Source: Leptothoe kymatousa TAU-MAC 1615 (GTDB lineage Bacteria; Cyanobacteriota; Cyanobacteriia; Phormidesmidales; Phormidesmidaceae). Taken from it: 64,000 nucleotides of DNA. The stretch spans positions 409,282 to 473,281 of the forward strand of contig NZ_JADOER010000004.1 of assembly GCF_018739865.1 (NCBI RefSeq), read 5' to 3'. A program made the translations under genes and the position numbers. Each line of letters starts with the position of its first letter. Positions within the stretch are counted from its first letter, which is position 1. The notes under the pieces were generated by a model. That model saw only the letters and a program-made list of their open reading frames with translations, had not been told where the DNA came from and searched no databases. Shown piece by piece: positions 1 through 64,000 of this stretch.

Positions 1-313
1 GAGGCGAGGGTCTGTCCATCGGGAGAGAAACTCACGCTCCTGACACTCCCCGTATGGCCCTCTAGGGTTTGCAGTTCTCGTCCAGAGCGGTCCCACAGCT
101 TGACGGTGCCATCGTCGCTACCGGAGGCGATGGTCTGGCCATCGGGAGAGAAACTCACGCTCAAGACCCAACCCGTATGGCCCTCTAGGGTTTGCAGTTC
201 TCGGCCTGAGCGGTCCCACAGCTTCACGGTGCCATCGGAGCTACCGGAGGCGATGGTCTGGCCATCGGGAGAGAAACTCACGCTACTGACACTCCCCGTA
301 TGGCCTGGAAAGG
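1..313 (-). repeat. 123-bp tandem repeats encoding WD40 blades
   Basis: Units begin at 1, 124 and 247 (GAGGCGA.GGTCTG.CCATC), a period of 123 bp or 41 codons. The two complete units differ at only a few bases over the full unit, much closer than WD40 blades usually are. This points to recent duplication or gene conversion inside the sensor domain. Confidence 0.9.
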
Positions 314-2492
314 TATTTTTTTCTGGATAGCTAGGCAGATAGTAAGCCTCTCGTAAGCTAGATGTTGCCTGTAGGCCAAGCTCAGAACGAACAGGGTCTT
401 GATAGGGTGAGGTTCCTGCAGGGTTACGAATGTCTTTACCAAGCTCAATGGCATTGAGTAAAGCCTTAAAATTTAGCTTTGATGCAATTAAGTTCTCAAC
501 TGTCAGACTGTCTGCCAGTATCTCTGAGTTAAGAGCTTGCGCTTCTGCTGCGACTGTAGCGGCTTCAGCCCGCAGAGCATTCTCCTGAGAAATTTCAGTC
601 TGCTGGTTAGCAATAACCGTTTGTTCTCTGGCAATACCCGCCTGTCGAGTAGCTTCTGCTTCTCCTTCCTCTGCCCGCTGTAAGGCACCTTCAGCGAGTT
701 GACGCTGCTCCGCCTCGGCTTTTTGTGCTTCTTCAGCCTGTTGTTTTTGCTCCTCAGCTTCTTTTTGTGCTTTATTTGCCCGCTCTTTTTCGGCTAAAGC
801 AATATCTTTTTGGTCCTGTGCCTCAGTTTTTTGCGCCTCCGCTATTTGTGTTTGATCTTCGGCTATTTGCTTCTGGTCTTCGGCTTCCTTTTTCTGTTCA
901 ATGGCAATCTTAGCCTGCTCATCAGCTTTTTGTTGCTGGCTAAAAGCAAATACTGATGCTCCCCCTGTCAACAACGACAGCCCACCCAACAATACCAAAA
1001 ACGTTCTTAACCGATTTATCTCTCGTTTCTTCGCCCGTTCTTTGCTAACCGCTTCCTCTTCCCGAGCATCCGCACTCGCCTGCAAAAAGCCAACGGCCTC
1101 ATCAAAATTCGACGCATACCGCTCAGCCCACACTGCATTCGGCCTCTGTTCCCTTAGCCAGGTCAAACCAATCGTCAATTCTGGATCGCGCCAGTAATTG
1201 GCCTTTCCCTGCTCATACAGCTCCGTTGTCTCCGCCAACCGTCGATAAATATTCGCTGACTGATCTTCCTGATTGACCCAATCCTTAAGCTGCTGCCAGT
1301 TACGCATCAAACTCTCATGGGAAATATCAATCACGCTAGTTTCCGTCAGCCCCACCCCCGCAGGCGGCATCAAAAACGACCGACGCGCTCCCCGAAACGC
1401 ATCAATAACGGCCACCACCTCAGCCACCTCAGCCTCAGCTACTCCACAAAGTTCACCCAACTGCGTCGGCCTACGAATCTCCCGATTATCCGCCCCCCGA
1501 TCCGTCAGCCGCTTAAACAATATTTCCGCAATATATCGCGAGCGATCATTTGGCAGCCCCTTATAAATCTGATCCGCATGGCGCGATAGGGCCGTCGCCA
1601 TGCCACCAATCGCTTCATAATGCTTTACATCAATCGGCGTCTCGGGCGTCCCCAAATCTTCCCAATAGTCCCACGTCCGCATCAACGCATGTTGCAAAAT
1701 CGGCAGCTGGTCCGGGTTATCCCCCACATCATTGAGCAACCGATTAACCAGCTGTGGCGTCATCGTTGCCCCACCCACCGCCACCGGCCCCTCAATCGCC
1801 CGCCGCAGCTGCCCCCGCGTCAGCCGGGGAATTAAATACTGACTGTCATTTAACGCCTCCGGCAAATCCCGAAACTGGGCACAGTCCCCCAAAAAGTCCG
1901 ACCGCATGGTCAGCACCACAAAAATCGGCACCTGCCGCTGCTTCGCCGCCGCCAGCAACAGTTTCACAAACGCCGCCGCCTCATCCTCTGCCGCTAACGA
2001 ATTCGCCTGCTGCTTAAACCGAAAAATCTCCTCAAACTGGTCCACCACCACCAGCAGGTTTTCATGGGCCTCCATCCGCGCCTGCTGGGTCACCTCCACC
2101 AGCCCCAACGCCCCCCGCCGCAGCGTACTCTCCGTCAGGGCTGTACGGATCACCGCATCATCACTGGTGGGCTCCACCCCAAACACCTCGGGGTCATTCA
2201 ACGCCGCTGCCAGATTGCCCATCGGCGCATTCCCCGGTCGCAAAATCGCCACCCGCCACCCCGAGCTAGCATCGGCTAAAAAGCCGCTATATAGCGATGG
2301 CAGCAGCCCCGCCCGCACCAACGACGACTTACCACTGCCGGAGGTGCCCACCACCCCCAAAAATCGGGTGCGATTAAGCCGCACCAGCAGCTCATCCGCC
2401 TGGCCTTCGCGACCAAAAAATAAATGCTCCTCATCCAGCTCAAAGGGGCGCAGTCCTGGAAATGGGTTGGTTCTGGTAGATGCTTGCACCAT
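1..2492 (-). CDS. nSTAND1-type NTPase with coiled coil and WD40 repeats (partial, runs off left edge)
   Basis: Read on the minus strand from ATG at 2492; no stop before base 1, so about 830 N-terminal residues are visible. The order is: leader with NPFPGLRPF and FFGRE (typical of novel STAND NTPases), P-loop GTSGSGKSS, Walker B-like VVVDQFEEIF, a helical region, one membrane-like hydrophobic stretch (about 940-1020), a long Glu/Gln/Ala-rich coiled coil (about 540-935), then WD40 repeats near base 1-330 with SVSFSPDGQTIASGS and VKLWD. Known for the family: STAND proteins oligomerise on ligand binding, the repeats acting as sensor. The start lies 2 bases after the stop of the upstream TIR gene, so the two are almost certainly co-translated. 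A role in antiviral defence or programmed death is inference. The missing C-terminus hides the repeat number. Confidence 0.9.
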   Translation of the reverse strand, partial: MVQASTRTNPFPGLRPFELDEEHLFFGREGQADELLVRLNRTRFLGVVGTSGSGKSSLVRAGLLPSLYSGFLADASSGWRVAILRPGNAPMGNLAAALNDPEVFGVEPTSDDAVIRTALTESTLRRGALGLVEVTQQARMEAHENLLVVVDQFEEIFRFKQQANSLAAEDEAAAFVKLLLAAAKQRQVPIFVVLTMRSDFLGDCAQFRDLPEALNDSQYLIPRLTRGQLRRAIEGPVAVGGATMTPQLVNRLLNDVGDNPDQLPILQHALMRTWDYWEDLGTPETPIDVKHYEAIGGMATALSRHADQIYKGLPNDRSRYIAEILFKRLTDRGADNREIRRPTQLGELCGVAEAEVAEVVAVIDAFRGARRSFLMPPAGVGLTETSVIDISHESLMRNWQQLKDWVNQEDQSANIYRRLAETTELYEQGKANYWRDPELTIGLTWLREQRPNAVWAERYASNFDEAVGFLQASADAREEEAVSKERAKKREINRLRTFLVLLGGLSLLTGGASVFAFSQQQKADEQAKIAIEQKKEAEDQKQIAEDQTQIAEAQKTEAQDQKDIALAEKERANKAQKEAEEQKQQAEEAQKAEAEQRQLAEGALQRAEEGEAEATRQAGIAREQTVIANQQTEISQENALRAEAATVAAEAQALNSEILADSLTVENLIASKLNFKALLNAIELGKDIRNPAGTSPYQDPVRSELGLQATSSLREAYYLPSYPEKNTFPGHTGSVSSVSFSPDGQTIASGSSDGTVKLWDRSGRELQTLEGHTGWVLSVSFSPDGQTIASGSDDGTVKLWDRSGRELQTLEGHTGSVRSVSFSPDGQTLA

Positions 2493-2494
2493 GG

Positions 2495-4081
2495 TTATGC
2501 CCCTCCCATTAGCGGAGCTAAAAACGGCTCCAATAGCCCCGGATTAAATGCCTGCAAACCGTCGATTACTGGCACATCTGACGCTGACAGGCTTTGTTTA
2601 TTGGGCCGTTGCGGACCGGCCAAATATACGGCCTTGGCGACCAGCGGCTGCGGTCGGTCATAGAGGCTTTTGCGCAGGGCATTGAGCCGTCGCTTTAGCC
2701 ACAGACCATTGGCCTGACCGTAGTAAATCAACACCCCCTGGCATTGCTTAATCAACGCCTCCGATTCGCTCAGGTTAGTATTGGCATGGTCCGGCAGCAC
2801 CACCTCCACATTTTGCTCTAGCCACTCATACAGGGGCTCAATCTCCGCCGCATCTAGATCCCGCTGGTCGCAGTCTAGATAAACCCGCCGACCTTCACTC
2901 AGTTGGGCAACCGCCGCAGGCGGCACCAACCGATCTTCGATAATCGTCTTCAAACCCTCCAGGGGCGTACTAATAAACTCTGGCTGCCGCTGCAGCTCTT
3001 GCAAAAAGGTATCCCCTGCCCCGATTTGCACCGACGGCGGCATCCACAAAATCCGGCTAATGTCCTGCTGCTCTTGGCAGCAGTTAGACGCAATTTCTAT
3101 TTGCTCCTGACTGCGAGCGGCTAATAAATTCTGCAATGCGCGACTGGACGGCGATTCATTACCTTGCGCCACCGACTGGGGACTGACCAAATGAATTGAC
3201 ATTACACAGTGGGCCAGGTTTTCTTGCACCCGCTGGGCAAAATCTGGCGTCATGGGCAAGGGCTGCTCTGGCAATACCTGATGCCCTGCCATGGTCAGTT
3301 CCCGTCGAATATTATCCCTGGCATCGTTCAGGTCAAACGTGGTTTCGGCCAGATAGATTGTCTTGCCAGAGATTTCTCGGACATTCGTTTGGGGCTCAGC
3401 AGGATAAGCCAAAAGCGAGTTAATGCCCATTGGTTCGGGATTCCCCTCATATAGCGCGTCTTCAGACAGCGCGTCTAAAGACAGCGTGTCTAAAGACAAA
3501 GCGTCTGAAGACAGGGTGTCTAAGGATAAAGCCTCTAAAATTTCTAGAGTTTGGTGAATGTCATAGGCCAGATCATTCAACCGGGCATAAAACTTACGTT
3601 CCAGCTCCGGGCCATAGATTTTGTCAAATTCCTGGGGGCGTCCGGCGGCATCAAACTCAAAAAACTCATACCCAATAAAGGATTCAAACTCCGCCGGATA
3701 TTGCTCCCTGGGCACATAGGTTTTGACCACCTTAAAGAGCCGCCCCTTATTTTCACCCACGTTGAGGCCGCCGGTTTGCTGGGCGGCATTGGCGCAAAAG
3801 CTCTGTAGCTCCCGGATGCACCATTCCGACTTGATATATCGTGGCGACACAATGGATAGCAACAGCCCAGCATTTTCCAGCGCTTCGGTAATGGCATCGC
3901 CAAAGTAGTCATTACCCTGCAGCTTGGGATCGCGCCAAATCTTTGGCGGCGTGCCGCGAATCTGTGACAAACGAATCGCTAATGCCTTGTGGAACGTAGA
4001 AATCCAGCCCTCTTGGTCAGGGATCAGGGATTGGTTATCGATGTGGGCATAGCTAATGAACAGATCCTTGTCGAAATCCAT
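2495..4081 (-). CDS. TIR-domain protein with two further TIR/DUF4062-like domains
   Basis: 528 residues. Residues 5-175 form a TIR domain: DLFISYAH at the start, and SEWCIREL with E91 where NAD-cleaving TIR enzymes carry their catalytic Glu. Residues 182-211 are a repetitive linker of five-residue units (SLDTL, SSDAL and similar). Residues 240-360 (TIYLAETTFDLNDARDNIRREL ... CVMSIHLVS) resemble the DUF4062/TIR-like fold, and 399-510 (VYLDCDQRDLDAAEIEPL ... GVLIYYGQANGLWLKRRL) look like a third, probably non-catalytic copy. The stop at 2495 is 2 bases before the start of the STAND-WD40 gene. TIR effector plus STAND sensor is a known layout for bacterial conflict systems; the function here is inferred. 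Family assignment of domain 1 is firm, of domains 2 and 3 moderate. Confidence 0.88.
   Translation of the reverse strand: MDFDKDLFISYAHIDNQSLIPDQEGWISTFHKALAIRLSQIRGTPPKIWRDPKLQGNDYFGDAITEALENAGLLLSIVSPRYIKSEWCIRELQSFCANAAQQTGGLNVGENKGRLFKVVKTYVPREQYPAEFESFIGYEFFEFDAAGRPQEFDKIYGPELERKFYARLNDLAYDIHQTLEILEALSLDTLSSDALSLDTLSLDALSEDALYEGNPEPMGINSLLAYPAEPQTNVREISGKTIYLAETTFDLNDARDNIRRELTMAGHQVLPEQPLPMTPDFAQRVQENLAHCVMSIHLVSPQSVAQGNESPSSRALQNLLAARSQEQIEIASNCCQEQQDISRILWMPPSVQIGAGDTFLQELQRQPEFISTPLEGLKTIIEDRLVPPAAVAQLSEGRRVYLDCDQRDLDAAEIEPLYEWLEQNVEVVLPDHANTNLSESEALIKQCQGVLIYYGQANGLWLKRRLNALRKSLYDRPQPLVAKAVYLAGPQRPNKQSLSASDVPVIDGLQAFNPGLLEPFLAPLMGGA
3452..3546 (-). repeat. 15-bp minisatellite in the TIR gene linker
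   Basis: Degenerate units such as GCGTCTAAAGACAGC repeat about six times with 15-bp spacing. They encode the five-residue repeat between the first TIR domain and the TIR-like domains. Unit gain or loss would keep the frame. Confidence 0.75.
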
Positions 4082-4436
4082 CCTGGCGGCGGTTTAGGGG
4101 GCTGTTGACTAGATTAACGAAAGATCGTTGATTAGTCATCAATGGCATCGTATTGCTTAGCAATCGACTGGATGTAGAGGCTGTATATGTAGTATGTGTT
4201 GCGGGGTCGCCTACCCGGCCCTAGTACGCGTTTACTGTTAACCGTGCAAGGACGCTAAACATATACGCTAAACACATACGCTAAAGGGAGGCAGTTGCAT
4301 AACAGCATCCTGTGGGGATTTTATTTTCGTGCGCCCAACCGTCGCTATCTTTGGAACCGTAATATTCGGTCAAACTGGTGCCCAAGGTTAGCATTGGCCC
4401 CATACAATTGGGGGCGCAGTAGATGGGAGACTCAGC
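4082..4436. other. Divergent intergenic region
   Basis: Lies between the minus-strand TIR operon and plus-strand panE and must hold both promoters. No convincing ORF. The only structure seen is the 13-bp direct repeat listed separately. Confidence 0.6.
4252..4286. promoter_or_regulatory. Three 13-bp direct repeats (ACGCTAAA core)
   Basis: The word ACGCTAAA starts at 4252, 4265 and 4278, a regular 13-bp spacing, in the divergent promoter region of the TIR operon and panE. Regular iterons of this size often bind a regulator; none is identifiable here. Confidence 0.4.
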
Positions 4437-5396
4437 ATGGCGACTAAGCGCTACGCCATTATTGGAACGGGGGCCATTGGTGGTTACTACGGGGCGAGGC
4501 TACAGCAAAGTGGCTGTGATGTGCATTTTCTGTTGCGTAGCGACTATGACCATGTAAAAAAGCATGGTCTTGTGGTGCAATCTGTGGATGGTGATATGGA
4601 GTTGTCTCAGGTTCATGCTTACAATAGCGCCGCTAAGATGCCACTGATGGATGTTGTTGTTATTGCATTAAAAACAACTCAAAATCATCAGCTCTCAGAG
4701 TTAATGCCTCCACTGCGAGAGAACGGGGTTGTTCTTGTATTGCAAAATGGGCTGGACACTGAAGCTGATGTGGCCAAACTGGTGCCGCCACAACAGATTA
4801 TGGGGGGGCTGTGCTTTATTTGTTCTAACAAGGTGGGGGTGGGCCATATTCGCCATTTGGACTATGGCAAAATCCAACTGGGGGCCTATAGTGCCACCAA
4901 GCAACGGCGTGGGCTGACACCCTTGATGACGGAGATTGCGGATGATCTGCGGGGGGCGAATATTCCTATTCATGTGACGGATGATTTGTTTATGGCTCGT
5001 TGGCGCAAGTTGGTGTGGAATGTGCCCTATAACGGCCTGTCGGTGGTTTTGGATGCAACGACCAATGAGCTGATGGCGGATGAGGGTATCCGCCAGCGGA
5101 TTTATGCCTTGATGGCGGAGGTGATTGCCACGGGCAATGGATGGGCGGCTCGGTTGGCGACATCAGCCATGACCGACCGAGAGATTCCAATGAGTTTTGC
5201 GACGGATATGCTGGCAGCCACGGCACGGATGAAGCCCTATCGCACCAGTATGAAAATCGACTTTGATGCGGGCCGACCGTTGGAAGTGGAGGCAATTTTA
5301 GGGAAACCGTTGCGGGCCGCTAGGGAATTGGGGCTGGCGGTGCCCGCCATGGAAAAACTGTATGGGCAGGTGCAGACGCTGGTTCAGCAGTGTTAG
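4437..5396 (+). CDS. panE: 2-dehydropantoate 2-reductase
   Basis: Reduces ketopantoate to pantoate with NADPH in pantothenate (coenzyme A) synthesis; cytosolic. The 319 residues match the family length. The Rossmann motif GTGAIGGYYGARL is at residues 10-22, LQNGL gives the conserved Asn at 104, and RWRKLVWN supplies the candidate catalytic Lys191. The C-terminal helical domain has MKIDFDAGRPLEVEAILG, where the conserved acidic residue of the family lies. ATG start at 4437. Some cyanobacterial paralogues are annotated only as ApbA/PanE-like, so the exact substrate is not proven. Confidence 0.9.
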   Translation: MATKRYAIIGTGAIGGYYGARLQQSGCDVHFLLRSDYDHVKKHGLVVQSVDGDMELSQVHAYNSAAKMPLMDVVVIALKTTQNHQLSELMPPLRENGVVLVLQNGLDTEADVAKLVPPQQIMGGLCFICSNKVGVGHIRHLDYGKIQLGAYSATKQRRGLTPLMTEIADDLRGANIPIHVTDDLFMARWRKLVWNVPYNGLSVVLDATTNELMADEGIRQRIYALMAEVIATGNGWAARLATSAMTDREIPMSFATDMLAATARMKPYRTSMKIDFDAGRPLEVEAILGKPLRAARELGLAVPAMEKLYGQVQTLVQQC

Positions 5397-5513
5397 ATGT
5401 GCGGGTCCATACAGTTGGCCCCAACTGTATGGGGCACTGGCGTTAGGATCGCCGTTTACATAGGTTTACAATGCTAGGGATATGGCACCCTAGCGTTACC
5501 TACCCCATCGTTG

Positions 5514-6992
5514 ATGAAAATCGAAGGCTTGAATCAATTGCTTCCCACCATTGACCAGGGCTTTGAGGCTGGGGTGACGCTGTTGGAGCGGACCCTGTTT
5601 TTTCAGATCGGGGGGATGCCGCTGATTGTGCTGTGGCTGGTGCTAGGGTCTGCCTATCTCACCCTGCGCATGGGGTTTATTAATGTGCGTGGGTTGGGCC
5701 ATAGTGTGCGGGTTTTGCGGGGGGACTACGATGACCCCAATGAAGTGGGGGAGGTGAGCCACTTTCAGGCGGTGGCGACGGCGCTGTCGGCCACGGTGGG
5801 GTTGGGAAATATTGCGGGCGTTGCGATCGCACTCCAACTCGGTGGACCCGGTGCTGTGCTGTGGATGACCGTGGCCGGGCTGCTGGGCATGACCACAAAA
5901 TTTACCGAATGTACCCTAGCCCAGCAATATCGCATTATCAACGACGATGGCCAGGTCCAGGGTGGCCCCATGTATTACCTGGGCCAGGGCTTGGCGGAGC
6001 GGGGGCTAAAGCCCATGGGGCAGCTGTTGGCCGTTACCTTTGCCGCGCTCTGTATGGTGGGCGTGTTGGGCGGCAGCAACATGTTTCAATCCAACCAATC
6101 GGGGATGGCCGTGGCCGCCCTGGGGCAACGGCTACATTGGAGCTGGCTGAGCGACCCACGGGTCTATGGTTTTGGGCTGGCCCTCACCGTGGCCGCAGTG
6201 GTGATTGGCGGACTACGGCGCATTGCCCAAGTTGCCGCTACCGTGGTGCCAACCATGGTGGTCCTATATTTGGCGGCGGCCCTGTGGATTGTGGCTCACC
6301 ACCTCCATGGCATTCCGGGGGCCATGGCACAAATTTGGCAATCTGCCTGGCATCCCAGCGCCGTTGAAGGTGGGGTGATTGGGGTGATGTTGCAGGGGCT
6401 GCAGCGGGGCGTATTTTCCAATGGTGCCGGCAATGGCTGCGCGGGCATTGCCCATGCCACCACCAAAAATTCTGAACCCGTGCGGGAGGGCCTGGTTGCC
6501 CTGATAGAACCGCTGATCGATACGGTCATTATTTGCAACCTGACTGCCCTGGTGTGTTTACTAACCGGGGTCTATGAACCCGGCAGCGCCGTTAGTGGTA
6601 TTGAACTCACCACCGCCGCCTTTGCGTCAGATATTCCCCTGATGAGCTGGGGGCTAACCCTAATTGTCTGTCTATTTAGCTTTTCAACTATTATTTCTTG
6701 CTATTACTACGGTGCGACCTGTTGGCAATATCTTTTTGGCCAACGTAGCTTGTTCGTTTATAAGCTGATTTATATCTTGAGTTGTTTCGGCGGCACCGTC
6801 ATTCACCTAGACACGGTGATTCGCTTTAGCGATGTGATGGTGTTTACCCTAGCGATTCCCAACATGTTAGGTCTGCTGTTGCTGTCTAATCAGGTGGCCC
6901 ATAGCCTCGAAAAATACTGGCAACCCCCGGTTAAATCAGCCGTTCAATCCACATCTGCGACAAATCCGCCAATCCAGGGCAACACTTTCTAA
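5514..6992 (+). CDS. Sodium:alanine symporter family (AGCS) transporter
   Basis: About 490 residues with ten or more hydrophobic segments. Family hallmarks are LSATVGLGNIAGVAIAL in the third region, GGPGAVLWM, and GPMYYLGQGL. AGCS proteins co-transport small neutral amino acids (alanine, glycine) with sodium across the inner membrane. A TTG at 5511 precedes ATG at 5514; the ATG is preferred, and no strong Shine-Dalgarno decides it. The gene follows panE on the same strand by about 115 bp. The substrate is inferred from the family. Confidence 0.9.
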   Translation: MKIEGLNQLLPTIDQGFEAGVTLLERTLFFQIGGMPLIVLWLVLGSAYLTLRMGFINVRGLGHSVRVLRGDYDDPNEVGEVSHFQAVATALSATVGLGNIAGVAIALQLGGPGAVLWMTVAGLLGMTTKFTECTLAQQYRIINDDGQVQGGPMYYLGQGLAERGLKPMGQLLAVTFAALCMVGVLGGSNMFQSNQSGMAVAALGQRLHWSWLSDPRVYGFGLALTVAAVVIGGLRRIAQVAATVVPTMVVLYLAAALWIVAHHLHGIPGAMAQIWQSAWHPSAVEGGVIGVMLQGLQRGVFSNGAGNGCAGIAHATTKNSEPVREGLVALIEPLIDTVIICNLTALVCLLTGVYEPGSAVSGIELTTAAFASDIPLMSWGLTLIVCLFSFSTIISCYYYGATCWQYLFGQRSLFVYKLIYILSCFGGTVIHLDTVIRFSDVMVFTLAIPNMLGLLLLSNQVAHSLEKYWQPPVKSAVQSTSATNPPIQGNTF

Positions 6993-7091
6993 AAATAGGT
7001 GTAACCTATAGTCACCTTTTTGTTATATGGGCTATTGCCCTACCTGAAAGGCGCACGCATTCGTACATCGATAGGACTGTGGACAGGTCGC

Positions 7092-7982
7092 ATGGGTAAT
7101 GACGTTCTGATTCTGACCATCTACTTTTTGGTAGTGATTTATGTGCTTTACCAAATGGCACTGTCGGTGGAAAGCAGTTTAGAAGATAAGCTCAGAATTG
7201 TGCTGGATCTGGATTTCCTGAAGGCCCAGGCCCAACAACAGCTAGAGCGGCAGTCGCCAGCCCACCCCAAGATCACGTCAACGGTGGAGCAGCTGCAGTT
7301 TAGGGGACGCAAGATGCCCCCCTATTTGGTGCTGAATGTGGCATCACCCCATAATCCATCACAAGTGCGTAAGGTCATGGTGACCGTGGGCCCCATGGGT
7401 AATATGAGTCGCAGAACGGCCCTGACAAATTTGACGGTGTCCGTTTCCAATGGCACCGACGATGCCCAGGTATATATCGATTGGGACAATAGTTCGATCA
7501 CCGTTGATAAGACGCGCCAAACGCAGCGGGTATTTCGGGCCGGTATTCCCATTAGCAGTGATTTATCGCGATCGCAAATCTTCAGCGTGGTGAACCCCGG
7601 GGAAAAATTCGACAGCCGCATTACGGGCGAAGGGTGTCTGAGCTTAGATCCTGAATCGAATACATTGCAGCCCCGTCGCCCCTTGGTAAACATGGGGGAT
7701 TTGATCGAGCTGCTGGCCGATCCGATCATGGCCCCAGACGATGAAAATGACCTGCCCCAAACCCTGGCCTATAGTTTGCAACTGCGCCTGGGCGTGCGCC
7801 ATATTACCGACCAGCAGGATAGCAACACGACCTATTTGCTGCTTCCCTTTGAATTTATAGCCATTTTGCTACCAGACGAAATCGCCTTTCCTCCGTTACG
7901 GTGGTTACTTAATCGTCCGCGCCCCGAAAATGCCCGCGATGCACTCACGTCTCTTTTACTGGGCCGGTCTTACCGCCGTTAG
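7092..7982 (+). CDS. Membrane-anchored hypothetical protein
   Basis: From ATG 7092 the protein is 296 residues. It starts with one membrane segment (VLILTIYFLVVIYVLYQMAL) and continues as a soluble region rich in beta-prone sequence with no motif I recognise. The frame is open upstream to a TTG at 7020, but the ATG puts the membrane segment at the N-terminus and is preferred. Coding is supported by length and by the absence of a competing frame. Function unknown; an envelope protein facing the cytosol or periplasm. Confidence 0.75.
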   Translation: MGNDVLILTIYFLVVIYVLYQMALSVESSLEDKLRIVLDLDFLKAQAQQQLERQSPAHPKITSTVEQLQFRGRKMPPYLVLNVASPHNPSQVRKVMVTVGPMGNMSRRTALTNLTVSVSNGTDDAQVYIDWDNSSITVDKTRQTQRVFRAGIPISSDLSRSQIFSVVNPGEKFDSRITGEGCLSLDPESNTLQPRRPLVNMGDLIELLADPIMAPDDENDLPQTLAYSLQLRLGVRHITDQQDSNTTYLLLPFEFIAILLPDEIAFPPLRWLLNRPRPENARDALTSLLLGRSYRR

Positions 7983-8404
7983 TTTTTGCCGTAGCCGCTT
8001 TGTGGGCTGCCATTACTGGGCCTATGGGAAACCGAAACAGCCAGGCTAATAAAGCGGCTAACGCTGGCCAATGGACAAATGTCAGCTCATAACAAGATTT
8101 TTTGTAACTTTTCGCAACATGGATTGTAAAGCAATCCTGGAAATCTTAAGATATTATTAAGTTGCTACTGTGACCTAGTTTTACATTTCAGTAGCGTTGG
8201 TAAGCGAGTCAAAGTTGCTTTGGTTGGTTTGCCCTGAGAGCTTTCGAAAATTCATTTTGAGTTTAATGAGAGGCTTTAGTTCTTTATTGGGCTGACCTAC
8301 CTACCAAGCGGGTGAACCTTGCTTGCGTGGGGTCATGCTTCATCCAGAAGAATTCCTCGAATCTCTCTTCAATTTATTGTGTCAGTAGAGGATTCTTGTC
8401 TGCG
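7983..8404 (+). other. Intergenic region upstream of the NYN gene
   Basis: No credible gene. It is AT-rich around 8090-8170, with a small hairpin (GGATTG ... CAATCC near 8120-8135), and probably holds the promoter of the NYN gene. The frame upstream of 8405 is open back to 8312 but starts with poorly conserved-looking sequence. Confidence 0.5.
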
Positions 8405-8998
8405 ATGTTGAGTCACAACAGCGTTATTGTGGATGAACAGTCAAACTATGGCTATGGTCGGCACTCCGACCGAGTGTCTATTTTTATTGACGCAGCCCAT
8501 GTGTTTTATGCGGCTTCTACCCTCGGTATCGAGATTGATTACAGTAAGTTGGTGACCCGACTGGTGGACCATGGGCAGCTACTGCGGGCCTATTTTTACA
8601 CTGGTGTGGATCCGCACAATACTAAACAACAAGGCTTTCTACTGTGGATGAAACGCAATGGCTACCGGGTGATTAGTAAGGAGATTGCGTCGAAAGATGC
8701 CACCGATGCTGCCCATAACCATCGACCAGTAGATTTTTGTGTGGAAATCACAACGGATATGCTGACCCAAGCTGCATATTCTGACACCGTGATTTTAGTG
8801 ACGGGGGATGGTCGTTTTACCCATCTGATGAAACATTTCTCCCGGTCTGGCACCCGGACAAAGCTGGTGAGCCTGCAGTCAATTACCAGCGAGCGCCTCC
8901 TAAATGAGGTGGATCAGGTATTGGACGTTGCGAACTTAAAGGATGAGATTGCCAAGCGGCACATTAGCTATAAGCGGTCTCGTTTTAATGTGGCCTAG
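8405..8998 (+). CDS. LabA-like NYN-domain protein with altered active site
   Basis: 197 residues from ATG 8405. It aligns by eye with the second NYN protein at 62983: SIFIDAAHVFYAASTLGIEIDY, RAYFYTGVDP, QQGFLLWMKRNGYRVISKE, VILVTGDGRFTHLM. The NYN/PIN-like fold normally uses acidic residues in IDGSN and SGDGD; here these read IDAAH (D29 kept, Asn replaced by His32) and TGDGR (last Asp replaced by Arg). Known: LabA of Synechococcus elongatus acts in circadian output, and many NYN proteins are RNases. Inference: this copy has lost or changed nuclease activity and may be regulatory. It stands alone, with a long hairpin after its stop. Confidence 0.85.
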   Translation: MLSHNSVIVDEQSNYGYGRHSDRVSIFIDAAHVFYAASTLGIEIDYSKLVTRLVDHGQLLRAYFYTGVDPHNTKQQGFLLWMKRNGYRVISKEIASKDATDAAHNHRPVDFCVEITTDMLTQAAYSDTVILVTGDGRFTHLMKHFSRSGTRTKLVSLQSITSERLLNEVDQVLDVANLKDEIAKRHISYKRSRFNVA

Positions 8999-9032
8999 GG
9001 GCGACACAAAGCGGAACGATGTTTTCGGACGT

Positions 9033-9080
9033 TAGGGTTCGGAAGTCGCGGAAATCGGAGTTTCCGACTTCCGAACCCTA
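9033..9080 (+). terminator. Long imperfect hairpin after the NYN gene
   Basis: TAGGGTTCGGAAGTCG (9033-9048) pairs perfectly with CGACTTCCGAACCCTA (9065-9080), and CGGAAA/TTTCCG extends the stem inward past a 2-nt bulge. It starts 35 bp after the stop at 8998. No T-run follows, so it may be an mRNA 3' protector or a small mobile repeat rather than a classic terminator. Confidence 0.55.
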
Positions 9081-9089
9081 GGGCGTATG

Positions 9090-9411
9090 TACAAAAAAAG
9101 TCCCAGACAGGATTCTGTTAAGCAACGTCTTCCCCTTACGAGGGCTACGGTGTATATACAACTGGAAGATTACTGGCATTAAGCATGTCGTCTAATCAGG
9201 GTTTTTCCCCTTGCCCTAGGCTTTAGCTCATGCCTAAAGGTCTTATGGGGGACCCCACGGAGGGGGCTTGGTCTTAGCCGCGCTGAATAGTGGCGAGAGA
9301 TAGCAACCTGCTGGATGCATGCAGCAGGTTGCTGCGCACATAGCTGTTGTCAGCTAAAGCTTCCAGGGATCATCTATGCATTGAACTATGTGCGCCAAGC
9401 TGTATTTTCTA
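9090..9411 (+). ncRNA. Candidate structured RNA between NYN gene and terminator
   Basis: No ORF explains this stretch, yet it holds strong hairpins: AGCAACCTGCT/AGCAGGTTGCT (about 9302-9332) and GCGCACATAG/CTATGTGCGC (about 9334-9396), with a GC-rich run at 9245-9270. It ends at a textbook plus-strand terminator. It could be a free small RNA (6S-like in size) or the 3' UTR of the NYN gene. I could not match it to a known RNA family. Confidence 0.4.
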
Positions 9412-9412
9412 T

Positions 9413-9460
9413 CAGCAGTCATTAAGGCCGATCCTTTCAAAGGTCTTAATGACTGTTTTT
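9413..9460 (+). terminator. Rho-independent terminator
   Basis: CAGTCATTAAGGCC (about 9415-9428) pairs with GGTCTTAATGACTG (9441-9454) and is followed by TTTTTT. The T-run is on the plus side, so it stops transcription coming from the NYN/ncRNA region, not the minus-strand ORF to its right. Confidence 0.8.
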
Positions 9461-9482
9461 TGCTGTTGGCCGGAAATGTGGT

Positions 9483-9632
9483 TTAAAGTCCCATGCTGGC
9501 GGCCCCGTAGAGCTTCCAAAGAATAAAGCAATAAAGGCCCACAGGCACCACCACCAAACTGGCAAAGAATAGGCATGTTGCTTTTACTGGCCAGGATGTG
9601 TGGACAATAGCTCGTTTTGTTTTCCAAAGCAT
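9483..9632 (-). CDS. Possible small single-span membrane protein
   Basis: From ATG 9632 it would be 49 residues with one hydrophobic span (TCLFFASLVVVPVGLYCFIL) flanked by basic residues, like the small photosynthetic-complex subunits of cyanobacteria. I cannot assign it to any of them. No strong ribosome site is visible and the frame extends upstream to 9692, so this is a tentative call. Confidence 0.35.
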   Translation of the reverse strand: MLWKTKRAIVHTSWPVKATCLFFASLVVVPVGLYCFILWKLYGAASMGL

Positions 9633-9692
9633 TACTGGAGTCCCGATTTTAATTGCGGGGCTAAGCCCCATCCGTTGACAACAGGATTTCAA

Positions 9693-10111
9693 AACAAATT
9701 AAGGAAACGCGGGGCGACAGTCTTAAAAGCTCGGACCAAAAGCCGAGGCCAAAAAACGGTCATAAACCCTGGTGGTTTTACGATTGCTGACTTTAGTCAG
9801 TAACAAATAAGCTTGATGAAGGCATGCCAAATTCAGAACCACTGGTCGTTTTTGGCGCATAGGACCCAGATTTTTCCTTCGTTGCAATCGGCTCGGTGAT
9901 TGGCTGCTTGACCGTGGCTAAATGCTATACACACTAGCTAGGGGCTAGGACTGCACCCACTGGCTAGATAGTTGTAAACAAACTTATAACTAATCCCACG
10001 GACAATGTTAAGAGAATTTCAGGTTTGCTTAATATTCTGTAATACCTGCAATGGTAGGAAAATGTATTAAGTTGTTTCCTATGATTCAACACCCTCCCTT
10101 TGTCCATCACC
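9693..10111 (+). other. Intergenic region upstream of the phytochrome operon
   Basis: No gene seen. The part nearest 10080 is AT-rich and probably contains the phytochrome promoter. Short ORFs on the plus strand here have no coding character. Confidence 0.5.
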
Positions 10112-12403
10112 ATGAGACAGTTCGATCCAAGCCATGGTCCAGGTAGGCTCCAGGAAGATCATGATAGGTTTCCTGTCCATCTAATTGGATTGATTCAGCC
10201 CCATGGTGTATTGCTGTTGCTAGACGCTAGCCTGACCATTACCCAGGTGAGTGAAAATAGTGCTCAGCATTTTGGTCTTAGGGCTGAGGCCTTGCTTGGC
10301 CAGTCTTTGTTGGAGGTATGTACGCCAGCCACCTCTGTTGATCATTTGCTCCAGGTGGTTGCCACCTGCACCCAAAAGCCGGTTTACATTCCCTTTGATT
10401 TTTCTGCGGGGGAGAGTGTTCGCCATTGTGATGGTCTTATCCATCGTATGGAAAATGGCATTGTTTTGGAATTGGAGCCTGCGGTGCCCCGAACAGGTTG
10501 GGATGTGACATTGTTGCAAAATACGGTGCAGCGGGCCATTGGCCACCTGCGGTCGATTGAAGCTATTGATGATTTTTTGCAGGCTGCGATCGCACAAATT
10601 CAAACCATTACGGGCTACGACCGCGTCATGGTTTACCAATTTGATGAACAAAATGCGGGGGCTGTGATTGCCGAGGTTAAGCCGCCCGAGGCTGTGTCCT
10701 ATTTGGGGCTGCACTATCCAGCGACGGATATTCCCCAAATCGTACGGGGGTTGTATCACCAAAACCTGTTGCGGCTGATTCCAGACTTAAATGCGACCTT
10801 AGTCGAGCTTGTGTCTGTCGATGGGTCAGCAGGGGCTGTGGATTTGAGCCACGCTGTTCTCCGGGGGGTGGCCCCCTGCTGCCTGGAGTATCACCAAAAT
10901 ATGGATGTGACGGCGCTAATGGTGATTGCGCTAGTGCGGGAAAATCAGCTTTGGGGGCTGATTGCCTGCCATCATCCCACGGCCAAGTTTTTGTCCTACC
11001 CTGTGCGGGCGGCCTGTGAAATGCTGGGGCAGCTCGTGGCCGCAGAAGTTACCAGCAAGGTGGATCGCGATGCCCTGAACTATCTTCACCAGTTGCGCGC
11101 CATCCAAACCGAGTTTGTTAATTCCATTGCCCAGGCCCAGGACTTTAAACAGGCGCTCATCCATCCAGAACCGCGATTATTGGAGATGGTAAATGCCCAG
11201 GGGGCGGCCATTTGTTTAGATGACGACATTACGCTGATTGGTGATACGCCCCCGCTGGACGCGATGCAAACGCTGATTCAATGGGCGTTGACCCCATCCT
11301 CTGGCGAGTTGTTTCACACGAATTGTTTGGCCAATCACTATGCCCATGCAGATGGCATCCAGGCCAAGGCCAGTGGTTTGATTGTGCTGACCATCTCGCG
11401 GCTGCGGCGCTATCTGATTCTTTGGTTTCGGCCAGAAAAGCTACAGGTGGTGAACTGGGCGGGCAATCCTGGGGATTCGGTGCAAACAACGGAGGACGGG
11501 GCGATCATGCTGTGCCCCCGGAATTCTTTTGAGGCTTGGAAGGAAACGGTGGAGGCCACGGCCCAACCCTGGCAACCGGCTGAATTGGATAATGCGATCG
11601 CGCTCAAGAACGCCATTGTGGGCATTGTGCTCAATAAAGCCGATGAGCTAGCCGAAATTAACCTAGAGCTTGCACGGAGCAACGATGAGCTAGAGTCGTT
11701 TGCCTACGCCGCATCCCACGATCTGAAAGAACCTCTGCGCGGGATTACCAATTTCTCCCATCTGCTGCTGCGGCGCTATGGTGAAACCCTTGATGACGTC
11801 GGTATTCAGCGTTTAAAGACCCTGGTCAAACTAGCAGAACGCATGGATCGTTTAATTGACGCGCTGCTGAAATTTTCCCGGCTTGGCCAAACCTCATTAC
11901 GGTGCCAGCCCACGGATCTCAATCAACTATTGCCAAAGGTCATTGAAATTTTGCAGGCCAGCGATCCAGCAAGGTCGCCCCTAACGATTGCAGTGCCCCA
12001 CCCATTGCCCACGGTGGATGCGGACCCCACCCTGCTAATCGATGTGTTCAGCAATCTGTTGGGTAACGCCCTCAAATATACCGATAGGCCCCAACCCGCC
12101 ATTGAAGTTGGCAGCCTATTCCCAGAGGCGCCCCAATTGATTCGCCAGGGGAAACATCTTCCCCCCAACACCTGTGCGATTTACGTCAAAGACGATGGCA
12201 TTGGCATTCAACCGAGGCACTTTCAAAACATATTTCGCCTATTCAAACGCCTGCACGAACGAGACAGTTATGGCGGCGGTACAGGGGTGGGCCTAACGAT
12301 TGCCAAAAAGATAATTGAACGCCACGGTGGTGAAATCTGGGTAGAGTCTATCCTTGGCGAAGGAACCACTTTTTACTTCGTGCTAAACTGTAAAGAAAAA
12401 TAA
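10112..12403 (+). CDS. Cph1-type phytochrome histidine kinase
   Basis: About 763 residues: PAS (HLIGLIQPHGVLLLLD), GAF, PHY (LWFRPE, VNWAGNP), HisKA (ASHDLKEPLRGITNFSHLLLRR) and HATPase (NLLGNALKYT, DDGIGI, GGGTGVGLTIAKKI). Like Cph1, it has no N-terminal chromophore Cys; the GAF motif is RGVAPCCLEYHQNM, with the expected bilin-binding Cys encoded at 10877. The next residue, almost always His (Cph1 His260), is Cys (10880). YPATDIP is the conserved Asp loop. It senses red/far-red light and phosphorylates a response regulator; the Rcp1-like gene follows by 36 bp. A TTG four codons upstream (10100) is the only alternative nearby start. The bilin can come from ho1 and pcyA elsewhere in this window. 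Confidence 0.95.
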   Translation: MRQFDPSHGPGRLQEDHDRFPVHLIGLIQPHGVLLLLDASLTITQVSENSAQHFGLRAEALLGQSLLEVCTPATSVDHLLQVVATCTQKPVYIPFDFSAGESVRHCDGLIHRMENGIVLELEPAVPRTGWDVTLLQNTVQRAIGHLRSIEAIDDFLQAAIAQIQTITGYDRVMVYQFDEQNAGAVIAEVKPPEAVSYLGLHYPATDIPQIVRGLYHQNLLRLIPDLNATLVELVSVDGSAGAVDLSHAVLRGVAPCCLEYHQNMDVTALMVIALVRENQLWGLIACHHPTAKFLSYPVRAACEMLGQLVAAEVTSKVDRDALNYLHQLRAIQTEFVNSIAQAQDFKQALIHPEPRLLEMVNAQGAAICLDDDITLIGDTPPLDAMQTLIQWALTPSSGELFHTNCLANHYAHADGIQAKASGLIVLTISRLRRYLILWFRPEKLQVVNWAGNPGDSVQTTEDGAIMLCPRNSFEAWKETVEATAQPWQPAELDNAIALKNAIVGIVLNKADELAEINLELARSNDELESFAYAASHDLKEPLRGITNFSHLLLRRYGETLDDVGIQRLKTLVKLAERMDRLIDALLKFSRLGQTSLRCQPTDLNQLLPKVIEILQASDPARSPLTIAVPHPLPTVDADPTLLIDVFSNLLGNALKYTDRPQPAIEVGSLFPEAPQLIRQGKHLPPNTCAIYVKDDGIGIQPRHFQNIFRLFKRLHERDSYGGGTGVGLTIAKKIIERHGGEIWVESILGEGTTFYFVLNCKEK

Positions 12404-12439
12404 TAAACTCTGACAAAAAATTAAGTTTTTCTTAAGCTT

Positions 12440-12901
12440 ATGCGCGATAAGATCAACACTCCTTTAATAGTCGTTGAGGATAGTGACGAAGACTTTGAAG
12501 TCCTGCAAATCTTCATGGAAGATATGGACGTTGCTAACCCCATCTATCGCTTTACCACTGGGGATAAAGCCCTCGACTTCCTATATCGCAGCCAGGATGA
12601 GAATGTGGTGCAACCCGACCGCCCATCCATGATTTTATTGGATCTAAATTTGCCTGGAACCGATGGCCGTGAAGTGTTAGAACGGCTGAAGCAAGACGAA
12701 CAATTTCGGGAAATTCCCATTGTTATTTTCACCACTAATTCTGACCCTAGAGATATCAAGTTTTGTTATCGCAAAGGGGCCAATGGCTACTTAATAAAGC
12801 CGGTGAAAACGGCACAATTTGAGAAAGCGGTGCAGGCATTTGTAGACTATTGGCTCAACACAAATACCCCGCCAGATTGGGTGGAGTTGACGGGAATGTA
12901 G
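12440..12901 (+). CDS. rcp1: Rcp1-like single-domain response regulator
   Basis: 153 residues forming one receiver domain: VVEDSDEDFEVLQ (acidic pocket), MILLDLNLPGTDGREVL (phospho-accepting Asp), IVIFTTNSD (conserved Thr) and YLIKPV (conserved Lys). Rcp1 proteins lack an output domain and take phosphate from the cyanobacterial phytochrome. The position 36 bp after the phytochrome gene supports this pairing. The output is unknown; the kinase gene that follows may be the next element. Confidence 0.93.
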   Translation: MRDKINTPLIVVEDSDEDFEVLQIFMEDMDVANPIYRFTTGDKALDFLYRSQDENVVQPDRPSMILLDLNLPGTDGREVLERLKQDEQFREIPIVIFTTNSDPRDIKFCYRKGANGYLIKPVKTAQFEKAVQAFVDYWLNTNTPPDWVELTGM

Positions 12902-13044
12902 GCACGCCAAGGGGCCAATGGGGTACGTTCAGGTTTTTAAAATCCTCCATGGGTAGGTATTAAAAAACTTGAAGCGATTTTTATATTTTATTAACAATTA
13001 AAAAAAGGTGTCACTGTGATGGATGAGAAGCCCTCTTCAAGTCC

Positions 13045-14664
13045 ATGTCTGCAGATCACACCTTGCTCATCGTTGATGATTGTGCAGAGGATCGAGAAGT
13101 TTATCGCGACTATCTTTCTCGTGATCCCCACAATACCTATGAATTTTGCGAAGCCGCTTTGGCAGAAGTGGCCTTAGACCTATTTTTGAAACAGCATTTT
13201 GATGTGGTGCTGTTGGATTTTTATATGCCCGATATGACCGGGTTGGAGTTTTTGGGGCAGCTGCAGAAGCGGCAAAGCAAGGTGAGCTCGCCCATTATTA
13301 TGTTGACCGGCCAGGGCAATGAAGAGCTGGCGGTGCAGGCGATGAAGCAGGGGGTGCATGACTATTTAGGAAAACAGCACCTGCAGCCTGAGATTTTGCA
13401 ACGGACGGTGCGTAGCGTAATTCAACAGTCTCACCTGCATGTGGCGCTCCACAAAACCCGCGAACAGCAGCGGCTGATTGCAACGACGGCCCTACGGATT
13501 CGGCAATCCCTAGATCTGGAGCAGGTGTTGGATACAACCGTGGCTGAGGTGCAGCAGCTGCTGGAATGTGATCATGTGGCGGTGTATCAACGGGCCGAGC
13601 AGGGTGAGCCTACGATTAAGGCGGAACTGGGTACCCGCTGTGGGCCGCCGTCCTTGTTTCCCACCGGTAATGAAAAGGGAGCGGTCCCCCAGGACGCTCT
13701 CCTGGGGCAAACGTATGCTGCCGACGCCGTTGAACCGCAGGACTATCGTGAGTTACAGGCCCCCATTGTTATTCATTCTTCTCCATCTGACCGGGGGCAA
13801 ACCTGGGGCTATTTGGTGGCGCACCAATGTGCCAAGCTAAAGGCCTGGCAGCCGGAAGAGCATAGTTTGTTGCATGAACTGGCGGTGCAGTTAGCGATCG
13901 CAATTCAACAGTCAGAATTGCTTTCCCAAACCCAAACCGCCTTAGAAAAGGCCCAGGAGCTCAGCCATTTCAAGTCCCAAATCCTGGCCACCGTCTCCCA
14001 CGAATACCGCTCGCCCCTGGCCGCTATTCTAGCGGCGGCGTCCACCATCGCCCGCCATGGTGAGCGGTTAGAGCCTGACCAATGCAAGCGTTTTCTCGGC
14101 ATGATTCAGGACAAAGCCCGCCATATGACCCGGTTAGTGGACAATATGCTCGTCATGCATCAATGTGAGCTAGATCAAAGCCGATTTGAACCCGCTCCGA
14201 TGAATTTTCTCCAATTTGTTGCCGATATTGTTGAAGAACATCGAGAAATCTCCCCCGACCATGTCCTTATCCTTCAGGTTAGCGGCAAAACTAGCGGTTG
14301 CTGGGGCGACCAAGGCATGTTGCGTCTAGCCATCGACAATGTCCTCTCCAATGCCATCAAATTTTCTCCCCAGGGTGGGCAAATTGATCTGCATCTAGCC
14401 GGAGATGCCACCCACATTACCCTGTCGATCTCAGATAGCGGCATTGGCATTCCCACAAAAGATCAGCCCGATTTATTTCAATCCTTTAGCCGTGGCAGTA
14501 ATGCCAGCCACATTCAAGGGGTGGGGCTAGGCCTTTCCATTGCCAAAGCCTGTATTGACTTACATGGCGGTAGCCTGGGGCTAGAAAGTGAGGAAGATCA
14601 AGGCACCCAGGTGTTTTTACGCCTGCCCAAACATCCCAAAGGTGTGGAAGACCTTGTGGCTTAG
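13045..14664 (+). CDS. Hybrid REC-GAF-histidine kinase
   Basis: 539 residues. An N-terminal receiver domain (LLIVDDCAEDREVY, VVLLDFYMPDMTG, IIMLTGQGNE, DYLGK) is followed by a GAF domain (LRIRQSLDLEQVLDTTVAEVQQLLECDHVAVYQ), then HisKA (ILATVSHEYRSPLAAILAAAS) and HATPase (DNVLSNAIKFSP, DSGIGIP, GVGLGLSIAKACIDLHGG). Not membrane-anchored. GAF domains of this type occur in cyanobacteriochromes, but I see no clear chromophore Cys-His pair here. It is third in line after phytochrome and rcp1 (143-bp gap), suggesting a phosphorelay. An AT-rich spacer may hold its own promoter. Confidence 0.9.
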   Translation: MSADHTLLIVDDCAEDREVYRDYLSRDPHNTYEFCEAALAEVALDLFLKQHFDVVLLDFYMPDMTGLEFLGQLQKRQSKVSSPIIMLTGQGNEELAVQAMKQGVHDYLGKQHLQPEILQRTVRSVIQQSHLHVALHKTREQQRLIATTALRIRQSLDLEQVLDTTVAEVQQLLECDHVAVYQRAEQGEPTIKAELGTRCGPPSLFPTGNEKGAVPQDALLGQTYAADAVEPQDYRELQAPIVIHSSPSDRGQTWGYLVAHQCAKLKAWQPEEHSLLHELAVQLAIAIQQSELLSQTQTALEKAQELSHFKSQILATVSHEYRSPLAAILAAASTIARHGERLEPDQCKRFLGMIQDKARHMTRLVDNMLVMHQCELDQSRFEPAPMNFLQFVADIVEEHREISPDHVLILQVSGKTSGCWGDQGMLRLAIDNVLSNAIKFSPQGGQIDLHLAGDATHITLSISDSGIGIPTKDQPDLFQSFSRGSNASHIQGVGLGLSIAKACIDLHGGSLGLESEEDQGTQVFLRLPKHPKGVEDLVA

Positions 14665-15641
14665 GTCTTTTGGGAACCCGACATCAAAAGATCCGGATAG
14701 GGACGGTGGAATTTATGAAATAAATAATGTCCCATAAGAGCAACGTTAAGGGAAACATAATGGACCCTCCCAACGTTATTTATCCTAGGGGATTGGCCAT
14801 GGCGTATCCAGTTGGGTAAATCGGCCTAATAGTTTGCCGTCTGCGTATTCGCTAGCAACAATATTTTGTGTTGCCCAATACATTTCTCTCAGTAGCGGTC
14901 GCCAAACCTATTTTCTCTTGTCAGTGGGCAATGGCAAGCCCAGCGCCATCGACAGTTTGGGGCTGCCGTCCTCATATAAATGGCCCATTTATTACCATTG
15001 CTGTGGGTATTCGTGTATCCATTCATCAACTAATCGTTTATATTGTTGGTGGAACTACTACAGCCTATTCGTAGAAAGCTACATCAGTATATCTGCAGAC
15101 AATCTTTAGAAAACCTCTCCATATCTAGAGATATTGTTGTTAGACAGCCCAAAACCCTGGTTTCTAATGGGCCAAAAAAAAATACCTATTTATACTGAGT
15201 TTTCTTGATGGGAACTCTCCTATGATTTGAGTGCACCGGGCAGCAGCACTTGATATGCTCCTGTAGCAAGTTATCTAAGCTAATGGTTATCTCCAAATGT
15301 CATCTGTGGTGGCATTTGCAAGAAAGGGTCTAGGGACGAGGTCACTGGGCTTTAGATGAGACTGCCATGATTTAGCTAGATTTTTGTAGCATTACTACCT
15401 TTGTAGTATTTCTATCTGTTAGGCATACAGTAACGCCTTTAAAACCGTTGCTGATTTAGGGCATGGCACGGTCTTTAGGGCCGGGTCATTGTCTTGGGGT
15501 AACCAAAAATATCCCAAAGACCAGCAGTGCCCTTTCAAAATATCAGGGAAAGCCAACAATTTGCATATGGACGTTTAATGTCCTCGGTCATTGTGACCGC
15601 TACTATCCCTTGCGCCTGCTTACGAATTTTGGATAGTTTCC
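14665..15641 (+). other. Gene-free stretch of about 1 kb
   Basis: Short frames at 14834-15109 have cysteine- and serine-rich translations unlike real proteins. No tRNA-like or clear terminator structure found, apart from weak inverted repeats near 14668-14690 and 15228-15255. The final 150 bp probably contain the promoter of the glycosyltransferase pair. Confidence 0.5.
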
Positions 15642-16775
15642 ATGACTGCCACACTTTTAAAGCCAACCACTGTTAGACATGTAACTTCCCAGCCAGCTAT
15701 TACCATTGTAGTTGTTCCGCAAGAGCGATTTAGCTATACCCAGCAATCTTTAGAGAGTATTTACAGGCACACGCACTGCCCATTTAATCTGATTTATGTT
15801 GATGCAGGTTCTCCTAGGCGTATTCAAAAATATTTAACCCGTGAGGCGACTAAGCGGGGCTTTACGCTATTGCGTAGTGAACAGTTTTTGGCCCCCAACC
15901 AAGCTCGCAATTTGGGCCTCAGCCAGGTTTCGACGGAGTACGTTGTTTTTGTTGACAATGACATCCATGTGGCGCCCGGTTGGTTAGATCAGCTGTGGCG
16001 GTGCGCTAAGGAAACCAATGCGGCTGTGGTCAGCCCGCTCACTTGTGTCGGTCAACCCCTTCACGATCGGATTCAATCTGCAGGTGGGGAAGTTAGAATT
16101 TTTATGGATGTTAAGGGCAAACAGATTCGCCGTTGCCTATACGAGAAGAGGTTTTTGGTAAATCGCTCTGCCGCTGGCATTAAGGATCAGCTATATAGGC
16201 GGGGCTGTGAATTTGCGACGTTGGACTGCCTCTTGGTAAAGCGCGATATTTTTGACCGCCTAGGGCCGCTGGATGAAAAACTGTTGGGTGCCCAAGAGGA
16301 TGCTGACTTTTGTTTAGGGGTGAACCGCTTGGGGGGGCAGATGTTTTGTGAGCCCACAGCGCTGGTGACCCATGTGCCCCAAACCTCCTATCGTTGGTCG
16401 GATATGGCGTACTTTATGTTGCGCTGGAGCGACACGTGGGAAGTGGAAAGCCTGATGTATTTCCAACAAAAGTGGGATCTAGATATGGACCAATATTTTC
16501 TAGACCGCTATAGACAGCTAGGTCATCGTCGGCACAATCGATTTATCTATCCACTACTGGATCAGGTGATGGGCGAGCTCAACCTGCCCTGGCTAGAAAA
16601 ATTGGCCATTGGTCTAGAACGTTGGTTCAACCAAGTGATCGCCGACCGCCATGCCCGGCTATCTGACAACATCACCATCAAAAAAATCTCCCAAACGCCT
16701 GTTGCTAAAACAACAAAACAGCGTCCGCAGCGCCAAGCTGCATCCTTATCCCAGCCTCGTCTGATGCTGCATTAG
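15642..16775 (+). CDS. Family 2 glycosyltransferase (tandem copy A)
   Basis: 377 residues. GT2-like fold: TIVVVPQERFSYTQQSLESI, NLIYVDAGSP, LGLSQVSTEYVVFVDNDIHV, where DND is the nucleotide-sugar/metal motif, and LGAQEDADFCLGV towards the acceptor side. It transfers a sugar to an unknown acceptor, probably for cell-surface glycan. The next gene is a clear paralogue in the same order, about 130 bp downstream. The C-terminal 40 residues are basic and low complexity (KKISQTPVAKTTKQRPQRQ), absent from copy B. Confidence 0.85.
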   Translation: MTATLLKPTTVRHVTSQPAITIVVVPQERFSYTQQSLESIYRHTHCPFNLIYVDAGSPRRIQKYLTREATKRGFTLLRSEQFLAPNQARNLGLSQVSTEYVVFVDNDIHVAPGWLDQLWRCAKETNAAVVSPLTCVGQPLHDRIQSAGGEVRIFMDVKGKQIRRCLYEKRFLVNRSAAGIKDQLYRRGCEFATLDCLLVKRDIFDRLGPLDEKLLGAQEDADFCLGVNRLGGQMFCEPTALVTHVPQTSYRWSDMAYFMLRWSDTWEVESLMYFQQKWDLDMDQYFLDRYRQLGHRRHNRFIYPLLDQVMGELNLPWLEKLAIGLERWFNQVIADRHARLSDNITIKKISQTPVAKTTKQRPQRQAASLSQPRLMLH

Positions 16776-16904
16776 CAGCCTGCCGTTGCCGATTTGCAGG
16801 ATATCTGGCTATGTGTCGCTATCCCAACAATCAGCAACGGCCCCACGACATAGCTGGCTAACACTAAACCAACCTTCCTAAAAATCTTCACTTGCCTTCG
16901 ACCT

Positions 16905-17939
16905 ATGGTTATTAATACACAAACGCTGGCCAAAACTGCCAAAACTGCCGTCAGTACGCCCCCATCCATTACCCTAGTCGTCTCCCCACGGGAGCGGTTT
17001 AGCTATATTCAACCTTCCCTAGAAAGTATCTATCGCCATACCCATCTGCCCTTTGATCTCATCTATGTCGATGTCGATTCGCCCAAATATCTGCGGCACT
17101 ACCTGGCCCAGTCGGCGGCGGAAAAAGCCTTTACCCTGTTGCGCACCAACCACTTCCTATCGCCTAATCAGGTGCGTAATTTAGCCCTGAGCCATGTGAC
17201 CACGGAGTATGTGCTATTTATCGACAATGATATCCATGTGTCACCGGGTTGGTTAGAGCGGCTGTGGCGCTGCGCCCAGGAAACCGATGCCTCGGTGGTG
17301 GCTCCGCTGCTCTGCGTCGGTAAGCCACTGCATGAAAGAATTTTAATGGCCGGTGGTGAAGCGCGCATTGTGACCGAACGCTATGGCAGCACGGTCAACC
17401 GTCGGTTATATAAAGAGTGTTACCACGTGAACCGTTCGGCGTCTTTGATGAAGCGGCAGCTAAAGCGCCAGATCTGTGAGTATGCGGAATTAAACTGCGT
17501 GCTAGTGAAGCGGGAGATTTTTGAGCAAATTGGGCCGTTTGACGAAAAGCTGTTGAGTGCGCGGGAAAATGTAGACTTTTGTTTGAGTGTGGCTAAGGCT
17601 GGCGGCAAGATTTTTTGTGAGCCCCAGGCGGTTGTGACCTGTGTGCCGACCATGCCAAAGCGGTGGTCCGACCTGGCGTATTTTATGTTGCGCTGGAGCG
17701 ATGCTTGGGAAGCCGCCAGCCTGATCCATTTTCAGGATAAGTGGGACCTGGATATGGACCACAATTTTATGTACAGCTTTAGGCATTTAGGGCATCAGCG
17801 GCATCAGTTGTTTTTGTTGCCCCTGCTGCGTCGGTTGATGGTGGGTCGTCGAGTGCGGGTGCTAGAAAAGCTGGCGATTCGGTTTGAGCGTTGGTTGAAT
17901 CAGTGTATTACTGACCGTCATCGACGATTGGTGAACTGA
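16905..17939 (+). CDS. Family 2 glycosyltransferase (tandem copy B)
   Basis: 344 residues, collinear with copy A throughout (RERFSYIQPSLESIYRHTH, FIDNDIHVSPGWLERLWRC, DLAYFMLRWSDAWE). The DND motif and downstream acidic ENVDFCLSV are kept. A duplication of one ancestor is the simplest explanation; different acceptor specificity is likely because the middle of the proteins differs most. Repeat elements begin 5 bp after the stop codon. Confidence 0.85.
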   Translation: MVINTQTLAKTAKTAVSTPPSITLVVSPRERFSYIQPSLESIYRHTHLPFDLIYVDVDSPKYLRHYLAQSAAEKAFTLLRTNHFLSPNQVRNLALSHVTTEYVLFIDNDIHVSPGWLERLWRCAQETDASVVAPLLCVGKPLHERILMAGGEARIVTERYGSTVNRRLYKECYHVNRSASLMKRQLKRQICEYAELNCVLVKREIFEQIGPFDEKLLSARENVDFCLSVAKAGGKIFCEPQAVVTCVPTMPKRWSDLAYFMLRWSDAWEAASLIHFQDKWDLDMDHNFMYSFRHLGHQRHQLFLLPLLRRLMVGRRVRVLEKLAIRFERWLNQCITDRHRRLVN

Positions 17940-17943
17940 GTGC

Positions 17944-18077
17944 CTAGTGGTCTGTCAAGCCTAAGATTTAGGATAAGGTCAGTAAAGAGTAAAGGGTAAA
18001 CGAGATGAAGCGTGACTCTTGACCCTTTACTCTTCATCAAGGCAGAATCCCAATTTTTAGCGTTGACGCTGCACTAG
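17944..18077. mobile_element. MITE-like element, copy 1
   Basis: Ends CTAGTGGTCTGTCAAGCCTA and, inverted, CTAGTGCAGCGTCAACGCTA give an imperfect terminal inverted repeat of about 26 bp. Inside is a hairpin AAGAGTAAAGGG/CCCTTTACTCTT. It has no coding capacity. Copies 2 (18074-18210) and 3 (33213-33350) share both ends. Confidence 0.75.
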
Positions 18078-18210
18078 TGGTCCGTCAAGACTAAATTTTA
18101 GGATCGATAAGTGATTGGCAAAAACATTGCTAAACCTCATGCACCACTCACTACTCACCATTCCCCACTCCCTGTTCTTACCCCAATTTTTAGCGTTGAC
18201 GCTGTACTAG
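18074..18210. mobile_element. MITE-like element, copy 2
   Basis: Starts at the CTAG that ends copy 1, so the two are head-to-tail and share 4 bp. Ends CTAGTGGTCCGTCAAGACTA and AGCGTTGACGCTGTACTAG. The centre is unrelated in sequence to copy 1 (TGATTGGCAAAAACATTGC ...), showing that only the ends are conserved. Confidence 0.7.
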
Positions 18211-18460
18211 GCACTTTGGGATCACTAATTCCCCTCTTGTGAGGGGCATCGGGGTGGGTTTTCGGAATGTTGAGGCCATAGTTGTCCATCGGCTTTTGCG
18301 ATGGTGGTTAACCCACCCCGCCCTTTGGGCACCCCTCCCGAGAGGGGATTTTTGGGGTGTAAGGCATTTTTTTTGCAAGCACAGCCTTTATTTTTTGATC
18401 AAATGTCTGTAGGCATTTTGGGAGAACTAATTCCCTCCTGGAAGATGCAACGGGGTGGGC
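18209..18460. repeat. Second intergenic repeat family, inverted and direct copies
   Basis: AATTCCCCTCTTGTGAGGGG plus CGGGGTGGGTT (18227-18260) is answered in inverse by AACCCACCCCG ... GAGAGGGGATT (18310-18351). A decayed direct copy, TAGGCATTTTGGGAGAACTA then CGGGGTGGGC, lies at 18410-18460 and ends 4 bp before the Roco stop codon. Probably a small non-coding mobile repeat. Confidence 0.6.
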
Positions 18461-18463
18461 TTG

Positions 18464-21025
18464 CTAGCCACCAAAAGCTGCTTGAATCTGTTTACTAACC
18501 TCTACTAAAATTTCCTCTTGGGCTGCGTCGTTTAGTCCTTTCAAAGGCTTGTCTGGATTGCAGGCTGCTTGATAGTTGGCAATATCAGTTTCTGTATACA
18601 TGCTGTGGCCGATGGGTACCCAAATAATTGTTACCCCTTCCTTCTTTACGGCCTCCAATAGTGGTGGCAGCTCATTTTTATAGATAAAATCTGACGCTAA
18701 AAAGTCTTGGCTCACCAGCAACACGGCTACTTTCGTGGTCGCTAGTGCAGTATCGATTTCCTGTCGCCAGTTATCACCGGCTTGGATGCGCCGATCGTCC
18801 CATGTGGTCAGTCGGCCTTCCCGCTCGTAGGTTTTTAGGAACTTTTGCAGCTTGGTGAGCCATTCGCCATCCGCATGGCTGTAGCTAATAAAGACCTTGT
18901 CCCTGGCTGGATAATATTCAACGTGCTGCGCTTTTAGCTGCTCAAACTTATCCTGCTCGGCTTTTTTGTCGAGTTCATCAAAGCGATCCGATAGCACCAC
19001 CGCCGTCAGCCTGCGCACATTCACATCAATGCAGCTTCTGTCGCAGGTGATTTCATAACGGCCCTTTTCCAAATAGCGATCCAGCGTTTTCATCCGAAAG
19101 AAGTGGGGCTGGGTGTTCCCTTGGCATTCTTCACAGATGCAGGGAATCATTTTAGTGACTCGGATTTTTTCAAAGGAGCCGTTGATTTGGTCAATTTCAT
19201 TGGCCACGACGCTCAGCAGCTCTTTGCGGTGCACACCGGATACACGAATGCTAAGTTCCCCCTTGTAGGGGCGATAGTTTTCGATCACTTCTGCCCGGGC
19301 ACGACCGTTGTTGAGCACCACGCCGCTGCGCCATACGATTTGCTGTTGTTCAATCCAGCGATAAAGACGCACAATTAGCTGGGTGGCGATGCCCTTGGGC
19401 ATAAACTCATATTCGTAGCGCAGCATCAGGTTGTTGCTAGGCTCCCAGTCGTAGTCGGGCGGGTCGAAGTCTAGCAGCTGGGGCGAAATATAATTGTCTT
19501 TTAGGCCGGGGATGGGATAGCACAGCTTAAAGTTTTCCATTAGCTGCAGCAGTTCGTCGCCCATGTTGGCATATTGATCGTCATGCCAAATGTCGTCTAG
19601 CTGATCGCGGGTGAACTGGCCTTTGGTTTTGGCGACATCTGGGTTGGTGGTGACGGCATAGACGGCATTGGTGGCCCACTCGGGGCGCAGGATAACAACA
19701 TTTTTTAGCACCCGATCTTTTTGGAAGTGGAGGCAAATGCCCAGCTTGTGGAGAAAGTCGCTGATGCGCAACATTTCGGTGCGCTCCCCAACGCCGTTGC
19801 CCCGGCATAGGGCAAAATAGTCGCTCTGGTCGATGTAGTTGCGGGAGTCGTTTTCCAGGGCGTAGCGGACCAGGGCCCACTTTTGCGGTAATGGCGTGCC
19901 AACAAACTCTAGTTTGGTAATGTAATAGCGGATGGCTTTTTTAATGGCCTCCAGACCACGACCATCGTCCAGATTGGTGGGGATAAACTCTTCAATATAT
20001 TGAAAATCTTGTTTAAGCTGGCGTTCATTAACGTTGCAAGGTCTGTTGCCCTTTTCGTTTTTGATTAGTAGCACCGGGCTATCGCCACCAAATAGCTCAA
20101 TGGAGTTGAGCCAATAGGGGAAGTCGGTATTTTCCTTGCGGGTGTCGGCCACTAGGGCATAGAGGGAACGCTCGGTGAGAAAAAACTGGTGGGTTTGGTG
20201 ATAGATCTCTTGTCCGCCAAAGTCCCATAAATTCACGCGAAATTCCTGGCCATTGTCTAACGGAAATTTCCATTCAATTACCTGAATGCCATGGGTGGAT
20301 TCTTCCTCCGGGTCTAAGTTGTAGTTAGGATCTTGAATCTTTTTAGCCAGGGAGGTTTTGCCAGCACCCCCTTCTCCCACGATTAGAAACTTAGCTTCTT
20401 GCAAAAAGAAATCTTCTGTTGCTTTAGACGTATCCTCATAAAAATCGATGATAGTTTTGAGGTTTTCATTATCCAGCCATGACGTTTCATCCCCTAAAAG
20501 TTCTGGAGGAATTGGGAGAGGATTACCACTTAACCCAATTTCCTCAAGAGGTAACCACTTCAGCACTAGAGGCAGCTTAGAAAACTTATTTTTATCTAAC
20601 GCAAGAGTATTTAAGTCTCTAAGTTGTTTTATTTCTGAAGGCAGTTCACTGAGCTGGTTATTGCGGAGGTCAAGGGACGTGAGACTGGTTAGCTGTCCAA
20701 TTTGTGGAGGCAGTTCACTGAGCTGGTTAAAGCTGAGGTAAAGGGACGTGAGACTGGTTAGCTGTCCAATTTGTGGAGGCAGTTCACTGAGCTGGTTAAA
20801 GCTGAGGTAAAGGGACGTGAGACTGGTTAGCTGTCCAATTTGTGGAGGCAGTTCACTGAGCTGGTTATTGCTGAGGTCAAGGGACGTGAGACTGGTTAGC
20901 TGTCCAATTTGTGGAGGCAGCTCCGTCAGCTCATTCCCCGACAAATCCAACTCCGTCGCCCCAGTTCTGGCCGCTTCCCCAATCACCTCCAACAGCTCAT
21001 CCCGCGTCATCCCAGCCATCTCCAA
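18464..21025 (-). CDS. Roco protein: LRR-Roc-COR-TIR
   Basis: 853 residues. Residues 23-190 are leucine-rich repeats of 23 residues (LTELPPQIGQLTSLTSLDLS). Roc GTPase begins near 210: P-loop GEGGAGKT (217-224), STHGIQ switch, WDFGGQEIYHQ (D268-Q272), and LIKNEKG in place of NKxD. COR follows. Around residue 650, CICEECQGNTQPHF could be a zinc-binding turn. Residues 710-853 are a TIR domain (KVFISYSHADGEW; SDFIYKNELPPLL with E785 at the catalytic Glu position). Roco proteins are dimeric GTP switches; a TIR end suggests a signal-triggered NADase or a scaffold. Single gene, ATG 21025 (MEMAGMTRDELLEVI), bordered by mobile repeats at the 3' end. A defence or cell-death role is inference. Confidence 0.93.
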   Translation of the reverse strand: MEMAGMTRDELLEVIGEAARTGATELDLSGNELTELPPQIGQLTSLTSLDLSNNQLSELPPQIGQLTSLTSLYLSFNQLSELPPQIGQLTSLTSLYLSFNQLSELPPQIGQLTSLTSLDLRNNQLSELPSEIKQLRDLNTLALDKNKFSKLPLVLKWLPLEEIGLSGNPLPIPPELLGDETSWLDNENLKTIIDFYEDTSKATEDFFLQEAKFLIVGEGGAGKTSLAKKIQDPNYNLDPEEESTHGIQVIEWKFPLDNGQEFRVNLWDFGGQEIYHQTHQFFLTERSLYALVADTRKENTDFPYWLNSIELFGGDSPVLLIKNEKGNRPCNVNERQLKQDFQYIEEFIPTNLDDGRGLEAIKKAIRYYITKLEFVGTPLPQKWALVRYALENDSRNYIDQSDYFALCRGNGVGERTEMLRISDFLHKLGICLHFQKDRVLKNVVILRPEWATNAVYAVTTNPDVAKTKGQFTRDQLDDIWHDDQYANMGDELLQLMENFKLCYPIPGLKDNYISPQLLDFDPPDYDWEPSNNLMLRYEYEFMPKGIATQLIVRLYRWIEQQQIVWRSGVVLNNGRARAEVIENYRPYKGELSIRVSGVHRKELLSVVANEIDQINGSFEKIRVTKMIPCICEECQGNTQPHFFRMKTLDRYLEKGRYEITCDRSCIDVNVRRLTAVVLSDRFDELDKKAEQDKFEQLKAQHVEYYPARDKVFISYSHADGEWLTKLQKFLKTYEREGRLTTWDDRRIQAGDNWRQEIDTALATTKVAVLLVSQDFLASDFIYKNELPPLLEAVKKEGVTIIWVPIGHSMYTETDIANYQAACNPDKPLKGLNDAAQEEILVEVSKQIQAAFGG
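20641..20930 (-). repeat. 69-bp near-identical tandem repeats coding for LRRs
   Basis: GCAGTTCACTGAGCTGGTTA occurs at 20641, 20710, 20779 and 20848, exactly 69 bp apart (23 codons). The middle units are identical or differ by a few bases, including at silent positions. This indicates recent expansion and possible length variation between strains. Confidence 0.9.
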
Positions 21026-21199
21026 CCACCATCCCCGCTATTCTGCCAAACCCCCACCCAAAAATCCTAAAATTTAACCCAAACTAAACCTCAGCCGCCC
21101 GTTCTCCCCATTTATCCCATCGATGGCCATACTACAAGCCATCAATAGCCCCCACGGGATCACCATGCTAGGCTCAAACCCTACGCATCCACCCATCCC

Positions 21200-22378
21200 A
21201 TGAAATCCGCCAAAACCCAGGTCGCCATCCTCGCCCTTTGCCAAGCAACGGCCATGACCACCAACACCGTCATGGTCACCGTTGCCGCCCTCATTGGCTA
21301 TGCCCTGGCCACCGACAAAGCCCTGGCCACCCTACCCCTAGCCGTGCGCCAGGTGGCTACCATGGTGGCCACCATCCCCGCCTCTTTACTGATGCAGCGC
21401 ATGGGCCGACGGGGCGGTTTTCTGGCCGGTGCCTGCATCGGTGCGATGGGTGCCGTCCTAGGCATTTATAGCCTCACCCAGGCCAGCTTTTTTCTGTTTA
21501 ACCTAGCCATGGGGCTGTTGGGGGTGTCCAATAGCTTTGTTGGCTACTACCGCTTTGCCGCTGCCGATGTGGCCGACGAAGCCTTTCGGCCCCAGGCAAT
21601 TTCCTGGGTGCTGGCGGGGGGCATTCTGGCCGCTATTTTGGGTCCGTGGGTGGCAACGGGTTCCCAGGGCTGGTTCAATGGCGAACTCTACATCGGTGCC
21701 CTGGTTGCCATGCTGGGGCTGCAGCTGCTGACGGGGTTCTTGTTGCTTGGTTTAAATATGCCTGCCCCTGCGACCAACCATCGGTCCACCCGCACCCGGC
21801 CATTGATCCAAATTATGCGACAGCCAACATTTTTGGTGGCCACCCTGGGCAGCACCGTCAGCTATAGCATCATGGTGTTTGTGATGACCGCCACCCCCCT
21901 AGCCATGGCAGCGGTTGAGCATTCCTTTGACCAAACCGCATCGGTGATTCAGTGGCATGTGTTGGGCATGTTTGCCCCATCGTTAATAACGGGCTGGTTA
22001 ATTAAACGCCTGGGGGTGCTGCGGATTATTTTGACGGGCACCGTGCTTACCCTGGCCTGCATGGGGCTCAACTTGGCGGGCACCACATTTTGGCATTTTG
22101 CCATGGCCCTGTTGCTGCTGGGGCTGGGCTGGAATTTTATGTATGTGGGGGCCACCACGCTACTGACCGAAACCCACACCCCTGAAGAAAAGGGAAAAGT
22201 GCAGGCGGTGCATGATTTTATTATGTTTAGCTTTGTTGCCCTGGCCACGTTTCTGGCGGGGAGAGTGTTCCACCGATTCGACTGGGCGCTCCTAAATCAG
22301 CTAAGCTGGCCCATTGTTTTGTGTACGTTGCTGGTGGTGCTATGGCTACAACGGTGGCGAAAGCAAACGGTCGCCTAG
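21200..22378 (+). CDS. Major facilitator superfamily transporter
   Basis: 392 residues with about twelve hydrophobic segments. The MFS loop 2-3 motif appears as LLMQRMGRRGGFLAGA, and a second RxGxL-type loop as GWLIKRLGVLRI. Pattern and length fit the YfkF/DHA-like exporters with unknown substrate. ATG 21200 follows a spacer of 174 bp after the divergently read Roco gene. Inner membrane; proton antiport is the usual mechanism in the family. Confidence 0.85.
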   Translation: MKSAKTQVAILALCQATAMTTNTVMVTVAALIGYALATDKALATLPLAVRQVATMVATIPASLLMQRMGRRGGFLAGACIGAMGAVLGIYSLTQASFFLFNLAMGLLGVSNSFVGYYRFAAADVADEAFRPQAISWVLAGGILAAILGPWVATGSQGWFNGELYIGALVAMLGLQLLTGFLLLGLNMPAPATNHRSTRTRPLIQIMRQPTFLVATLGSTVSYSIMVFVMTATPLAMAAVEHSFDQTASVIQWHVLGMFAPSLITGWLIKRLGVLRIILTGTVLTLACMGLNLAGTTFWHFAMALLLLGLGWNFMYVGATTLLTETHTPEEKGKVQAVHDFIMFSFVALATFLAGRVFHRFDWALLNQLSWPIVLCTLLVVLWLQRWRKQTVA

Positions 22379-22423
22379 GGGAACGGCGCAAAAATAAATA
22401 TTTTATGGCGTGAGTGGCCGGTG

Positions 22424-22651
22424 GCAAACCATATTGATGGCCTACCTCGTAAGCTAGACGCAGACCGTACCATGCTGTTGTTGTCCCCCCGTCGAGCCAA
22501 AAGTCCCTGGTCGAAACTGAATAAAGATCGGGTGACCAAAATGGAGGCCCAAGGGCTGATGACCCCCGCCGGTCAGACCAAGATCGATCAAGCGAAAGCC
22601 GATGGCTCGTGGCGCCAAACGACCGGCCACCCGACAAAAGCGCATCGCTAA
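22424..22651 (+). pseudogene. Remnant of a YdeI/OmpD-associated family gene
   Basis: The frame reads HIDGLPRKLDADRTMLLLSP, then RRAKSPWSKLNKDRV and MTPAGQTKIDQAKADGSW, which is the central part of the YdeI/OmpD-associated (bacteriocin-protection-like) family, normally about 190 residues. The expected N-terminal third and the C-terminal half are missing; after GSW the frame runs into RQTTGHPTKAHR and stops. No plausible start or ribosome site is seen. I call it a decayed fragment. Confidence 0.65.
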
Positions 22652-22765
22652 AACAGTGGCACGTGCGGCTCAAAATATTAAGGCAAATGGATAAAGCTGG
22701 GGAGGGCTCTCAATCTCGGGTATATAAGAGGAGCTGTTATTGGCGTATTTTTTCTCTCGAACGCT

Positions 22766-23248
22766 ATGGCTGTGCCAGCATCAGGTCGCATCCTTCACAT
22801 TAATATTTCCGATGGCGGTACGCCGAAGTTGCCGATTCCAACGGTGGATATTGGTGTTGATGGTTTGGTGGGAGACCGCCAGAAAAATCTTAAATACCAT
22901 GGTGGGCCTGACCGGGCCGTGTGTCTCTGGTCCGCTGAAATTATTCAGATGTTGCAAACTGAGGGCCATCCGATTCACCCCGGGAGTGCGGGGGAAAATA
23001 TTACGGTGGAAGGTCTGCCTTGGCAGGATCTACAGCCCGATACTCTTTTGCAAGTAGGCGATACGGTGCGTTTGATGATTACTGACTATGCCGCCCCCTG
23101 TCGGACGATTGGGAAATGTTTTAGCGATCGCAAATACAGCCGCATCAGCCAAAAACATTTCCCCGGCACCAGCCGTCTCTATGCTCGGGTGCTCACCCCC
23201 GGCACCGTTGCCGTTGGCAATTCCATCTTTGTTCCCAACGCCCCCTAA
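22766..23248 (+). CDS. MOSC-domain protein
   Basis: 160 residues. MOSC features: VDGLVGDRQKNLKYHGGPDRAVCLW near the start, GSAGENITVEGL, and the conserved Cys in YAAPCRTIGKCF. MOSC domains bind the molybdenum cofactor or carry sulfur to it; standalone YiiM-like proteins reduce N-hydroxylated compounds. The start is ATG 22766; the GGAG at 22731 is too far upstream to serve it. Confidence 0.88.
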   Translation: MAVPASGRILHINISDGGTPKLPIPTVDIGVDGLVGDRQKNLKYHGGPDRAVCLWSAEIIQMLQTEGHPIHPGSAGENITVEGLPWQDLQPDTLLQVGDTVRLMITDYAAPCRTIGKCFSDRKYSRISQKHFPGTSRLYARVLTPGTVAVGNSIFVPNAP

Positions 23249-23590
23249 CCCCTGGGGCTACCAACCAGCTGCCGCAACAAACCGCCTGGGGCGCACTAGG
23301 GCAACTATCAAAAGCAGCGGTCTGCGGCACCAAAACAGCCGCTATCCATTGCAACAGCAACCTAGCACCAGGATAGGGCCATGCCAATTTACATATCCAT
23401 TACTAAAGTTATGGAATAATGTTAAATCCAAACAAATTGTTTTCCTCACCCCAGAGACAGCCTATTCCAGCGTCTGCCCTAGGACATTTGCAGGATATTT
23501 ATCAGTTTTTGATAGCAACATTATCCCAGTTGTTCACATATACGCTAGAATGCTGTAGCGAAGAATGTCAATGACACACAAAATTAGAAT
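23249..23590 (+). other. Intergenic region
   Basis: No gene or terminator recognised. The half before 23590 is AT-rich and likely carries the promoter of the ADP-ribosylglycohydrolase-like gene. Confidence 0.5.
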
Positions 23591-24385
23591 ATGCTTGGAG
23601 CAATTCTTGGAGATGCGATTGGCTCTGCCCATCAGCGTATTAAGATCCAAGATTTTGAAATCATCTCTCCAGATAGTCACTGGACAGAGAACACTATCTT
23701 CATGTTAGCTACCGCAGACTACTTGCTATATGGTGGTGACTATGAAGAAGCTTACGGTCGTTGGTACGAGTGGTATCCCAAGATCGCAGGCGGATATAAC
23801 AACAGTTTTAGTAATTGGGTAGCGACAGATTGTTCGAAACCCTACTATAGCTGCCGCAATGATGGCGCCGTTAGGGTTATCCCCATTGCCTATGCCTTCG
23901 ATACTTTGAAGGAAGTAATGGAAGAAGCAGAACGCTCTGCCACGGTTAGCCACAATCACCCTGAGGGGGTCAAAGGCGCCCAGATAACTGCGGTTGCGGT
24001 CTTCCTAGCCAAAACAGGCACGCCGAAAGAGACCATGGCCGCCCTGCTAACCAACATCTTTGGTTATGACTTTCAAACTCCTTACGAGTCTCTTCAAGAA
24101 AGTTATCAATATAGTACGCTGGCGCAGGACACCGTTGGGGCTGCGGTGATTGCATTTTTGGCGTCCAGTGACTTTGAAGATGCTATTCGCAAAGCCGTTG
24201 CGTTGGGGGGAGATGCAAAAACCCTAGCCGCCATCGCAGGGGGGATTGCAGAAGCGTTTTATCCAAAGATTTTGCCATCCTTACGCAAATGGGGGTTGAC
24301 CCTCTTGGACGAAGGCCAACAGGATTTGATTACGGAATTTCGCTCCGAATATAGTCAGGATGTGGCCCCCGCCTACGCTGCCTAG
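23591..24385 (+). CDS. ADP-ribosylglycohydrolase-like protein with altered metal ligands
   Basis: 264 residues, of the short bacterial ARH/DraG type: MLGAILGDAIGSAHQ at the start, SCRNDGAVRVIPIAYAFD, ATVSHNHPEGVKGAQI, DFEDAIRKAVALGGDAKTLA, GGIAEAFY. Canonical members bind two Mg ions through TDDT and GGDxDT. Here the first motif is TENT (23684-23695) and the second GGDAKT (near 24209-24226), replacing three Asp with Glu, Asn and Lys. Fold is secure; catalysis is doubtful. It could be an ADP-ribose or modified-protein binding protein. No ADP-ribosyltransferase partner is seen beside it, though TIR proteins lie 3 kb and 20 kb away. Confidence 0.88.
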   Translation: MLGAILGDAIGSAHQRIKIQDFEIISPDSHWTENTIFMLATADYLLYGGDYEEAYGRWYEWYPKIAGGYNNSFSNWVATDCSKPYYSCRNDGAVRVIPIAYAFDTLKEVMEEAERSATVSHNHPEGVKGAQITAVAVFLAKTGTPKETMAALLTNIFGYDFQTPYESLQESYQYSTLAQDTVGAAVIAFLASSDFEDAIRKAVALGGDAKTLAAIAGGIAEAFYPKILPSLRKWGLTLLDEGQQDLITEFRSEYSQDVAPAYAA

Positions 24386-24526
24386 GTTGGCGTTCTAGCC
24401 CTTGTTCTGCTTCTCCTCATCTATATCCTAGGGACCCAGGGCATTCTATTCCTGAACAGCCGTCAACGCCGTGGTTGCTCATCACTCCGTATAACCTCAC
24501 CTGATTTCTTAATGTGTTATTTCAAG

Positions 24527-24566
24527 ACCCAAGGGAGGCCCCTGCCTTTACCTTGGGTTCTTTTTT
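24527..24566 (+). terminator. Rho-independent terminator
   Basis: ACCCAAGG (24527-24534) pairs with CCTTGGGT (24551-24558), with an inner AGGC/GCCT stem, followed by TCTTTTTT. It lies 140 bp after the ARH-like gene and reads on the plus strand. Confidence 0.75.
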
Positions 24567-25615
24567 GCTAAATGATGCGATTTTCCAAGTCACGGAATGG
24601 TGGCATTGGCTAGTCATCGTCACAGAAAAAATAGCCGCAAAGAGAGACTGATCTAGAAGATCTTAAGAAAGCCTGAAAACTTAGTGCAGTTCGTGTCTCC
24701 CGCCTGAAAAGTCAGTGGGAGACACTTCTGTCGTTGTTTTAATTAAGGTTCCGTTAGGGATACCCATGCAAATATAAGATGCTGCTGTAAGCCTGGGCAC
24801 CTGGTTCCTTTCCAAGGCTGCCGCTTATCCATAAGTCCTGGAGACTGGCGGTTGCCAAACCCCTCTAGCTCCCCTAGCTCCAAAGGACAGGCTACAGCCA
24901 ACGCCAGGGGAGAAAAGGCACTTCCCTGGCGTTGGTGTATTCACAACTGGAAGCGGCTGGGCATCAGTATGACCAGTAGCGGTTTCCCTAAAGCCTTCCG
25001 GGCATGGGCCCTAATCCAAGTGATCCAGCCCCCTCCCTGACGGTTCCCCTAAGTCCACAGGCTAACGCCAACGAAGGGGAACCCAGTATCGCCAATCGCA
25101 GCGGTATCTTATTTTCATACGTTGCCTGTAAGGGTAACGCCTCTACCGACTGTTTTTACCCAGCTGTTTATGGGTGGACCGTTTTTCTAAATTATCCGAT
25201 GGGTGTCTTTTTAGCGGGTCTTTTTCGCCAAAATTTAGGAGACTATTTTAAAAAATCATAGAATGCCAACAACTTTATGTGTAATGTTTGCCTGACAATA
25301 GACTCCGGAATGAAGGCGATAAAAGTTCTTTTCCTTACCGGTTTTTGAGCGTACAAACGACTGGTTTTTTTTCGTGCAGCTGCGCTATGTTAACGGTTCC
25401 CCAACCAAAAATTTTTAGCTTATTTGCCCGACTATCCCTACAGTCAGTGGCGATTTTTTTGCTGTGAGGGTTCCCAAAGCTTAAAACCAAATGTTAATAT
25501 TCACCTTGAGTAAGTTTTCGGTAGAGAAGTAAGCTTTGTTGGGATTTCGATTTCAGTAATAGGGATATCTCCGTTTAACTCGCTACGTTGTTTTTTTGAT
25601 TAAGGGGATTTCCTT
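24567..25615 (+). other. Gene-free, hairpin-rich stretch before the RRM gene
   Basis: About 1 kb without a believable ORF. Three strong hairpins stand out: GTGTCTCCC/GGGAGACAC (24693-24725), CCAACGCCAGGG/CCCTGGCGTTGG (24898-24935) and GGTTCCCCT/AGGGGAACC (25042-25083). The last 350 bp are AT-rich and probably include promoter and long leader of the RNA-binding protein; in cyanobacteria such genes are often cold-induced through their leader. Confidence 0.5.
24898..24935 (+). ncRNA. Strong 12-bp stem-loop, candidate small RNA element
   Basis: Perfect 12-bp stem CCAACGCCAGGG / CCCTGGCGTTGG with a 14-nt loop, in non-coding DNA. With the neighbouring stems it may form part of a small RNA; no T-run follows, so it is not an ordinary terminator. 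Confidence 0.35.
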
Positions 25616-25915
25616 ATGTCTATTTATGTGGGCAATTTGTCCTATGATGTTACACGCGAAGATTTAGAGTCTGTTTTCAACGAATATGGCCGGGTAAACC
25701 GCGTCAGCTTGCCTATGGATCGCGAAGCTGATCGCCCCCGTGGTTTTGCTTTTGTTGAAATGGCTGCTAAGGACGATGAAGCTAAAGCCATTGAAGCGCT
25801 TAACGGTGCTGAGTGGATGGGCCGTGTGATGAAGGTCAATGAAGCTAGACCCCGCACGGCTGCTGCTGGCGGCAGTGGTGGTGGCGGTGGTAACTATCGT
25901 CGTAACTCTTTCTAA
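25616..25915 (+). CDS. Glycine-rich RRM RNA-binding protein
   Basis: 99 residues. One RRM: RNP2 IYVGNL (3-8) and RNP1 RGFAFVEM (about 43-50), then a short glycine-rich tail GGSGGGGGNYRR. This is the cyanobacterial Rbp family, RNA-binding proteins often raised at low temperature and involved in mRNA localisation or stability. ATG 25616 follows AAGGGG. A terminator follows at 26072. Confidence 0.94.
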   Translation: MSIYVGNLSYDVTREDLESVFNEYGRVNRVSLPMDREADRPRGFAFVEMAAKDDEAKAIEALNGAEWMGRVMKVNEARPRTAAAGGSGGGGGNYRRNSF

Positions 25916-26071
25916 GGGGACAATAGAACCCCTGTAAGGACCACTGTAAAAGGTTGATTATGTCTGGCTTGGTTAAGGATGCTAGCTGTTTATTTTGCAG
26001 ATTTGCAGATTATTCAACAGTAGGTTTTGCACAGTCAGCAAGATTAGGCTTTTAATGCAGATTCCCAATGG

Positions 26072-26099
26072 AGGGCGGTTTATGGAAACCGCCCTTTTT
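26072..26099 (+). terminator. Rho-independent terminator of the RRM gene
   Basis: AGGGCGGTTT (26072-26081) pairs with AAACCGCCCT (26086-26095) around a 4-base loop, then TTTT. It ends 18 bp before the stop of the convergent glycosylase gene. Confidence 0.85.
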
Positions 26100-26117
26100 G
26101 GTGTGTCTGGTTCTTTT

Positions 26118-26723
26118 TTAGATAATGGGGGCATCGGCTTGGTGCCACATGTACAGGGCCAAGTAGGATCGATACGGGGCAAAGTGAGCTGCCGTTGAAA
26201 TTGTTGTTTGGTTATTTGTTAGGGTTGCAAGACACTTGCAGGCTGTAGCATCTCCATCGGGCCAGATATCTGGGTCGCCAAAGTAAAAGATTCCCACCAT
26301 ATCTGCAGTCCATGGGCCTACGCCCCAAATTTTGGTGAGCTGCTGGGTGCGTTGTTTGTGGTCGAGGTTGCCTAATGTGGCCGCATCTATTTGGTGGGTG
26401 CGGTGGGCTAGGGCAATTTCTCCCATGGCTTTCGCTTTTGCTTTGGATAACCCACAGCTGCGTAGGGTTTCAGGGGACGCGGCGGTAAAATAATCCATTA
26501 GTGGTTGCCCCGCGGCTTGGGCTAGTACCCGCGCCCAAATTGATTGGGCGGCTTTGACCGATAGCTGTTGCCCGGCGACGGCGCGACAAAGACGCACGGG
26601 AAAAGGTACATCCTGGCGAGGGGCTAATGGTAATGGTCCGGCGGCTACGATCGCACGGGCTAGGTTGTCATTTATCTGCCGAGCGATCGCAACACATTGG
26701 CTATGTACTGTTTGGGCCTTCAT
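26118..26723 (-). CDS. HhH-GPD DNA glycosylase (AlkA-like)
   Basis: 201 residues. Excises alkylated bases (3-methyladenine type) in base-excision repair. Seen: AVAGQQLSVKAAQSIWARV, the helix-hairpin-helix IWGVGPWTADMVGIFYFGDP, and the catalytic Asp in IWPDGDATACKC. It lacks the N-terminal domain of E. coli AlkA, as is usual for short bacterial and yeast MAG1-like enzymes. ATG 26723 (MKAQTVHSQCVAIARQI). Confidence 0.88.
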   Translation of the reverse strand: MKAQTVHSQCVAIARQINDNLARAIVAAGPLPLAPRQDVPFPVRLCRAVAGQQLSVKAAQSIWARVLAQAAGQPLMDYFTAASPETLRSCGLSKAKAKAMGEIALAHRTHQIDAATLGNLDHKQRTQQLTKIWGVGPWTADMVGIFYFGDPDIWPDGDATACKCLATLTNNQTTISTAAHFAPYRSYLALYMWHQADAPII

Positions 26724-26828
26724 GGCAAATCATCCTAAATTAGGGGCATTATCCCGATAATCTGTTCGTTGAGGAATATTCTGCCAGGGTGGCGTGATCC
26801 TGCAGGAGAGTCTTTTCCTAAACCCCAT

Positions 26829-26860
26829 AATAAAAAAGCCTGGAACCATAGGTCCAGGCA
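26829..26860 (-). terminator. Rho-independent terminator, minus strand
   Basis: On the minus strand GCCTGGA ... TCCAGGC (26838-26859) is followed by TTTTTTATT. It lies downstream of the DUF2811-like gene and stops transcription before the glycosylase gene. Confidence 0.75.
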
Positions 26861-27029
26861 TAGGCTTGTTAAAAAGATCATGGCCTTGGGCATTGCAATC
26901 ATGCTTTAAAGAGCTTTTTAGGCTTAAACCGTGAATTGGTTTTTTAACAGCTCCTTAGACACGTTAGTTAACTATCGGCAAACAAGGATTAGCCTGCGAT
27001 CGCAAAGCCTGCTAAACAGTTTTGCTGTT

Positions 27030-27248
27030 TTACACAGCGCAGCCAAACAAACTATCTAAATACAGTCTGTTCACATGGGGCTGGGGGGCACCGTTTTGCA
27101 TCAAAAAGAGAGAAAGCGCAGCCTGCATCACCCGTTCCTGACTCCAGAGCTCATGGGTATTCAAATAGTCTTGAATGGACACATGTAGGGCTTCAGGAAT
27201 CTCAATCATCAGGCTAACGGTAGTGGTTGGATTGGTTGCAGAGGGCAT
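27030..27248 (-). CDS. DUF2811-like small cyanobacterial protein
   Basis: 72 residues. The core VSLMIEIPEALHVSIQDYLN and VMQAALSLFLMQNG ending in YLDSLF matches the small cyanobacterial DUF2811 family of unknown function, whose ribbon-helix-helix-like start suggests nucleic-acid or partner binding (inference). Starts at 27248 (ATG); an inner ATG at 27209 would give a shorter form closer to most relatives. Own terminator at 26829-26860. Confidence 0.8.
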   Translation of the reverse strand: MPSATNPTTTVSLMIEIPEALHVSIQDYLNTHELWSQERVMQAALSLFLMQNGAPQPHVNRLYLDSLFGCAV

Positions 27249-27758
27249 AGGGATAACGTAGTTTGAATGGACAGTTACGACAAACTAACGCCTAACTAAT
27301 AAAGCCTTGCCCAGCTGCTGTAATGAGGTTCGGAACAGCAGTATTGGACCCAGGACAACACTAATTAATCAGGTCGCTTGATTCAGTGGAGCTTCATTGT
27401 GCAGGAGACGATAGCAATCCGCAATGCCTGTTGGTCTTTAGAATCTTCTAATGAAAAAAAATACCTAACGAAACCAAGCGGGTTAGAACAATATTTTTGT
27501 TACTTTCCGTTACATTTAGGCTGCGATCCCTGCCTGTGTCGTTTTTCCACAGAATTGCTGAATGGTTGATAACGTCGTCATGGGCTGTGGAAAACCGCAG
27601 GGTAACTGGGGAAAAGCTTAGGAAAACCCTGGGGAAAAAATCGCCTATTGTTAAGAAAAATAAAGTCGTAAATTTACTGAGATCCGTCTTGATTTATACG
27701 AAATTTTTGGGCCCATATACGGGGTCCAAATCATTGCGGGGAAAGGTTTAGAAAGTTT
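27249..27758 (-). other. AT-rich intergenic region with DnaA-box-like cluster
   Basis: Between the DUF2811 gene and the PBP gene, both minus-strand. Short frames inside have no coding character. It holds the cyanobacterial DnaA-box word and its variants, listed separately, next to AT-rich DNA (27640-27720). Confidence 0.55.
27543..27638. promoter_or_regulatory. Cluster of DnaA-box-like sites
   Basis: TTTTCCACA, the box reported for cyanobacterial DnaA, is exact at 27543-27551 and, inverted, at 27586-27594. TGGGGAAAA (one mismatch, inverted) follows at 27607-27615 and 27630-27638. An AT-rich stretch adjoins. Could be an origin, a DnaA titration site, or chance; no dnaA or dnaN gene is present in the window. 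Confidence 0.4.
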
Positions 27759-30035
27759 TTACCTGACCACTTGGCCCATGTAGTTGCTCCATAGCTGGGC
27801 GGCCTGGGAGCTGCTGCCGTAGGTGGGGGCATTGTCGTCATTTCCTAGCCAGACACCGGTCACTAGGTCTGCGCTGGGGACAAACCCGATAAACCACAGG
27901 TCTATGCCATCGTTGGTGGTGCCGGTTTTGCCCGCCTCCCCCAGGCCCAGGTACGCACTGCGGCCGGTGCCCTCGCTGACGGTGCCCCGCATCATGGACG
28001 CCATGGTGCGGGCCGTATTCGGAGTCAGTACATCCTGGTTGATGTCGCCGGTGCTGTCCACCGAAAAGTCGAAGATAACGCGGCAGGTGCTGCGATCGCG
28101 ATTGTTTTCGCAGTCACTACTATCCAATACCCGCTGAATCCCATGGGGACGATTCCACAAGCCATCGTTTGCGATCGCGCCCACGGCTCCGGTAATTTCC
28201 AGTGGGGTGACGCTACTTTGGCCCAATACCATCCCCGGCACCGGGTCCAAGTCCGACTCAATGCCCATGGTGCGGGCCAGGTTAGCGATGTTGTCCAACC
28301 CCGCTTCCTGAGCCACCCGCAGGGCCACCACATTTTCCGACAGGGCAAAGCCATCGTACATATCCAGAGAGCCACCGCCCGAACGGCAGCCTTGGTAAAA
28401 CTGACCGCCCCAGTTCAAGTCATTACAGCTAAAGCTGGCACCGGCAGAAATGCCCTGTTCGAGGGCGCTGGCATAGGCAAATACCTTAAAGGTGGACCCT
28501 GGCTGACGAATGGCCTGGGAAGCCCGATTAAACTGGCTTTGGTTATAGTCGGCTCCGCCCACTAGGGCTTGGATTTCCCCCGTGGACGATTGCAGCGTTA
28601 CCAGGGCTCCTTGGGAAAAACCATAGCGGCTCCCCAGGTTATCGATGCCCGTTTGCATCGAGGCCTCGGCCTGGGTTTGAACCGCTAAATTGAGGCTGGT
28701 TTCCACATAGAAATTGCCTTCCCGCGCCAGCCCAGCCCCCAAAATTTGGTCTAGCTCATCAAATATATAGCTATAAAAATAGGGGGCGCGAATACTTTGT
28801 AGCTGGCGCCGGGCAGCGGGACTAATTTCAATCCGCGATCGGCGGGCCCGACGGCCATCTTCCTGGTTGATCATCCCCAGGACAACCATGCGCTCGATCA
28901 CGCGGTTGCGATAGTCCAGGGCATCATCGTAGCTTTGCACCGGGTTAAAGGCATTGGGGGCCGGTAAAATCCCCACCAGGGTGGCCGCTTCTTGAATATT
29001 CAGGTCCTTAGCCGATTTGCCAAAGTAAAACTGGGAGGCATCTTCAAACCCGTACAGGTTATTGCCCAGGTATACCCGGTTGAGATACAGCAGCATGATC
29101 CGGTTCTTGCTGTAAAACGTTTCGAGCTTGAGGGCCACAATCATTTCGCGAATTTTGCGCATGGCGCTGTCGTCGCTGCCCACATATTCGCGGTAAATGT
29201 TGCGCGCCATCTGCTGGGTAATGGTGCTGGCCCCTTCGCGGATAGAGCCACTGCTAAGGTTGGTTTTAGCGGCGCGGGCAATGCCCCAAGGGTCCACCCC
29301 CAGGTGCCAGTAATAGCGAGAATCTTCCGAGGCCACCACCGCCATGGGGAGATACTTGGAATAGTCTCGCAGCTTGTTTTTTTCAATGTGGGCCTGGTTA
29401 TTAATCGGATTGATCAATACCCGATCGCCATTTTCATTGCCATATATGGATACAGGCCCCTGTACCGATTCGGGGATGGGCCGAATGGGAATTTTGGGCC
29501 ATTCAATGGCTACTACCCAAAAGGCGGCCAGGGCAATGCTGCCGGTGATGCCATAGAGGCCGTAGCGAATGGTTTTGAGATACCAGGGGGCGGGGTTTTG
29601 AAACCGCACGGTAACGGCATCGTTGAGTTCTTTTGGCCCCAAACTGAGAATGTCTCCATCCTGGAGCTTAAAGGTTTTGAGCCGCTTTTTGCCGCAGTAG
29701 GTGCCGTTGGTGGATTTTTGGTCCTTGAGGATAAATGGAGTGCCTGGCTGGCTGCGATCGCGCGTCAACGTCAAATGGGTCTGACTCACCAGGGGGCTGC
29801 GCACCACAATGTCACAGCTCTTCGAACTCCGTCCCAGCACATAGTGATCGCCCACCAAATCATAGACCTGGCGTTGGCTTTCATAGTCCACCACCAGCTT
29901 CGGCACCCGGGCCCCAGGTTTCAACGCCAGTTTGTTGAAATCCACCCGGGCAACATTTTGAATCACCTGGGTCATCGTCCCCAGGATGGTGCGCGGTGGC
30001 GTCGTCGGCGAATTACGGCGGGGCGGCTGAGTCAT
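27759..30035 (-). CDS. FHA-fused class A penicillin-binding protein
   Basis: 758 residues. An N-terminal FHA domain (HYVLGRSSKSCDIVV ... VSQTHLTL, STNGTYCGKKR) precedes a membrane segment (about 159-175), a GT51 glycosyltransferase (VASEDSRYYWHLGVDPWGIARA, GASTITQQMARN) and the transpeptidase (PGSTFK, SEN, GKTGTTND). It polymerises and cross-links peptidoglycan. FHA domains bind phosphothreonine, so activity may be tied to Ser/Thr kinase signalling; the fusion is found in cyanobacteria. ATG 30035, divergent from the GT4 gene. Confidence 0.95.
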   Translation of the reverse strand: MTQPPRRNSPTTPPRTILGTMTQVIQNVARVDFNKLALKPGARVPKLVVDYESQRQVYDLVGDHYVLGRSSKSCDIVVRSPLVSQTHLTLTRDRSQPGTPFILKDQKSTNGTYCGKKRLKTFKLQDGDILSLGPKELNDAVTVRFQNPAPWYLKTIRYGLYGITGSIALAAFWVVAIEWPKIPIRPIPESVQGPVSIYGNENGDRVLINPINNQAHIEKNKLRDYSKYLPMAVVASEDSRYYWHLGVDPWGIARAAKTNLSSGSIREGASTITQQMARNIYREYVGSDDSAMRKIREMIVALKLETFYSKNRIMLLYLNRVYLGNNLYGFEDASQFYFGKSAKDLNIQEAATLVGILPAPNAFNPVQSYDDALDYRNRVIERMVVLGMINQEDGRRARRSRIEISPAARRQLQSIRAPYFYSYIFDELDQILGAGLAREGNFYVETSLNLAVQTQAEASMQTGIDNLGSRYGFSQGALVTLQSSTGEIQALVGGADYNQSQFNRASQAIRQPGSTFKVFAYASALEQGISAGASFSCNDLNWGGQFYQGCRSGGGSLDMYDGFALSENVVALRVAQEAGLDNIANLARTMGIESDLDPVPGMVLGQSSVTPLEITGAVGAIANDGLWNRPHGIQRVLDSSDCENNRDRSTCRVIFDFSVDSTGDINQDVLTPNTARTMASMMRGTVSEGTGRSAYLGLGEAGKTGTTNDGIDLWFIGFVPSADLVTGVWLGNDDNAPTYGSSSQAAQLWSNYMGQVVR

Positions 30036-30410
30036 TCCTGGACGTAGCGATTTTAGAGAAACAAATTAAGCATATTGATGGTATAGCAAACGTCCTGATG
30101 TATGAGGGTGTTTGCGTGTCACATTGGCGTTGTAGCTTAATGCTTTTAAGGGATATGGTGTGTCCTAACCAATGTGACCAACGCTGTAACTATTCCACCT
30201 GAGCCCGAGGCCCCTGAACTGGTTATTACAGCTATAGCAAAAATAACCAGGATTGCGGACATCATGCCACAGCTCACCTGATTTGCCCACGTTATCTAAA
30301 TCTTTTCTAAGTCTATGGAGGGATGACAGTCCCCATGTCTATTTTGACCGGTCCTTGATAGACAATGGTTAAAGTAGTACTTCACATGCTATTTCAGCCC
30401 ACTTGTTTGG
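30036..30410. other. Divergent promoter region between PBP and GT4 genes
   Basis: No gene. It has an inverted repeat TCACATTGG (30119-30127) / CCAATGTGA (30169-30177), 41 bp apart, that could be an operator or arms of a stem. Confidence 0.45.
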
Positions 30411-31790
30411 ATGAAAATTCTTTTTCTACACCCCAATTTCCCGGCTCAGTTTCGTCAGGTAGCGACTCTATTGGGGGCCGATCCAGCTCACCAGGTTGTC
30501 TTTATTACCGCCTGCGAAACCGGCCAAATATCCGGGGTGCAGAAGGTCCTTTATCGGCCGTCCCGTCAGGTGAGTGAAACTACCCATCCCTATGTTCGTG
30601 AGTTTGAAGGCTCTGTCTTGGCTGGGCAAGCCGCCTGGCGTGTTGCCGATCAGTTAAAGACGAAATATGGTTTTGCACCGGATGTGATTTATTCCCATGT
30701 GGGGTGGGGACCGGGACTATTTATGCGAGATTTGTTCCCTAAGGCTCGCTACATTGGCTTTTTTGAGTGGTACTACCGTGTATGTGGCTCAGATTTTGAC
30801 TTTGACCCGGCTGAACTCAATAACGCCGACAACATAGCGCGGCTGCGGGTGAAAAATGCCTCTATTTTGATTGAGTTGGCGAACTGTGATGCTGGTTTGG
30901 TACCCACCCATTGGCAAAAACAACAGTTTCCGGCTGAATTTCATCCCAAACTGATAGTTTTGCACGATGGTATCGACACCACATTTTGTCAGCCTAAGCC
31001 CGATGCTAAATTAGTTCTGCCCCCGGTACCGACGCAGACTGTGCCCACCGATAAGGGGGCAATTAGTAAAAGGTCTAAAGGGAATACCGGTAAGGGATTT
31101 GGCGTTCAGTCGTCGAATAAGAAAAAGCCAGCCCTCTCGTCTACTGAACGCATTCAGCAAGCCTTTCAGAAAAATGGTTTGGACCTGTCCCATACCCCTG
31201 AAGTTGTGACCTATGTTGCCCGTGGCATGGAGCCTTATCGAGGCTTTCCCCAATTTATGGCGGCTATTGCTCAGGTGCAAAAAATGAGATCGCACTGCCA
31301 TGTTGTTGTCGTGGGCCAAGACCGAGTAGCTTATGGCTCTTCCTTGCCAGATGGTCGCACTTATCGCGAAAAAGCTTTACAGGAAATTGATTTAGACCAA
31401 TCCCGCCTGCATTTTACTGGTTCCCTGACCTACAATCAGCTGCTTCAGGTTTACCAAGCTTCTTCGGTGCACGTGTATTTGACCTTTCCCTTTGTACTTT
31501 CCTGGTCCATGTTAGAAGCCATGGCTTGTGGCTGTGTGGTGTTGGGTTCAAAAACTCCCCCTGTGGAAGAGGTGATTCGCGACGGTGTAAATGGATTTCT
31601 TATAGACTTTTGGGATATCAACGCCATTGCCGAAAAAATTAATGACCTTTTAGACCGACAACAGGACCTAGGCGATATACGTCATCAGGCAAGGGCCACT
31701 ATCCTGGATAGATATGACCTGAAAAAATTGTTGCCGCAACATGTTGACTTTCTAGCAGGAAACCAGAAAAAACAGGAAGAAATTAAGTAG
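30411..31790 (+). CDS. GT4-family glycosyltransferase
   Basis: 459 residues, two Rossmann-like halves. N-terminal: MKILFLHPNFPAQFRQVATLL, PDVIYSHVGWGPGLFM. C-terminal: VTYVARGMEPYRGFPQFMAAI (GT4 donor-binding start) and WSMLEAMACGCVVLGSKTPPVEEVI, with the E-x7-E motif. Between them is a basic, low-complexity insert (residues about 205-245) not typical of the family. Transfers an activated sugar to a surface or lipid acceptor. ATG 30411; the stop is followed by 185 bp without a clear terminator. Confidence 0.87.
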   Translation: MKILFLHPNFPAQFRQVATLLGADPAHQVVFITACETGQISGVQKVLYRPSRQVSETTHPYVREFEGSVLAGQAAWRVADQLKTKYGFAPDVIYSHVGWGPGLFMRDLFPKARYIGFFEWYYRVCGSDFDFDPAELNNADNIARLRVKNASILIELANCDAGLVPTHWQKQQFPAEFHPKLIVLHDGIDTTFCQPKPDAKLVLPPVPTQTVPTDKGAISKRSKGNTGKGFGVQSSNKKKPALSSTERIQQAFQKNGLDLSHTPEVVTYVARGMEPYRGFPQFMAAIAQVQKMRSHCHVVVVGQDRVAYGSSLPDGRTYREKALQEIDLDQSRLHFTGSLTYNQLLQVYQASSVHVYLTFPFVLSWSMLEAMACGCVVLGSKTPPVEEVIRDGVNGFLIDFWDINAIAEKINDLLDRQQDLGDIRHQARATILDRYDLKKLLPQHVDFLAGNQKKQEEIK

Positions 31791-31975
31791 GCCAATCACA
31801 TAGGACACATTAACCTTGAGCCTGTGGCTGTCAGTTAGACCTTTACAAGGATTGAGCCTTTAGTCTGAGTTTATGCAGCTCAGCCCAAAGGCGATTGATG
31901 AATCTAAATTTCAGGATGTTGGTCATGCTGTGTCTGGTGTGAGTTCAAATATCTGGCTATTGCCTCAAACATCCC

Positions 31976-32473
31976 CTAAGAATGTTTCCCTTCCTGTTGG
32001 GCCGTCACCAAAATCGCAATTAACAAGCAGATGATGCCTACATTGATCCAAATATCCGCCAGATTGAAGACGGGAAATCGGGTAATGGGAAATGCCTGAA
32101 TAAAATCCACCACTTCCCCCGCCTTCACCCGGTCAATGCCATTGCCCAAGGCCCCGGCCAAAATAAACCCCCAACCAGCCCGCTCCCAGCGGTCTTCAAT
32201 GCGCATCAGCAGACCATAGCCAGCGATGCCGATACTCACAATTACCGACAGCCAGGGCAGCACCCAACGGCAGCCATCGCCACTACAAATGCTCCAGGCC
32301 GCGCCCCGGTTGAGCACATAGGTAAAGTTTAAGACTCCAGGAATAATGGGCACGGGTTGACCCAGGGTGAAATTTTGCACCACCCAATGCTTCGTAATCT
32401 GATCGAGGAAAAGTCCAATAAAGGCAGCCACCCAGAAGAGGCGATTAATTTGATTTCTCCGTAATCTGGTCAT
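31976..32473 (-). CDS. lspA: Lipoprotein signal peptidase II
   Basis: 165 residues, four membrane segments. Removes signal peptides from lipidated prolipoproteins in the inner membrane. The aspartic protease residues are D114 in GNGIDRV and D140 in FNLADIWINVG. The N-terminal FLDQITKHWV is conserved. It follows bioY by 36 bp and is probably in the same transcript. Confidence 0.95.
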   Translation of the reverse strand: MTRLRRNQINRLFWVAAFIGLFLDQITKHWVVQNFTLGQPVPIIPGVLNFTYVLNRGAAWSICSGDGCRWVLPWLSVIVSIGIAGYGLLMRIEDRWERAGWGFILAGALGNGIDRVKAGEVVDFIQAFPITRFPVFNLADIWINVGIICLLIAILVTAQQEGKHS

Positions 32474-32509
32474 GCTGCGATAACGCTACCTATAAATAAA
32501 TAGAACAAC

Positions 32510-33121
32510 CTAGTAAAACATCACCTTACGCATTCCATAGGCGAGTACCGAAACGGCACAGACTAATACGAGTTGGCCAGGAATGGGCGCAATTGAATAG
32601 GTGAAAATTGCATTAGCCAGAGACGGCGTATTCTCACCAGTCCACTGTAATACATAGGCCAGGGGCAAATACACCAATCCCACCCCATGAATTGTCGCTA
32701 ACCCGCCCAAACAGCTCAGGGCCAAATTTTCTAACTTCAAGGTTTCTAAAAAGGCCAAATACCCACAAACCCAGGCGGCTGGAATAAATCCTAGAAGGTA
32801 GCCAAAGCTAGGTTCTCTCAGGTAGCTCACACCACCGCCCTGGGTAAACACTTGAAGATCAAAGGCCTGAAAAAGCACAATACCTAGGCTTAGATAGGCA
32901 ATCTGAGATAAGGCCGCCGCATTTTTACCCCCCAGACACCCAATTAGCAAGACCGCCCCCACCTGAAAACTTACGCCCAGAGAAATTACCGCAAATCCGT
33001 TACCCCAATGCCATGGCACGTCGGTAATGAAGACTTCTAACCAGGTCCCTCCGATGGTCAAAATTAAACCAATTAATGCCCAGAGCAACTCTGCCGTTGC
33101 AAACACTGACCCATTCCTCAC
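32510..33121 (-). CDS. bioY: Biotin transporter S-component
   Basis: 203 residues, about six hydrophobic segments. The BioY signature region appears as REPSFGYLLGFIPAAWVCGYL. BioY takes up biotin alone or with an ECF energising module. ATG 33121, upstream of lspA; the bioY-lspA order recurs in cyanobacteria. No biotin synthesis gene or BirA site seen here. Confidence 0.88.
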   Translation of the reverse strand: MRNGSVFATAELLWALIGLILTIGGTWLEVFITDVPWHWGNGFAVISLGVSFQVGAVLLIGCLGGKNAAALSQIAYLSLGIVLFQAFDLQVFTQGGGVSYLREPSFGYLLGFIPAAWVCGYLAFLETLKLENLALSCLGGLATIHGVGLVYLPLAYVLQWTGENTPSLANAIFTYSIAPIPGQLVLVCAVSVLAYGMRKVMFY

Positions 33122-33495
33122 GCTGACGGTGGCTTATTCTATCGTTTCTGGTGGTGCGCAAAGTGGTGTTTTTTCGCATGGTGCTGGCCTTGGCCTGCCA
33201 TGGCACTCAAACCACTGGTGGGCTGGCAAGCCTAAGATTTAGGATCAAATTTAGTGAAGCGTAAAGGGGCAAACGAGATCAAGCGTCACTGTTAACCCCT
33301 CACGCTTGATCAAGGCAGAATCCCAATTTTTAGCTTTGACGCTGCCCTAGACCATCGCCCAAACCGAGCCTAGGGTGACTGTCCCGCATGAATACTGTCG
33401 AACGTTACTTTTTTTAATGTCTCTGAAAATACACCCCCAACCAGGTTTTAGACTGGTTTTCTGACCCTTTTACATGGCTCTCTCTTTTTAAAAAC
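33122..33495. other. Divergent bioY/hemB region containing a MITE-like copy
   Basis: Besides promoters for bioY (minus) and hemB (plus), it contains the third copy of the small inverted-repeat element at 33213-33350. Nothing else coding. Confidence 0.6.
33213..33350. mobile_element. MITE-like element, copy 3
   Basis: Shares AAGCCTAAGATTTAGGAT at the left and AATCCCAATTTTTAGC then TTGACGCTGCCCTAG at the right with copy 1, and its middle carries a different hairpin (GCGTAAAGGGG / CCCCTCACGC). The left terminus is decayed (CACTGGTGGG instead of CTAGTGGTC). It sits in the bioY-hemB promoter region. Confidence 0.7.
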
Positions 33496-34482
33496 ATGTT
33501 TCCAACTCACCGCCCTCGTCGGTTGCGCAGCCATCCCCAATTGCGCCGCATGGTTCGCGAGAACATTGTGACCACCAGCGACTTTATCTATCCGCTGTTT
33601 GCGGTTCCCGGTGAGGGGGTGGCTAATGAAGTGAAGTCCATGCCCGGTGTTTACCAGCTTTCGATAGACAAAATCGTAGAAGAAGCGAAGGAAGTCTACG
33701 ATTTGGGAATTCCATCCATCATTCTCTTCGGCATTCCTGAAGGCAAGGATGATGACGCCACCGGCGCATGGCACGATTGCGGCATTGTGCAAAAGGCTAC
33801 GGAAGCGGTGAAAAAAGCTGTCCCCGATTTGGTGGTCAGCGTCGATACCTGCCTCTGTGAGTACACCCCCCACGGCCATTGTGGATACCTAGAGGTGGGG
33901 GACTTGACCGGGCGAGTGCTCAACGACCCAACCCTAGAACTCCTCAAGAAGACCGCCGTCTCCCAGGCGAATGCAGGGGCTGACATTATTGCGCCTTCTG
34001 GCATGATGGATGGCTTTGTGGGGGCAATTCGCTCTGGTCTAGACGAAGCCGGGTTTGAAAATATTCCGATCATGTCTTACGCCGCCAAGTATGCATCCTC
34101 CTACTACGGACCTTTTCGGGATGTGGCAGAGTCCGCCCCTCAGTTTGGCGATCGGCGTACGTATCAGATGGATCCGGCTAATGGTAAGGAAGCCATCAAA
34201 GAAATTGAGCTGGATATTACTGAAGGCGCAGATATGCTGATGGTGAAACCAGCGCTGGCCTATATGGATATCATTTGGCGAGTGAAGGAAGCGACTAACC
34301 TCCCGGTGGCGGCCTATAACGTATCGGGTGAATATTCCATGGTGAAAGCGGCCGCGTTGAATGGCTGGGTGGATGAAGAGAAACTCGTGATGGAAACCAT
34401 GATGAGCTTCAAGCGGTCAGGGGCTGATTTAATTCTGACTTACCATGCTAAGGACGTTGCTCGCTGGCTGAAGGGACAGTAG
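33496..34482 (+). CDS. hemB: Porphobilinogen synthase (delta-aminolevulinate dehydratase)
   Basis: 328 residues. Condenses two 5-aminolevulinate molecules to porphobilinogen, an early step to heme, chlorophyll and bilins. Seen: metal-site region [14 protein letters not shown], the active-site lysines in [15 protein letters not shown] and [13 protein letters not shown], and YNVSGEYSM. The three cysteines suggest zinc or mixed metal use. A terminator follows at 34548. Confidence 0.97.
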
Positions 34483-34547
34483 GCCAGTCGTCGAATGCAT
34501 AAAAATTAATCAGGGTGACAAAACCCTATGTAGACGTAACAATAATT

Positions 34548-34585
34548 AACGAACATTCGCCACCGTGAATGTTCGTTATTTTTTT
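34548..34585 (+). terminator. Rho-independent terminator of hemB
   Basis: AACGAACATTC (34548-34558) pairs with GAATGTTCGTT (34567-34577), then ATTTTTTT. It ends 33 bp before the start of the metal-repressor gene, so that gene must have its promoter within or right beside this hairpin. Confidence 0.85.
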
Positions 34586-34617
34586 ATCTACTGCTATCCA
34601 CCTATTAGGTTTAACCC

Positions 34618-34938
34618 TTGAGCATCTCGCCCGATATCCGCCCCCACTCCCACGATTCCCATGGCCATACCCACAGTGAGGAATCCCTCAAACGTATTGT
34701 CAATCGTCTATCCCGGATTGAGGGGCATGTCAGGGGGATCAAAACAATGGTTCATGAAGGCAGAGCCTGCCCGGATGTATTGGTACAGGTCGCGGCTGTG
34801 CGAGGAGCCCTAGATCGGGTGGCACGGCTGATTTTAGATGAACACATTAGCGAGTGTATTAGCCGTGCCGTCACTGAAGGCAACATAGAAGAGGAGTTGA
34901 CTGAGCTAAAAGCGGCCCTAGATCGTTTTTTTGATTAG
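34618..34938 (+). CDS. InrS/CsoR-type metal-sensing repressor
   Basis: 106 residues, DUF156 fold. A His-rich N-terminus (HSHDSHGHTHS) and ligands C51, H76, C80 (GRACPDV; DEHISEC) match the nickel sensor InrS at the same spacing (C53, H78, C82 there). These proteins leave DNA when metal binds, releasing an exporter gene. No exporter is adjacent. The only in-frame start is TTG at 34618, with no strong ribosome site, so translation is probably weak. Ni versus Cu or formaldehyde sensing is inferred from the ligand set. Confidence 0.88.
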   Translation: MSISPDIRPHSHDSHGHTHSEESLKRIVNRLSRIEGHVRGIKTMVHEGRACPDVLVQVAAVRGALDRVARLILDEHISECISRAVTEGNIEEELTELKAALDRFFD

Positions 34939-35321
34939 GTCTGTGCGATGGCAATTGGCTAACGTGTAAACCGGTTGCAACTCAGATTTTTAGAATTGTG
35001 CTTGAAAAGTTTCAAAAGATTGCGAAATGATACAAAAGTGACATTTTTGAGGCTGCTGTGAAGCCTAGGCAGAGATAGGGTTATGTCCGTTGAAGCAGGC
35101 TCAGGACGGTCTCTTGGTCGTTTGAGTACGTAAAAAAATGTAATGAAAAGCCTCATCAAAACAGTCTAGGGTTCAAATATGGCGATGTCCCGATGGCTAA
35201 AGCGGTTCCTGTTTTGGGTGGGGTTGAGTTTTATTCGACCTCTCATCTCAGTGCCCCTTAGTTCGTCGTCACGCGCAGCGGACGATATCAAACTCCATTT
35301 AACGTCGAGATAGTTTTTAGT
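34939..35321 (+). other. Intergenic region before heme oxygenase
   Basis: No gene or RNA recognised. Presumed ho1 promoter and leader. Short frames on either strand lack coding features. Confidence 0.5.
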
Positions 35322-36038
35322 ATGAGCAGCAATTTAGCCGAAAAGCTCAAGAAGGGTACGCAGAAAGCGCACACAATGGCCGAGAACGTAGGCTTTGTTC
35401 GCTGTTTTTTGCGTGGTGTAGTTGAGAAAAAGTCTTACCGCAAGCTGGTGGGTAACTTTTACTATATTTACGCTGCCATGGAAGAAGAGCTAGAGCGCCA
35501 TAAGGCGCATCCGGTGGTTTCTTCGGTTTACTACCCTGAGCTCTATCGCAAGGAAACCTTGGAAACTGATCTGGCTTATTACTATGGCCCCAACTGGAAG
35601 GAGCAAATTTCCCTTTCTCCAGCTGGGCAGGCCTATGTAGATCGCATTCGCCAGGTGTCCAATGAGGCTCCTGAATTGCTAGTGGGTCACTCCTACACTC
35701 GTTACCTGGGTGATTTGTCCGGTGGGCAAATCCTTAAGAACATTGCCCAGCGTGCTATGAACCTAGCCGATGATGAAGGGGTGGCGTTTTATGAGTTCCC
35801 CACCATTGAAGATGAAGGGGCTTTTAAGGATAATTATCGCAGCACCATTAATGCAGCTCCTGTAGACGAAGCGATGGCCGATCGCATCGTGGAGGAAGCT
35901 AATGATGCCTTTGGTATCAATATGCATTTGTTCAAAGAACTGGAAGGCAACCTGGTCAAGGCCATTGGTCAAATGCTATTCAATAGCCTTACCCGTGGTC
36001 GCCGCCGGGGTAGCACTGAGTTGGCTACGGCTGAGTAA
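35322..36038 (+). CDS. ho1: Heme oxygenase
   Basis: 238 residues. Opens heme to biliverdin IX-alpha with ferredoxin and oxygen, first step of phycobilin synthesis. Proximal heme ligand H17 is in GTQKAHTMAEN; the distal-helix signature YLGDLSGGQILKNIAQ is intact. Start ATG 35322, strong terminator after the stop. Works with pcyA (39690-40424) to supply phycocyanobilin for phycobilisomes and phytochrome. Confidence 0.97.
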   Translation: MSSNLAEKLKKGTQKAHTMAENVGFVRCFLRGVVEKKSYRKLVGNFYYIYAAMEEELERHKAHPVVSSVYYPELYRKETLETDLAYYYGPNWKEQISLSPAGQAYVDRIRQVSNEAPELLVGHSYTRYLGDLSGGQILKNIAQRAMNLADDEGVAFYEFPTIEDEGAFKDNYRSTINAAPVDEAMADRIVEEANDAFGINMHLFKELEGNLVKAIGQMLFNSLTRGRRRGSTELATAE

Positions 36039-36069
36039 TAGGGTATTGCTACGGCAATAATGACCAGCG

Positions 36070-36107
36070 GGGCAGGCTCTCTTTTTGAAGGGCCTGCCCT
36101 TTGTTTT
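36070..36107 (+). terminator. Rho-independent terminator of heme oxygenase
   Basis: GGGCAGGC (36070-36077) pairs with GCCTGCCC (36092-36099), followed by TTTGTTTT, starting 32 bp after the stop. Confidence 0.85.
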
Positions 36108-36494
36108 CCCTATGGGTTGGGGCCTGGGTGCGGTAGATGTATCTAGTAAGACCTTCGTGCCAGGGTTTCTACTGTTTAAATCTGCTGGCGGAGGCTTGTA
36201 TCTTGAGTTATGTGCGTGAAACTGTAGGCTAGGGCTTGTTCTTTAGAAAGGACTCGGGTAGCATGGGGCTCACTTCTACATCGGTTTAGATGAGATCGCA
36301 TCAATCTATCCTGATTACTAGCAAGTGAACTAGAAAAACTCTTATTAGCCATCAGCAATTTCGTATTGGTACCAAAGAACACTTGGGAGACCTGGGTTTT
36401 CTGCTATCTTTTGTTGGTGTGTGTGTAAACGTAACCACAACGAGCGTGGCTAGCGATCGCACGTGGGGAAAATTGGTGATTAAGGAGCAATCAA
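36108..36494 (+). other. Intergenic region before the FtsL-like gene
   Basis: No gene. One HIP1 site (about 36453) and the ribosome site AAGGAG at 36482 for the next gene. Should carry the promoter of the ftsL-like/ftsI pair. Confidence 0.5.
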
Positions 36495-37037
36495 GTGGGG
36501 TTTGCCGTTAGGGTTGACGCAGATGGAGCCAGACACAATGACGGCTCTAGTCAAAGCAATTTAGTATCACTGCACTCCCCATCCCATGTGGCTGGAGCGC
36601 AGTCTATTCCCGATGCCGTACACAGTCCGGCATCTAAACCGTCGACTCCGGCCGAAGTTAAACAGCTGCCCACAGCGCCACGTTTGCCCCTGGGGTTAAA
36701 GCTTCTGGTGGGGTTGCAACAGGGGTCTACTATTTTTACCGGCGGTTTGGTGGCAGCTGCCCTAGTCATTTACAGTTGGACGGTTTATCTAGACAAAAGC
36801 GTCGCTCGAGCCTTTCGAGAGTTAGAAGTCCTCAAGGTTTCGACTCAGCAGGTGACCACCGTCAATGAAACTCTGAAGCACAGTATGGCGGAGCAAGCAG
36901 AATCCCCAACAGCTGGATTTAAACCGTTTGAGCCTAAGCGTGCTATCTTCTTGGCACCCGCACCTGTTCGGCCCTCCGTAGAGCATGCTCCAATGCCTGA
37001 AGCACCTGCTCCGATGTCGCATCCTTTGGGTTACTAA
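36495..37037 (+). CDS. FtsL-like bitopic division protein
   Basis: 180 residues from a GTG start with AAGGAG eight bases upstream. A long proline/serine-rich N-terminus, one membrane segment (STIFTGGLVAAALVIYSW), then a short heptad-like helix (LEVLKVSTQQVTTVNETLKH), and a proline-rich tail. Topology and position 90-140 bp upstream of ftsI match FtsL/FtsB-type proteins that hold FtsI in the divisome. Sequence similarity is weak, so the name rests on context. Confidence 0.6.
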   Translation: MGFAVRVDADGARHNDGSSQSNLVSLHSPSHVAGAQSIPDAVHSPASKPSTPAEVKQLPTAPRLPLGLKLLVGLQQGSTIFTGGLVAAALVIYSWTVYLDKSVARAFRELEVLKVSTQQVTTVNETLKHSMAEQAESPTAGFKPFEPKRAIFLAPAPVRPSVEHAPMPEAPAPMSHPLGY

Positions 37038-37138
37038 AACTAGCTAACCCGATGACAATTATGGGGTATGCGATGGGTCCGTTCCATGCACCAATCGGCT
37101 GAAGATACTCAGCTGGTTGCGCTATTTTGGCGCTAATC

Positions 37139-38917
37139 ATGGGATCAACGGGTGTCCCTTACCTATTGTTGTATCCGTTTATGGTCACGCAGCCATCTAA
37201 TCCCTTCCAGCGTCCACCGGCCCGTCGGCCTCGCCACTTAGCCTCGCCACGCTTTCGGCTAGTGACCGTTTGGGCCTTTTTGGTGCTGGTGATGCTAGGT
37301 CTGAGTGCTCGGCTGATACGGCTGCAGCTGGTGATGGGGGATCAGCTTAAGGTCCAAGCCCAAGAGCAGCGCCAGAGTTTACCTCAAGTGCCCCGGGCCT
37401 CCCGCCGCCCCATTATTGATCGCCAGGCCAATGTGCTAGCGGTGGATCGGGTGGTTTACACCATTTATGCCCATCCCATGTTGTTTAGCCGCTCCCGAGA
37501 GGAAATGGCGGCGACCCTGGGAAATGTGCTCAATCGTTCTCAGGACACCCTGCTGCAACGATTTCAAGAACAGGAAACCGGAATTCAGGTTGCGGTTGAT
37601 GTGTCTGAAGAACTGGCCGAGCGGCTGCGCAATTTGCGGCTAGACGGCCTAGATTTATTGCCCAGTCAGCAGCGTTTTTATCCCCAGCAGGCGCTAATGT
37701 CCCAGCTGGTGGGGTATATCAATTTGGAAGGCGAGCCCCAGGCTGGGTTGGAATATGCCCTGCAAGACCAGCTGCTATATGACCTGGAGGATGTGCCCTT
37801 TCCCAATAGTTTGCAGCAGCAGCAGCCCAATCGAGATGATTTAAGGCTACAGCTAACCTTGGATAGCCGTTTGCAGCGGGTGGCCCAGCGTAATTTAGAT
37901 GCCACTGTGCGGCGCTACAGCGCTAAGCAGGGGGCGCTGATTGTGATGGATAGTCGGGATGGGGCGATTTTATCCCTGGCGGTTACGCCCACCTATGACC
38001 CCAATCGCTATTACGAAGCCAATGTGGAGCAGTTTAAGAACTGGGTCGTGAGCGATCTCTACGAGCCGGGGTCCACGTTTAAGCCAATTAATGTGGCCAT
38101 TGCCCTAGAAGAAGGGTTAATTGTCCCAGATGAGTATATCTACGATGAAGGCAAGCTGGAGTATGACCAGTGGACCATTCAAAATGTCGATTACAAGGCC
38201 GTCGGTGGACGGGGATCGATCAACATTACCGATGTACTGCGCCATTCTAGCAACGTGGGCATGGTGCACATTATGGAGCGCTTAAAGCGGTCTGATTACT
38301 ACAGTTGGTTGGAAAAAATGGGGCTGGGCTCTTCCACCGGCATTGAACTGCCCGCCGAGGCCTTGGCTCAGTTGAAAAGTCGTTCCCAGTTTGTGAATAA
38401 CCCGGTGGAAGCGGCCACTACGGCCTTTGGCCAGGGGTTTTCGCTCAATCCTATTCAGCTGGCACAGCTCCATAGTGCCCTGGCCAATGGCGGGCAGTTA
38501 GTGAGTCCCCACGTTGTTCGTGGGCTGGTGGATCCAGAGGGCAACCTCGCCTGGCAGCCCCAGCGCCCCGATGGCAAAAAGCTATTTTCTAAAGAAACGA
38601 CCCAGACCGTGGTCAAGATGATGGAAGCGGTGGTGGAGTCTGGGTCGGGCCAGCCAGCCCAGGTGGCTAACTATCGTTTGGGCGGTAAAACGGGGACAGC
38701 CCAAAAGGCGAATGAGTATGGCGAATATGGCGATGGTCGTTTGGTCAGCTTTGTGGGGATTTTGCCGGTTGAAAATCCTCGCTATGTGGTGCTAGCGGTG
38801 ATTGATGAACCCTTGGGGGAAGATTCCTATGGGTCTACCGTGGCCGCTCCGTTGGTTAAATCTGTGGTGGAGTCTCTGGTGGTGATGGCTGGTGTGCCGC
38901 CGTCGACGGCTGAGTAA
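37139..38917 (+). CDS. ftsI: Septum transpeptidase FtsI / PBP2-3 type
   Basis: About 593 residues. One N-terminal membrane segment ([20 protein letters not shown]), a PBP dimerisation domain ([18 protein letters not shown]) and a transpeptidase with PGSTFKP, the SSN triad in [12 protein letters not shown], and GGKTGTAQK. Cross-links septal peptidoglycan. Candidate starts are ATG 37139 and ATG 37181 (MVTQPSNPF); the second fits relatives at least as well. Its last 62 bp overlap the convergent gmk gene. Confidence 0.93.
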
Positions 38918-39515
38918 ATACGGCAAGCTCTAGTTGTTTCACGGCGAGCTCCAGATCGTCGTTCAAAATTTGAATATCAAATTCCGACGCGGCCTGGATT
39001 TCTATCTGGGCTCGGGCCATGCGTTTTGCGATCGCATCATCCGAATCCTGGCCCCGTTCTCGAATTCTGGCTTCCAACTCTTCCACGCTGGGGGGCAACA
39101 CAAAAATTTGCCGGGCGGCTGGCAGACTTTCCCGTACCTGGCGGGCCCCGTCCAATTCAATTTCTAAAATTACCGTATGGCCCCGGTCAATCATGTGTTC
39201 GAGGGGTTTGCGGGGGGTGCCGTAGAGATTGCCCGCAAACTCAGCCCATTCCAATAAGTCCCCCTGGGCCACCATCGCTTCAAATTCAGGTCTTGAAACA
39301 AAATAATAATGTTTGCCATTTTCTTCCCCTTCGCGGGGCTGACGGGTGGTGGCCGAAATGGATAGCTGAATGTCTGGGTGTTGCCCTAGCAAGTGGCGCA
39401 GCAAGGTGCCCTTACCCACACCGCTGGGGCCAGTAAAGACAATCAATTGCCCCGTCGGTTGGGATACCCTGTTTTTAGTGGCTTGGTCATTGGGGGGGAC
39501 CGATGTCGAAGGCAT
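38856..39515 (-). CDS. gmk: Guanylate kinase
   Basis: 219 residues. Phosphorylates GMP to GDP with ATP. P-loop [11 protein letters not shown] (29-39), GMP-binding [22 protein letters not shown], and lid [17 protein letters not shown]. The C-terminal 20 residues are proline-rich ([16 protein letters not shown]) and are encoded opposite the ftsI 3' end, which suggests the tail was added by extension into the overlap. Downstream of pcyA by 174 bp on the same strand. Confidence 0.95.
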
Positions 39516-39689
39516 GGCAAATCTCGAAAAAATAGCAGTGACACATCCTCAGGCCAGGCCCCTCTGGGCACCGATGCCTTCAGATCTCCGTTGTAGCAGA
39601 TAGAGCCATAAAGCTCTGGACAATTTTGCTCCAGCAATGGCGCACTAGCCATGGCCGGGGAATGCCCGAAAACCTATGGTGCCCTGGAG

Positions 39690-40424
39690 TTACTCCGGAG
39701 GCAAGTCAAACAGCACCGTGGTCATGTAGCGCTCGGCCCAGTCTGAATCGAAGGCTTTTTCTAAAATGCGACGGGTTTTATCGTTTTGTTGCTGCTGGGT
39801 GCAATAGTTGCGTTGCCCCGCCAAAATGCTGGCCCGCTGGTTGGGGGTGGCCGGTGTGGCCACCGCCTGGTGGCAGTGCACGGTGAGATAGTGTTGGACC
39901 TGATCTAAAAAGCGGCGATGTTCCTGCTCATCAACGGGTTTGATAAAACAGCAATAGTCCGAAAAAATATGGCCCCAGCTGGGTAATTCCCTGGGTTGGG
40001 CATAGCCGGATGTGCCGGTGCCCTGTAGGGCCAGGTTATAGGCGGCTGGCAGCCCCTGGGGGCTGGTGGGGGACAGATCGACCACGGCGGCACTAATCTG
40101 ACCGCGCCCGCTGACAATGTCGCAGCCAAACATGGGTAGAGCGTACTCGGGGCGGGGGAACATAACGCAGTGGAGAATGTCCAGATTGGGGCCCACCTTG
40201 GCTAGCTCTAGGTGTAATTTTCGAAATTCTGGAGTTTGATAACAGGAATTTTCAATGACCAGCCGTTCGCCCTCTAAACGGCTCTCGACATAGCCCAGGT
40301 CTGCCGGTAGATGGTAAGGCGATAGGTTCAGGGTGCGGTGCCAGGTCGCTTCAATAATATCAGCCAGTTCGGATATGACTGCATGCTGAGACTGGCGGAT
40401 GGAAGACTTTACCGTAATCGACAT
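39690..40424 (-). CDS. pcyA: Phycocyanobilin:ferredoxin oxidoreductase
   Basis: 244 residues. Reduces biliverdin by four electrons to phycocyanobilin. Seen: MFGCDIVSGRGQISAAVVDLSP (with the catalytic Asp of the FDBR family), PSWGHIFSDYCCFI, and the end NYCTQQQQNDKTRRILEKAF. Full length. ATG 40424. With ho1 and the phytochrome, the window encodes chromophore synthesis and its user. Confidence 0.95.
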   Translation of the reverse strand: MSITVKSSIRQSQHAVISELADIIEATWHRTLNLSPYHLPADLGYVESRLEGERLVIENSCYQTPEFRKLHLELAKVGPNLDILHCVMFPRPEYALPMFGCDIVSGRGQISAAVVDLSPTSPQGLPAAYNLALQGTGTSGYAQPRELPSWGHIFSDYCCFIKPVDEQEHRRFLDQVQHYLTVHCHQAVATPATPNQRASILAGQRNYCTQQQQNDKTRRILEKAFDSDWAERYMTTVLFDLPPE

Positions 40425-40869
40425 GGATGAGTGTTCAGTTCACCTAGTAAATGGATTGGACTGCACCATTAGAAAACGGTATCGTCGCAGAAAAATAACC
40501 AACAGCCGTATTGACCTTAAGTATGACTGGCCGTTTACGAATTGCAATATGTCAACCGGTTACAGAGAGTTTGTACCCAGAATCAGCAATCCCGCTTAAT
40601 CCATTTTACAGCAGTGCCTAGGCCTCAGACAGGATTACCGCTGTATGTGCCAAATCATCAGTCGATTCCTGATGTTGACTTTTTCGTGGGGAAAAGATGG
40701 ATATGCAATTGTTTACTCCCTTAGGGATAGCTGTCGTTGCTGATTGAGAGGATAGATTGCTTCTGCTAACTCGCTTTGGAGCATTGAGTTTACAGAATAC
40801 ACCTTCTTAAATCCGATTGAGGATTAGCGACGACAAAGTTTAAGGGTCTTTCACAGGTTATCTCAACTG
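40425..40869. other. Intergenic region between pcyA and the TPR gene
   Basis: Divergent promoter region; no gene, RNA or repeat recognised. Frames at 40399-40724 do not look coding. Confidence 0.5.
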
Positions 40870-40944
40870 GTGTCTGAATGCTGGTTGTTTAATCGTGCCC
40901 TTACTTTTGTTGCCCGTTCTTTTCACACTTTTTTCGTCTGCGCT

Positions 40945-42888
40945 ATGGTGGCCACGCAACTTAGAACTCGCCAGGTCTTGGGGTTAAATCAACGTCAGTA
41001 TGAAGGCCTTAAAACCTCACTTCAGCTTAATCTCCGGCGTCAGCTTTTGATCGCAGTGTGCGACAGCGATACCCTGCAGCACCAGCTGGTGGATCGGCTC
41101 CGTTCAGATTTGGCCACCTTGAGTCCCGCTTTGGATGACTTTGGGTCTGTGGCCATAGAGCAGTTGACCTTTGACCCCCGTCAGCCAGATTTGGTGGTGC
41201 AGTTGGTGCACTGGCTGAAGCAAGCTCCTAAGCCTACGCCCCATTTGCAGGTGGTGGGTTTGGAGGCGATGACCCACCAGTCTATGCGATCGCAAAACCA
41301 TTTCCTGCGGTCCCTGGAAAATATTCAATCCCTGCTACCCCATTTAGACAGCAGCCTGGTGATCTGGGTATCGTGGCCCTGGTACCGCACCCTAGAAAAA
41401 TCTGCCCCCGAGTTTTGGCAGTGGCGCAGTGGTGTGTTCACCTTTGTGAGCGAACCCGTCAATGGGGTGCCGGAATCGGCTGCGACACCGATGGTGAATG
41501 GCCTTTACGGTGAAACCCCCACCAGTGAACCCGATGCGGACATTTGGCAAATTCTCAGTGAAGATTTAGCCCAGCTAGATCGGGCCTCTGGGGCTCAACA
41601 AGAGACCCAAACCGTGCCCCAGGAAGGGCGTTCCGTCGCTGCCGACGGCCCTGCACCAGCCGGTGGCACAAATATCATCAACTTGGAGAATCCCCTAGAA
41701 TTTTTGGCCCAGCGGGAGAGTGAAGGGGCAGATGCGGCGGAACTCGTCGAGGGCTATCGCACCCTTGGGCATCACTATCGAGATGTGATTGAAGCGGGGA
41801 CGATAACGCCCAACCTATTGGATATTGCCATTGCGACCTTTGATCGATATCTGCACTGGCTACCGGAAGGGGATACCCAGCGTGCTGCCGGGCTGAATGA
41901 TCTAGGTACATTGCATTGGCTTCAGGCCCAACACCAACGCGATCGCACTGCCCTGGTGGCTGGCATGAAACACAGCGCCGACCTATACAAAACCGGGCTG
42001 CAATATGCGGATGCGGACGGCGAAATCAGCAGTCGTCTCCACGGCAATTTGGGGGCTGTGTACAGCGCATTAGCCAACTATGACGACTCCGTCACCCACC
42101 TCAAAGCAGCCGTGAATGCCTATCGTCAGGCCCTGCCCTTTAGCTCCATAGAAACCGCCCCTGAAGAATATGGCATGTTGCAAAACAGCCTGGGCTCCGT
42201 GTACTGGAAGCTGGCCTATTATGAGCAGCCCAAGTCCTACCTCCACCGTGCCATTGCCGCCTATAACGAAGCCCTACGCTGCCACAATCCTGAAACCTCT
42301 CCCCTAGACTATGCTGCCGTGCAAAACAATCTCGGCATTGCCTACTGGAGTTTATCGCGCCACGAACGGCCGATCTTTTTGCTCAAGCATGCCATTGCCG
42401 CCTACCGTGATGCGCTGAACTATCGGACGCCGGCAACGGATGCGGCCGCCTGTGCCAGCACCTATAACAATCTGGGCACCGCGTTTTGGGAATTGGCGAA
42501 CCACCCTGAGGCCCCAGCCGATCCCCAGGGGCGCTATAAGCAAAACGCAGTGATTGCCTACGAAGCGGCCCTGAAAGCGTCGGAGTTGGCTCCCTCTAGT
42601 TTAGATTTAGCCTCCATTCGCCATTGTTTGGGCAGTATTTACGACAAAATGGCGCGGGGTATGGAAACCGACCCAGAACTGGTGGCGGCCCATTTAACCC
42701 GCGCCTTAGAACACTATGTCGTGGCGCTAAAAACCACACCGAAGGAGGCGGCCACCTACGAGCCTATGTTTAAGTCCCTGGTGCGCAATGTGTCTAGCCA
42801 CTATGAACTCCTAGGCATGGATGGCCAAAAGCAGGCCATGAATCAGGTCCCCGCCGAACTGCTGCCTGAGGTGATGTTGAAGGTATAG
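40945..42888 (+). CDS. TPR protein with degenerate STAND-like N-terminal domain
   Basis: About 647 residues from ATG 40945 (MVATQLRTRQVLGL); the frame is open to a GTG at 40870. Residues 1-200 resemble the ATPase-like N-terminus of cyanobacterial WD40/TPR proteins (LLIAVCDSDTLQHQLVDRL ... LVIWVSWPWYRTLEKSAPEFWQW) but have no P-loop. After an acidic linker come tetratricopeptide repeats (LNDLGTLHWL, LHGNLGAVYSALANYDDS, NNLGIAYWSLSRHE, YNNLGTAFWEL). A protein-interaction scaffold; partners unknown. Confidence 0.85.
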   Translation: MVATQLRTRQVLGLNQRQYEGLKTSLQLNLRRQLLIAVCDSDTLQHQLVDRLRSDLATLSPALDDFGSVAIEQLTFDPRQPDLVVQLVHWLKQAPKPTPHLQVVGLEAMTHQSMRSQNHFLRSLENIQSLLPHLDSSLVIWVSWPWYRTLEKSAPEFWQWRSGVFTFVSEPVNGVPESAATPMVNGLYGETPTSEPDADIWQILSEDLAQLDRASGAQQETQTVPQEGRSVAADGPAPAGGTNIINLENPLEFLAQRESEGADAAELVEGYRTLGHHYRDVIEAGTITPNLLDIAIATFDRYLHWLPEGDTQRAAGLNDLGTLHWLQAQHQRDRTALVAGMKHSADLYKTGLQYADADGEISSRLHGNLGAVYSALANYDDSVTHLKAAVNAYRQALPFSSIETAPEEYGMLQNSLGSVYWKLAYYEQPKSYLHRAIAAYNEALRCHNPETSPLDYAAVQNNLGIAYWSLSRHERPIFLLKHAIAAYRDALNYRTPATDAAACASTYNNLGTAFWELANHPEAPADPQGRYKQNAVIAYEAALKASELAPSSLDLASIRHCLGSIYDKMARGMETDPELVAAHLTRALEHYVVALKTTPKEAATYEPMFKSLVRNVSSHYELLGMDGQKQAMNQVPAELLPEVMLKV

Positions 42889-42937
42889 GGCTGGGTATAC
42901 ACAGGCCCTGGAGACTAGCACTCACGAGGGAAGGCGA

Positions 42938-43318
42938 TTATCCCTTAGAATTGGCCAGTTTTGGGGCTGATTTAGCTAATACGGCCTGCAGTTCCTTGGT
43001 TAGATCATTGTCGTTACGATGGGCCTCCCAAGGACCGCTGTGTTTGGCATCGAATTGCCATTGCCCGGTGATGTGATTGCCATCTTCTGAGACGGTGCCG
43101 CTATATTGGATGGTGTAGGTGGGGTTGTTGAAATATTGTTTGGAAAAGGTGATGCGTCGACCTGTGACGTCTCCCTGAATTTGAGCTTCTCCCAGGGGGC
43201 CATCGTCCATGGTGCGCCCACTTAGACTATTGTGGGCTTGGACAAAAGTGGCCTCGAAGCGAGTGGGAGTCTCTGCTTGCCAATAAGAGCCGAGCCAGGA
43301 ACCGGTGAGTTCAGCCAT
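42938..43318 (-). CDS. Small lipocalin-like conserved protein
   Basis: 126 residues from ATG 43318. Alternating short strands ending in TGSWLGSYWQ, SGRTMDDG, YSGTVSEDGNHITGQWQF and SGPWEAHR suggest a small beta-barrel of lipocalin/avidin type, without a signal peptide. Function unknown. The open frame extends eight codons upstream to 43342, but the inner ATG starts with the conserved-looking AELTGSW. Confidence 0.65.
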   Translation of the reverse strand: MAELTGSWLGSYWQAETPTRFEATFVQAHNSLSGRTMDDGPLGEAQIQGDVTGRRITFSKQYFNNPTYTIQYSGTVSEDGNHITGQWQFDAKHSGPWEAHRNDNDLTKELQAVLAKSAPKLANSKG

Positions 43319-43545
43319 TGCTATGTGTCCTCGCGCCAGCATTGCGCCATATCACTATTATTCTTGATTGTGCGATAACTGGCTTGATTTGGCGCGTTGA
43401 TTTGGCGTTGATTTTATTGACCCGTTGATGGGGGCGTTGACGGTCTCCATAAAATTGAATAAATGCCCATATTTTCAGATGATAGATGGGCACTTCAGTT
43501 TCCCCAAGGCTGAGACCCTACTGTTCCTTTGTTACCCTTCGTCCC

Positions 43546-44388
43546 ATGGCGTTGTTTCTTATTTTTGCCCTGTTGGTTGCATTTATTGCGATCGCATTTG
43601 CCCTCCAAAACGATCAGCTGATCAACATCAACCTTTTTGTCTGGCAGCTGCAGGATCAACATCTAGCCACCGTATTATTAGCCACCTCTGGGTTAGGCGT
43701 TTTGTTTGGCTTACTCGTCACCATTCCCGCCTTCCTCAAACGAGAGTGGCGGATCTCCCGCAGCAAAAAACAAACCCACAGTTTAGAAGATCAGCTCTTA
43801 GCTAAACAGCAGGAAGTCGAGAGCCAGACCCGCAGAGCTAGTACCCTACGCCACAGCTACCAAAATCTGCTGCAATCCCTAGACCTCCTCGATAACACCA
43901 CCGGTTTCGTCAGCGATGCCGCCGTATCGCGCACCACCCGTTCCTTGCTGCAGCAAATGCCCCAGGGGCAGCTTCCGTCCGTTGGCCTATTGTTGGTGCA
44001 GCCCCAACCCCGCCAGAGCCTTGCCAGCGACCTCAAAAAAGAACAAGCCCTCTGGTCTGCCGTTGCCCAAATTTTGCAGCACAATTTAACCGTAGATGCC
44101 TGGTTATTTAGCAATAATCAAGGGCTATTCACCTGTAGCCTGACCGGGCTGGACCTAAAAGCCGTCAACCAATATGCAGAAACCCTACGGTCTGTCCTCA
44201 CCAATGAGCCCGTAACCCTTAGCGATGGCACCCAAACGGCTTTGGATGTCAACATTGGCGGGGCGGTGACCGATACTGAACACCCCACCACCGATGAGCG
44301 GCTCCTAATCGCCAAGGCCGAAGAATCCCTGGCCCTAGCGCAGAAACGAGGTCGAAACCGTCTCCGTATTATCTGGGTAACCGATTAG
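43546..44388 (+). CDS. LapA-domain membrane protein with degenerate GGDEF tail
   Basis: 280 residues. Two membrane segments with the LapA (DUF1049) pattern, FALQNDQLININLFVW between them, then a coiled coil (75-115), then about 160 residues that look like the end of a GGDEF domain: VNIGGAVTDTEHPTTDERLLIAKAEESLALAQKRGRNRLRII. The GGDEF catalytic motif itself and its metal residues are missing (LTGLDLKAV lies where it should be). It likely senses or scaffolds rather than makes cyclic di-GMP. ATG 43546 preferred over upstream 43486. Confidence 0.75.
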   Translation: MALFLIFALLVAFIAIAFALQNDQLININLFVWQLQDQHLATVLLATSGLGVLFGLLVTIPAFLKREWRISRSKKQTHSLEDQLLAKQQEVESQTRRASTLRHSYQNLLQSLDLLDNTTGFVSDAAVSRTTRSLLQQMPQGQLPSVGLLLVQPQPRQSLASDLKKEQALWSAVAQILQHNLTVDAWLFSNNQGLFTCSLTGLDLKAVNQYAETLRSVLTNEPVTLSDGTQTALDVNIGGAVTDTEHPTTDERLLIAKAEESLALAQKRGRNRLRIIWVTD

Positions 44389-44609
44389 GTGCTTTAGTCA
44401 TGGATTCAGAATTTTTCTGTTAATTTTTTTACCAAGCTGAAAAAGCATAAAGCCTGGTTTTTCAACGGTTATGAGTATTTTTACTCACTAATTCTAAGGA
44501 TCCCAAAGCGTATTCCTAGACACAGACTTCTTGAGCCCAGTACCGTTGGTGCATAAGATAAAGCTAACGACTGAGTTTAAGAAAATCTAAAGGAGCAGGA
44601 GGTATCCCT

Positions 44610-45563
44610 ATGGCAGAACGCCCAATTATCCTTGGTATTGTAGGAGACAGTGCCGCCGGTAAAACTACTCTGACTCGCGGGATTGCTCAGGTTCTGGGTG
44701 AGCATGACGTAACAACCATTTGTACTGACGACTACCACCGTTACGATCGCCAACAGCGTAAAGAAATGGGAATTTCTGCGCTGCACCCCGATTGCAACTA
44801 TGTGGACATCATTGAGCAGCACCTAGAGCTGCTTCGTCAGGGCGAACCTATTCTGAAGCCCATCTACAACCACACCACCGGTGAGTTTGATGCGCCAGAA
44901 TATATCGAACCTAAGAAGTTTGTGATCGTTGAAGGCTTGTTGGGCTATTCTAGCCAGCGAGCTCGCAACGCTTACGACGTTAAGGTCTATCTAGCTCCCC
45001 CCGAAGATCTGCGCACCAAGTGGAAAATCAAGCGTGATACGCGCAAGCGTGGCTATGACGAGACTGCTGTATTAGCTGCCTTGGCTGCCCGTGAGCCCGA
45101 CTCCGAGGCCTTTATCCGTCCCCAGCGTAAGTGGGCTGATGTGGTAGTCACCTTTTACCCCCCAGAGAATCCCGAAGAAGCGGCCAACGATCTGCTGCTC
45201 AACGTGAATCTGATTCTGCGCCCCACGATCCCTCACCCCGATTTCACCGACATCCTCGATAGCGACTTGGGTAAGGCGATTCGTCTGGGGCTAGAGCGTG
45301 ACATGGGTAAGCCTGTGGACGTTCTATCCATCGATGGCCATGCCACTCCTGAGCAGGTTCAGCAGCTAGAGCGCACCCTGTGCAGCGATGTCCCTTATCT
45401 GGGTCAGTTCTGTAGCCTCGAAGGCAACCAGGAAGTGGGTAAGATTGTCGGCACCACCGGTGAAACTTTGCAGAGCTATCCCCTAGCCCTGACTCAGCTT
45501 TTGATCACCTATCACATGCTGATGGCCATGGGGAGTGCTGGCAAGGTTAAGGTCGCTGCATAA
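44610..45563 (+). CDS. Phosphoribulokinase-like kinase, non-Calvin type
   Basis: 317 residues, PRK/uridine-kinase fold. P-loop GDSAAGKTT (12-20), TDDYHRYDR, KPIYNHTTGEFD and IVEGLLGYSS. The plant/cyanobacterial Calvin-cycle enzyme has GDSGCGKST and CLDDYHSLDR, with two regulatory cysteines; here the P-loop Cys is Ala16, so the thioredoxin switch is absent. The TDDYHRYDR motif and 317-residue length match the archaeal/second PRK clade. Substrate (ribulose-5-phosphate or other) not proven. Good ribosome site (AGGAGG about 44597); terminator downstream at 45761. Confidence 0.85.
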   Translation: MAERPIILGIVGDSAAGKTTLTRGIAQVLGEHDVTTICTDDYHRYDRQQRKEMGISALHPDCNYVDIIEQHLELLRQGEPILKPIYNHTTGEFDAPEYIEPKKFVIVEGLLGYSSQRARNAYDVKVYLAPPEDLRTKWKIKRDTRKRGYDETAVLAALAAREPDSEAFIRPQRKWADVVVTFYPPENPEEAANDLLLNVNLILRPTIPHPDFTDILDSDLGKAIRLGLERDMGKPVDVLSIDGHATPEQVQQLERTLCSDVPYLGQFCSLEGNQEVGKIVGTTGETLQSYPLALTQLLITYHMLMAMGSAGKVKVAA

Positions 45564-45660
45564 ACAATTCCGTTGCTAATTCTTTGCGGGATGATTCTAT
45601 TTGCCACATTTAGGCAATCCGCCAGTGGTGCAGGTCGTTTTATCCTTTGGGTTAGCAGCG

Positions 45661-45735
45661 GTAGGTGCCAAGCCTATGCTTGGCCGTAGGTGCCAAGCCT
45701 ATGCTTAGCCGTAGGTGCCAAACATAGGTTTGGCC
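45661..45735 (+). repeat. Three 25-bp units, each a hairpin
   Basis: GTAGGTGCCAAGCCTATGCT with TGGCC (45661-45685) repeats at 45686 and 45711. Each unit contains GCCAAGC..GCTTGGC or, in the third, GCCAAAC..GTTTGGC. In the third unit both sides of the stem and the loop change together, as if the core were inverted or changed to keep pairing. Confidence 0.7.
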
Positions 45736-45760
45736 GTGGGCCTACTGACAATTTTGGAAA

Positions 45761-45798
45761 AAACGCTCTCCAGAGAGAATCCGGAGGGCGTTTCTTTT
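45761..45798 (+). terminator. Rho-independent terminator of the PRK-like gene
   Basis: AAACGCTCTCC (45761-45771) pairs with GGAGGGCGTTT (45783-45793, one G-T), followed by TCTTTT. Confidence 0.8.
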
Positions 45799-45925
45799 GG
45801 TGTTTGGCCAGCCATAGCCATTAAGGGAAAACCAGCTTCTGGGTAATGTACGAGTGCCGGAGCCCATGCCGTATGCCACAATGGCCCTGCATCATCATGT
45901 TGCGTGGCCTTAGGCCTGCTCTACC

Positions 45926-47233
45926 ATGTTTCGTCTTACCCGGTTACCCGCTATTCACCAGTTTGCTAACTATGACCAGTGGCGTCATCGATTTATGCAG
46001 CGGCGACTGCGGCTAGGGCTTGTCTTTGGGTTACTGTACTTTGTCTCTTTTTTACCCCTAGACGCCCTTTCCTATTTTTCTACGGGCCAGGATCCATTCA
46101 AGCTGTTGTGGATTGGTATGAACCTAATTCGCATCCTATTGCTATGTCTGTGTTTATGGCTGATGCGAAAACAGGCCTATCAACCCCGCCGGGTGATGGT
46201 TGTTTTTTTGTTGGCATCCTGGTCTATCAATCTTTTACATCGATTCTATGAAACGTATCAGGGCGTGGTCACCAACACCCCGATTTCGGATCCCGATCTG
46301 TTTAGTTGGGCACTCTCATTCATTGCTCAGGCCACTTTAGTGCCGGTGGTTTGGCCGTTGCATCTGATCTCTCAGGCTGTGGCCATCGTGTATTATTTTG
46401 GCGTGAATACGCTGCTGGGGTTGCAGGTGGCTACACCGGGGGTGCCCACGGCAAAGTTGTTGCTCAATACATTTTGGATTTGTTGTATTTGCAACGTTTC
46501 TGTTTATTTCTATGAGCGCCTCTCGCGACAAAACTTTGCGATCAACCGCCAGCTACTGGAGGCCCAGGAAAAGTCAGAACGGTTGTTGCTCAATATTTTG
46601 CCTCGCTCCATTGCCGAACAGCTTAAGCAGGGGCCCGAAATTATTGCAGAGAGCTTTTCTGAGGTGACGGTGTTGTTCGCCGACATTGTGCACTTTACCC
46701 AGCTTACGGAGACCCAGCCCGCTGTGAAAATTGTCGATTTATTGAATCAAGTGTTTTCGCGGTTTGATCAGTTGGCGGAACGTCATGGTTTGGAAAAAAT
46801 TAAAACCATTGGTGATGCGTATATGGTGGCCGCAGGGTTGCCCCAGCCGACGACCAACCATGCCGCTGCGGTGGCCGCCATGGCGGTGGAAATGCAGGAA
46901 ACGGTGGCGGAGTTTAATGCCGAGACCCAGCAGAATCTGGCCCTACGCATTGGCATTCACACAGGGCCTGTGGTGGCCGGTGTGATTGGTTTGAAAAAGT
47001 TTGCCTACGATCTGTGGGGCGATACGGTCAATACGGCTAGTCGCATGGAGTCCCATGGGTTACCTAACCAGATTCAAATTAGTGAAGCCACGTATCAACA
47101 TTTGCAGACCGAACATTATGAGTTTCGTTCGCGAGGCCCGATTTTAATTAAGGGTAAGGGGCAGATGGTGACCTATTTATTGGAGCCCTGTGGGACGGAT
47201 ATTCATTTGGATCGAGTCATTGTATCGCCCTAG
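45926..47233 (+). CDS. Membrane-bound class III adenylate cyclase
   Basis: 435 residues. Six hydrophobic segments (about 30-190), then a linker (LLNILPRSIAEQLKQG) and a cyclase domain (245-425). Metal Asp residues D253 (LFADIVHFT) and D297 (KTIGDAYM); adenine-selecting K293 and D362 (YDLWGDTVNTA); transition-state Arg in TASRMES. It therefore should make cAMP from ATP. The membrane part resembles no sensor I can name. No operon partner close by. Confidence 0.92.
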   Translation: MFRLTRLPAIHQFANYDQWRHRFMQRRLRLGLVFGLLYFVSFLPLDALSYFSTGQDPFKLLWIGMNLIRILLLCLCLWLMRKQAYQPRRVMVVFLLASWSINLLHRFYETYQGVVTNTPISDPDLFSWALSFIAQATLVPVVWPLHLISQAVAIVYYFGVNTLLGLQVATPGVPTAKLLLNTFWICCICNVSVYFYERLSRQNFAINRQLLEAQEKSERLLLNILPRSIAEQLKQGPEIIAESFSEVTVLFADIVHFTQLTETQPAVKIVDLLNQVFSRFDQLAERHGLEKIKTIGDAYMVAAGLPQPTTNHAAAVAAMAVEMQETVAEFNAETQQNLALRIGIHTGPVVAGVIGLKKFAYDLWGDTVNTASRMESHGLPNQIQISEATYQHLQTEHYEFRSRGPILIKGKGQMVTYLLEPCGTDIHLDRVIVSP

Positions 47234-47363
47234 GCTGGCTGGTTGCTGTTGGGCGAAAACAACTGGAACTCGCTAACTTATTTTTTCGCTGCTGCGACAT
47301 AATCTGTCTCCGTCCCTAATCTGTAACAATATAGGGTCTGTATGGATCGCGAAGGAATTAACC

Positions 47364-49049
47364 ATGGCTGACAATCGTAAAAGCCGCGCTATTACCCAAG
47401 GGGTACAACGTTCGCCCAACCGTGCCATGCTACGGGCCGTGGGCTTTGGAGATGATGATTTTAAGAAGCCCATCGTTGGCCTGGCGAATGGCTATAGCAC
47501 CATTACCCCTTGCAATATGGGGATTAACACCTTAGCTCTGCGGGGGGAAGCGGCCCTGCGGGATGCCGGTGCCATGCCCCAGATATTTGGCACCATCACC
47601 ATCAGTGATGGGATCTCCATGGGCACCGAGGGGATGAAGTATTCTTTGGTGTCTCGGGATGTGATTGCGGACTCCATTGAGACGGCCTGCACGGGCCAGA
47701 GTATGGATGCGGTGTTGGCCATTGGTGGCTGCGATAAGAATATGCCGGGGGCGGTGATTGCGATCGCACGCATGAATATCCCCGCCGTCTTCGTCTATGG
47801 CGGCACCATCAAACCCGGCCACCTCGATGGCGAAGACCTCACCGTGGTCAGCGCCTTTGAAGCCGTGGGCCAATACAGCGCCGGTAAAATCGACGAAGAA
47901 CGCCTCACCGCCGTCGAGAAAAACGCCTGCCCCGGTGCCGGTTCCTGTGGCGGCATGTTCACCGCCAACACCATGTCCTCCGCCATTGAAGCCATGGGCT
48001 TAAGCTTGCCCTACTCGTCCACCATGGCCGCCGAAGACGAAGAAAAAGCAGAAAGCACCGAAAAATCTGCCTATGTTCTCGTAGAAGCGGTGCGTAAGCA
48101 GATTTTGCCCAGTCAAATTCTCACCCGCAAAGCCTTTGAAAATGCCATCTCCGTCATTATGGCCGTGGGCGGGTCCACCAACTCCGTGTTGCACCTATTA
48201 GCCATTGCCCACACCATCGGCGTCAAACTCACCATCGACGACTTCGAAGAGATTCGGCAGCGGGTGCCCGTTTTCTGTGACCTGAAGCCCTCCGGTCGCT
48301 ATGTGGCCACCGACCTACACAAAGCAGGTGGTATTCCCCTGGTGATGAAGATGCTGCTAAAGCAAGGTTTGCTCCATGGCGATGCCCTCACCGTCAGCGG
48401 TCAAACCATCGAAGAAGTGTTGGCCGATATACCCGATACCCCCAGCCCCGATCAAGACGTGATTCGGCCCTTTGGTCAACCCATGTATGCCCAAGGCCAC
48501 CTGGGTATTTTGAAAGGCAACCTGGCTACCGAAGGGGCCGTTTCTAAACTGACCGGTATCAAAAAACGCGCGATTACTGGACCTGCCAGAGTTTTCGAAT
48601 CAGAAGAAGATTGTTTAGACGCAATCTTAGCAGGCAAAATTAAAGCCGGTGATGTGATTGTTGTGCGCTACGAAGGGCCAAGGGGTGGTCCCGGCATGCG
48701 AGAGATGTTGGCTCCCACATCGGCCATCATTGGTGCAGGGCTAGGCGATTCCGTCGGCCTGATTACCGACGGTCGTTTTTCCGGCGGTACCTACGGCATG
48801 GTGGTGGGTCACGTAGCCCCTGAAGCCTATGTGGGGGGAACCATTGGCCTAGTGGAAGAGGGTGACTCTATCACCATCGATGCGGATCAGCTATTGTTGC
48901 AGCTGAATGTGTCGGATGAGGTGTTGGCCAAGCGTCGAGAAGGATGGTCTGCCCCTGAACCTCGCTATAAGCGCGGTGTGCTGGCAAAGTATGCCACCTT
49001 AGTCTCGTCTAGCAGTCAAGGTGCCGTGACCGATAAGGATCTGTTTTAG
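47364..49049 (+). CDS. ilvD: Dihydroxy-acid dehydratase
   Basis: 561 residues, expected length. Converts dihydroxyisovalerate/dihydroxymethylvalerate to the ketoacids of valine and isoleucine synthesis. Fe-S cysteines lie in [18 protein letters not shown] and [14 protein letters not shown]; the end has [16 protein letters not shown] and [14 protein letters not shown] 47364. Terminator follows at 49090. Confidence 0.98.
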
Positions 49050-49089
49050 AGCAATCAACACTGCCTAGCTAACCTGTTTCTCAGTATCA

Positions 49090-49135
49090 ACAACCTTTCT
49101 GATGGGACAAAGCTCCTGTTAGGAAGGTTGTTTTT
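49090..49135 (+). terminator. Rho-independent terminator of ilvD
   Basis: ACAACCTTTCT pairs with AGGAAGGTTGT around a 20-nt loop, ending in TTTTT; it lies about 40 bp after the ilvD stop and just before the convergent Uma2 gene. Confidence 0.75.
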
Positions 49136-49153
49136 ATGAAGTGTTAATCTTCT

Positions 49154-49726
49154 CTACGTTGATAACATGTCAGCCGCTGTCAGCGTCCAATCGGGAAACG
49201 TCTTAGAAACAACGACCGTGTTATCCATAAAAACGGATGCTTCGTAGCCATCAGCTGTTAAAAACAATACGGTTACCCGTTGGTTTTCTGGATCGACAAT
49301 CCAATATTCTGGAATTCCTCTCCATTCATATTGGTTGCGTTTTTCGATATAGTCGCGTCGATGGTTTTCTGGCCCAGGGCTGACTACTTCTACCACCAAC
49401 ATGGGTGGGTGCATATCTAGACGAATGGCCGATTGTCCAGAGGTTTTTAACTGTTCTAAATGCTCTGGTAAGAGTACTGTGATATCTGGAAATCGGTTTT
49501 TGGGTTGCCCTGGCATTTCAATGGCAAGCTGATGGCTGCGTACCCGTCGGAAGCCGACTAAGTCTGACAGTGCGAGATCCATGGCCCGAGCGATAATTAC
49601 GTTTTCGTCAGACCCGTGGGGGATTTCTATCAGTTCTCCGTTGGTTAGCTCATAGCGTGCTTCTGTATCCTTACAATGGGCAAGGTAGTCATCAAAGGTT
49701 TTAAGTTTCGGCTTAGCTTGCACCAT
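49154..49726 (-). CDS. Uma2 family (DUF820) nuclease-like protein, copy 1
   Basis: 190 residues. Restriction-endonuclease-like fold typical of cyanobacterial Uma2 proteins: YELTNGELIEIPHGSDENVII, RFPDITVLLPEHL (catalytic-type Asp), MLVVEVVSPGPENHRRDYIEKRNQY (ExK-like), IPEYWIVDPENQRVTVL. Function in vivo unknown; these genes are multi-copy in cyanobacteria. The copy at 50377 is divergent from it in sequence. Confidence 0.88.
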   Translation of the reverse strand: MVQAKPKLKTFDDYLAHCKDTEARYELTNGELIEIPHGSDENVIIARAMDLALSDLVGFRRVRSHQLAIEMPGQPKNRFPDITVLLPEHLEQLKTSGQSAIRLDMHPPMLVVEVVSPGPENHRRDYIEKRNQYEWRGIPEYWIVDPENQRVTVLFLTADGYEASVFMDNTVVVSKTFPDWTLTAADMLST

Positions 49727-49938
49727 TGGATATGGCCTCGGTGCGCAAACATTTCTATCCTAATTCAGGACTATCGTGACAGTCTTAAAATGGAGATGTG
49801 ATTTTACAGTGTGAAGCAAATAATGGCTTCTATTTTTTCCCTAGGTTAATAGGCTAGGACTTGAAGAGCTTAAGCGGTTGAAGCTGAAACTAATCTCCAA
49901 GACATTCTGGTTAAAATATTTAATAAGAGGGATTGTTT

Positions 49939-50349
49939 GTGGGAAATAAAATTCGCTACCTTAATACAGATCTTGAGCTGGTTTCTGCAAGCGATCTCAC
50001 TTCTCTGGTTTCTGTTTTTGAGGCGATGGATCTTTGTATACTTCACTGTGCTCAGTATGACAGACTTTGGTATGCAACCCTGGAAGTGTCTTCTCAATAT
50101 GATGAACCGGAAGCTACCATTGCTGAAATGCTGGCTGTTATTGAATCATTAGATCGGGATAGTCGAGCTATATGGAATAGCTGTACGAAGCGCGAGTTTG
50201 ACATTGGTTATGAATGTTCTCAATCATCGAAGCCTGTGCAGCAGAATCTTTCTAGTCAACTACTTAATCGTATTGCTACTGTCAATGCCTCATTGGGCAT
50301 CACTCTATATTCCACATTGACGAGTGAAGAACCAGTTTCTACCCGATAG
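49939..50349 (+). CDS. Conserved hypothetical protein
   Basis: About 137 residues, start uncertain: TTG 49933 or GTG 49939. The sequence IRYLNTDLELVSASDLTSLVSVFEAM ... LWYATLEVSSQYDEPEATIAEMLAVIESL ... REFDIGYEC has the look of a conserved cyanobacterial family with no assigned role, and resembles small immunity-type proteins only in general features. Placed between two Uma2 genes. Confidence 0.7.
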   Translation: MGNKIRYLNTDLELVSASDLTSLVSVFEAMDLCILHCAQYDRLWYATLEVSSQYDEPEATIAEMLAVIESLDRDSRAIWNSCTKREFDIGYECSQSSKPVQQNLSSQLLNRIATVNASLGITLYSTLTSEEPVSTR

Positions 50350-50376
50350 GTTTTGTAGAAAGACTCAACAATATTG

Positions 50377-50979
50377 TTACCAAATTTTCGCCATAGCTAA
50401 TGTGAAATCTGGTAGTTCTGGATCACCTGGAACTACATCAGGATCCTTTAAAGTCTCAACAGGTCGGTCTGGGCGATAAACATAAACTGTTTTATTTTTG
50501 CGATCAATCAAAAAGCCCAAGCGCAAACCATTGTCTAAATACTCCTGCATTTTCTCTTGCAGACTTTTCAACGTATCGCTACTAGAACGTAGTTCGATAA
50601 CAAAGTCCGGACAAAGTGGAACAAACGCAGCTTGCTCTTCAGGAGACAGTTGGTTCCAACGCTCAAGGGTTATCCATGCCGCATCGGGTGAACGTGTTGC
50701 GCCATTGGGTAGTGTAAAGCCACCAGATGATTCAAACCCAATTCCTGTCCCATCCTTATCTGCCCAGTTAAACAGTTGCTGTACTAAACGCCCATTACTG
50801 TGGCTAGTATCTGAAAAAGCAGGTGGCGTCACAATAATTTTCCCTTGGGCTGTCCGTTCAATGCGTAATTCTCGATTTACCAGGCAGAAGTCTATAAAGT
50901 CTTGCTCCGTCATGTTAGCCATAGTAGGTAACTCGATGGCTAAGGGTGCATTGAAGGAATTCACATGTAGTGTGCTCAT
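50377..50979 (-). CDS. Uma2 family (DUF820) nuclease-like protein, copy 2
   Basis: 200 residues. MTEQDFIDFCLVNRELRIER, SPDAAWITLERW (PD motif), CPDFVIELRSSSDTLKSLQEKMQEYLDNGLRLGFLIDRKNKTVYVY with the FVIEL...K core. Same fold as copy 1, clearly a different subfamily. It converges on the small hypothetical gene (28-bp gap). Confidence 0.9.
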   Translation of the reverse strand: MSTLHVNSFNAPLAIELPTMANMTEQDFIDFCLVNRELRIERTAQGKIIVTPPAFSDTSHSNGRLVQQLFNWADKDGTGIGFESSGGFTLPNGATRSPDAAWITLERWNQLSPEEQAAFVPLCPDFVIELRSSSDTLKSLQEKMQEYLDNGLRLGFLIDRKNKTVYVYRPDRPVETLKDPDVVPGDPELPDFTLAMAKIW

Positions 50980-51035
50980 AAATACTAGTGCCCAGAAACC
51001 TATCTAACGACCTATTTATAGGTTAGCTCAAAATA

Positions 51036-51066
51036 AAAAGCCCCCACCGGCCGGCAGGGACTTTCT
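51036..51066 (-). terminator. Rho-independent terminator of pgk, minus strand
   Basis: On the minus strand, GTCCCTGCCGG and CCGGTGGGGGC (with G-T pairs) are followed by TTTTTATTTT, 47 bp after the pgk stop. Confidence 0.75.
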
Positions 51067-51108
51067 TAAAAACATTCTCCTAAAAAGAAGAAGGCTTTAG
51101 GCTAAGAC

Positions 51109-52314
51109 TTACTTGTCATCAAGAGCAGCAATACCAGGAAGAGTCTTGCCTTCTAGCAGCTCGAGGCTAGCACCACCACCGGTGGAAATGTGGCTCATCT
51201 TCTCAGCAACGCCAACCTTCTCAACGGCAGCAACGGAGTCACCACCACCGATGATGGACATGCAGCCAGTGGCAGTAATATCAGCCAAGGTGTTAGCCAC
51301 AGCTTCAGTACCGGCAGCAAATTTTTCGAACTCAAATACACCCATGGGGCCATTCCAGATAACGCCCTTACAATCAGCAAGAGCTGCCTGGAATACCTTG
51401 ATGGAGTCGGGGCCGATGTCTAGACCCATCCAACCATCGGGAATTGCTTCAACGCTAACGGTTTGAGCATTGGCATCGGGGGCAAAGTTGTCGGCAACAA
51501 CAACGTCGGTGGGCAGCAATAGCTCAACGCCCTTCTCTTTGGCCTTAATTTCTAGGGCCTTAGCCAGCTCTAGCTTGTCTTCTTCCACCAGAGACTTACC
51601 CACAGCAAGACCACGGGCCTTGTAGAAGGTGAAGATCATGCCGCCGCCGATGAACAGCTTGTCTACTTTCTCGAGTAGAGTTTCGATGACGCCAATTTTG
51701 GAGGACACTTTGGAACCACCAACAATGGCTGCGAAAGGACGCTGGGGGCTGTCCACAGCGCTCTGTAGATACTGAAGTTCCTTTTCGATTAGCAGACCGC
51801 TAACGGAAGGGCTGAGGTACTCAGTCACACCAGCAGTGGATGCGTGGGCACGGTGGGCAGTACCAAAGGCATCGTTAACGTACATGTCAGCGACGGATGC
51901 CAGGTTCTTCGCAAACTCAGGATCGTTGCTGGTTTCGCCGTCGTAGAAACGTACGTTTTCTAGTAGGGCAACCTGACCGTCGGCCATACCGTCTACGGAA
52001 GCTTTAACCGCATCGCCGATGCAGTCGTCGCACTTGATCACGTCCTGGCCCAATAGCTCAGATAAACGCACGGCAACGGGCGTTAGACGCATGGCGTCAA
52101 CCACCTTGCCCTTGGGACGACCAAAGTGGCTGCAAAGGATAACCTTTGCGCCTTTGCTGGTTAATGCTTGGATGGTAGGCAGAGCGGCCCGAATCCGAGT
52201 GTCGTCTGTAATTTTGCCCTGATCGTCAAGGGGCACATTGAAGTCTGCCCGCATCAGCACGCGCTTACCTGACAGATCAGCCGCGGACAAATCAGTTACG
52301 GATTTCTTTGCCAC
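51109..52314 (-). CDS. pgk: Phosphoglycerate kinase
   Basis: 401 residues. Transfers phosphate between 1,3-bisphosphoglycerate and ADP in glycolysis and, reversed, in the Calvin cycle. [35 protein letters not shown] and [11 protein letters not shown] are all intact. It begins with GTG at 52314 behind an ideal site AGGAGG eight bases away. A normal housekeeping gene; the divergent UspA gene lies beyond its promoter. Confidence 0.98.
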
Positions 52315-52492
52315 AGAACTATCCTCCTTATCTCCTAATGCAGTTTTGTAACGTTACGTACGTCCCACTTCAAAGCTAGGACAAGCTTGATTACCCTAGG
52401 TGTTAAAGCGTTAATACATTTTCTTTACTCAATAGGTATTATCGCTTATTGCGGCTCGGATTTTTGATCGAAGTCTAGGGTTTTCCCTCGTT

Positions 52493-52891
52493 ATGTTTAA
52501 GAACGTTCTCTTTCCGATAGATGCCAGTCCAGAAGCGCAACAGGCGGCATTTAAGGCGGCTGAATTGGTGAAGCATCATCAAAGTCATTTGATTTTACTA
52601 TCAGTCGTTGAACCCTCTAATGACGCCCATCCTGAACAAGCGTCCCCAGAGGCAGTGGCTCAGTTACTGGAAAAGGCGAAAACTGTATTTACGAATCAAG
52701 GAATTGATACGGAGGCGATTGAGCGGGAGGGTAATCCGGCCTTTGTGATCTGTGATGTGGCGGATGAGCTGGCGGCGGATCTGATTGTGATGGGCTGCCG
52801 TGGCATTGGGTTAACGCCGGAAGGTCAGTCGGAGAGTGTGAGTGCTCGGGTGATTAACCTGGCGCCCTGTCCGGTGATGGTGGTGCCATAA
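52493..52891 (+). CDS. Universal stress protein
   Basis: 132 residues, UspA fold. FKNVLFPIDASPEAQQAAFKA, HLILLSVVEPS, and LIVMGCRGIGLTPEGQSESVSARVINLAPCPVMVVP. The ATP-binding G-x2-G-x9-G(S/T) element is present in altered form (GCRGIGLTPEGQSES), so ATP binding is uncertain. Small cytosolic dimer likely induced under stress or growth arrest. Confidence 0.9.
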   Translation: MFKNVLFPIDASPEAQQAAFKAAELVKHHQSHLILLSVVEPSNDAHPEQASPEAVAQLLEKAKTVFTNQGIDTEAIEREGNPAFVICDVADELAADLIVMGCRGIGLTPEGQSESVSARVINLAPCPVMVVP

Positions 52892-52984
52892 AAGGCGCGG
52901 GGAGTTGACTATTCAAACCCCATTGCCCACTCCCCTTACACCGCTGACCGCTAAAATAGATTGCCGACCTCATCTTGCGTCCCT

Positions 52985-53899
52985 ATGTCTTCGCCTTCTA
53001 TTCAGTGGTACCCGGGCCATATTGCTAAGGCGGAGCGTTCTTTGAAAGAGCAGCTAAAGCGGGTGGATGTGGTGTTGGAGGTGCGGGATGCGCGGATTCC
53101 GTTGGCCACACACCATCCGGAGGTGGATGGCTGGATTGGTGAGAAGGCGCGGGTGCTGGTGCTGAACCGGGTGGATATGATTTCGCCGGAGGCGCGGCAG
53201 GCTTGGCAAACGTGGTTTAAGGAAAATGGGCAGGCGGCCTACTTTACCAATGCGAAGCAGGGTAAGGGGGTGCAAAATTTGCTGCGGGCAGCCCAGGATG
53301 CGGGCAAGGCGATGAATGATCGTCGTAAGAAGCGGGGGATGAAACCGCGTCCGGTGCGGGCGGTAGTGATTGGGTTTCCCAATGTGGGTAAGTCGGCGCT
53401 GATTAACCGGTTGCTAAAGCGCAAGGTGGTGGCCAGTGAACGGCGGGCTGGGGTGACGCGGCAGCTGCGCTGGGTGAGGATTTCGAATGAGATTGAATTA
53501 TTGGATGCGCCGGGGATTATTCCGCTAAAGCTCAACGATCAGTCGGCGGCGCTGAAGCTGGCAATTTGTGATGACATTGGTAATGCGGCCTACGATACGC
53601 AACGGGTGGCGGCGGCATTTGTGGATTTGTTGTTGGGGTTGGACCAGGTGGAGCGGGCCGATGGGGGCTACGGGGATGCGATCGCAGCGCGCTATAGCCT
53701 GACCCTTGTTTCGGATGCCGGAGAGCCTTACACAGGGGAGAGCATCCTCGCCAACCTATCTGCACGGCACAATAACGACCTAGAGCGGGCGGCCCATCAA
53801 CTGCTAAACGACTTTCGCAAAGGCATCTTGGGTAACCTAATACTGGAGCTGCCGCCCATGGAATCCAGCGTAGTGATGTCATCTACCTCACACGGGTAA
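52985..53899 (+). CDS. rbgA: Ribosome-assembly GTPase RbgA/YlqF
   Basis: 304 residues from ATG 52985 (MSSPSIQWYPGHIAKAERSL). Circularly permuted GTPase: G4 NRVDM comes first, then G1 GFPNVGKSALI, and G3 DAPGI; RAGVTRQLRWVR in between. Acts in late 50S assembly. The C-terminal ANTAR-like part is a little shorter than B. subtilis RbgA. Alternative ATG at 52961 adds eight unlikely residues. Confidence 0.93.
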   Translation: MSSPSIQWYPGHIAKAERSLKEQLKRVDVVLEVRDARIPLATHHPEVDGWIGEKARVLVLNRVDMISPEARQAWQTWFKENGQAAYFTNAKQGKGVQNLLRAAQDAGKAMNDRRKKRGMKPRPVRAVVIGFPNVGKSALINRLLKRKVVASERRAGVTRQLRWVRISNEIELLDAPGIIPLKLNDQSAALKLAICDDIGNAAYDTQRVAAAFVDLLLGLDQVERADGGYGDAIAARYSLTLVSDAGEPYTGESILANLSARHNNDLERAAHQLLNDFRKGILGNLILELPPMESSVVMSSTSHG

Positions 53900-54232
53900 C
53901 ACACCTTTAACCTAAGAACCCGGTTGTCAATGTAAATCTTAAACAAAGATAAAAACCGTCTGCCGTTTGAGGTTACGGGCTGAGATAGGATGCGGGTTAA
54001 TCGGGCAAACTTGATGCAAATGCTGTTTGGTGAACAGACCGTGTGTTGTCGCTGATTTGAAGACAGCGCGATCTGAATGCCAGGGCCTAGCAGTTTGTGT
54101 CAAATCGGGGCGTCGCTGATGCGCTGTGGTTCAGGTCCGGCTTGCTCCTAAATAGATTTTAGGTTCGCTGATTAATGGCCATGGCCGATTTCGGCAGCGT
54201 CTTATTGTTTACAGGGGGAGATCAAAATAACG
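53900..54232 (+). other. Intergenic region upstream of the glycan cluster
   Basis: No gene. Probable promoter for the GT4-exporter operon; a purine-rich ribosome site AGGGGGAG lies at 54214-54221, before GTG 54233. Confidence 0.5.
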
Positions 54233-55459
54233 GTGAACTCATCCAACGCTTCAGCGCTGAAGGTGTCAGTAGTTGCCCCAGACGTTTCTGGTGGTGGCAT
54301 GACCCGTGTTTACCTGGTAAGCCAGATTTTGCAACGCTTAGGGTATAGCGTAGAAATAGTTGGCTGTCAGTTTGGGCAGAGCATTTATCCCCCTCCCCCA
54401 GAAAATTTGCCCGTTATCCCCGTTCCCGGTAAACCACTGCCTGGATTCATGAGCTCCGCCACCCAGCTGTTGAGCCAAATTCGGGGCGACATTATCTACG
54501 CGATTAAACCTCGCCCCACCAGTCTGGGCATAGCGCTACTCAAAAAGTTTTATACCCGCCGCCCCGTTTTTCTAGATATTGATGATTGGGAGCTCAGCTG
54601 GTTCGGTGGCGATGGCTATGACTATCGGCCATCGCCAAAGGATTTTGTGCGAGATTTTCTCAAGCCAGATGGGGACTTGAGGGATATGGGGCACCATTAC
54701 TACGTGTCTTTAGGGGAGCGCTGGGTCAATCACGCGGATGTGGTCACGGTTAATAATCAGTTTTTACAACAAAAGTTTGGCGGCCATTATTTACCCAATA
54801 GTAAAGACACCCATATGTTTGACCCAGCCCGCTTTGACCCGGCGGCTAGCCGTCAAAAATATGGGCTATCTGACTATCGGGTCCTGATGTTCCCGGGCAC
54901 GGCTCGTCCCCATAAGGGGTTAGAGGATGTGCTGATGGCCTTAGATCAGCTCAACCAACCGGACCTGCGTTTGGTGATTGTGGGTGGGCGCAAGCCCGAT
55001 GGCTATGAAGACGACCTCATGGCCCGGTGGCCCCAGTGGTTGATCAAGCTACCCCGGTTTCCCATGGAACAAATGGCGGAGGTGGTCGCGGCGGCCCATG
55101 TGGTGGTGGTGCCCCAGCGGGATACACCCACGGCCAAGGCCCAGTTTCCCATCAAACTAACGGATGGCATGTCCATGGCTAAGCCTATTTTGTCGACCCA
55201 CGTGGGCGATATTCCTAAAATTTTAGGCGATACGGGGTATCTGGTAGCCCCCCATGCACCGGAGGAGTTAGCAAAAATGCTACAAATAATTCTTGATAAC
55301 CCCGATCAGGCAGCAGCCCAGGGAAGCTTGGGACGGGAACGCTGCATACAGCACTACAGCGTTGATGCCATGGCTGAGCGTTTGGGGCCGCTACTTGAGC
55401 GGTATGTCAGGCGGTCCTCCCCTCATGCCTCGCCATCCGCTCACTGCTCCTCTTCCTAA
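54233..55459 (+). CDS. GT4-family glycosyltransferase
   Basis: 408 residues from GTG 54233. VSVVAPDVSGGGMTRVYLVSQIL, a cyanobacterial-type central segment (FLDIDDWELSWFGGDG), then LMFPGTARPHKGLEDVLMAL and donor-site KLTDGMSMAKPILSTHVGDI. Likely builds surface polysaccharide or glycolipid. The exporter gene follows by 35 bp, arguing for one operon. The C-terminal HASPSAHCSSS is low complexity. Confidence 0.87.
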   Translation: MNSSNASALKVSVVAPDVSGGGMTRVYLVSQILQRLGYSVEIVGCQFGQSIYPPPPENLPVIPVPGKPLPGFMSSATQLLSQIRGDIIYAIKPRPTSLGIALLKKFYTRRPVFLDIDDWELSWFGGDGYDYRPSPKDFVRDFLKPDGDLRDMGHHYYVSLGERWVNHADVVTVNNQFLQQKFGGHYLPNSKDTHMFDPARFDPAASRQKYGLSDYRVLMFPGTARPHKGLEDVLMALDQLNQPDLRLVIVGGRKPDGYEDDLMARWPQWLIKLPRFPMEQMAEVVAAAHVVVVPQRDTPTAKAQFPIKLTDGMSMAKPILSTHVGDIPKILGDTGYLVAPHAPEELAKMLQIILDNPDQAAAQGSLGRERCIQHYSVDAMAERLGPLLERYVRRSSPHASPSAHCSSS

Positions 55460-55494
55460 ACCTTGCATCTATAGCGTCCCCGGCCTAACTATTT

Positions 55495-57576
55495 ATGTCT
55501 TCCACCCGTTTACTTGCTCAGTCGCTTTTTAAATATCCAGTTCTTTTATTTTTTACAGTTCTATTGGGGTTCTCTGGGGCGCTGTTTAACGGTGTGAGCA
55601 CCCTATTAATTTTGCCAATTTTATTGGAGCTGCTGGGGCAATCGGCTAGCTCTTCCGGGGCATTGCCGCCCATTTTGCAGAAGTTTACGAGCCTGTTTGA
55701 TGGCCTGCCAGAGGATGCCCGTTTGCCGGTGATGGCAGCTACGGTGGTGGCGGTGATCATATTTAAGAGTTTGTCGACCTATGCCAGCGCCTTGTCGGCG
55801 GGGGCCCTGAACCGCAGGTTGGCCATGTCCCTACGGCGGCAGGGGTTGCGGCTGCTGTTGGATGTGGATTTAGGGTACTTTGCCCAAACCAAAATTGGGG
55901 ATTTGATCAATCAGCTAAATGTGGAGGTTAATCGTACTACCATTGCGATTCGCAATTTGGTGCGCATTGCCATTGTGTTGGTCACCATTGCGGTGTTTTT
56001 GGGGTTGTTGTTGTTTACCTCATGGCAACTGACGATTATTTCCATGGTGACCCTGGGGTCAGTTACCCTGCTGAACCAGTTTGTTGTCAAACGCTCTAAG
56101 GTGCTGGGTAAGAGACTGTCTACAATCTCTAAGGCCTATTCATCCCGTGTGTTTGAGGTGCTCTCAGGCATTCGTTTGGTCAAATCGACGGCCAATGAGG
56201 AACGGGAATATGACTATCTAGACCAAATCATTATTGAGCGTGAAAGTGCTGAGTTTAATTCTCAGCTAATTTTTGCCGGCATTGGCCCGTTCAATGAAAT
56301 CATCAACATTTTGGCGCTGATGCTGATTGCGGTGCTGGGTCGCGTGGCCTTTAGTAATCAGCTCGAACTGTTTTCGGCGTCGCTGCTCACCTACCTGATT
56401 ATTTTGTTTCGGATGCTGCCGTTCATTGGGCAGCTCAACAGTCAGCGCAGCACCCTAGCGAATACGTCCGCCAGTGTCGAAATTGTTACGGCGCTGTTGC
56501 GGCGGGATGATAAGCCCTTTATGCCTAGGGGGGCAAACCGCTATCGCCCCTTGCAGCAGGGCATTCACTTTAAACAGATTCGGTTTAGTTATCCTAGCCA
56601 CGATAAGGAAGTTTTAAAGGGGATTGATTTGTTTTTGCCAAAGGGGCAAACCCTGGCCTTGGTGGGGTCGTCTGGGGCGGGTAAATCCACCCTGGCGGAT
56701 TTGCTGCCGCGCTTTTATGACCCTACGGACGGCACCATTGAGCTGGATGGGGTGGATCTAAAAACCATTGATCTCCAAAGCTATCGGTCGAATTTGGGCA
56801 TTGTTAGTCAGGAGACGTTTTTGTTTAATACAACCGTGCGGGACAACTTGCTCTATGGCCGACCGGAGGCAACGGAGGCGGAGCTGATCCAGGCGGCGAA
56901 GCAGGCCAATGCCTATGAGTTTATTCAACATTTGCCCGATGGGTTTGACACCATGATTGGCGATCGCGGGGTGTTGTTGTCTGGCGGCCAGCGCCAGCGT
57001 TTGGCCATTGCCCGGGCGCTGTTGCAGGATCCAGATATTTTAATTTTGGATGAGGCCACCAGTGCCTTGGATACGGTGTCGGAACGGTTGGTGCAAAATG
57101 CTATCGATGATTTAAGTCGCGATCGCACCACCCTAGTCATTGCCCACCGCCTGTCCACCATTTACGAAGCTGACCAAATTGCGGTGTTAGACCAGGGCAA
57201 GGTGGTGGAGGTGGGCACCCACGGAGACCTACTGGAAAAGCGCGGCGCCTATGCCCGGCTCCACGCCATGCAGTTGGCTAAAAATGTGCGGGAAAATGGC
57301 TCCAGTAGTTTGGCTTCGACAATTTTGCCCATCTATCGCAAAGCCATTGGTCAATCGTCCTATGAGCTGCGATCGCAGCTTAATTCCATGATTGGCTTAA
57401 TCGCCCTGATTCAGGAAGATGTGGATGATCCCTACGAACAGGCAGAACTGATGGTCCATGCCCAAAACATTGCCCTTGACCTACTGAGCGTGGTGGAAAA
57501 TCTTGAATCCATTACCAAGCCAACGGTAAAGAGTTCATCATCACCGCTGGCGAGATCAGCCACATTTAAGCCCTGA
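55495..57576 (+). CDS. MsbA-type ABC exporter with HisKA-like C-terminal extension
   Basis: 693 residues: six-span ABC transmembrane domain, then NBD with Walker A GSSGAGKST, Q-loop VSQETFLFN, signature LSGGQRQRLAIARAL, Walker B ILILDEATSALD and H-loop IAHRLST. It flips lipids or glycolipids across the inner membrane. Beyond the NBD, residues 600-690 carry SYELRSQLNSMIGLIALIQE (around residue 623), resembling a histidine-kinase dimerisation helix (SHELRTPLN) with Tyr in place of the phospho-His. No kinase domain follows. Sits between the GT4 gene and three glycosyltransferases, so the cargo is probably their product. Confidence 0.9.
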   Translation: MSSTRLLAQSLFKYPVLLFFTVLLGFSGALFNGVSTLLILPILLELLGQSASSSGALPPILQKFTSLFDGLPEDARLPVMAATVVAVIIFKSLSTYASALSAGALNRRLAMSLRRQGLRLLLDVDLGYFAQTKIGDLINQLNVEVNRTTIAIRNLVRIAIVLVTIAVFLGLLLFTSWQLTIISMVTLGSVTLLNQFVVKRSKVLGKRLSTISKAYSSRVFEVLSGIRLVKSTANEEREYDYLDQIIIERESAEFNSQLIFAGIGPFNEIINILALMLIAVLGRVAFSNQLELFSASLLTYLIILFRMLPFIGQLNSQRSTLANTSASVEIVTALLRRDDKPFMPRGANRYRPLQQGIHFKQIRFSYPSHDKEVLKGIDLFLPKGQTLALVGSSGAGKSTLADLLPRFYDPTDGTIELDGVDLKTIDLQSYRSNLGIVSQETFLFNTTVRDNLLYGRPEATEAELIQAAKQANAYEFIQHLPDGFDTMIGDRGVLLSGGQRQRLAIARALLQDPDILILDEATSALDTVSERLVQNAIDDLSRDRTTLVIAHRLSTIYEADQIAVLDQGKVVEVGTHGDLLEKRGAYARLHAMQLAKNVRENGSSSLASTILPIYRKAIGQSSYELRSQLNSMIGLIALIQEDVDDPYEQAELMVHAQNIALDLLSVVENLESITKPTVKSSSSPLARSATFKP

Positions 57577-57641
57577 TGAATACACTGGATACCGGTGTTG
57601 ACTGTAATTTTATAAGCCTTTTGTATACATCCTAGCTATTT

Positions 57642-58640
57642 ATGAAACGCGGCATCTATACTCTGGCCAACGATGTTGTTTATGACCAGTTAGTGGCTCT
57701 GCTCAACAGCATTGAACAAAACTCTGGCCATATTCCAGTTTGCGTCATTGCTTACAACGATGACATTGAGCGGGTGGCCGCTGAAGTGGCGGGGCGGGAC
57801 AATGTGTCCCTACTCAACCAGCCCGAACTGTTCAAATTTTGGGAAGACTTTTCGTTGCGGGTGTGGCAAACCCACCCAACGGCGCTAAAGCAATGGAAAG
57901 ACGCAGGCGTTAAAACCCAGTTTTACCGGGTGGGGGAAAACCATCGCTACGTATCATTTGACCCGGCTGCACCCTTTGATGAATTTATTTATTTAGATGC
58001 GGATACCCTGGTACTACAGCCCTTGGACTTTATGTTTGAGCGCCTATCCCAGGCCGATGTGGTGGTCTATGACTTTCAGTTTAAAGACCTGAGCCATATT
58101 TTTAATGTGCACTCCGACAAGCTCTCGACGGTGTTTTCCGAAGAGAGACTGAAGCGAGATATTTTTTGCTCTGGGTGTTATGCCTCGAAACGGGGCCTCT
58201 TTTCTAATGCAGAGCTAGACCATGTGGTAGACACCCTAGGCCAGGGCAATGCGGAGGTTTTATACATGGGGGCACCAAATCAGTCGTTGCTCAACTATAT
58301 GGTGCAAATCAACAACCACAGCGTGCACAACGTGGCCCTGGAGTGGCGGCCTGAGGGCAAAGCCACGGGCAATGCGGTGTCGTCGAAGCACTTTGAAGAA
58401 AAAGACGGGTTGGTGTACGACCATGGTAAGCGGCTGAGCTATCTCCACTACATTGGGCTGTCGTCTAAGCTATTCCGTCGTTTGTGCGGGGGGGAAAATA
58501 TTGACTTTCCCTATCGGCGCACATTTCTGCACTATCGCTATTTACACGGTGCGATGCCGGTTTTTGAAGGGGTACCCAAGGCGTATAACCAGCCGCCATC
58601 TTTACAAAAGCGGTTGTTGAAAAAAATTGGTCTGGCCTGA
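57642..58640 (+). CDS. Npun_R2821/R2822-family glycosyltransferase, copy 1
   Basis: 332 residues. MKRGIYTLANDVVYDQLVALLNSIEQN and FIYLDADTLVLQPLDFM (DxD motif of GT-A enzymes such as GT8), then ALEWRPEGKATGNAV and RLSYLHYIGL. The family is known by its Nostoc members; substrate unknown. Next gene is a paralogue overlapping its 3' context by a few bases, with ATG 58654 14 bp after this stop. Confidence 0.8.
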   Translation: MKRGIYTLANDVVYDQLVALLNSIEQNSGHIPVCVIAYNDDIERVAAEVAGRDNVSLLNQPELFKFWEDFSLRVWQTHPTALKQWKDAGVKTQFYRVGENHRYVSFDPAAPFDEFIYLDADTLVLQPLDFMFERLSQADVVVYDFQFKDLSHIFNVHSDKLSTVFSEERLKRDIFCSGCYASKRGLFSNAELDHVVDTLGQGNAEVLYMGAPNQSLLNYMVQINNHSVHNVALEWRPEGKATGNAVSSKHFEEKDGLVYDHGKRLSYLHYIGLSSKLFRRLCGGENIDFPYRRTFLHYRYLHGAMPVFEGVPKAYNQPPSLQKRLLKKIGLA

Positions 58641-58653
58641 GGAGTATGCATCC

Positions 58654-59595
58654 ATGACTAACTCAAAAACTCGCGGTGTGTATATTGTTGCCAATGGTAA
58701 GGTGGCGGAAAATGCGATCGCACTCCTGGCCAGCATCCGGGCTCATGATCCGGATGTGCCGGTATACATGATTCCTTTTAACGATGACTACCAAAACCTA
58801 TTCCAAAAACTCAATACCCTGTATCAGGTGCAGCTGTTTCCCGACCTGGAGTTTCTAGAGGCCTTTACCCAAAAAATCAGCGACATTTTCCCCAGAGACT
58901 TTCTGGCCCTACCCAACAAAATGCGCAAGCTGGCCGCCTGGTTTGGCCCCCTGGATGAATTTCTCTATGTGGATACCGATATTCTCTTTTTTGAACCCAT
59001 TGGCAATACCCTAGCCTATTTAGATCGGGCCGATTTTATCTGTTGCGACTACCACTTCAAGGGGCGCAAGCTGCGGGATGTGTTTTCCCCCAGCGTCATA
59101 GAGCGGGGTATTTTTCCAGCGGATATCGTCAATTCCCTATTCAACAGCGGTTTGTGGGGCTCCAAAAAAGGCACCATCACCCTGGAGCAAATGTATGCCC
59201 GGTTGGGCGAATGTGCCCAAAACCGCGACTACTTTGATTTTTCGGGGGGCACCACCGACCAGCCCGTCATGAATTATTTGGTGCTGAATAGCATCGACCA
59301 ACGGTTGAATATTACCCAGGTAGAGCCAAATGAACCCGGTAGCTGGGGCGGCATGAAACACTTTGTTCCCCGCGATCATGTGCTCTATGACGGGGACACT
59401 CGGCTGCGCTATTTGCACTGGGCCGGAACACCCATGAGGCCGGGCGGTCCCTACCGGGATCTTTGGGAATATTATCGATATCTAGATGAGCCGGAGGCGC
59501 GTCCGCCTGCGGGGGACTCCACAGGGGCTTCACCCCAATCGGTGCATCGATTAAAAACAATGCTGCGACGGTTGACCCAACGGATTAAACGTTGA
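58654..59595 (+). CDS. Npun_R2821/R2822-family glycosyltransferase, copy 2
   Basis: 313 residues from ATG 58654, with GAGGAGT upstream at 58639. RGVYIVANGKVAENAIALLASI and FLYVDTDILFFEPIGNTL (DxD) align with copy 1, as do the final YLHWAGTP segment and the basic end. Different middle segment: FSGGTTDQPVMNYLVLN. A second sugar-adding step of the same pathway is the likely role. The frame before 58654 is open to 58627 but not needed. Confidence 0.82.
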   Translation: MTNSKTRGVYIVANGKVAENAIALLASIRAHDPDVPVYMIPFNDDYQNLFQKLNTLYQVQLFPDLEFLEAFTQKISDIFPRDFLALPNKMRKLAAWFGPLDEFLYVDTDILFFEPIGNTLAYLDRADFICCDYHFKGRKLRDVFSPSVIERGIFPADIVNSLFNSGLWGSKKGTITLEQMYARLGECAQNRDYFDFSGGTTDQPVMNYLVLNSIDQRLNITQVEPNEPGSWGGMKHFVPRDHVLYDGDTRLRYLHWAGTPMRPGGPYRDLWEYYRYLDEPEARPPAGDSTGASPQSVHRLKTMLRRLTQRIKR

Positions 59596-59671
59596 TCCGT
59601 ATTTTATTCTCCATTGCTCGGTGTTTGGCGATGGTGATCGATGGTTGGGGGTTAGCAAGTGCAGCCCAACC

Positions 59672-59724
59672 TACGGCAATTTCCCATTTCCCATTTCCCG
59701 GTGGGCGGTGCCCACCCTACTTTT
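59672..59724 (+). repeat. Palindromic GGTGGGC/GCCCACC element between glycosyltransferases
   Basis: CATTTCCCATTTCC then GGTGGGCGGTGCCCACCCTA: the words GGTGGGC and GCCCACC form a tight hairpin just before ATG 59725. This short type of repeat is common in cyanobacterial intergenic DNA. It places the real start of the next gene at 59725, after the repeat, rather than at 59659 inside it. Confidence 0.5.
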
Positions 59725-60687
59725 ATGACTCCTGCCCGTTGTTCCCTGTCCATCATGGTGGCCCGCACCGACATTCCATTCATGATGGAAACGATCCCCC
59801 ATTTGGTGCGCACGAGCCAATATCCTTTTGTGGAAAAGGTCTTATTTTTAGATACGGCACCCTTGACTGGGGATAAAGTGAATCGTCCCGGCATTGGCAC
59901 CCTAGAACAGCTGCGGGAAAACTGCGCCCAGCTAATGTCCATGGGGGTGGTAGATCGCCTGGTGGATATGGACTATGACGATGCCTATCGCCGGCGGGTG
60001 TATAAAAAACATTTTGGCTCGGTGCCCAAACCCACCCACAACTGGAAGGGGTATCCCATCCTAGGCACAATTTTCTCCCTGGAAGAAACCGTGGGGGACT
60101 ATGTGGTGCACTTTGACAGCGATATGCTGCAGTACCAAAAGCAGGGCCACAGTTGGATTACTGAGGGCATTGAGCTAATGGAAAAGCGGCCCGACGTGTT
60201 GTTTATCCGTCCCTTATCGGGACCGCCCAGGGCAGATGGCACAATGCACCAACGCGTGCCCTATGAGCAAGATCAGGGGTTCTATCGGTTTAAGTTTTTT
60301 GGCAGTCGGGCCTACTTGCTTAAAAAGCAAAGCTTTGATGCCTTTTTGCCCATCCCGGTGCTGTGGATGGACTATAAAAACGAGTGGCTAAAGCAGCTGC
60401 CTGCGCGGACGCTCACCTGGCTAAACTACTGGACCTCTCGGGGCAAGTTAGATTCTTGGGAGGTGATGATTTCCCGTGAGCTAGAGCGCACAAATGGCTG
60501 GCGTGCCACCCTGTCTAACCCCGATGCCTGGACGCTTCATCCCGTGGCCCGTGGCCAATACTATATTGCCGCCTTGCCCAGCATTATCCAATCCATTGAG
60601 CAAGGTGAATACCCTGCTGGCCAGGAAGGCTACTACGATTTAAACCTAGAACTTTGGCTCGAAAAGGTCAGCGCTGGCTCTTTGTAA
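59725..60687 (+). CDS. GT-A-type glycosyltransferase of the same cluster
   Basis: 320 residues from ATG 59725 (MTPARCSLSIMVARTD). SIMVARTDIPFMMETIPHLV opens a GT2-like fold; DYVVHFDSDMLQYQKQGHSW has the DxD motif, and PVLWMDYKNEWLKQLPA lies near the acceptor side. It differs from the two preceding genes but continues their order. The frame upstream to 59659 runs through a palindromic repeat and is not credible as protein. Ends 24 bp before the convergent amidase gene. Confidence 0.8.
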   Translation: MTPARCSLSIMVARTDIPFMMETIPHLVRTSQYPFVEKVLFLDTAPLTGDKVNRPGIGTLEQLRENCAQLMSMGVVDRLVDMDYDDAYRRRVYKKHFGSVPKPTHNWKGYPILGTIFSLEETVGDYVVHFDSDMLQYQKQGHSWITEGIELMEKRPDVLFIRPLSGPPRADGTMHQRVPYEQDQGFYRFKFFGSRAYLLKKQSFDAFLPIPVLWMDYKNEWLKQLPARTLTWLNYWTSRGKLDSWEVMISRELERTNGWRATLSNPDAWTLHPVARGQYYIAALPSIIQSIEQGEYPAGQEGYYDLNLELWLEKVSAGSL

Positions 60688-60711
60688 TCGTATGTTGGGG
60701 CTATAGTTGGC

Positions 60712-61500
60712 CTAGGCCTGCCGGTTTGGATACTGGTGTAAATCCTCTAGAAAATGGGGCCAGTTAAAGCTGCGGGGATCTTGACGAGACCCTGACCGAT
60801 CCACCATGGCATGGGTCGTAATCCGCTCCTCTGGAATCGTAGTGCGGGCCAGGAGCCAGGCAAGGGACTGGTACTGGGCTTCAGTGTAGCCGCTGTGGCT
60901 GGGGGCATTGTTTTGCCCATCCGATGGCGTTACCAACGAGATGTGATAGGCAAAATTATTCACCGATGAGGCAAATTCTGGATTGGTAACCACGCTTTCT
61001 TGTCCATTGGCCCCGTCGAATACTGAGTTGCCAGCACCGTAGGCCCGTTTGTCGGGGGGCACCACATAAATTACGGTGCCGTCGCGGTCAATGATGGTGT
61101 GATAGCTGGACTGGTCCTCGTCCCGGGGGTGGTGGGTCTGAAATGTATTGATGGCGCTATTGGCACTCCAGACGGTTTCGTGGAGAACGGCAATATAGTC
61201 GTTGGTGAGGGGCTGCCCGTAGGCATCGATGGTGTAGCGATCGCCATAGTTCGATGGATCGGCCAGGGCCACTCGTTCGTTTGGGGTATAAGCGGGGCCG
61301 CTGTTGTCGGCGGCATAGATCAACTGACTGCCGGAGCGTTCTGGCTGGTTCGCTGGTTCGACCACCTCTGTAGGCGCGGCTACCACTTGGGGGGGGCCAA
61401 AAACTGCCTTATAGGTGGTGGCTAAAAAGATCGTGACCACCATGGCAAGGCAAAACGCTCCCACATAAATTCCAATTTTTACCCAACGACGATCGCCCAT
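60712..61500 (-). CDS. N-acetylmuramoyl-L-alanine amidase (Amidase_2)
   Basis: 262 residues. One N-terminal membrane anchor (IGIYVGAFCLAMVVTIFLA) with a proline-rich linker, then an Amidase_2/T7-lysozyme-like domain in the periplasm: YIAVLHETVWSANSA (Zn His), YHTIIDRDGTVIYVV and ITTHAMVDRSGSRQDPRSF (second Zn His and Asp). Cuts the peptide stem from peptidoglycan. Own start ATG 61500. Confidence 0.9.
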   Translation of the reverse strand: MGDRRWVKIGIYVGAFCLAMVVTIFLATTYKAVFGPPQVVAAPTEVVEPANQPERSGSQLIYAADNSGPAYTPNERVALADPSNYGDRYTIDAYGQPLTNDYIAVLHETVWSANSAINTFQTHHPRDEDQSSYHTIIDRDGTVIYVVPPDKRAYGAGNSVFDGANGQESVVTNPEFASSVNNFAYHISLVTPSDGQNNAPSHSGYTEAQYQSLAWLLARTTIPEERITTHAMVDRSGSRQDPRSFNWPHFLEDLHQYPNRQA

Positions 61501-61700
61501 AAAACTTTCGATACCAGAACCTGATGGTGTGCAGACGCAGTAGCGATACCTAGATGGCCTGTGTAGCCATTAAGCAATGATACGTGCATCTTTTCTATTC
61601 TCTAGATTATTTATATTTTCTAGATTATTCTGTGCATCCCGACCGTAAAAGTAACCAAATACGCAAATTATCTAATTAACTTCTAGGGATTGGCCCAGTT

Positions 61701-62354
61701 TTAGTTATGGGTCAGCCCCTGACGGTTGGCAAATTGTCGGTAATAACGTCCGTAGGCGATTTCTAACTGGCCACCGTAGTCTGCGATCGCAGCGCGCTGC
61801 CGCCGATATAACCCCTGAAACGTATTCGCAAACAACAAGGTCACCATGGCCACCACTAACCCAACGGCCGTTGAAACCAAGGCTTCACCAATGCCCGCTG
61901 TCACTCCAGCCGCCTTGGCCGTACCCACATCGCCAATCTGTAACGATGACAGGGCACTAATCAGGCCCAAAATGGTGCCCAATAACCCTAACAAAGGTGC
62001 TAGCCCCACTACTGTTTCAAAGACCGTACTAAATCGCTTTAACAGTGGAATTTCAGCCTGGGCGGCACTTTCTAAGGCCAGCTTAAATTCATCCGGTGTC
62101 GCCTGGTCAAGGGATAACGCGGCCAAAAAAATCCGTACCATTGGCAGCGACTGCTCATCTTCCAGTTGCTGAATCGCGGGCTTCGGGTGCTGGGCATAGT
62201 CAACCAAAAAACGCTTCACCACCTGATCTTGCCGCCTATAGATTTGCCACCAAAATAAACTACGTTCCAAAATAAGTGCCACCACCAAAATGGACGCTGC
62301 CAGTAGGGGCCATACCACCACACCACCGGACGTAAATAATTTCGAAAATTCCAC
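61701..62354 (-). CDS. MotA/TolQ/ExbB proton-channel protein
   Basis: 217 residues, three membrane segments (WPLLAASILVVALILERSLF; ETVVGLAPLLGLLGTILGLISAL; IGEALVSTAVGLVVAMVTLLF), the conserved Thr and Pro-Leu-Leu-Gly-Thr pattern of ExbB. GTG start at 62354 with AAAGGAAA upstream. ExbB works with ExbD (TonB energising) in the inner membrane; no ExbD gene follows on this strand, so the partner is elsewhere or absent. Confidence 0.9.
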   Translation of the reverse strand: MEFSKLFTSGGVVVWPLLAASILVVALILERSLFWWQIYRRQDQVVKRFLVDYAQHPKPAIQQLEDEQSLPMVRIFLAALSLDQATPDEFKLALESAAQAEIPLLKRFSTVFETVVGLAPLLGLLGTILGLISALSSLQIGDVGTAKAAGVTAGIGEALVSTAVGLVVAMVTLLFANTFQGLYRRQRAAIADYGGQLEIAYGRYYRQFANRQGLTHN

Positions 62355-62982
62355 AAAATTGTTTCCTTTGATCTGGGTATGTGCGGTTGGGACATAGCAA
62401 CGGACTAAATATATTTAGCAGATTTCACCGCCGCCGCCTTCTAAAACCTTTTAATTCACCGATGCTGTAAATAATTAGCGAAAACTTATGTTTTCACACT
62501 TTATTTAGTGATACTAATCTGCTTTTATCATCGTTTCAAGACATGTGGTTTTGTCTCGCAAAATAAATCCTTGTTAACTTATTTATTTATGGCTATAGAT
62601 AGATGGCAAAAACGATTAATTTCACCTCAGATTTCCAATAGTCATGATCAAATTTTCTCAATTACATTTATTTCCCACTTCTTGAGAAGAAATTAAGTTA
62701 CGGCTCCATGGCTTTCATCTCTAAAAGCCTCATGTATGATGAGGGTAATAGCATCAACTTTGAAGACATGCAGGTTTTTATTGGCCCGACAACCAACTAT
62801 TTAAGGCACTTTAAAAGTATGTGTGGCAACTTGGTTTTTGGTTGGTTTTCTGTTGCTGATAGCCTTTGTAAACTCTTAGAGAATATCCCTCGCTCATCTG
62901 TGAATGCTGAGGGCTTATTTAAGGTCGATTTTAGCTACGTGTTTGGGACGTTAATCATAAATAAAACGGACAGGATTAAGTT
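62355..62982 (+). other. Long region between exbB-like gene and the NYN gene
   Basis: About 630 bp. A frame at 62708-62989 (93 residues) exists, but it lacks a ribosome site, overlaps the NYN start, and has no family look. AT-rich in 62480-62700. Probably promoter and leader of the NYN gene on one side and the exbB promoter on the other. Confidence 0.45.
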
Positions 62983-63618
62983 ATGTTGAATCACCGTAAT
63001 ACCCTTAGCCACGATCCCGGCTTTACCCCCGAGCAAGTATTAGAAAATCGCGGGAGAGTAGCGATTTTCATTGACGGTTCCAATTTATTTTACGCCGCAC
63101 TCCAGCTTGGTATTGAAATCGACTACACCAAGCTCCTTTGCCGGCTGACAGCAGGGTCTCGCTTATTTCGTGCCTTTTTCTATACCGGTGTAGATAGAAC
63201 CAACGAAAAGCAGCAGGGCTTTCTCCTGTGGATGCGTCGCAATGGCTATCGCGTAATTGCTAAAGATCTAGTGCAACTGCCCGATGGTTCCAAAAAAGCC
63301 AATTTAGACGTAGAAATTGCCGTTGATATGATGGCCTTGGTCGGGTGCTATGACACAGCGATTTTGGTCAGTGGCGATGGTGATTTAGCCTATGCCGTAG
63401 ATGCTGCTAGCTATCGCGGTGTGCGTGTTGAGGTTGTTAGTCTCCGGTCTATGACCAGCGATAGCCTGATCAATGTGTCCGACCGCTATATCGATTTAGA
63501 TACGGTGAAGGACGATATCAAAAAGACCAACCGTAGCCATAGCCATGGCTACACATATCGCCCATTGACCGGCTTAAATGTAATGGAAGAAGAGGAAGTC
63601 ACTAGCGATCAGAGCTAG
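62983..63618 (+). CDS. labA: LabA-like NYN-domain protein with complete acidic site
   Basis: 211 residues. AIFIDGSNLFYAALQLGIEIDY (D31), FFYTGVD, QQGFLLWMRRNGYRVIAKD, LDVEIAVDMMAL and ILVSGDGDLAYAV retain all acidic residues expected of a NYN RNase fold. Synechococcus LabA influences circadian gene output; other NYN proteins cleave RNA. The acidic EEEEVTSDQS tail is distinctive. Followed by an lptC-like gene (gap 158 bp), an order that fits other cyanobacteria. Paralogue of the gene at 8405. Confidence 0.9.
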   Translation: MLNHRNTLSHDPGFTPEQVLENRGRVAIFIDGSNLFYAALQLGIEIDYTKLLCRLTAGSRLFRAFFYTGVDRTNEKQQGFLLWMRRNGYRVIAKDLVQLPDGSKKANLDVEIAVDMMALVGCYDTAILVSGDGDLAYAVDAASYRGVRVEVVSLRSMTSDSLINVSDRYIDLDTVKDDIKKTNRSHSHGYTYRPLTGLNVMEEEEVTSDQS

Positions 63619-63776
63619 GCTCTGATAATCCGTTAGTATGGTCTGAAAAGTCGCTGGTCCTTGGTTTAATAACGTTTGTCAAAGCATCGATGAGCATTTT
63701 CTGTAAATCGATGCATGCGTTTCCTCGGCAACGGCAGTTTAGGCAACATACTTACTGGTGTGTAACGTGACCCCCC

Positions 63777-64000
63777 ATGAGCAAATGGTATCGGTTTACA
63801 ATAATTGCGGCTTTGATCGCTGTGATAGTTGTAGCCGTACGTACGTGTCAATCCTCGGGTGATACCTTAGAAAGCATTCAAAATCAGGAGCCTACCGAGC
63901 AAACTGAGCCGGAGTTAACCTTAAAAGATGTCACCCTAGAGCAGCCCGGTGAAAACGGTGGGCTGCTTTGGCGTGTTAAGGCTAAGGAAGCAACCTATAG
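63777..64000 (+). CDS. lptC: LptC-like periplasmic protein (partial, runs off right edge)
   Basis: ATG 63777, 74 residues visible. A single membrane anchor (FTIIAALIAVIVVAV) followed by RTCQSSGD, which could also be a lipobox-like end, then an acidic linker and LTLKDVTLEQPGENGGLLWRVKAKEATY, the start of the OstA/LptC beta-jellyroll. LptC links the LptBFG ABC transporter to the lipopolysaccharide bridge. Only the N-terminus is present, so the name is moderately secure. Confidence 0.75.
   Translation, partial: MSKWYRFTIIAALIAVIVVAVRTCQSSGDTLESIQNQEPTEQTEPELTLKDVTLEQPGENGGLLWRVKAKEATY

What the first reader, a model, noticed from the sequence alone, without database searches (positions are those of the whole stretch)
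1..4081. TIR / nSTAND1-WD40 operon as a candidate defence system
A TIR protein with three TIR-like modules is separated by 2 bp from a STAND NTPase with coiled coil and WD40 sensor. The TIR gene keeps the catalytic Glu (E91 in SEWCIREL). TIR plus STAND pairs are known in bacterial immunity; this domain order (catalytic TIR, pentad linker, two non-catalytic TIR-like copies) is less common. Role is inference.
Basis: partly seen in the sequence, partly recalled or inferred. Interest (0 to 1): 0.75.

Follow-up and report, generated by a model that had tools for sequence, protein, structure and literature searches.

The report
TIR–STAND pair with swappable sensors
Two bacterial genes that travel together look like an immune alarm: one carries an intact TIR (NAD-cutting type) domain, the other is a probably membrane-bound switch whose sensor end differs between relatives, which suggests a recognition and cell-suicide system, although its role has not been tested.

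Summary
A 528-aa TIR protein (window 2495-4081, minus) lies 2 nt upstream of an nSTAND1-coiled coil-WD40 gene that runs out of the window at base 1, where a 55-N assembly gap breaks a 123-bp WD40 repeat array. I collected 16 loci with the same TIR + two-module protein (one cut short). The predicted catalytic Glu (E91) is present in 16 of 16. An nSTAND1 gene follows directly (8-nt overlap to 13-nt gap) in 14 of 16; of the other two, one is cut by a contig end and one lies in a MoxR-type operon beside type I R-M genes. In 4 of 4 genomes tested, the partner STAND outscores every other STAND of the window's own genome. The pair is rare and patchy, and an empty site exists in one same-genus genome. 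Partner C-termini differ (WD40, TPR-like, Band_7, TIR, TIR+CHASE2), once at an orthologous locus. Module 2 is DUF4062-like without a conserved Glu. In three Proteobacterial MAGs a tail-sheath gene follows the pair. Best reading: a membrane-anchored NLR-like receptor that licenses a TIR NADase in trans, for abortive defence. NADase activity, defence and trigger are untested. A new variant of a known kind.

The parts
2495..4081 (-). Effector gene, 528 aa: TIR domain (about residues 1-182), variable linker, DUF4062-like module 2 (about 240-397), alpha/beta (possibly TIR-like) module 3 (about 398-528)
3809..3811 (-). Codon of E91, the predicted catalytic Glu (W87-C-x-x-E91); invariant in 16 of 16 rows
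   Evidence: position computed from the ORF start at 4081
3453..3523 (-). Linker tandem repeat (15-bp period, 4.7 copies), only in the window's row of the 6-row alignment
   Evidence: L009:17735-17805
1..2492 (-). Receptor gene (cut by the window edge): nSTAND1 NTPase (residues 10-430), TM-like helix (499-517), coiled coil, first WD40 repeats; continues outside the window to L009:13579
1..305 (-). In-window part of the 123-bp WD40 repeat array; a 55-N assembly gap lies directly outside base 1
1..4435 (.). In-window part of the segment absent from same-genus genome G793, where the flanking homologous blocks are 409 bp apart (here 5,340 bp); exact ends not resolved

Best explanation
The two genes form one unit. 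The second encodes an NLR-like receptor: a cytosolic nSTAND1 switch, a membrane-spanning helix, a coiled coil and an exchangeable C-terminal sensor (here WD40 repeats). When the sensor meets its trigger the NTPase oligomerises, gathers the TIR protein through its C-terminal modules, brings TIR domains together and switches on NAD+ cleavage, killing or halting the infected cell. Shown here: gene unit, domain order, invariant Glu, co-inheritance, absence of the segment from a relative's site, different sensor ends. Inferred: NADase activity, membrane insertion, oligomerisation, recruitment by modules 2 and 3, the trigger, and the antiphage purpose.
For: E91 16/16 while residue 86 varies. Pairing 14/16 with tight spacing. 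Partner STANDs of 4 of 4 genomes tested (49% identity even in Proteobacteria, 481 bits) outscore every other STAND of the own genome (best 166 bits, 32%). Empty site in one same-genus genome; 8 of 59 relatives (own included) and 0 of 7 other same-genus genomes carry it. At one orthologous locus in two same-genus genomes the TIR is 90% identical but the STAND ends in WD40 in one and Band_7 in the other. WD40 repeats vary most at positions matching those selected in fungal HET-D/HET-E receptors (PMC1805685 passages). The same effector cassette sits in a MoxR-type operon beside type I R-M genes.
Against: No defence island at the window locus: of 10 neighbour proteins scanned (8 from the window genome, 2 from G170) only an NYN protein, an LRR-Roc-COR-TIR about 14 kb away and a GmrSD-type protein near the G170 pair matched PADLOC models. 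No biochemical evidence. Fold models are of modest confidence (pLDDT 72 and 68). In three MAGs a tail-sheath gene follows the pair, which could mean another role. No relatives in the phage, plasmid or viral-contig searches. In G170 and G491 pN does not clearly exceed pS at the variable WD40 positions.
Confidence: 0.62

Rival explanations
1. Stress- or development-triggered cell death or signalling rather than antiphage defence: the membrane STAND senses an envelope or cell-state cue and the TIR lowers NAD+ or makes a signal molecule.
For: TM-like helix in 11 of 12 partners read past the NTPase; CHASE2 (recalled as an extracytoplasmic sensor domain) and Band_7 variants; no defence island at the window locus.
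Against: Patchy presence, different sensor ends at one locus and focused WD40 variation point to a changing external trigger.
Confidence: 0.2
2. A trigger or regulator tied to contractile injection systems: the pair controls firing of, or responds to, such machines.
For: In 3 of 3 Proteobacterial MAG loci a tail-sheath gene starts about 130 nt after the STAND stop, same strand; Baseplate_J follows in the one locus read further (G386). G389 and G491 also hold sheath genes, but on other contigs or 257 kb and more away.
Against: One lineage only; the upstream gene overlapping the pair there is a formyltransferase; no sheath gene found in the own genome (75% complete) or in G170 (99% complete). 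Whether the tail genes are an injection system or a prophage remnant was not settled.
Confidence: 0.08
3. The TIR is only a scaffold (non-enzymatic) that passes the STAND signal on to other TIR proteins of the genome.
For: The own genome holds 26 matches to TIR_2; modules 2 and 3 lack a conserved Glu.
Against: E91 and W87 are invariant in 16 of 16, and the TIR part is the most conserved part of the protein in both comparisons made.
Confidence: 0.1

Closest known systems
Swarozyc / DUF4062 TIR-like NADases and TEP1 (PMC13174449, parts 1 and 2 of 6 of the text read)
   Same: A DUF4062-like module; in human TEP1/NWD1 DUF4062 stands next to a NACHT, and several of these proteins have WD40, the same ingredients
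   Different: Here a separate canonical TIR carries the Glu, the DUF4062-like module has no conserved Glu at that place, and the STAND is a second gene
TIR-NLR of P4-like satellites (PMC9122126, six passages read)
   Same: Named as TIR with an NLR; shown there to protect E. coli against phages
   Different: Two genes here, nSTAND1 with a TM-like helix and differing sensors; the architecture of that system was not in the passages I read
Fungal NACHT-WD40 receptors HET-D/HET-E (PMC1805685 and PMC12222747, passages read)
   Same: Near-identical WD40 repeats varying most at the matching positions; short-read assemblies break in the array
   Different: nSTAND1 not NACHT, TM-like helix, TIR effector in a second gene, bacterial host
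MoxR-vWA ternary conflict systems (PMC7159879, passages read)
   Same: One relative of the effector cassette (G830:C22, L083) is in an operon whose ATPase matches Pfam bpMoxR (41.6 bits, cut-off 27)
   Different: The window pair's immediate neighbours are panE and an unassigned 350-aa gene
FxsC TIR-like proteins (NCBIfam NF040588)
   Same: Best NCBIfam match of the TIR part, 49.6 bits
   Different: Far below the family cut-off of 130

Membership tests
Catalytic TIR (NADase-type) | TIR domain with Glu at W+4 of the WxxxE region | tested here: met
   TIR_2 over cut-off; E91 and W87 in 16 of 16; plant RPP1 and RUN1 are top fold matches
Catalytic TIR (NADase-type) | NAD+ cleavage | not testable with these tools
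   needs enzyme assay
nSTAND1 NTPase receptor | nSTAND1 domain with P-loop and C-terminal sensor | tested here: met
   343 bits; GTSGSGKSS P-loop in the translation; WD40
Swarozyc | DUF4062 domain itself carries the catalytic Glu | tested here: not met
   module 2 has no conserved Glu at the alphaC place in the 16-row alignment, judged by eye
Swarozyc | C-terminal auxiliary portal-binding domain | tested here: inconclusive
   none reported by Pfam, but no model of that domain was searched
Thoeris | clear ThsB match plus a ThsA partner | tested here: not met
   ThsB only 14.7 bits, E 0.003; partner is nSTAND1-WD40, and no ThsA among the neighbours scanned
FxsC system | FxsC_Nterm over its cut-off | tested here: not met
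   49.6 against 130 bits
TIR-NLR (P4 satellites) | sequence kinship with the published system | not tested
   published sequence not compared
High-internal-conservation WD40 receptors (HET-D/E like) | repeats highly alike and variation focused on the positions selected in fungi | tested here: met
   array 90-93% matches, mean 90% nt identity of 5 repeat cores; 33 of 31,465 position sets as extreme
High-internal-conservation WD40 receptors (HET-D/E like) | positive selection at these positions | tested here: inconclusive
   pN/pS 0.426/0.022 in the window (5 repeats) but 0.368/0.352 in G170 and 0.558/0.649 in G491
MoxR-vWA ternary system | MoxR and vWA genes in the operon | tested here: not met
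   immediate neighbours of the window pair are panE and an unassigned gene; a MoxR gene is present at L083 only, where the vWA label is my guess and no Pfam hit supports it
Defence island member | known defence genes as neighbours | tested here: not met
   window locus: mostly housekeeping neighbours among those scanned; type I R-M genes do lie beside L083

The most novel reading that the evidence does not exclude
A transmembrane bacterial NLR: the nSTAND1 switch and the TIR effector are cytosolic while the coiled coil and WD40 sensor lie outside the cytoplasm, so the cell reads an extracytoplasmic trigger (phage attachment or injection, a rival's injection machine, envelope damage) and answers with TIR-driven NAD+ loss. 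Support: a TM-like helix in 11 of 12 partners, net positive charge on its N side in 11 of 11; in 7 of 7 WD40 partners exactly two Cys follow the helix, both in the C-terminal tail, as for a disulfide outside the cytoplasm (three are near copies, and the window's array has an unread gap); one partner carries CHASE2 from its first helix on. Against: in G818 and G806:C395 a TIR domain lies before the helix; G805 has two adjacent helices, which would bring Band_7 back inside; the TPR-like partner has five Cys after the helix. The sensor end differs between two genomes at one orthologous locus.
Probability: 0.4. Interest if true: 0.82.

Novelty: new variant of a known kind. Interest (0 to 1): 0.64.

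Why it matters
If right, bacteria have a split, membrane-anchored NLR-TIR system whose sensor is replaced at a fixed chromosomal site while switch and effector stay. That gives a direct experimental handle on how NLR-type receptors gain new specificities, and it joins TIR, DUF4062-like, STAND and WD40 parts, ingredients of TEP1/NWD1-like animal proteins, in one two-gene unit. It also shows one effector cassette found with both a STAND and a MoxR-type switch.

Tried and rejected
Rejected: (a) a gene that ends at the window edge: it continues past an assembly gap. (b) A phage- or plasmid-borne pair: no match in phages, plasmids or viral contigs. (c) Direct filing under Thoeris, Swarozyc or FxsC: defining features not met. 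(d) A general tie to contractile injection systems: no sheath gene found in the own genome or in G170. (e) E86 as catalytic residue: it varies. (f) Terminal repeats as a mark of the mover: none that I recognised around the insert; in G491 two alike transposase-like ORFs flank the locus, recognised by eye only.

Led nowhere: promoter scan (0 found); neighbour-gene search in G812 and G816 for an empty site at the G170 locus (neighbour absent); paper search for FxsC with TIR (0 papers). A paper search for 'nSTAND1' gave 2 papers, both looked at by passages. One for contractile injection system + TIR domain + STAND gave 2, neither opened. My statement that I saw no report of this pair rests only; the listings were capped (15 of 22, 20 of 27, 15 of 47, 25 of 255 papers shown).

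Dropped before counts: G417 (a 65-position TIR match in a 262-aa frame), G389:C168 (30 positions) and the other weak TIR matches. L011 lies in G389; G797 was treated as the same genome because contig numbers and coordinates agree (inferred). In the searches only the first few candidates per genome were scored, so 2 of 386, 2 of 398, 2 of 386 and 3 of 299 (query genomes included) are lower bounds. WD40 analysis: only repeats fitting a strict pattern were used, 5 of 6 GH-anchored repeats in the window gene (the sixth is cut by the gap), 9 of 12 in G170, 6 of 8 in G491 (list). In one search I first looked at the variation with positions chosen partly by eye and recall; the four positions come from the published codons 7, 9, 25, 27, mapped by me through the conserved residues 8 and 26; repeats are not independent. 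Of six same-genus stretches fetched for the empty site, one is empty (G793), one holds other ORFs (G789) and four did not show both flanks (G787, G788, G790, G791); G792 was not fetched. That the G805 STAND end is an assembly join was not excluded.

Full report
What is there. The window is G000:C4:409282-473281. On its minus strand lies a 528-aa ORF (2495-4081), followed after 2 nt by an ORF that starts at 2492 and runs out at base 1. The neighbouring stretch of the same contig (L009) shows that the second gene continues: 55 N begin just outside the window, then more WD40 repeats and a C-terminal tail end at L009:13579. The array has a 123-bp unit, 90-93% matches, so the gap is most simply a repeat the assembler could not span; a paper on fungal receptors reports the same problem (PMC12222747, passages). 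Repeat number and true length are therefore unknown.

Domains. The TIR protein matches TIR_2 over cut-off (residues 8-99); the STAND matches nSTAND1 (343 bits) and WD40. The second module of the TIR protein is DUF4062-like: below cut-off in the window protein, but 7 of 7 C-terminal halves match at a permissive E<=5 (best 2.5e-4), 4 of 7 also match TIR_2, and in one relative DUF4062 passes its cut-off (25.2 against 24.7 bits). DUF4062 was recently described as a TIR-like NADase family (PMC13174449, first two of six parts read). AlphaFold models show three alpha/beta modules (pLDDT 72.3, pTM 0.40; C-terminal half 67.9, pTM 0.45). Best fold matches of the whole protein are plant NLRs RPP1 and RUN1. 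The C-terminal half matches TIRs such as RRS1 and SARM1 but also general Rossmann-like and Ras folds, so the TIR kinship of module 3 is not settled.

Relatives. From one genome-contig scan (4 loci), searches of 386 cyanobacterial genomes (2 of 386 each, own included), of 398 and 299 genomes of the phylum of the Proteobacterial hits (2 of 398; 3 of 299, one a short match that I dropped) and of 59 close relatives (8 of 59, own included), I collected 16 loci with the TIR + module 2 + module 3 protein (one truncated). E91 and W87 are present in 16 of 16, while the Glu of SEWC (residue 86) is K, D, T or P in some. Modules 2 and 3 show no conserved Glu at the matching place, judged by eye. The TIR domain is under purifying selection (pN 0.116 against pS 0.669 to L011; 0.197 against 0.793 to G170); module 2 is looser.

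The pair is real. In 14 of 16 loci an nSTAND1 gene follows directly on the same strand, with a spacing from an 8-nt overlap to 13 nt (two are cut later by contig ends). nSTAND1 was scored by Pfam in the window, G386, G446, G805, G818 and both G806 loci and recognised by similarity in the rest. In G446 the gene directly behind is a half-length nSTAND1, followed by a full one. The two exceptions are a contig-end truncation (L045) and G830:C22 (L083), where the cassette is the C-terminal part of a 685-aa protein in an operon with an ATPase matching bpMoxR and two further genes that I could not assign; type I restriction-modification genes lie next door. In the 4 genomes tested the partner STAND is nearest to the window's STAND: 78% (G170, 836 bits), 49% (G386, 481 bits), 36% (G491, 230 bits), 85% over 114 residues (G389, partial, 208 bits). 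The best-scoring other STAND of its own genome has 166 bits and 32%; others there reach 34% over shorter stretches. The genes have thus been inherited together.

A moving unit. Of 7 other same-genus genomes none has the TIR gene. In G793 the homologous blocks that flank the pair here are 409 bp apart instead of 5,340 bp (L098): an empty site. In G789 the same interval holds other ORFs (L096). Four further genomes did not show both flanks in the stretch fetched, and one was not fetched. The insert has 54.5% G+C against 50-51% around it. I recognised no terminal repeats that would name a mover. In G491 two alike transposase-like ORFs flank the locus (by eye).

Different sensors. Among 12 partners read past the NTPase (the window's with its gap) the C-terminal part is WD40 in 7 (Pfam in the window and G386; repeat pattern or likeness in G170, G830:C31, G387, G388, G491), TPR-like in G446 (Pfam scores below the cut-offs), Band_7 in G805, TIR in G818, TIR plus CHASE2 in G806:C395, and unrecognised in G806:C38. 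G170 and G805 carry the pair at the same place: flanks are 76-87% identical in DNA, the TIR proteins 90% in amino acids, and the STAND mostly 87-97% up to about residue 300 (one 30-residue block at 50%); it then falls to 20-68%, and the C-termini are WD40 in one and Band_7 in the other. The simplest reading is that the sensor end was replaced while effector and switch stayed; a false join in the G805 assembly was not excluded.

WD40 variation. In fungal HET-D/HET-E, codons 7, 9, 25 and 27 of the repeat are under positive selection and lie around conserved positions 8 and 26 (PMC1805685, passages). Mapped to my numbering (5, 7, 23, 25), these carry 4.15 of 6.8 non-synonymous differences per repeat pair in the window (5 repeats), a value reached by 33 of 31,465 sets of four positions; G170 (9 repeats) 9 of 31,465; G491 (6 repeats) 32 of 31,465. 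In the window pN/pS is 0.426/0.022 there and 0.043/0.131 elsewhere. In G170 (0.368/0.352) and G491 (0.558/0.649) pN does not clearly exceed pS, so this supports focused variation, not proven positive selection.

Membrane. A hydrophobic helix (Kyte-Doolittle 1.6 or more over 19 residues) lies behind the NTPase in 11 of 12 partners, with net positive charge on its N side in 11 of 11; G806:C38 has none. In G818 and G806:C395 a TIR domain lies between NTPase and helix, and G805 has two adjacent helices. Such helices also occur in 8 of the 11 other nSTAND1 proteins that could be read of 14 tried, so the feature belongs to the family rather than to the pair. In 7 of 7 WD40 partners exactly two Cys follow the helix, both in the last tail; the three Proteobacterial ones are near copies and the window's array has an unread gap. 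The TPR-like partner has five Cys there, against a general rule.

Surroundings. Window neighbours scanned are housekeeping genes (panE, a Na/alanine symporter) plus a NYN gene and, 14 kb away, an LRR-Roc-COR-TIR gene: no defence island. In three Proteobacterial MAGs a tail-sheath gene begins about 130 nt after the STAND, and in the one read further (G386) Baseplate_J follows; a formyltransferase gene overlaps the TIR gene upstream there. I did not search for capsid or portal genes, so injection system and prophage remnant are not told apart. No sheath was found in the own genome (75% complete) or G170; G389 and G491 have sheath genes elsewhere.

Mechanism. Most likely, trigger binding by the sensor leads to nSTAND1 oligomerisation; the TIR protein is gathered, perhaps through modules 2 and 3; clustered TIR domains cut NAD+; the cell stops. 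Only the genes, residues and evolutionary pattern are shown; all steps of action are inferred from named families (TIR NADases, STAND switches). Rivals are a stress or death switch not aimed at phages, a link to injection systems, and a non-enzymatic TIR scaffold.

Novelty. TIR + NLR defence is known (PMC9122126 passages). New here, as far as the searches listed reach, are the split two-gene form with a TM-like helix, the DUF4062-like module behind a canonical TIR, the different sensor ends at one locus, and one effector cassette shared with a MoxR-type operon.

On the second reading I corrected: TPR in G446 (below cut-off), flank identity (76-87%), the identity of other own STANDs (up to 34%), the linker and insert coordinates, Baseplate_J (one locus only), the formyltransferase upstream, and the helix positions in G818, G806:C395 and G805.

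Noticed in passing
window 18464-21025 (-): LRR-Roc-COR-TIR protein of 853 aa, a second TIR gene about 14 kb from the pair (Pfam).
   Followed up: partly
G000 whole genome: 26 matches to TIR_2 in a 75%-complete genome, several in large multi-TIR frames of 1100-1500 aa.
   Followed up: no
L012/L013/L014 about 13223 onward; L027: Tail-sheath gene directly behind the TIR-STAND pair in three Proteobacterial MAGs; Baseplate_J and a Peptidase_S74 protein follow in the one read further.
   Followed up: partly
L083 617-15585: bpMoxR-type operon with the same TIR cassette beside type I R-M genes.
   Followed up: partly
L079 5608-9180: nSTAND1-TIR-CHASE2 protein, with a separate WD40-like ORF after it.
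   Followed up: partly
L070 8006-8884: Half-length nSTAND1 gene between TIR and full nSTAND1 genes in G446.
   Followed up: no
L034 3633-4844 and 14667-15878: Two alike transposase-like ORFs flanking the pair in G491, composite-transposon-like (by eye).
   Followed up: no
L096 1479-3709: Different ORFs (one glycosyltransferase-like, by eye) in the interval that holds the pair in the window genome: a variable site.
   Followed up: partly
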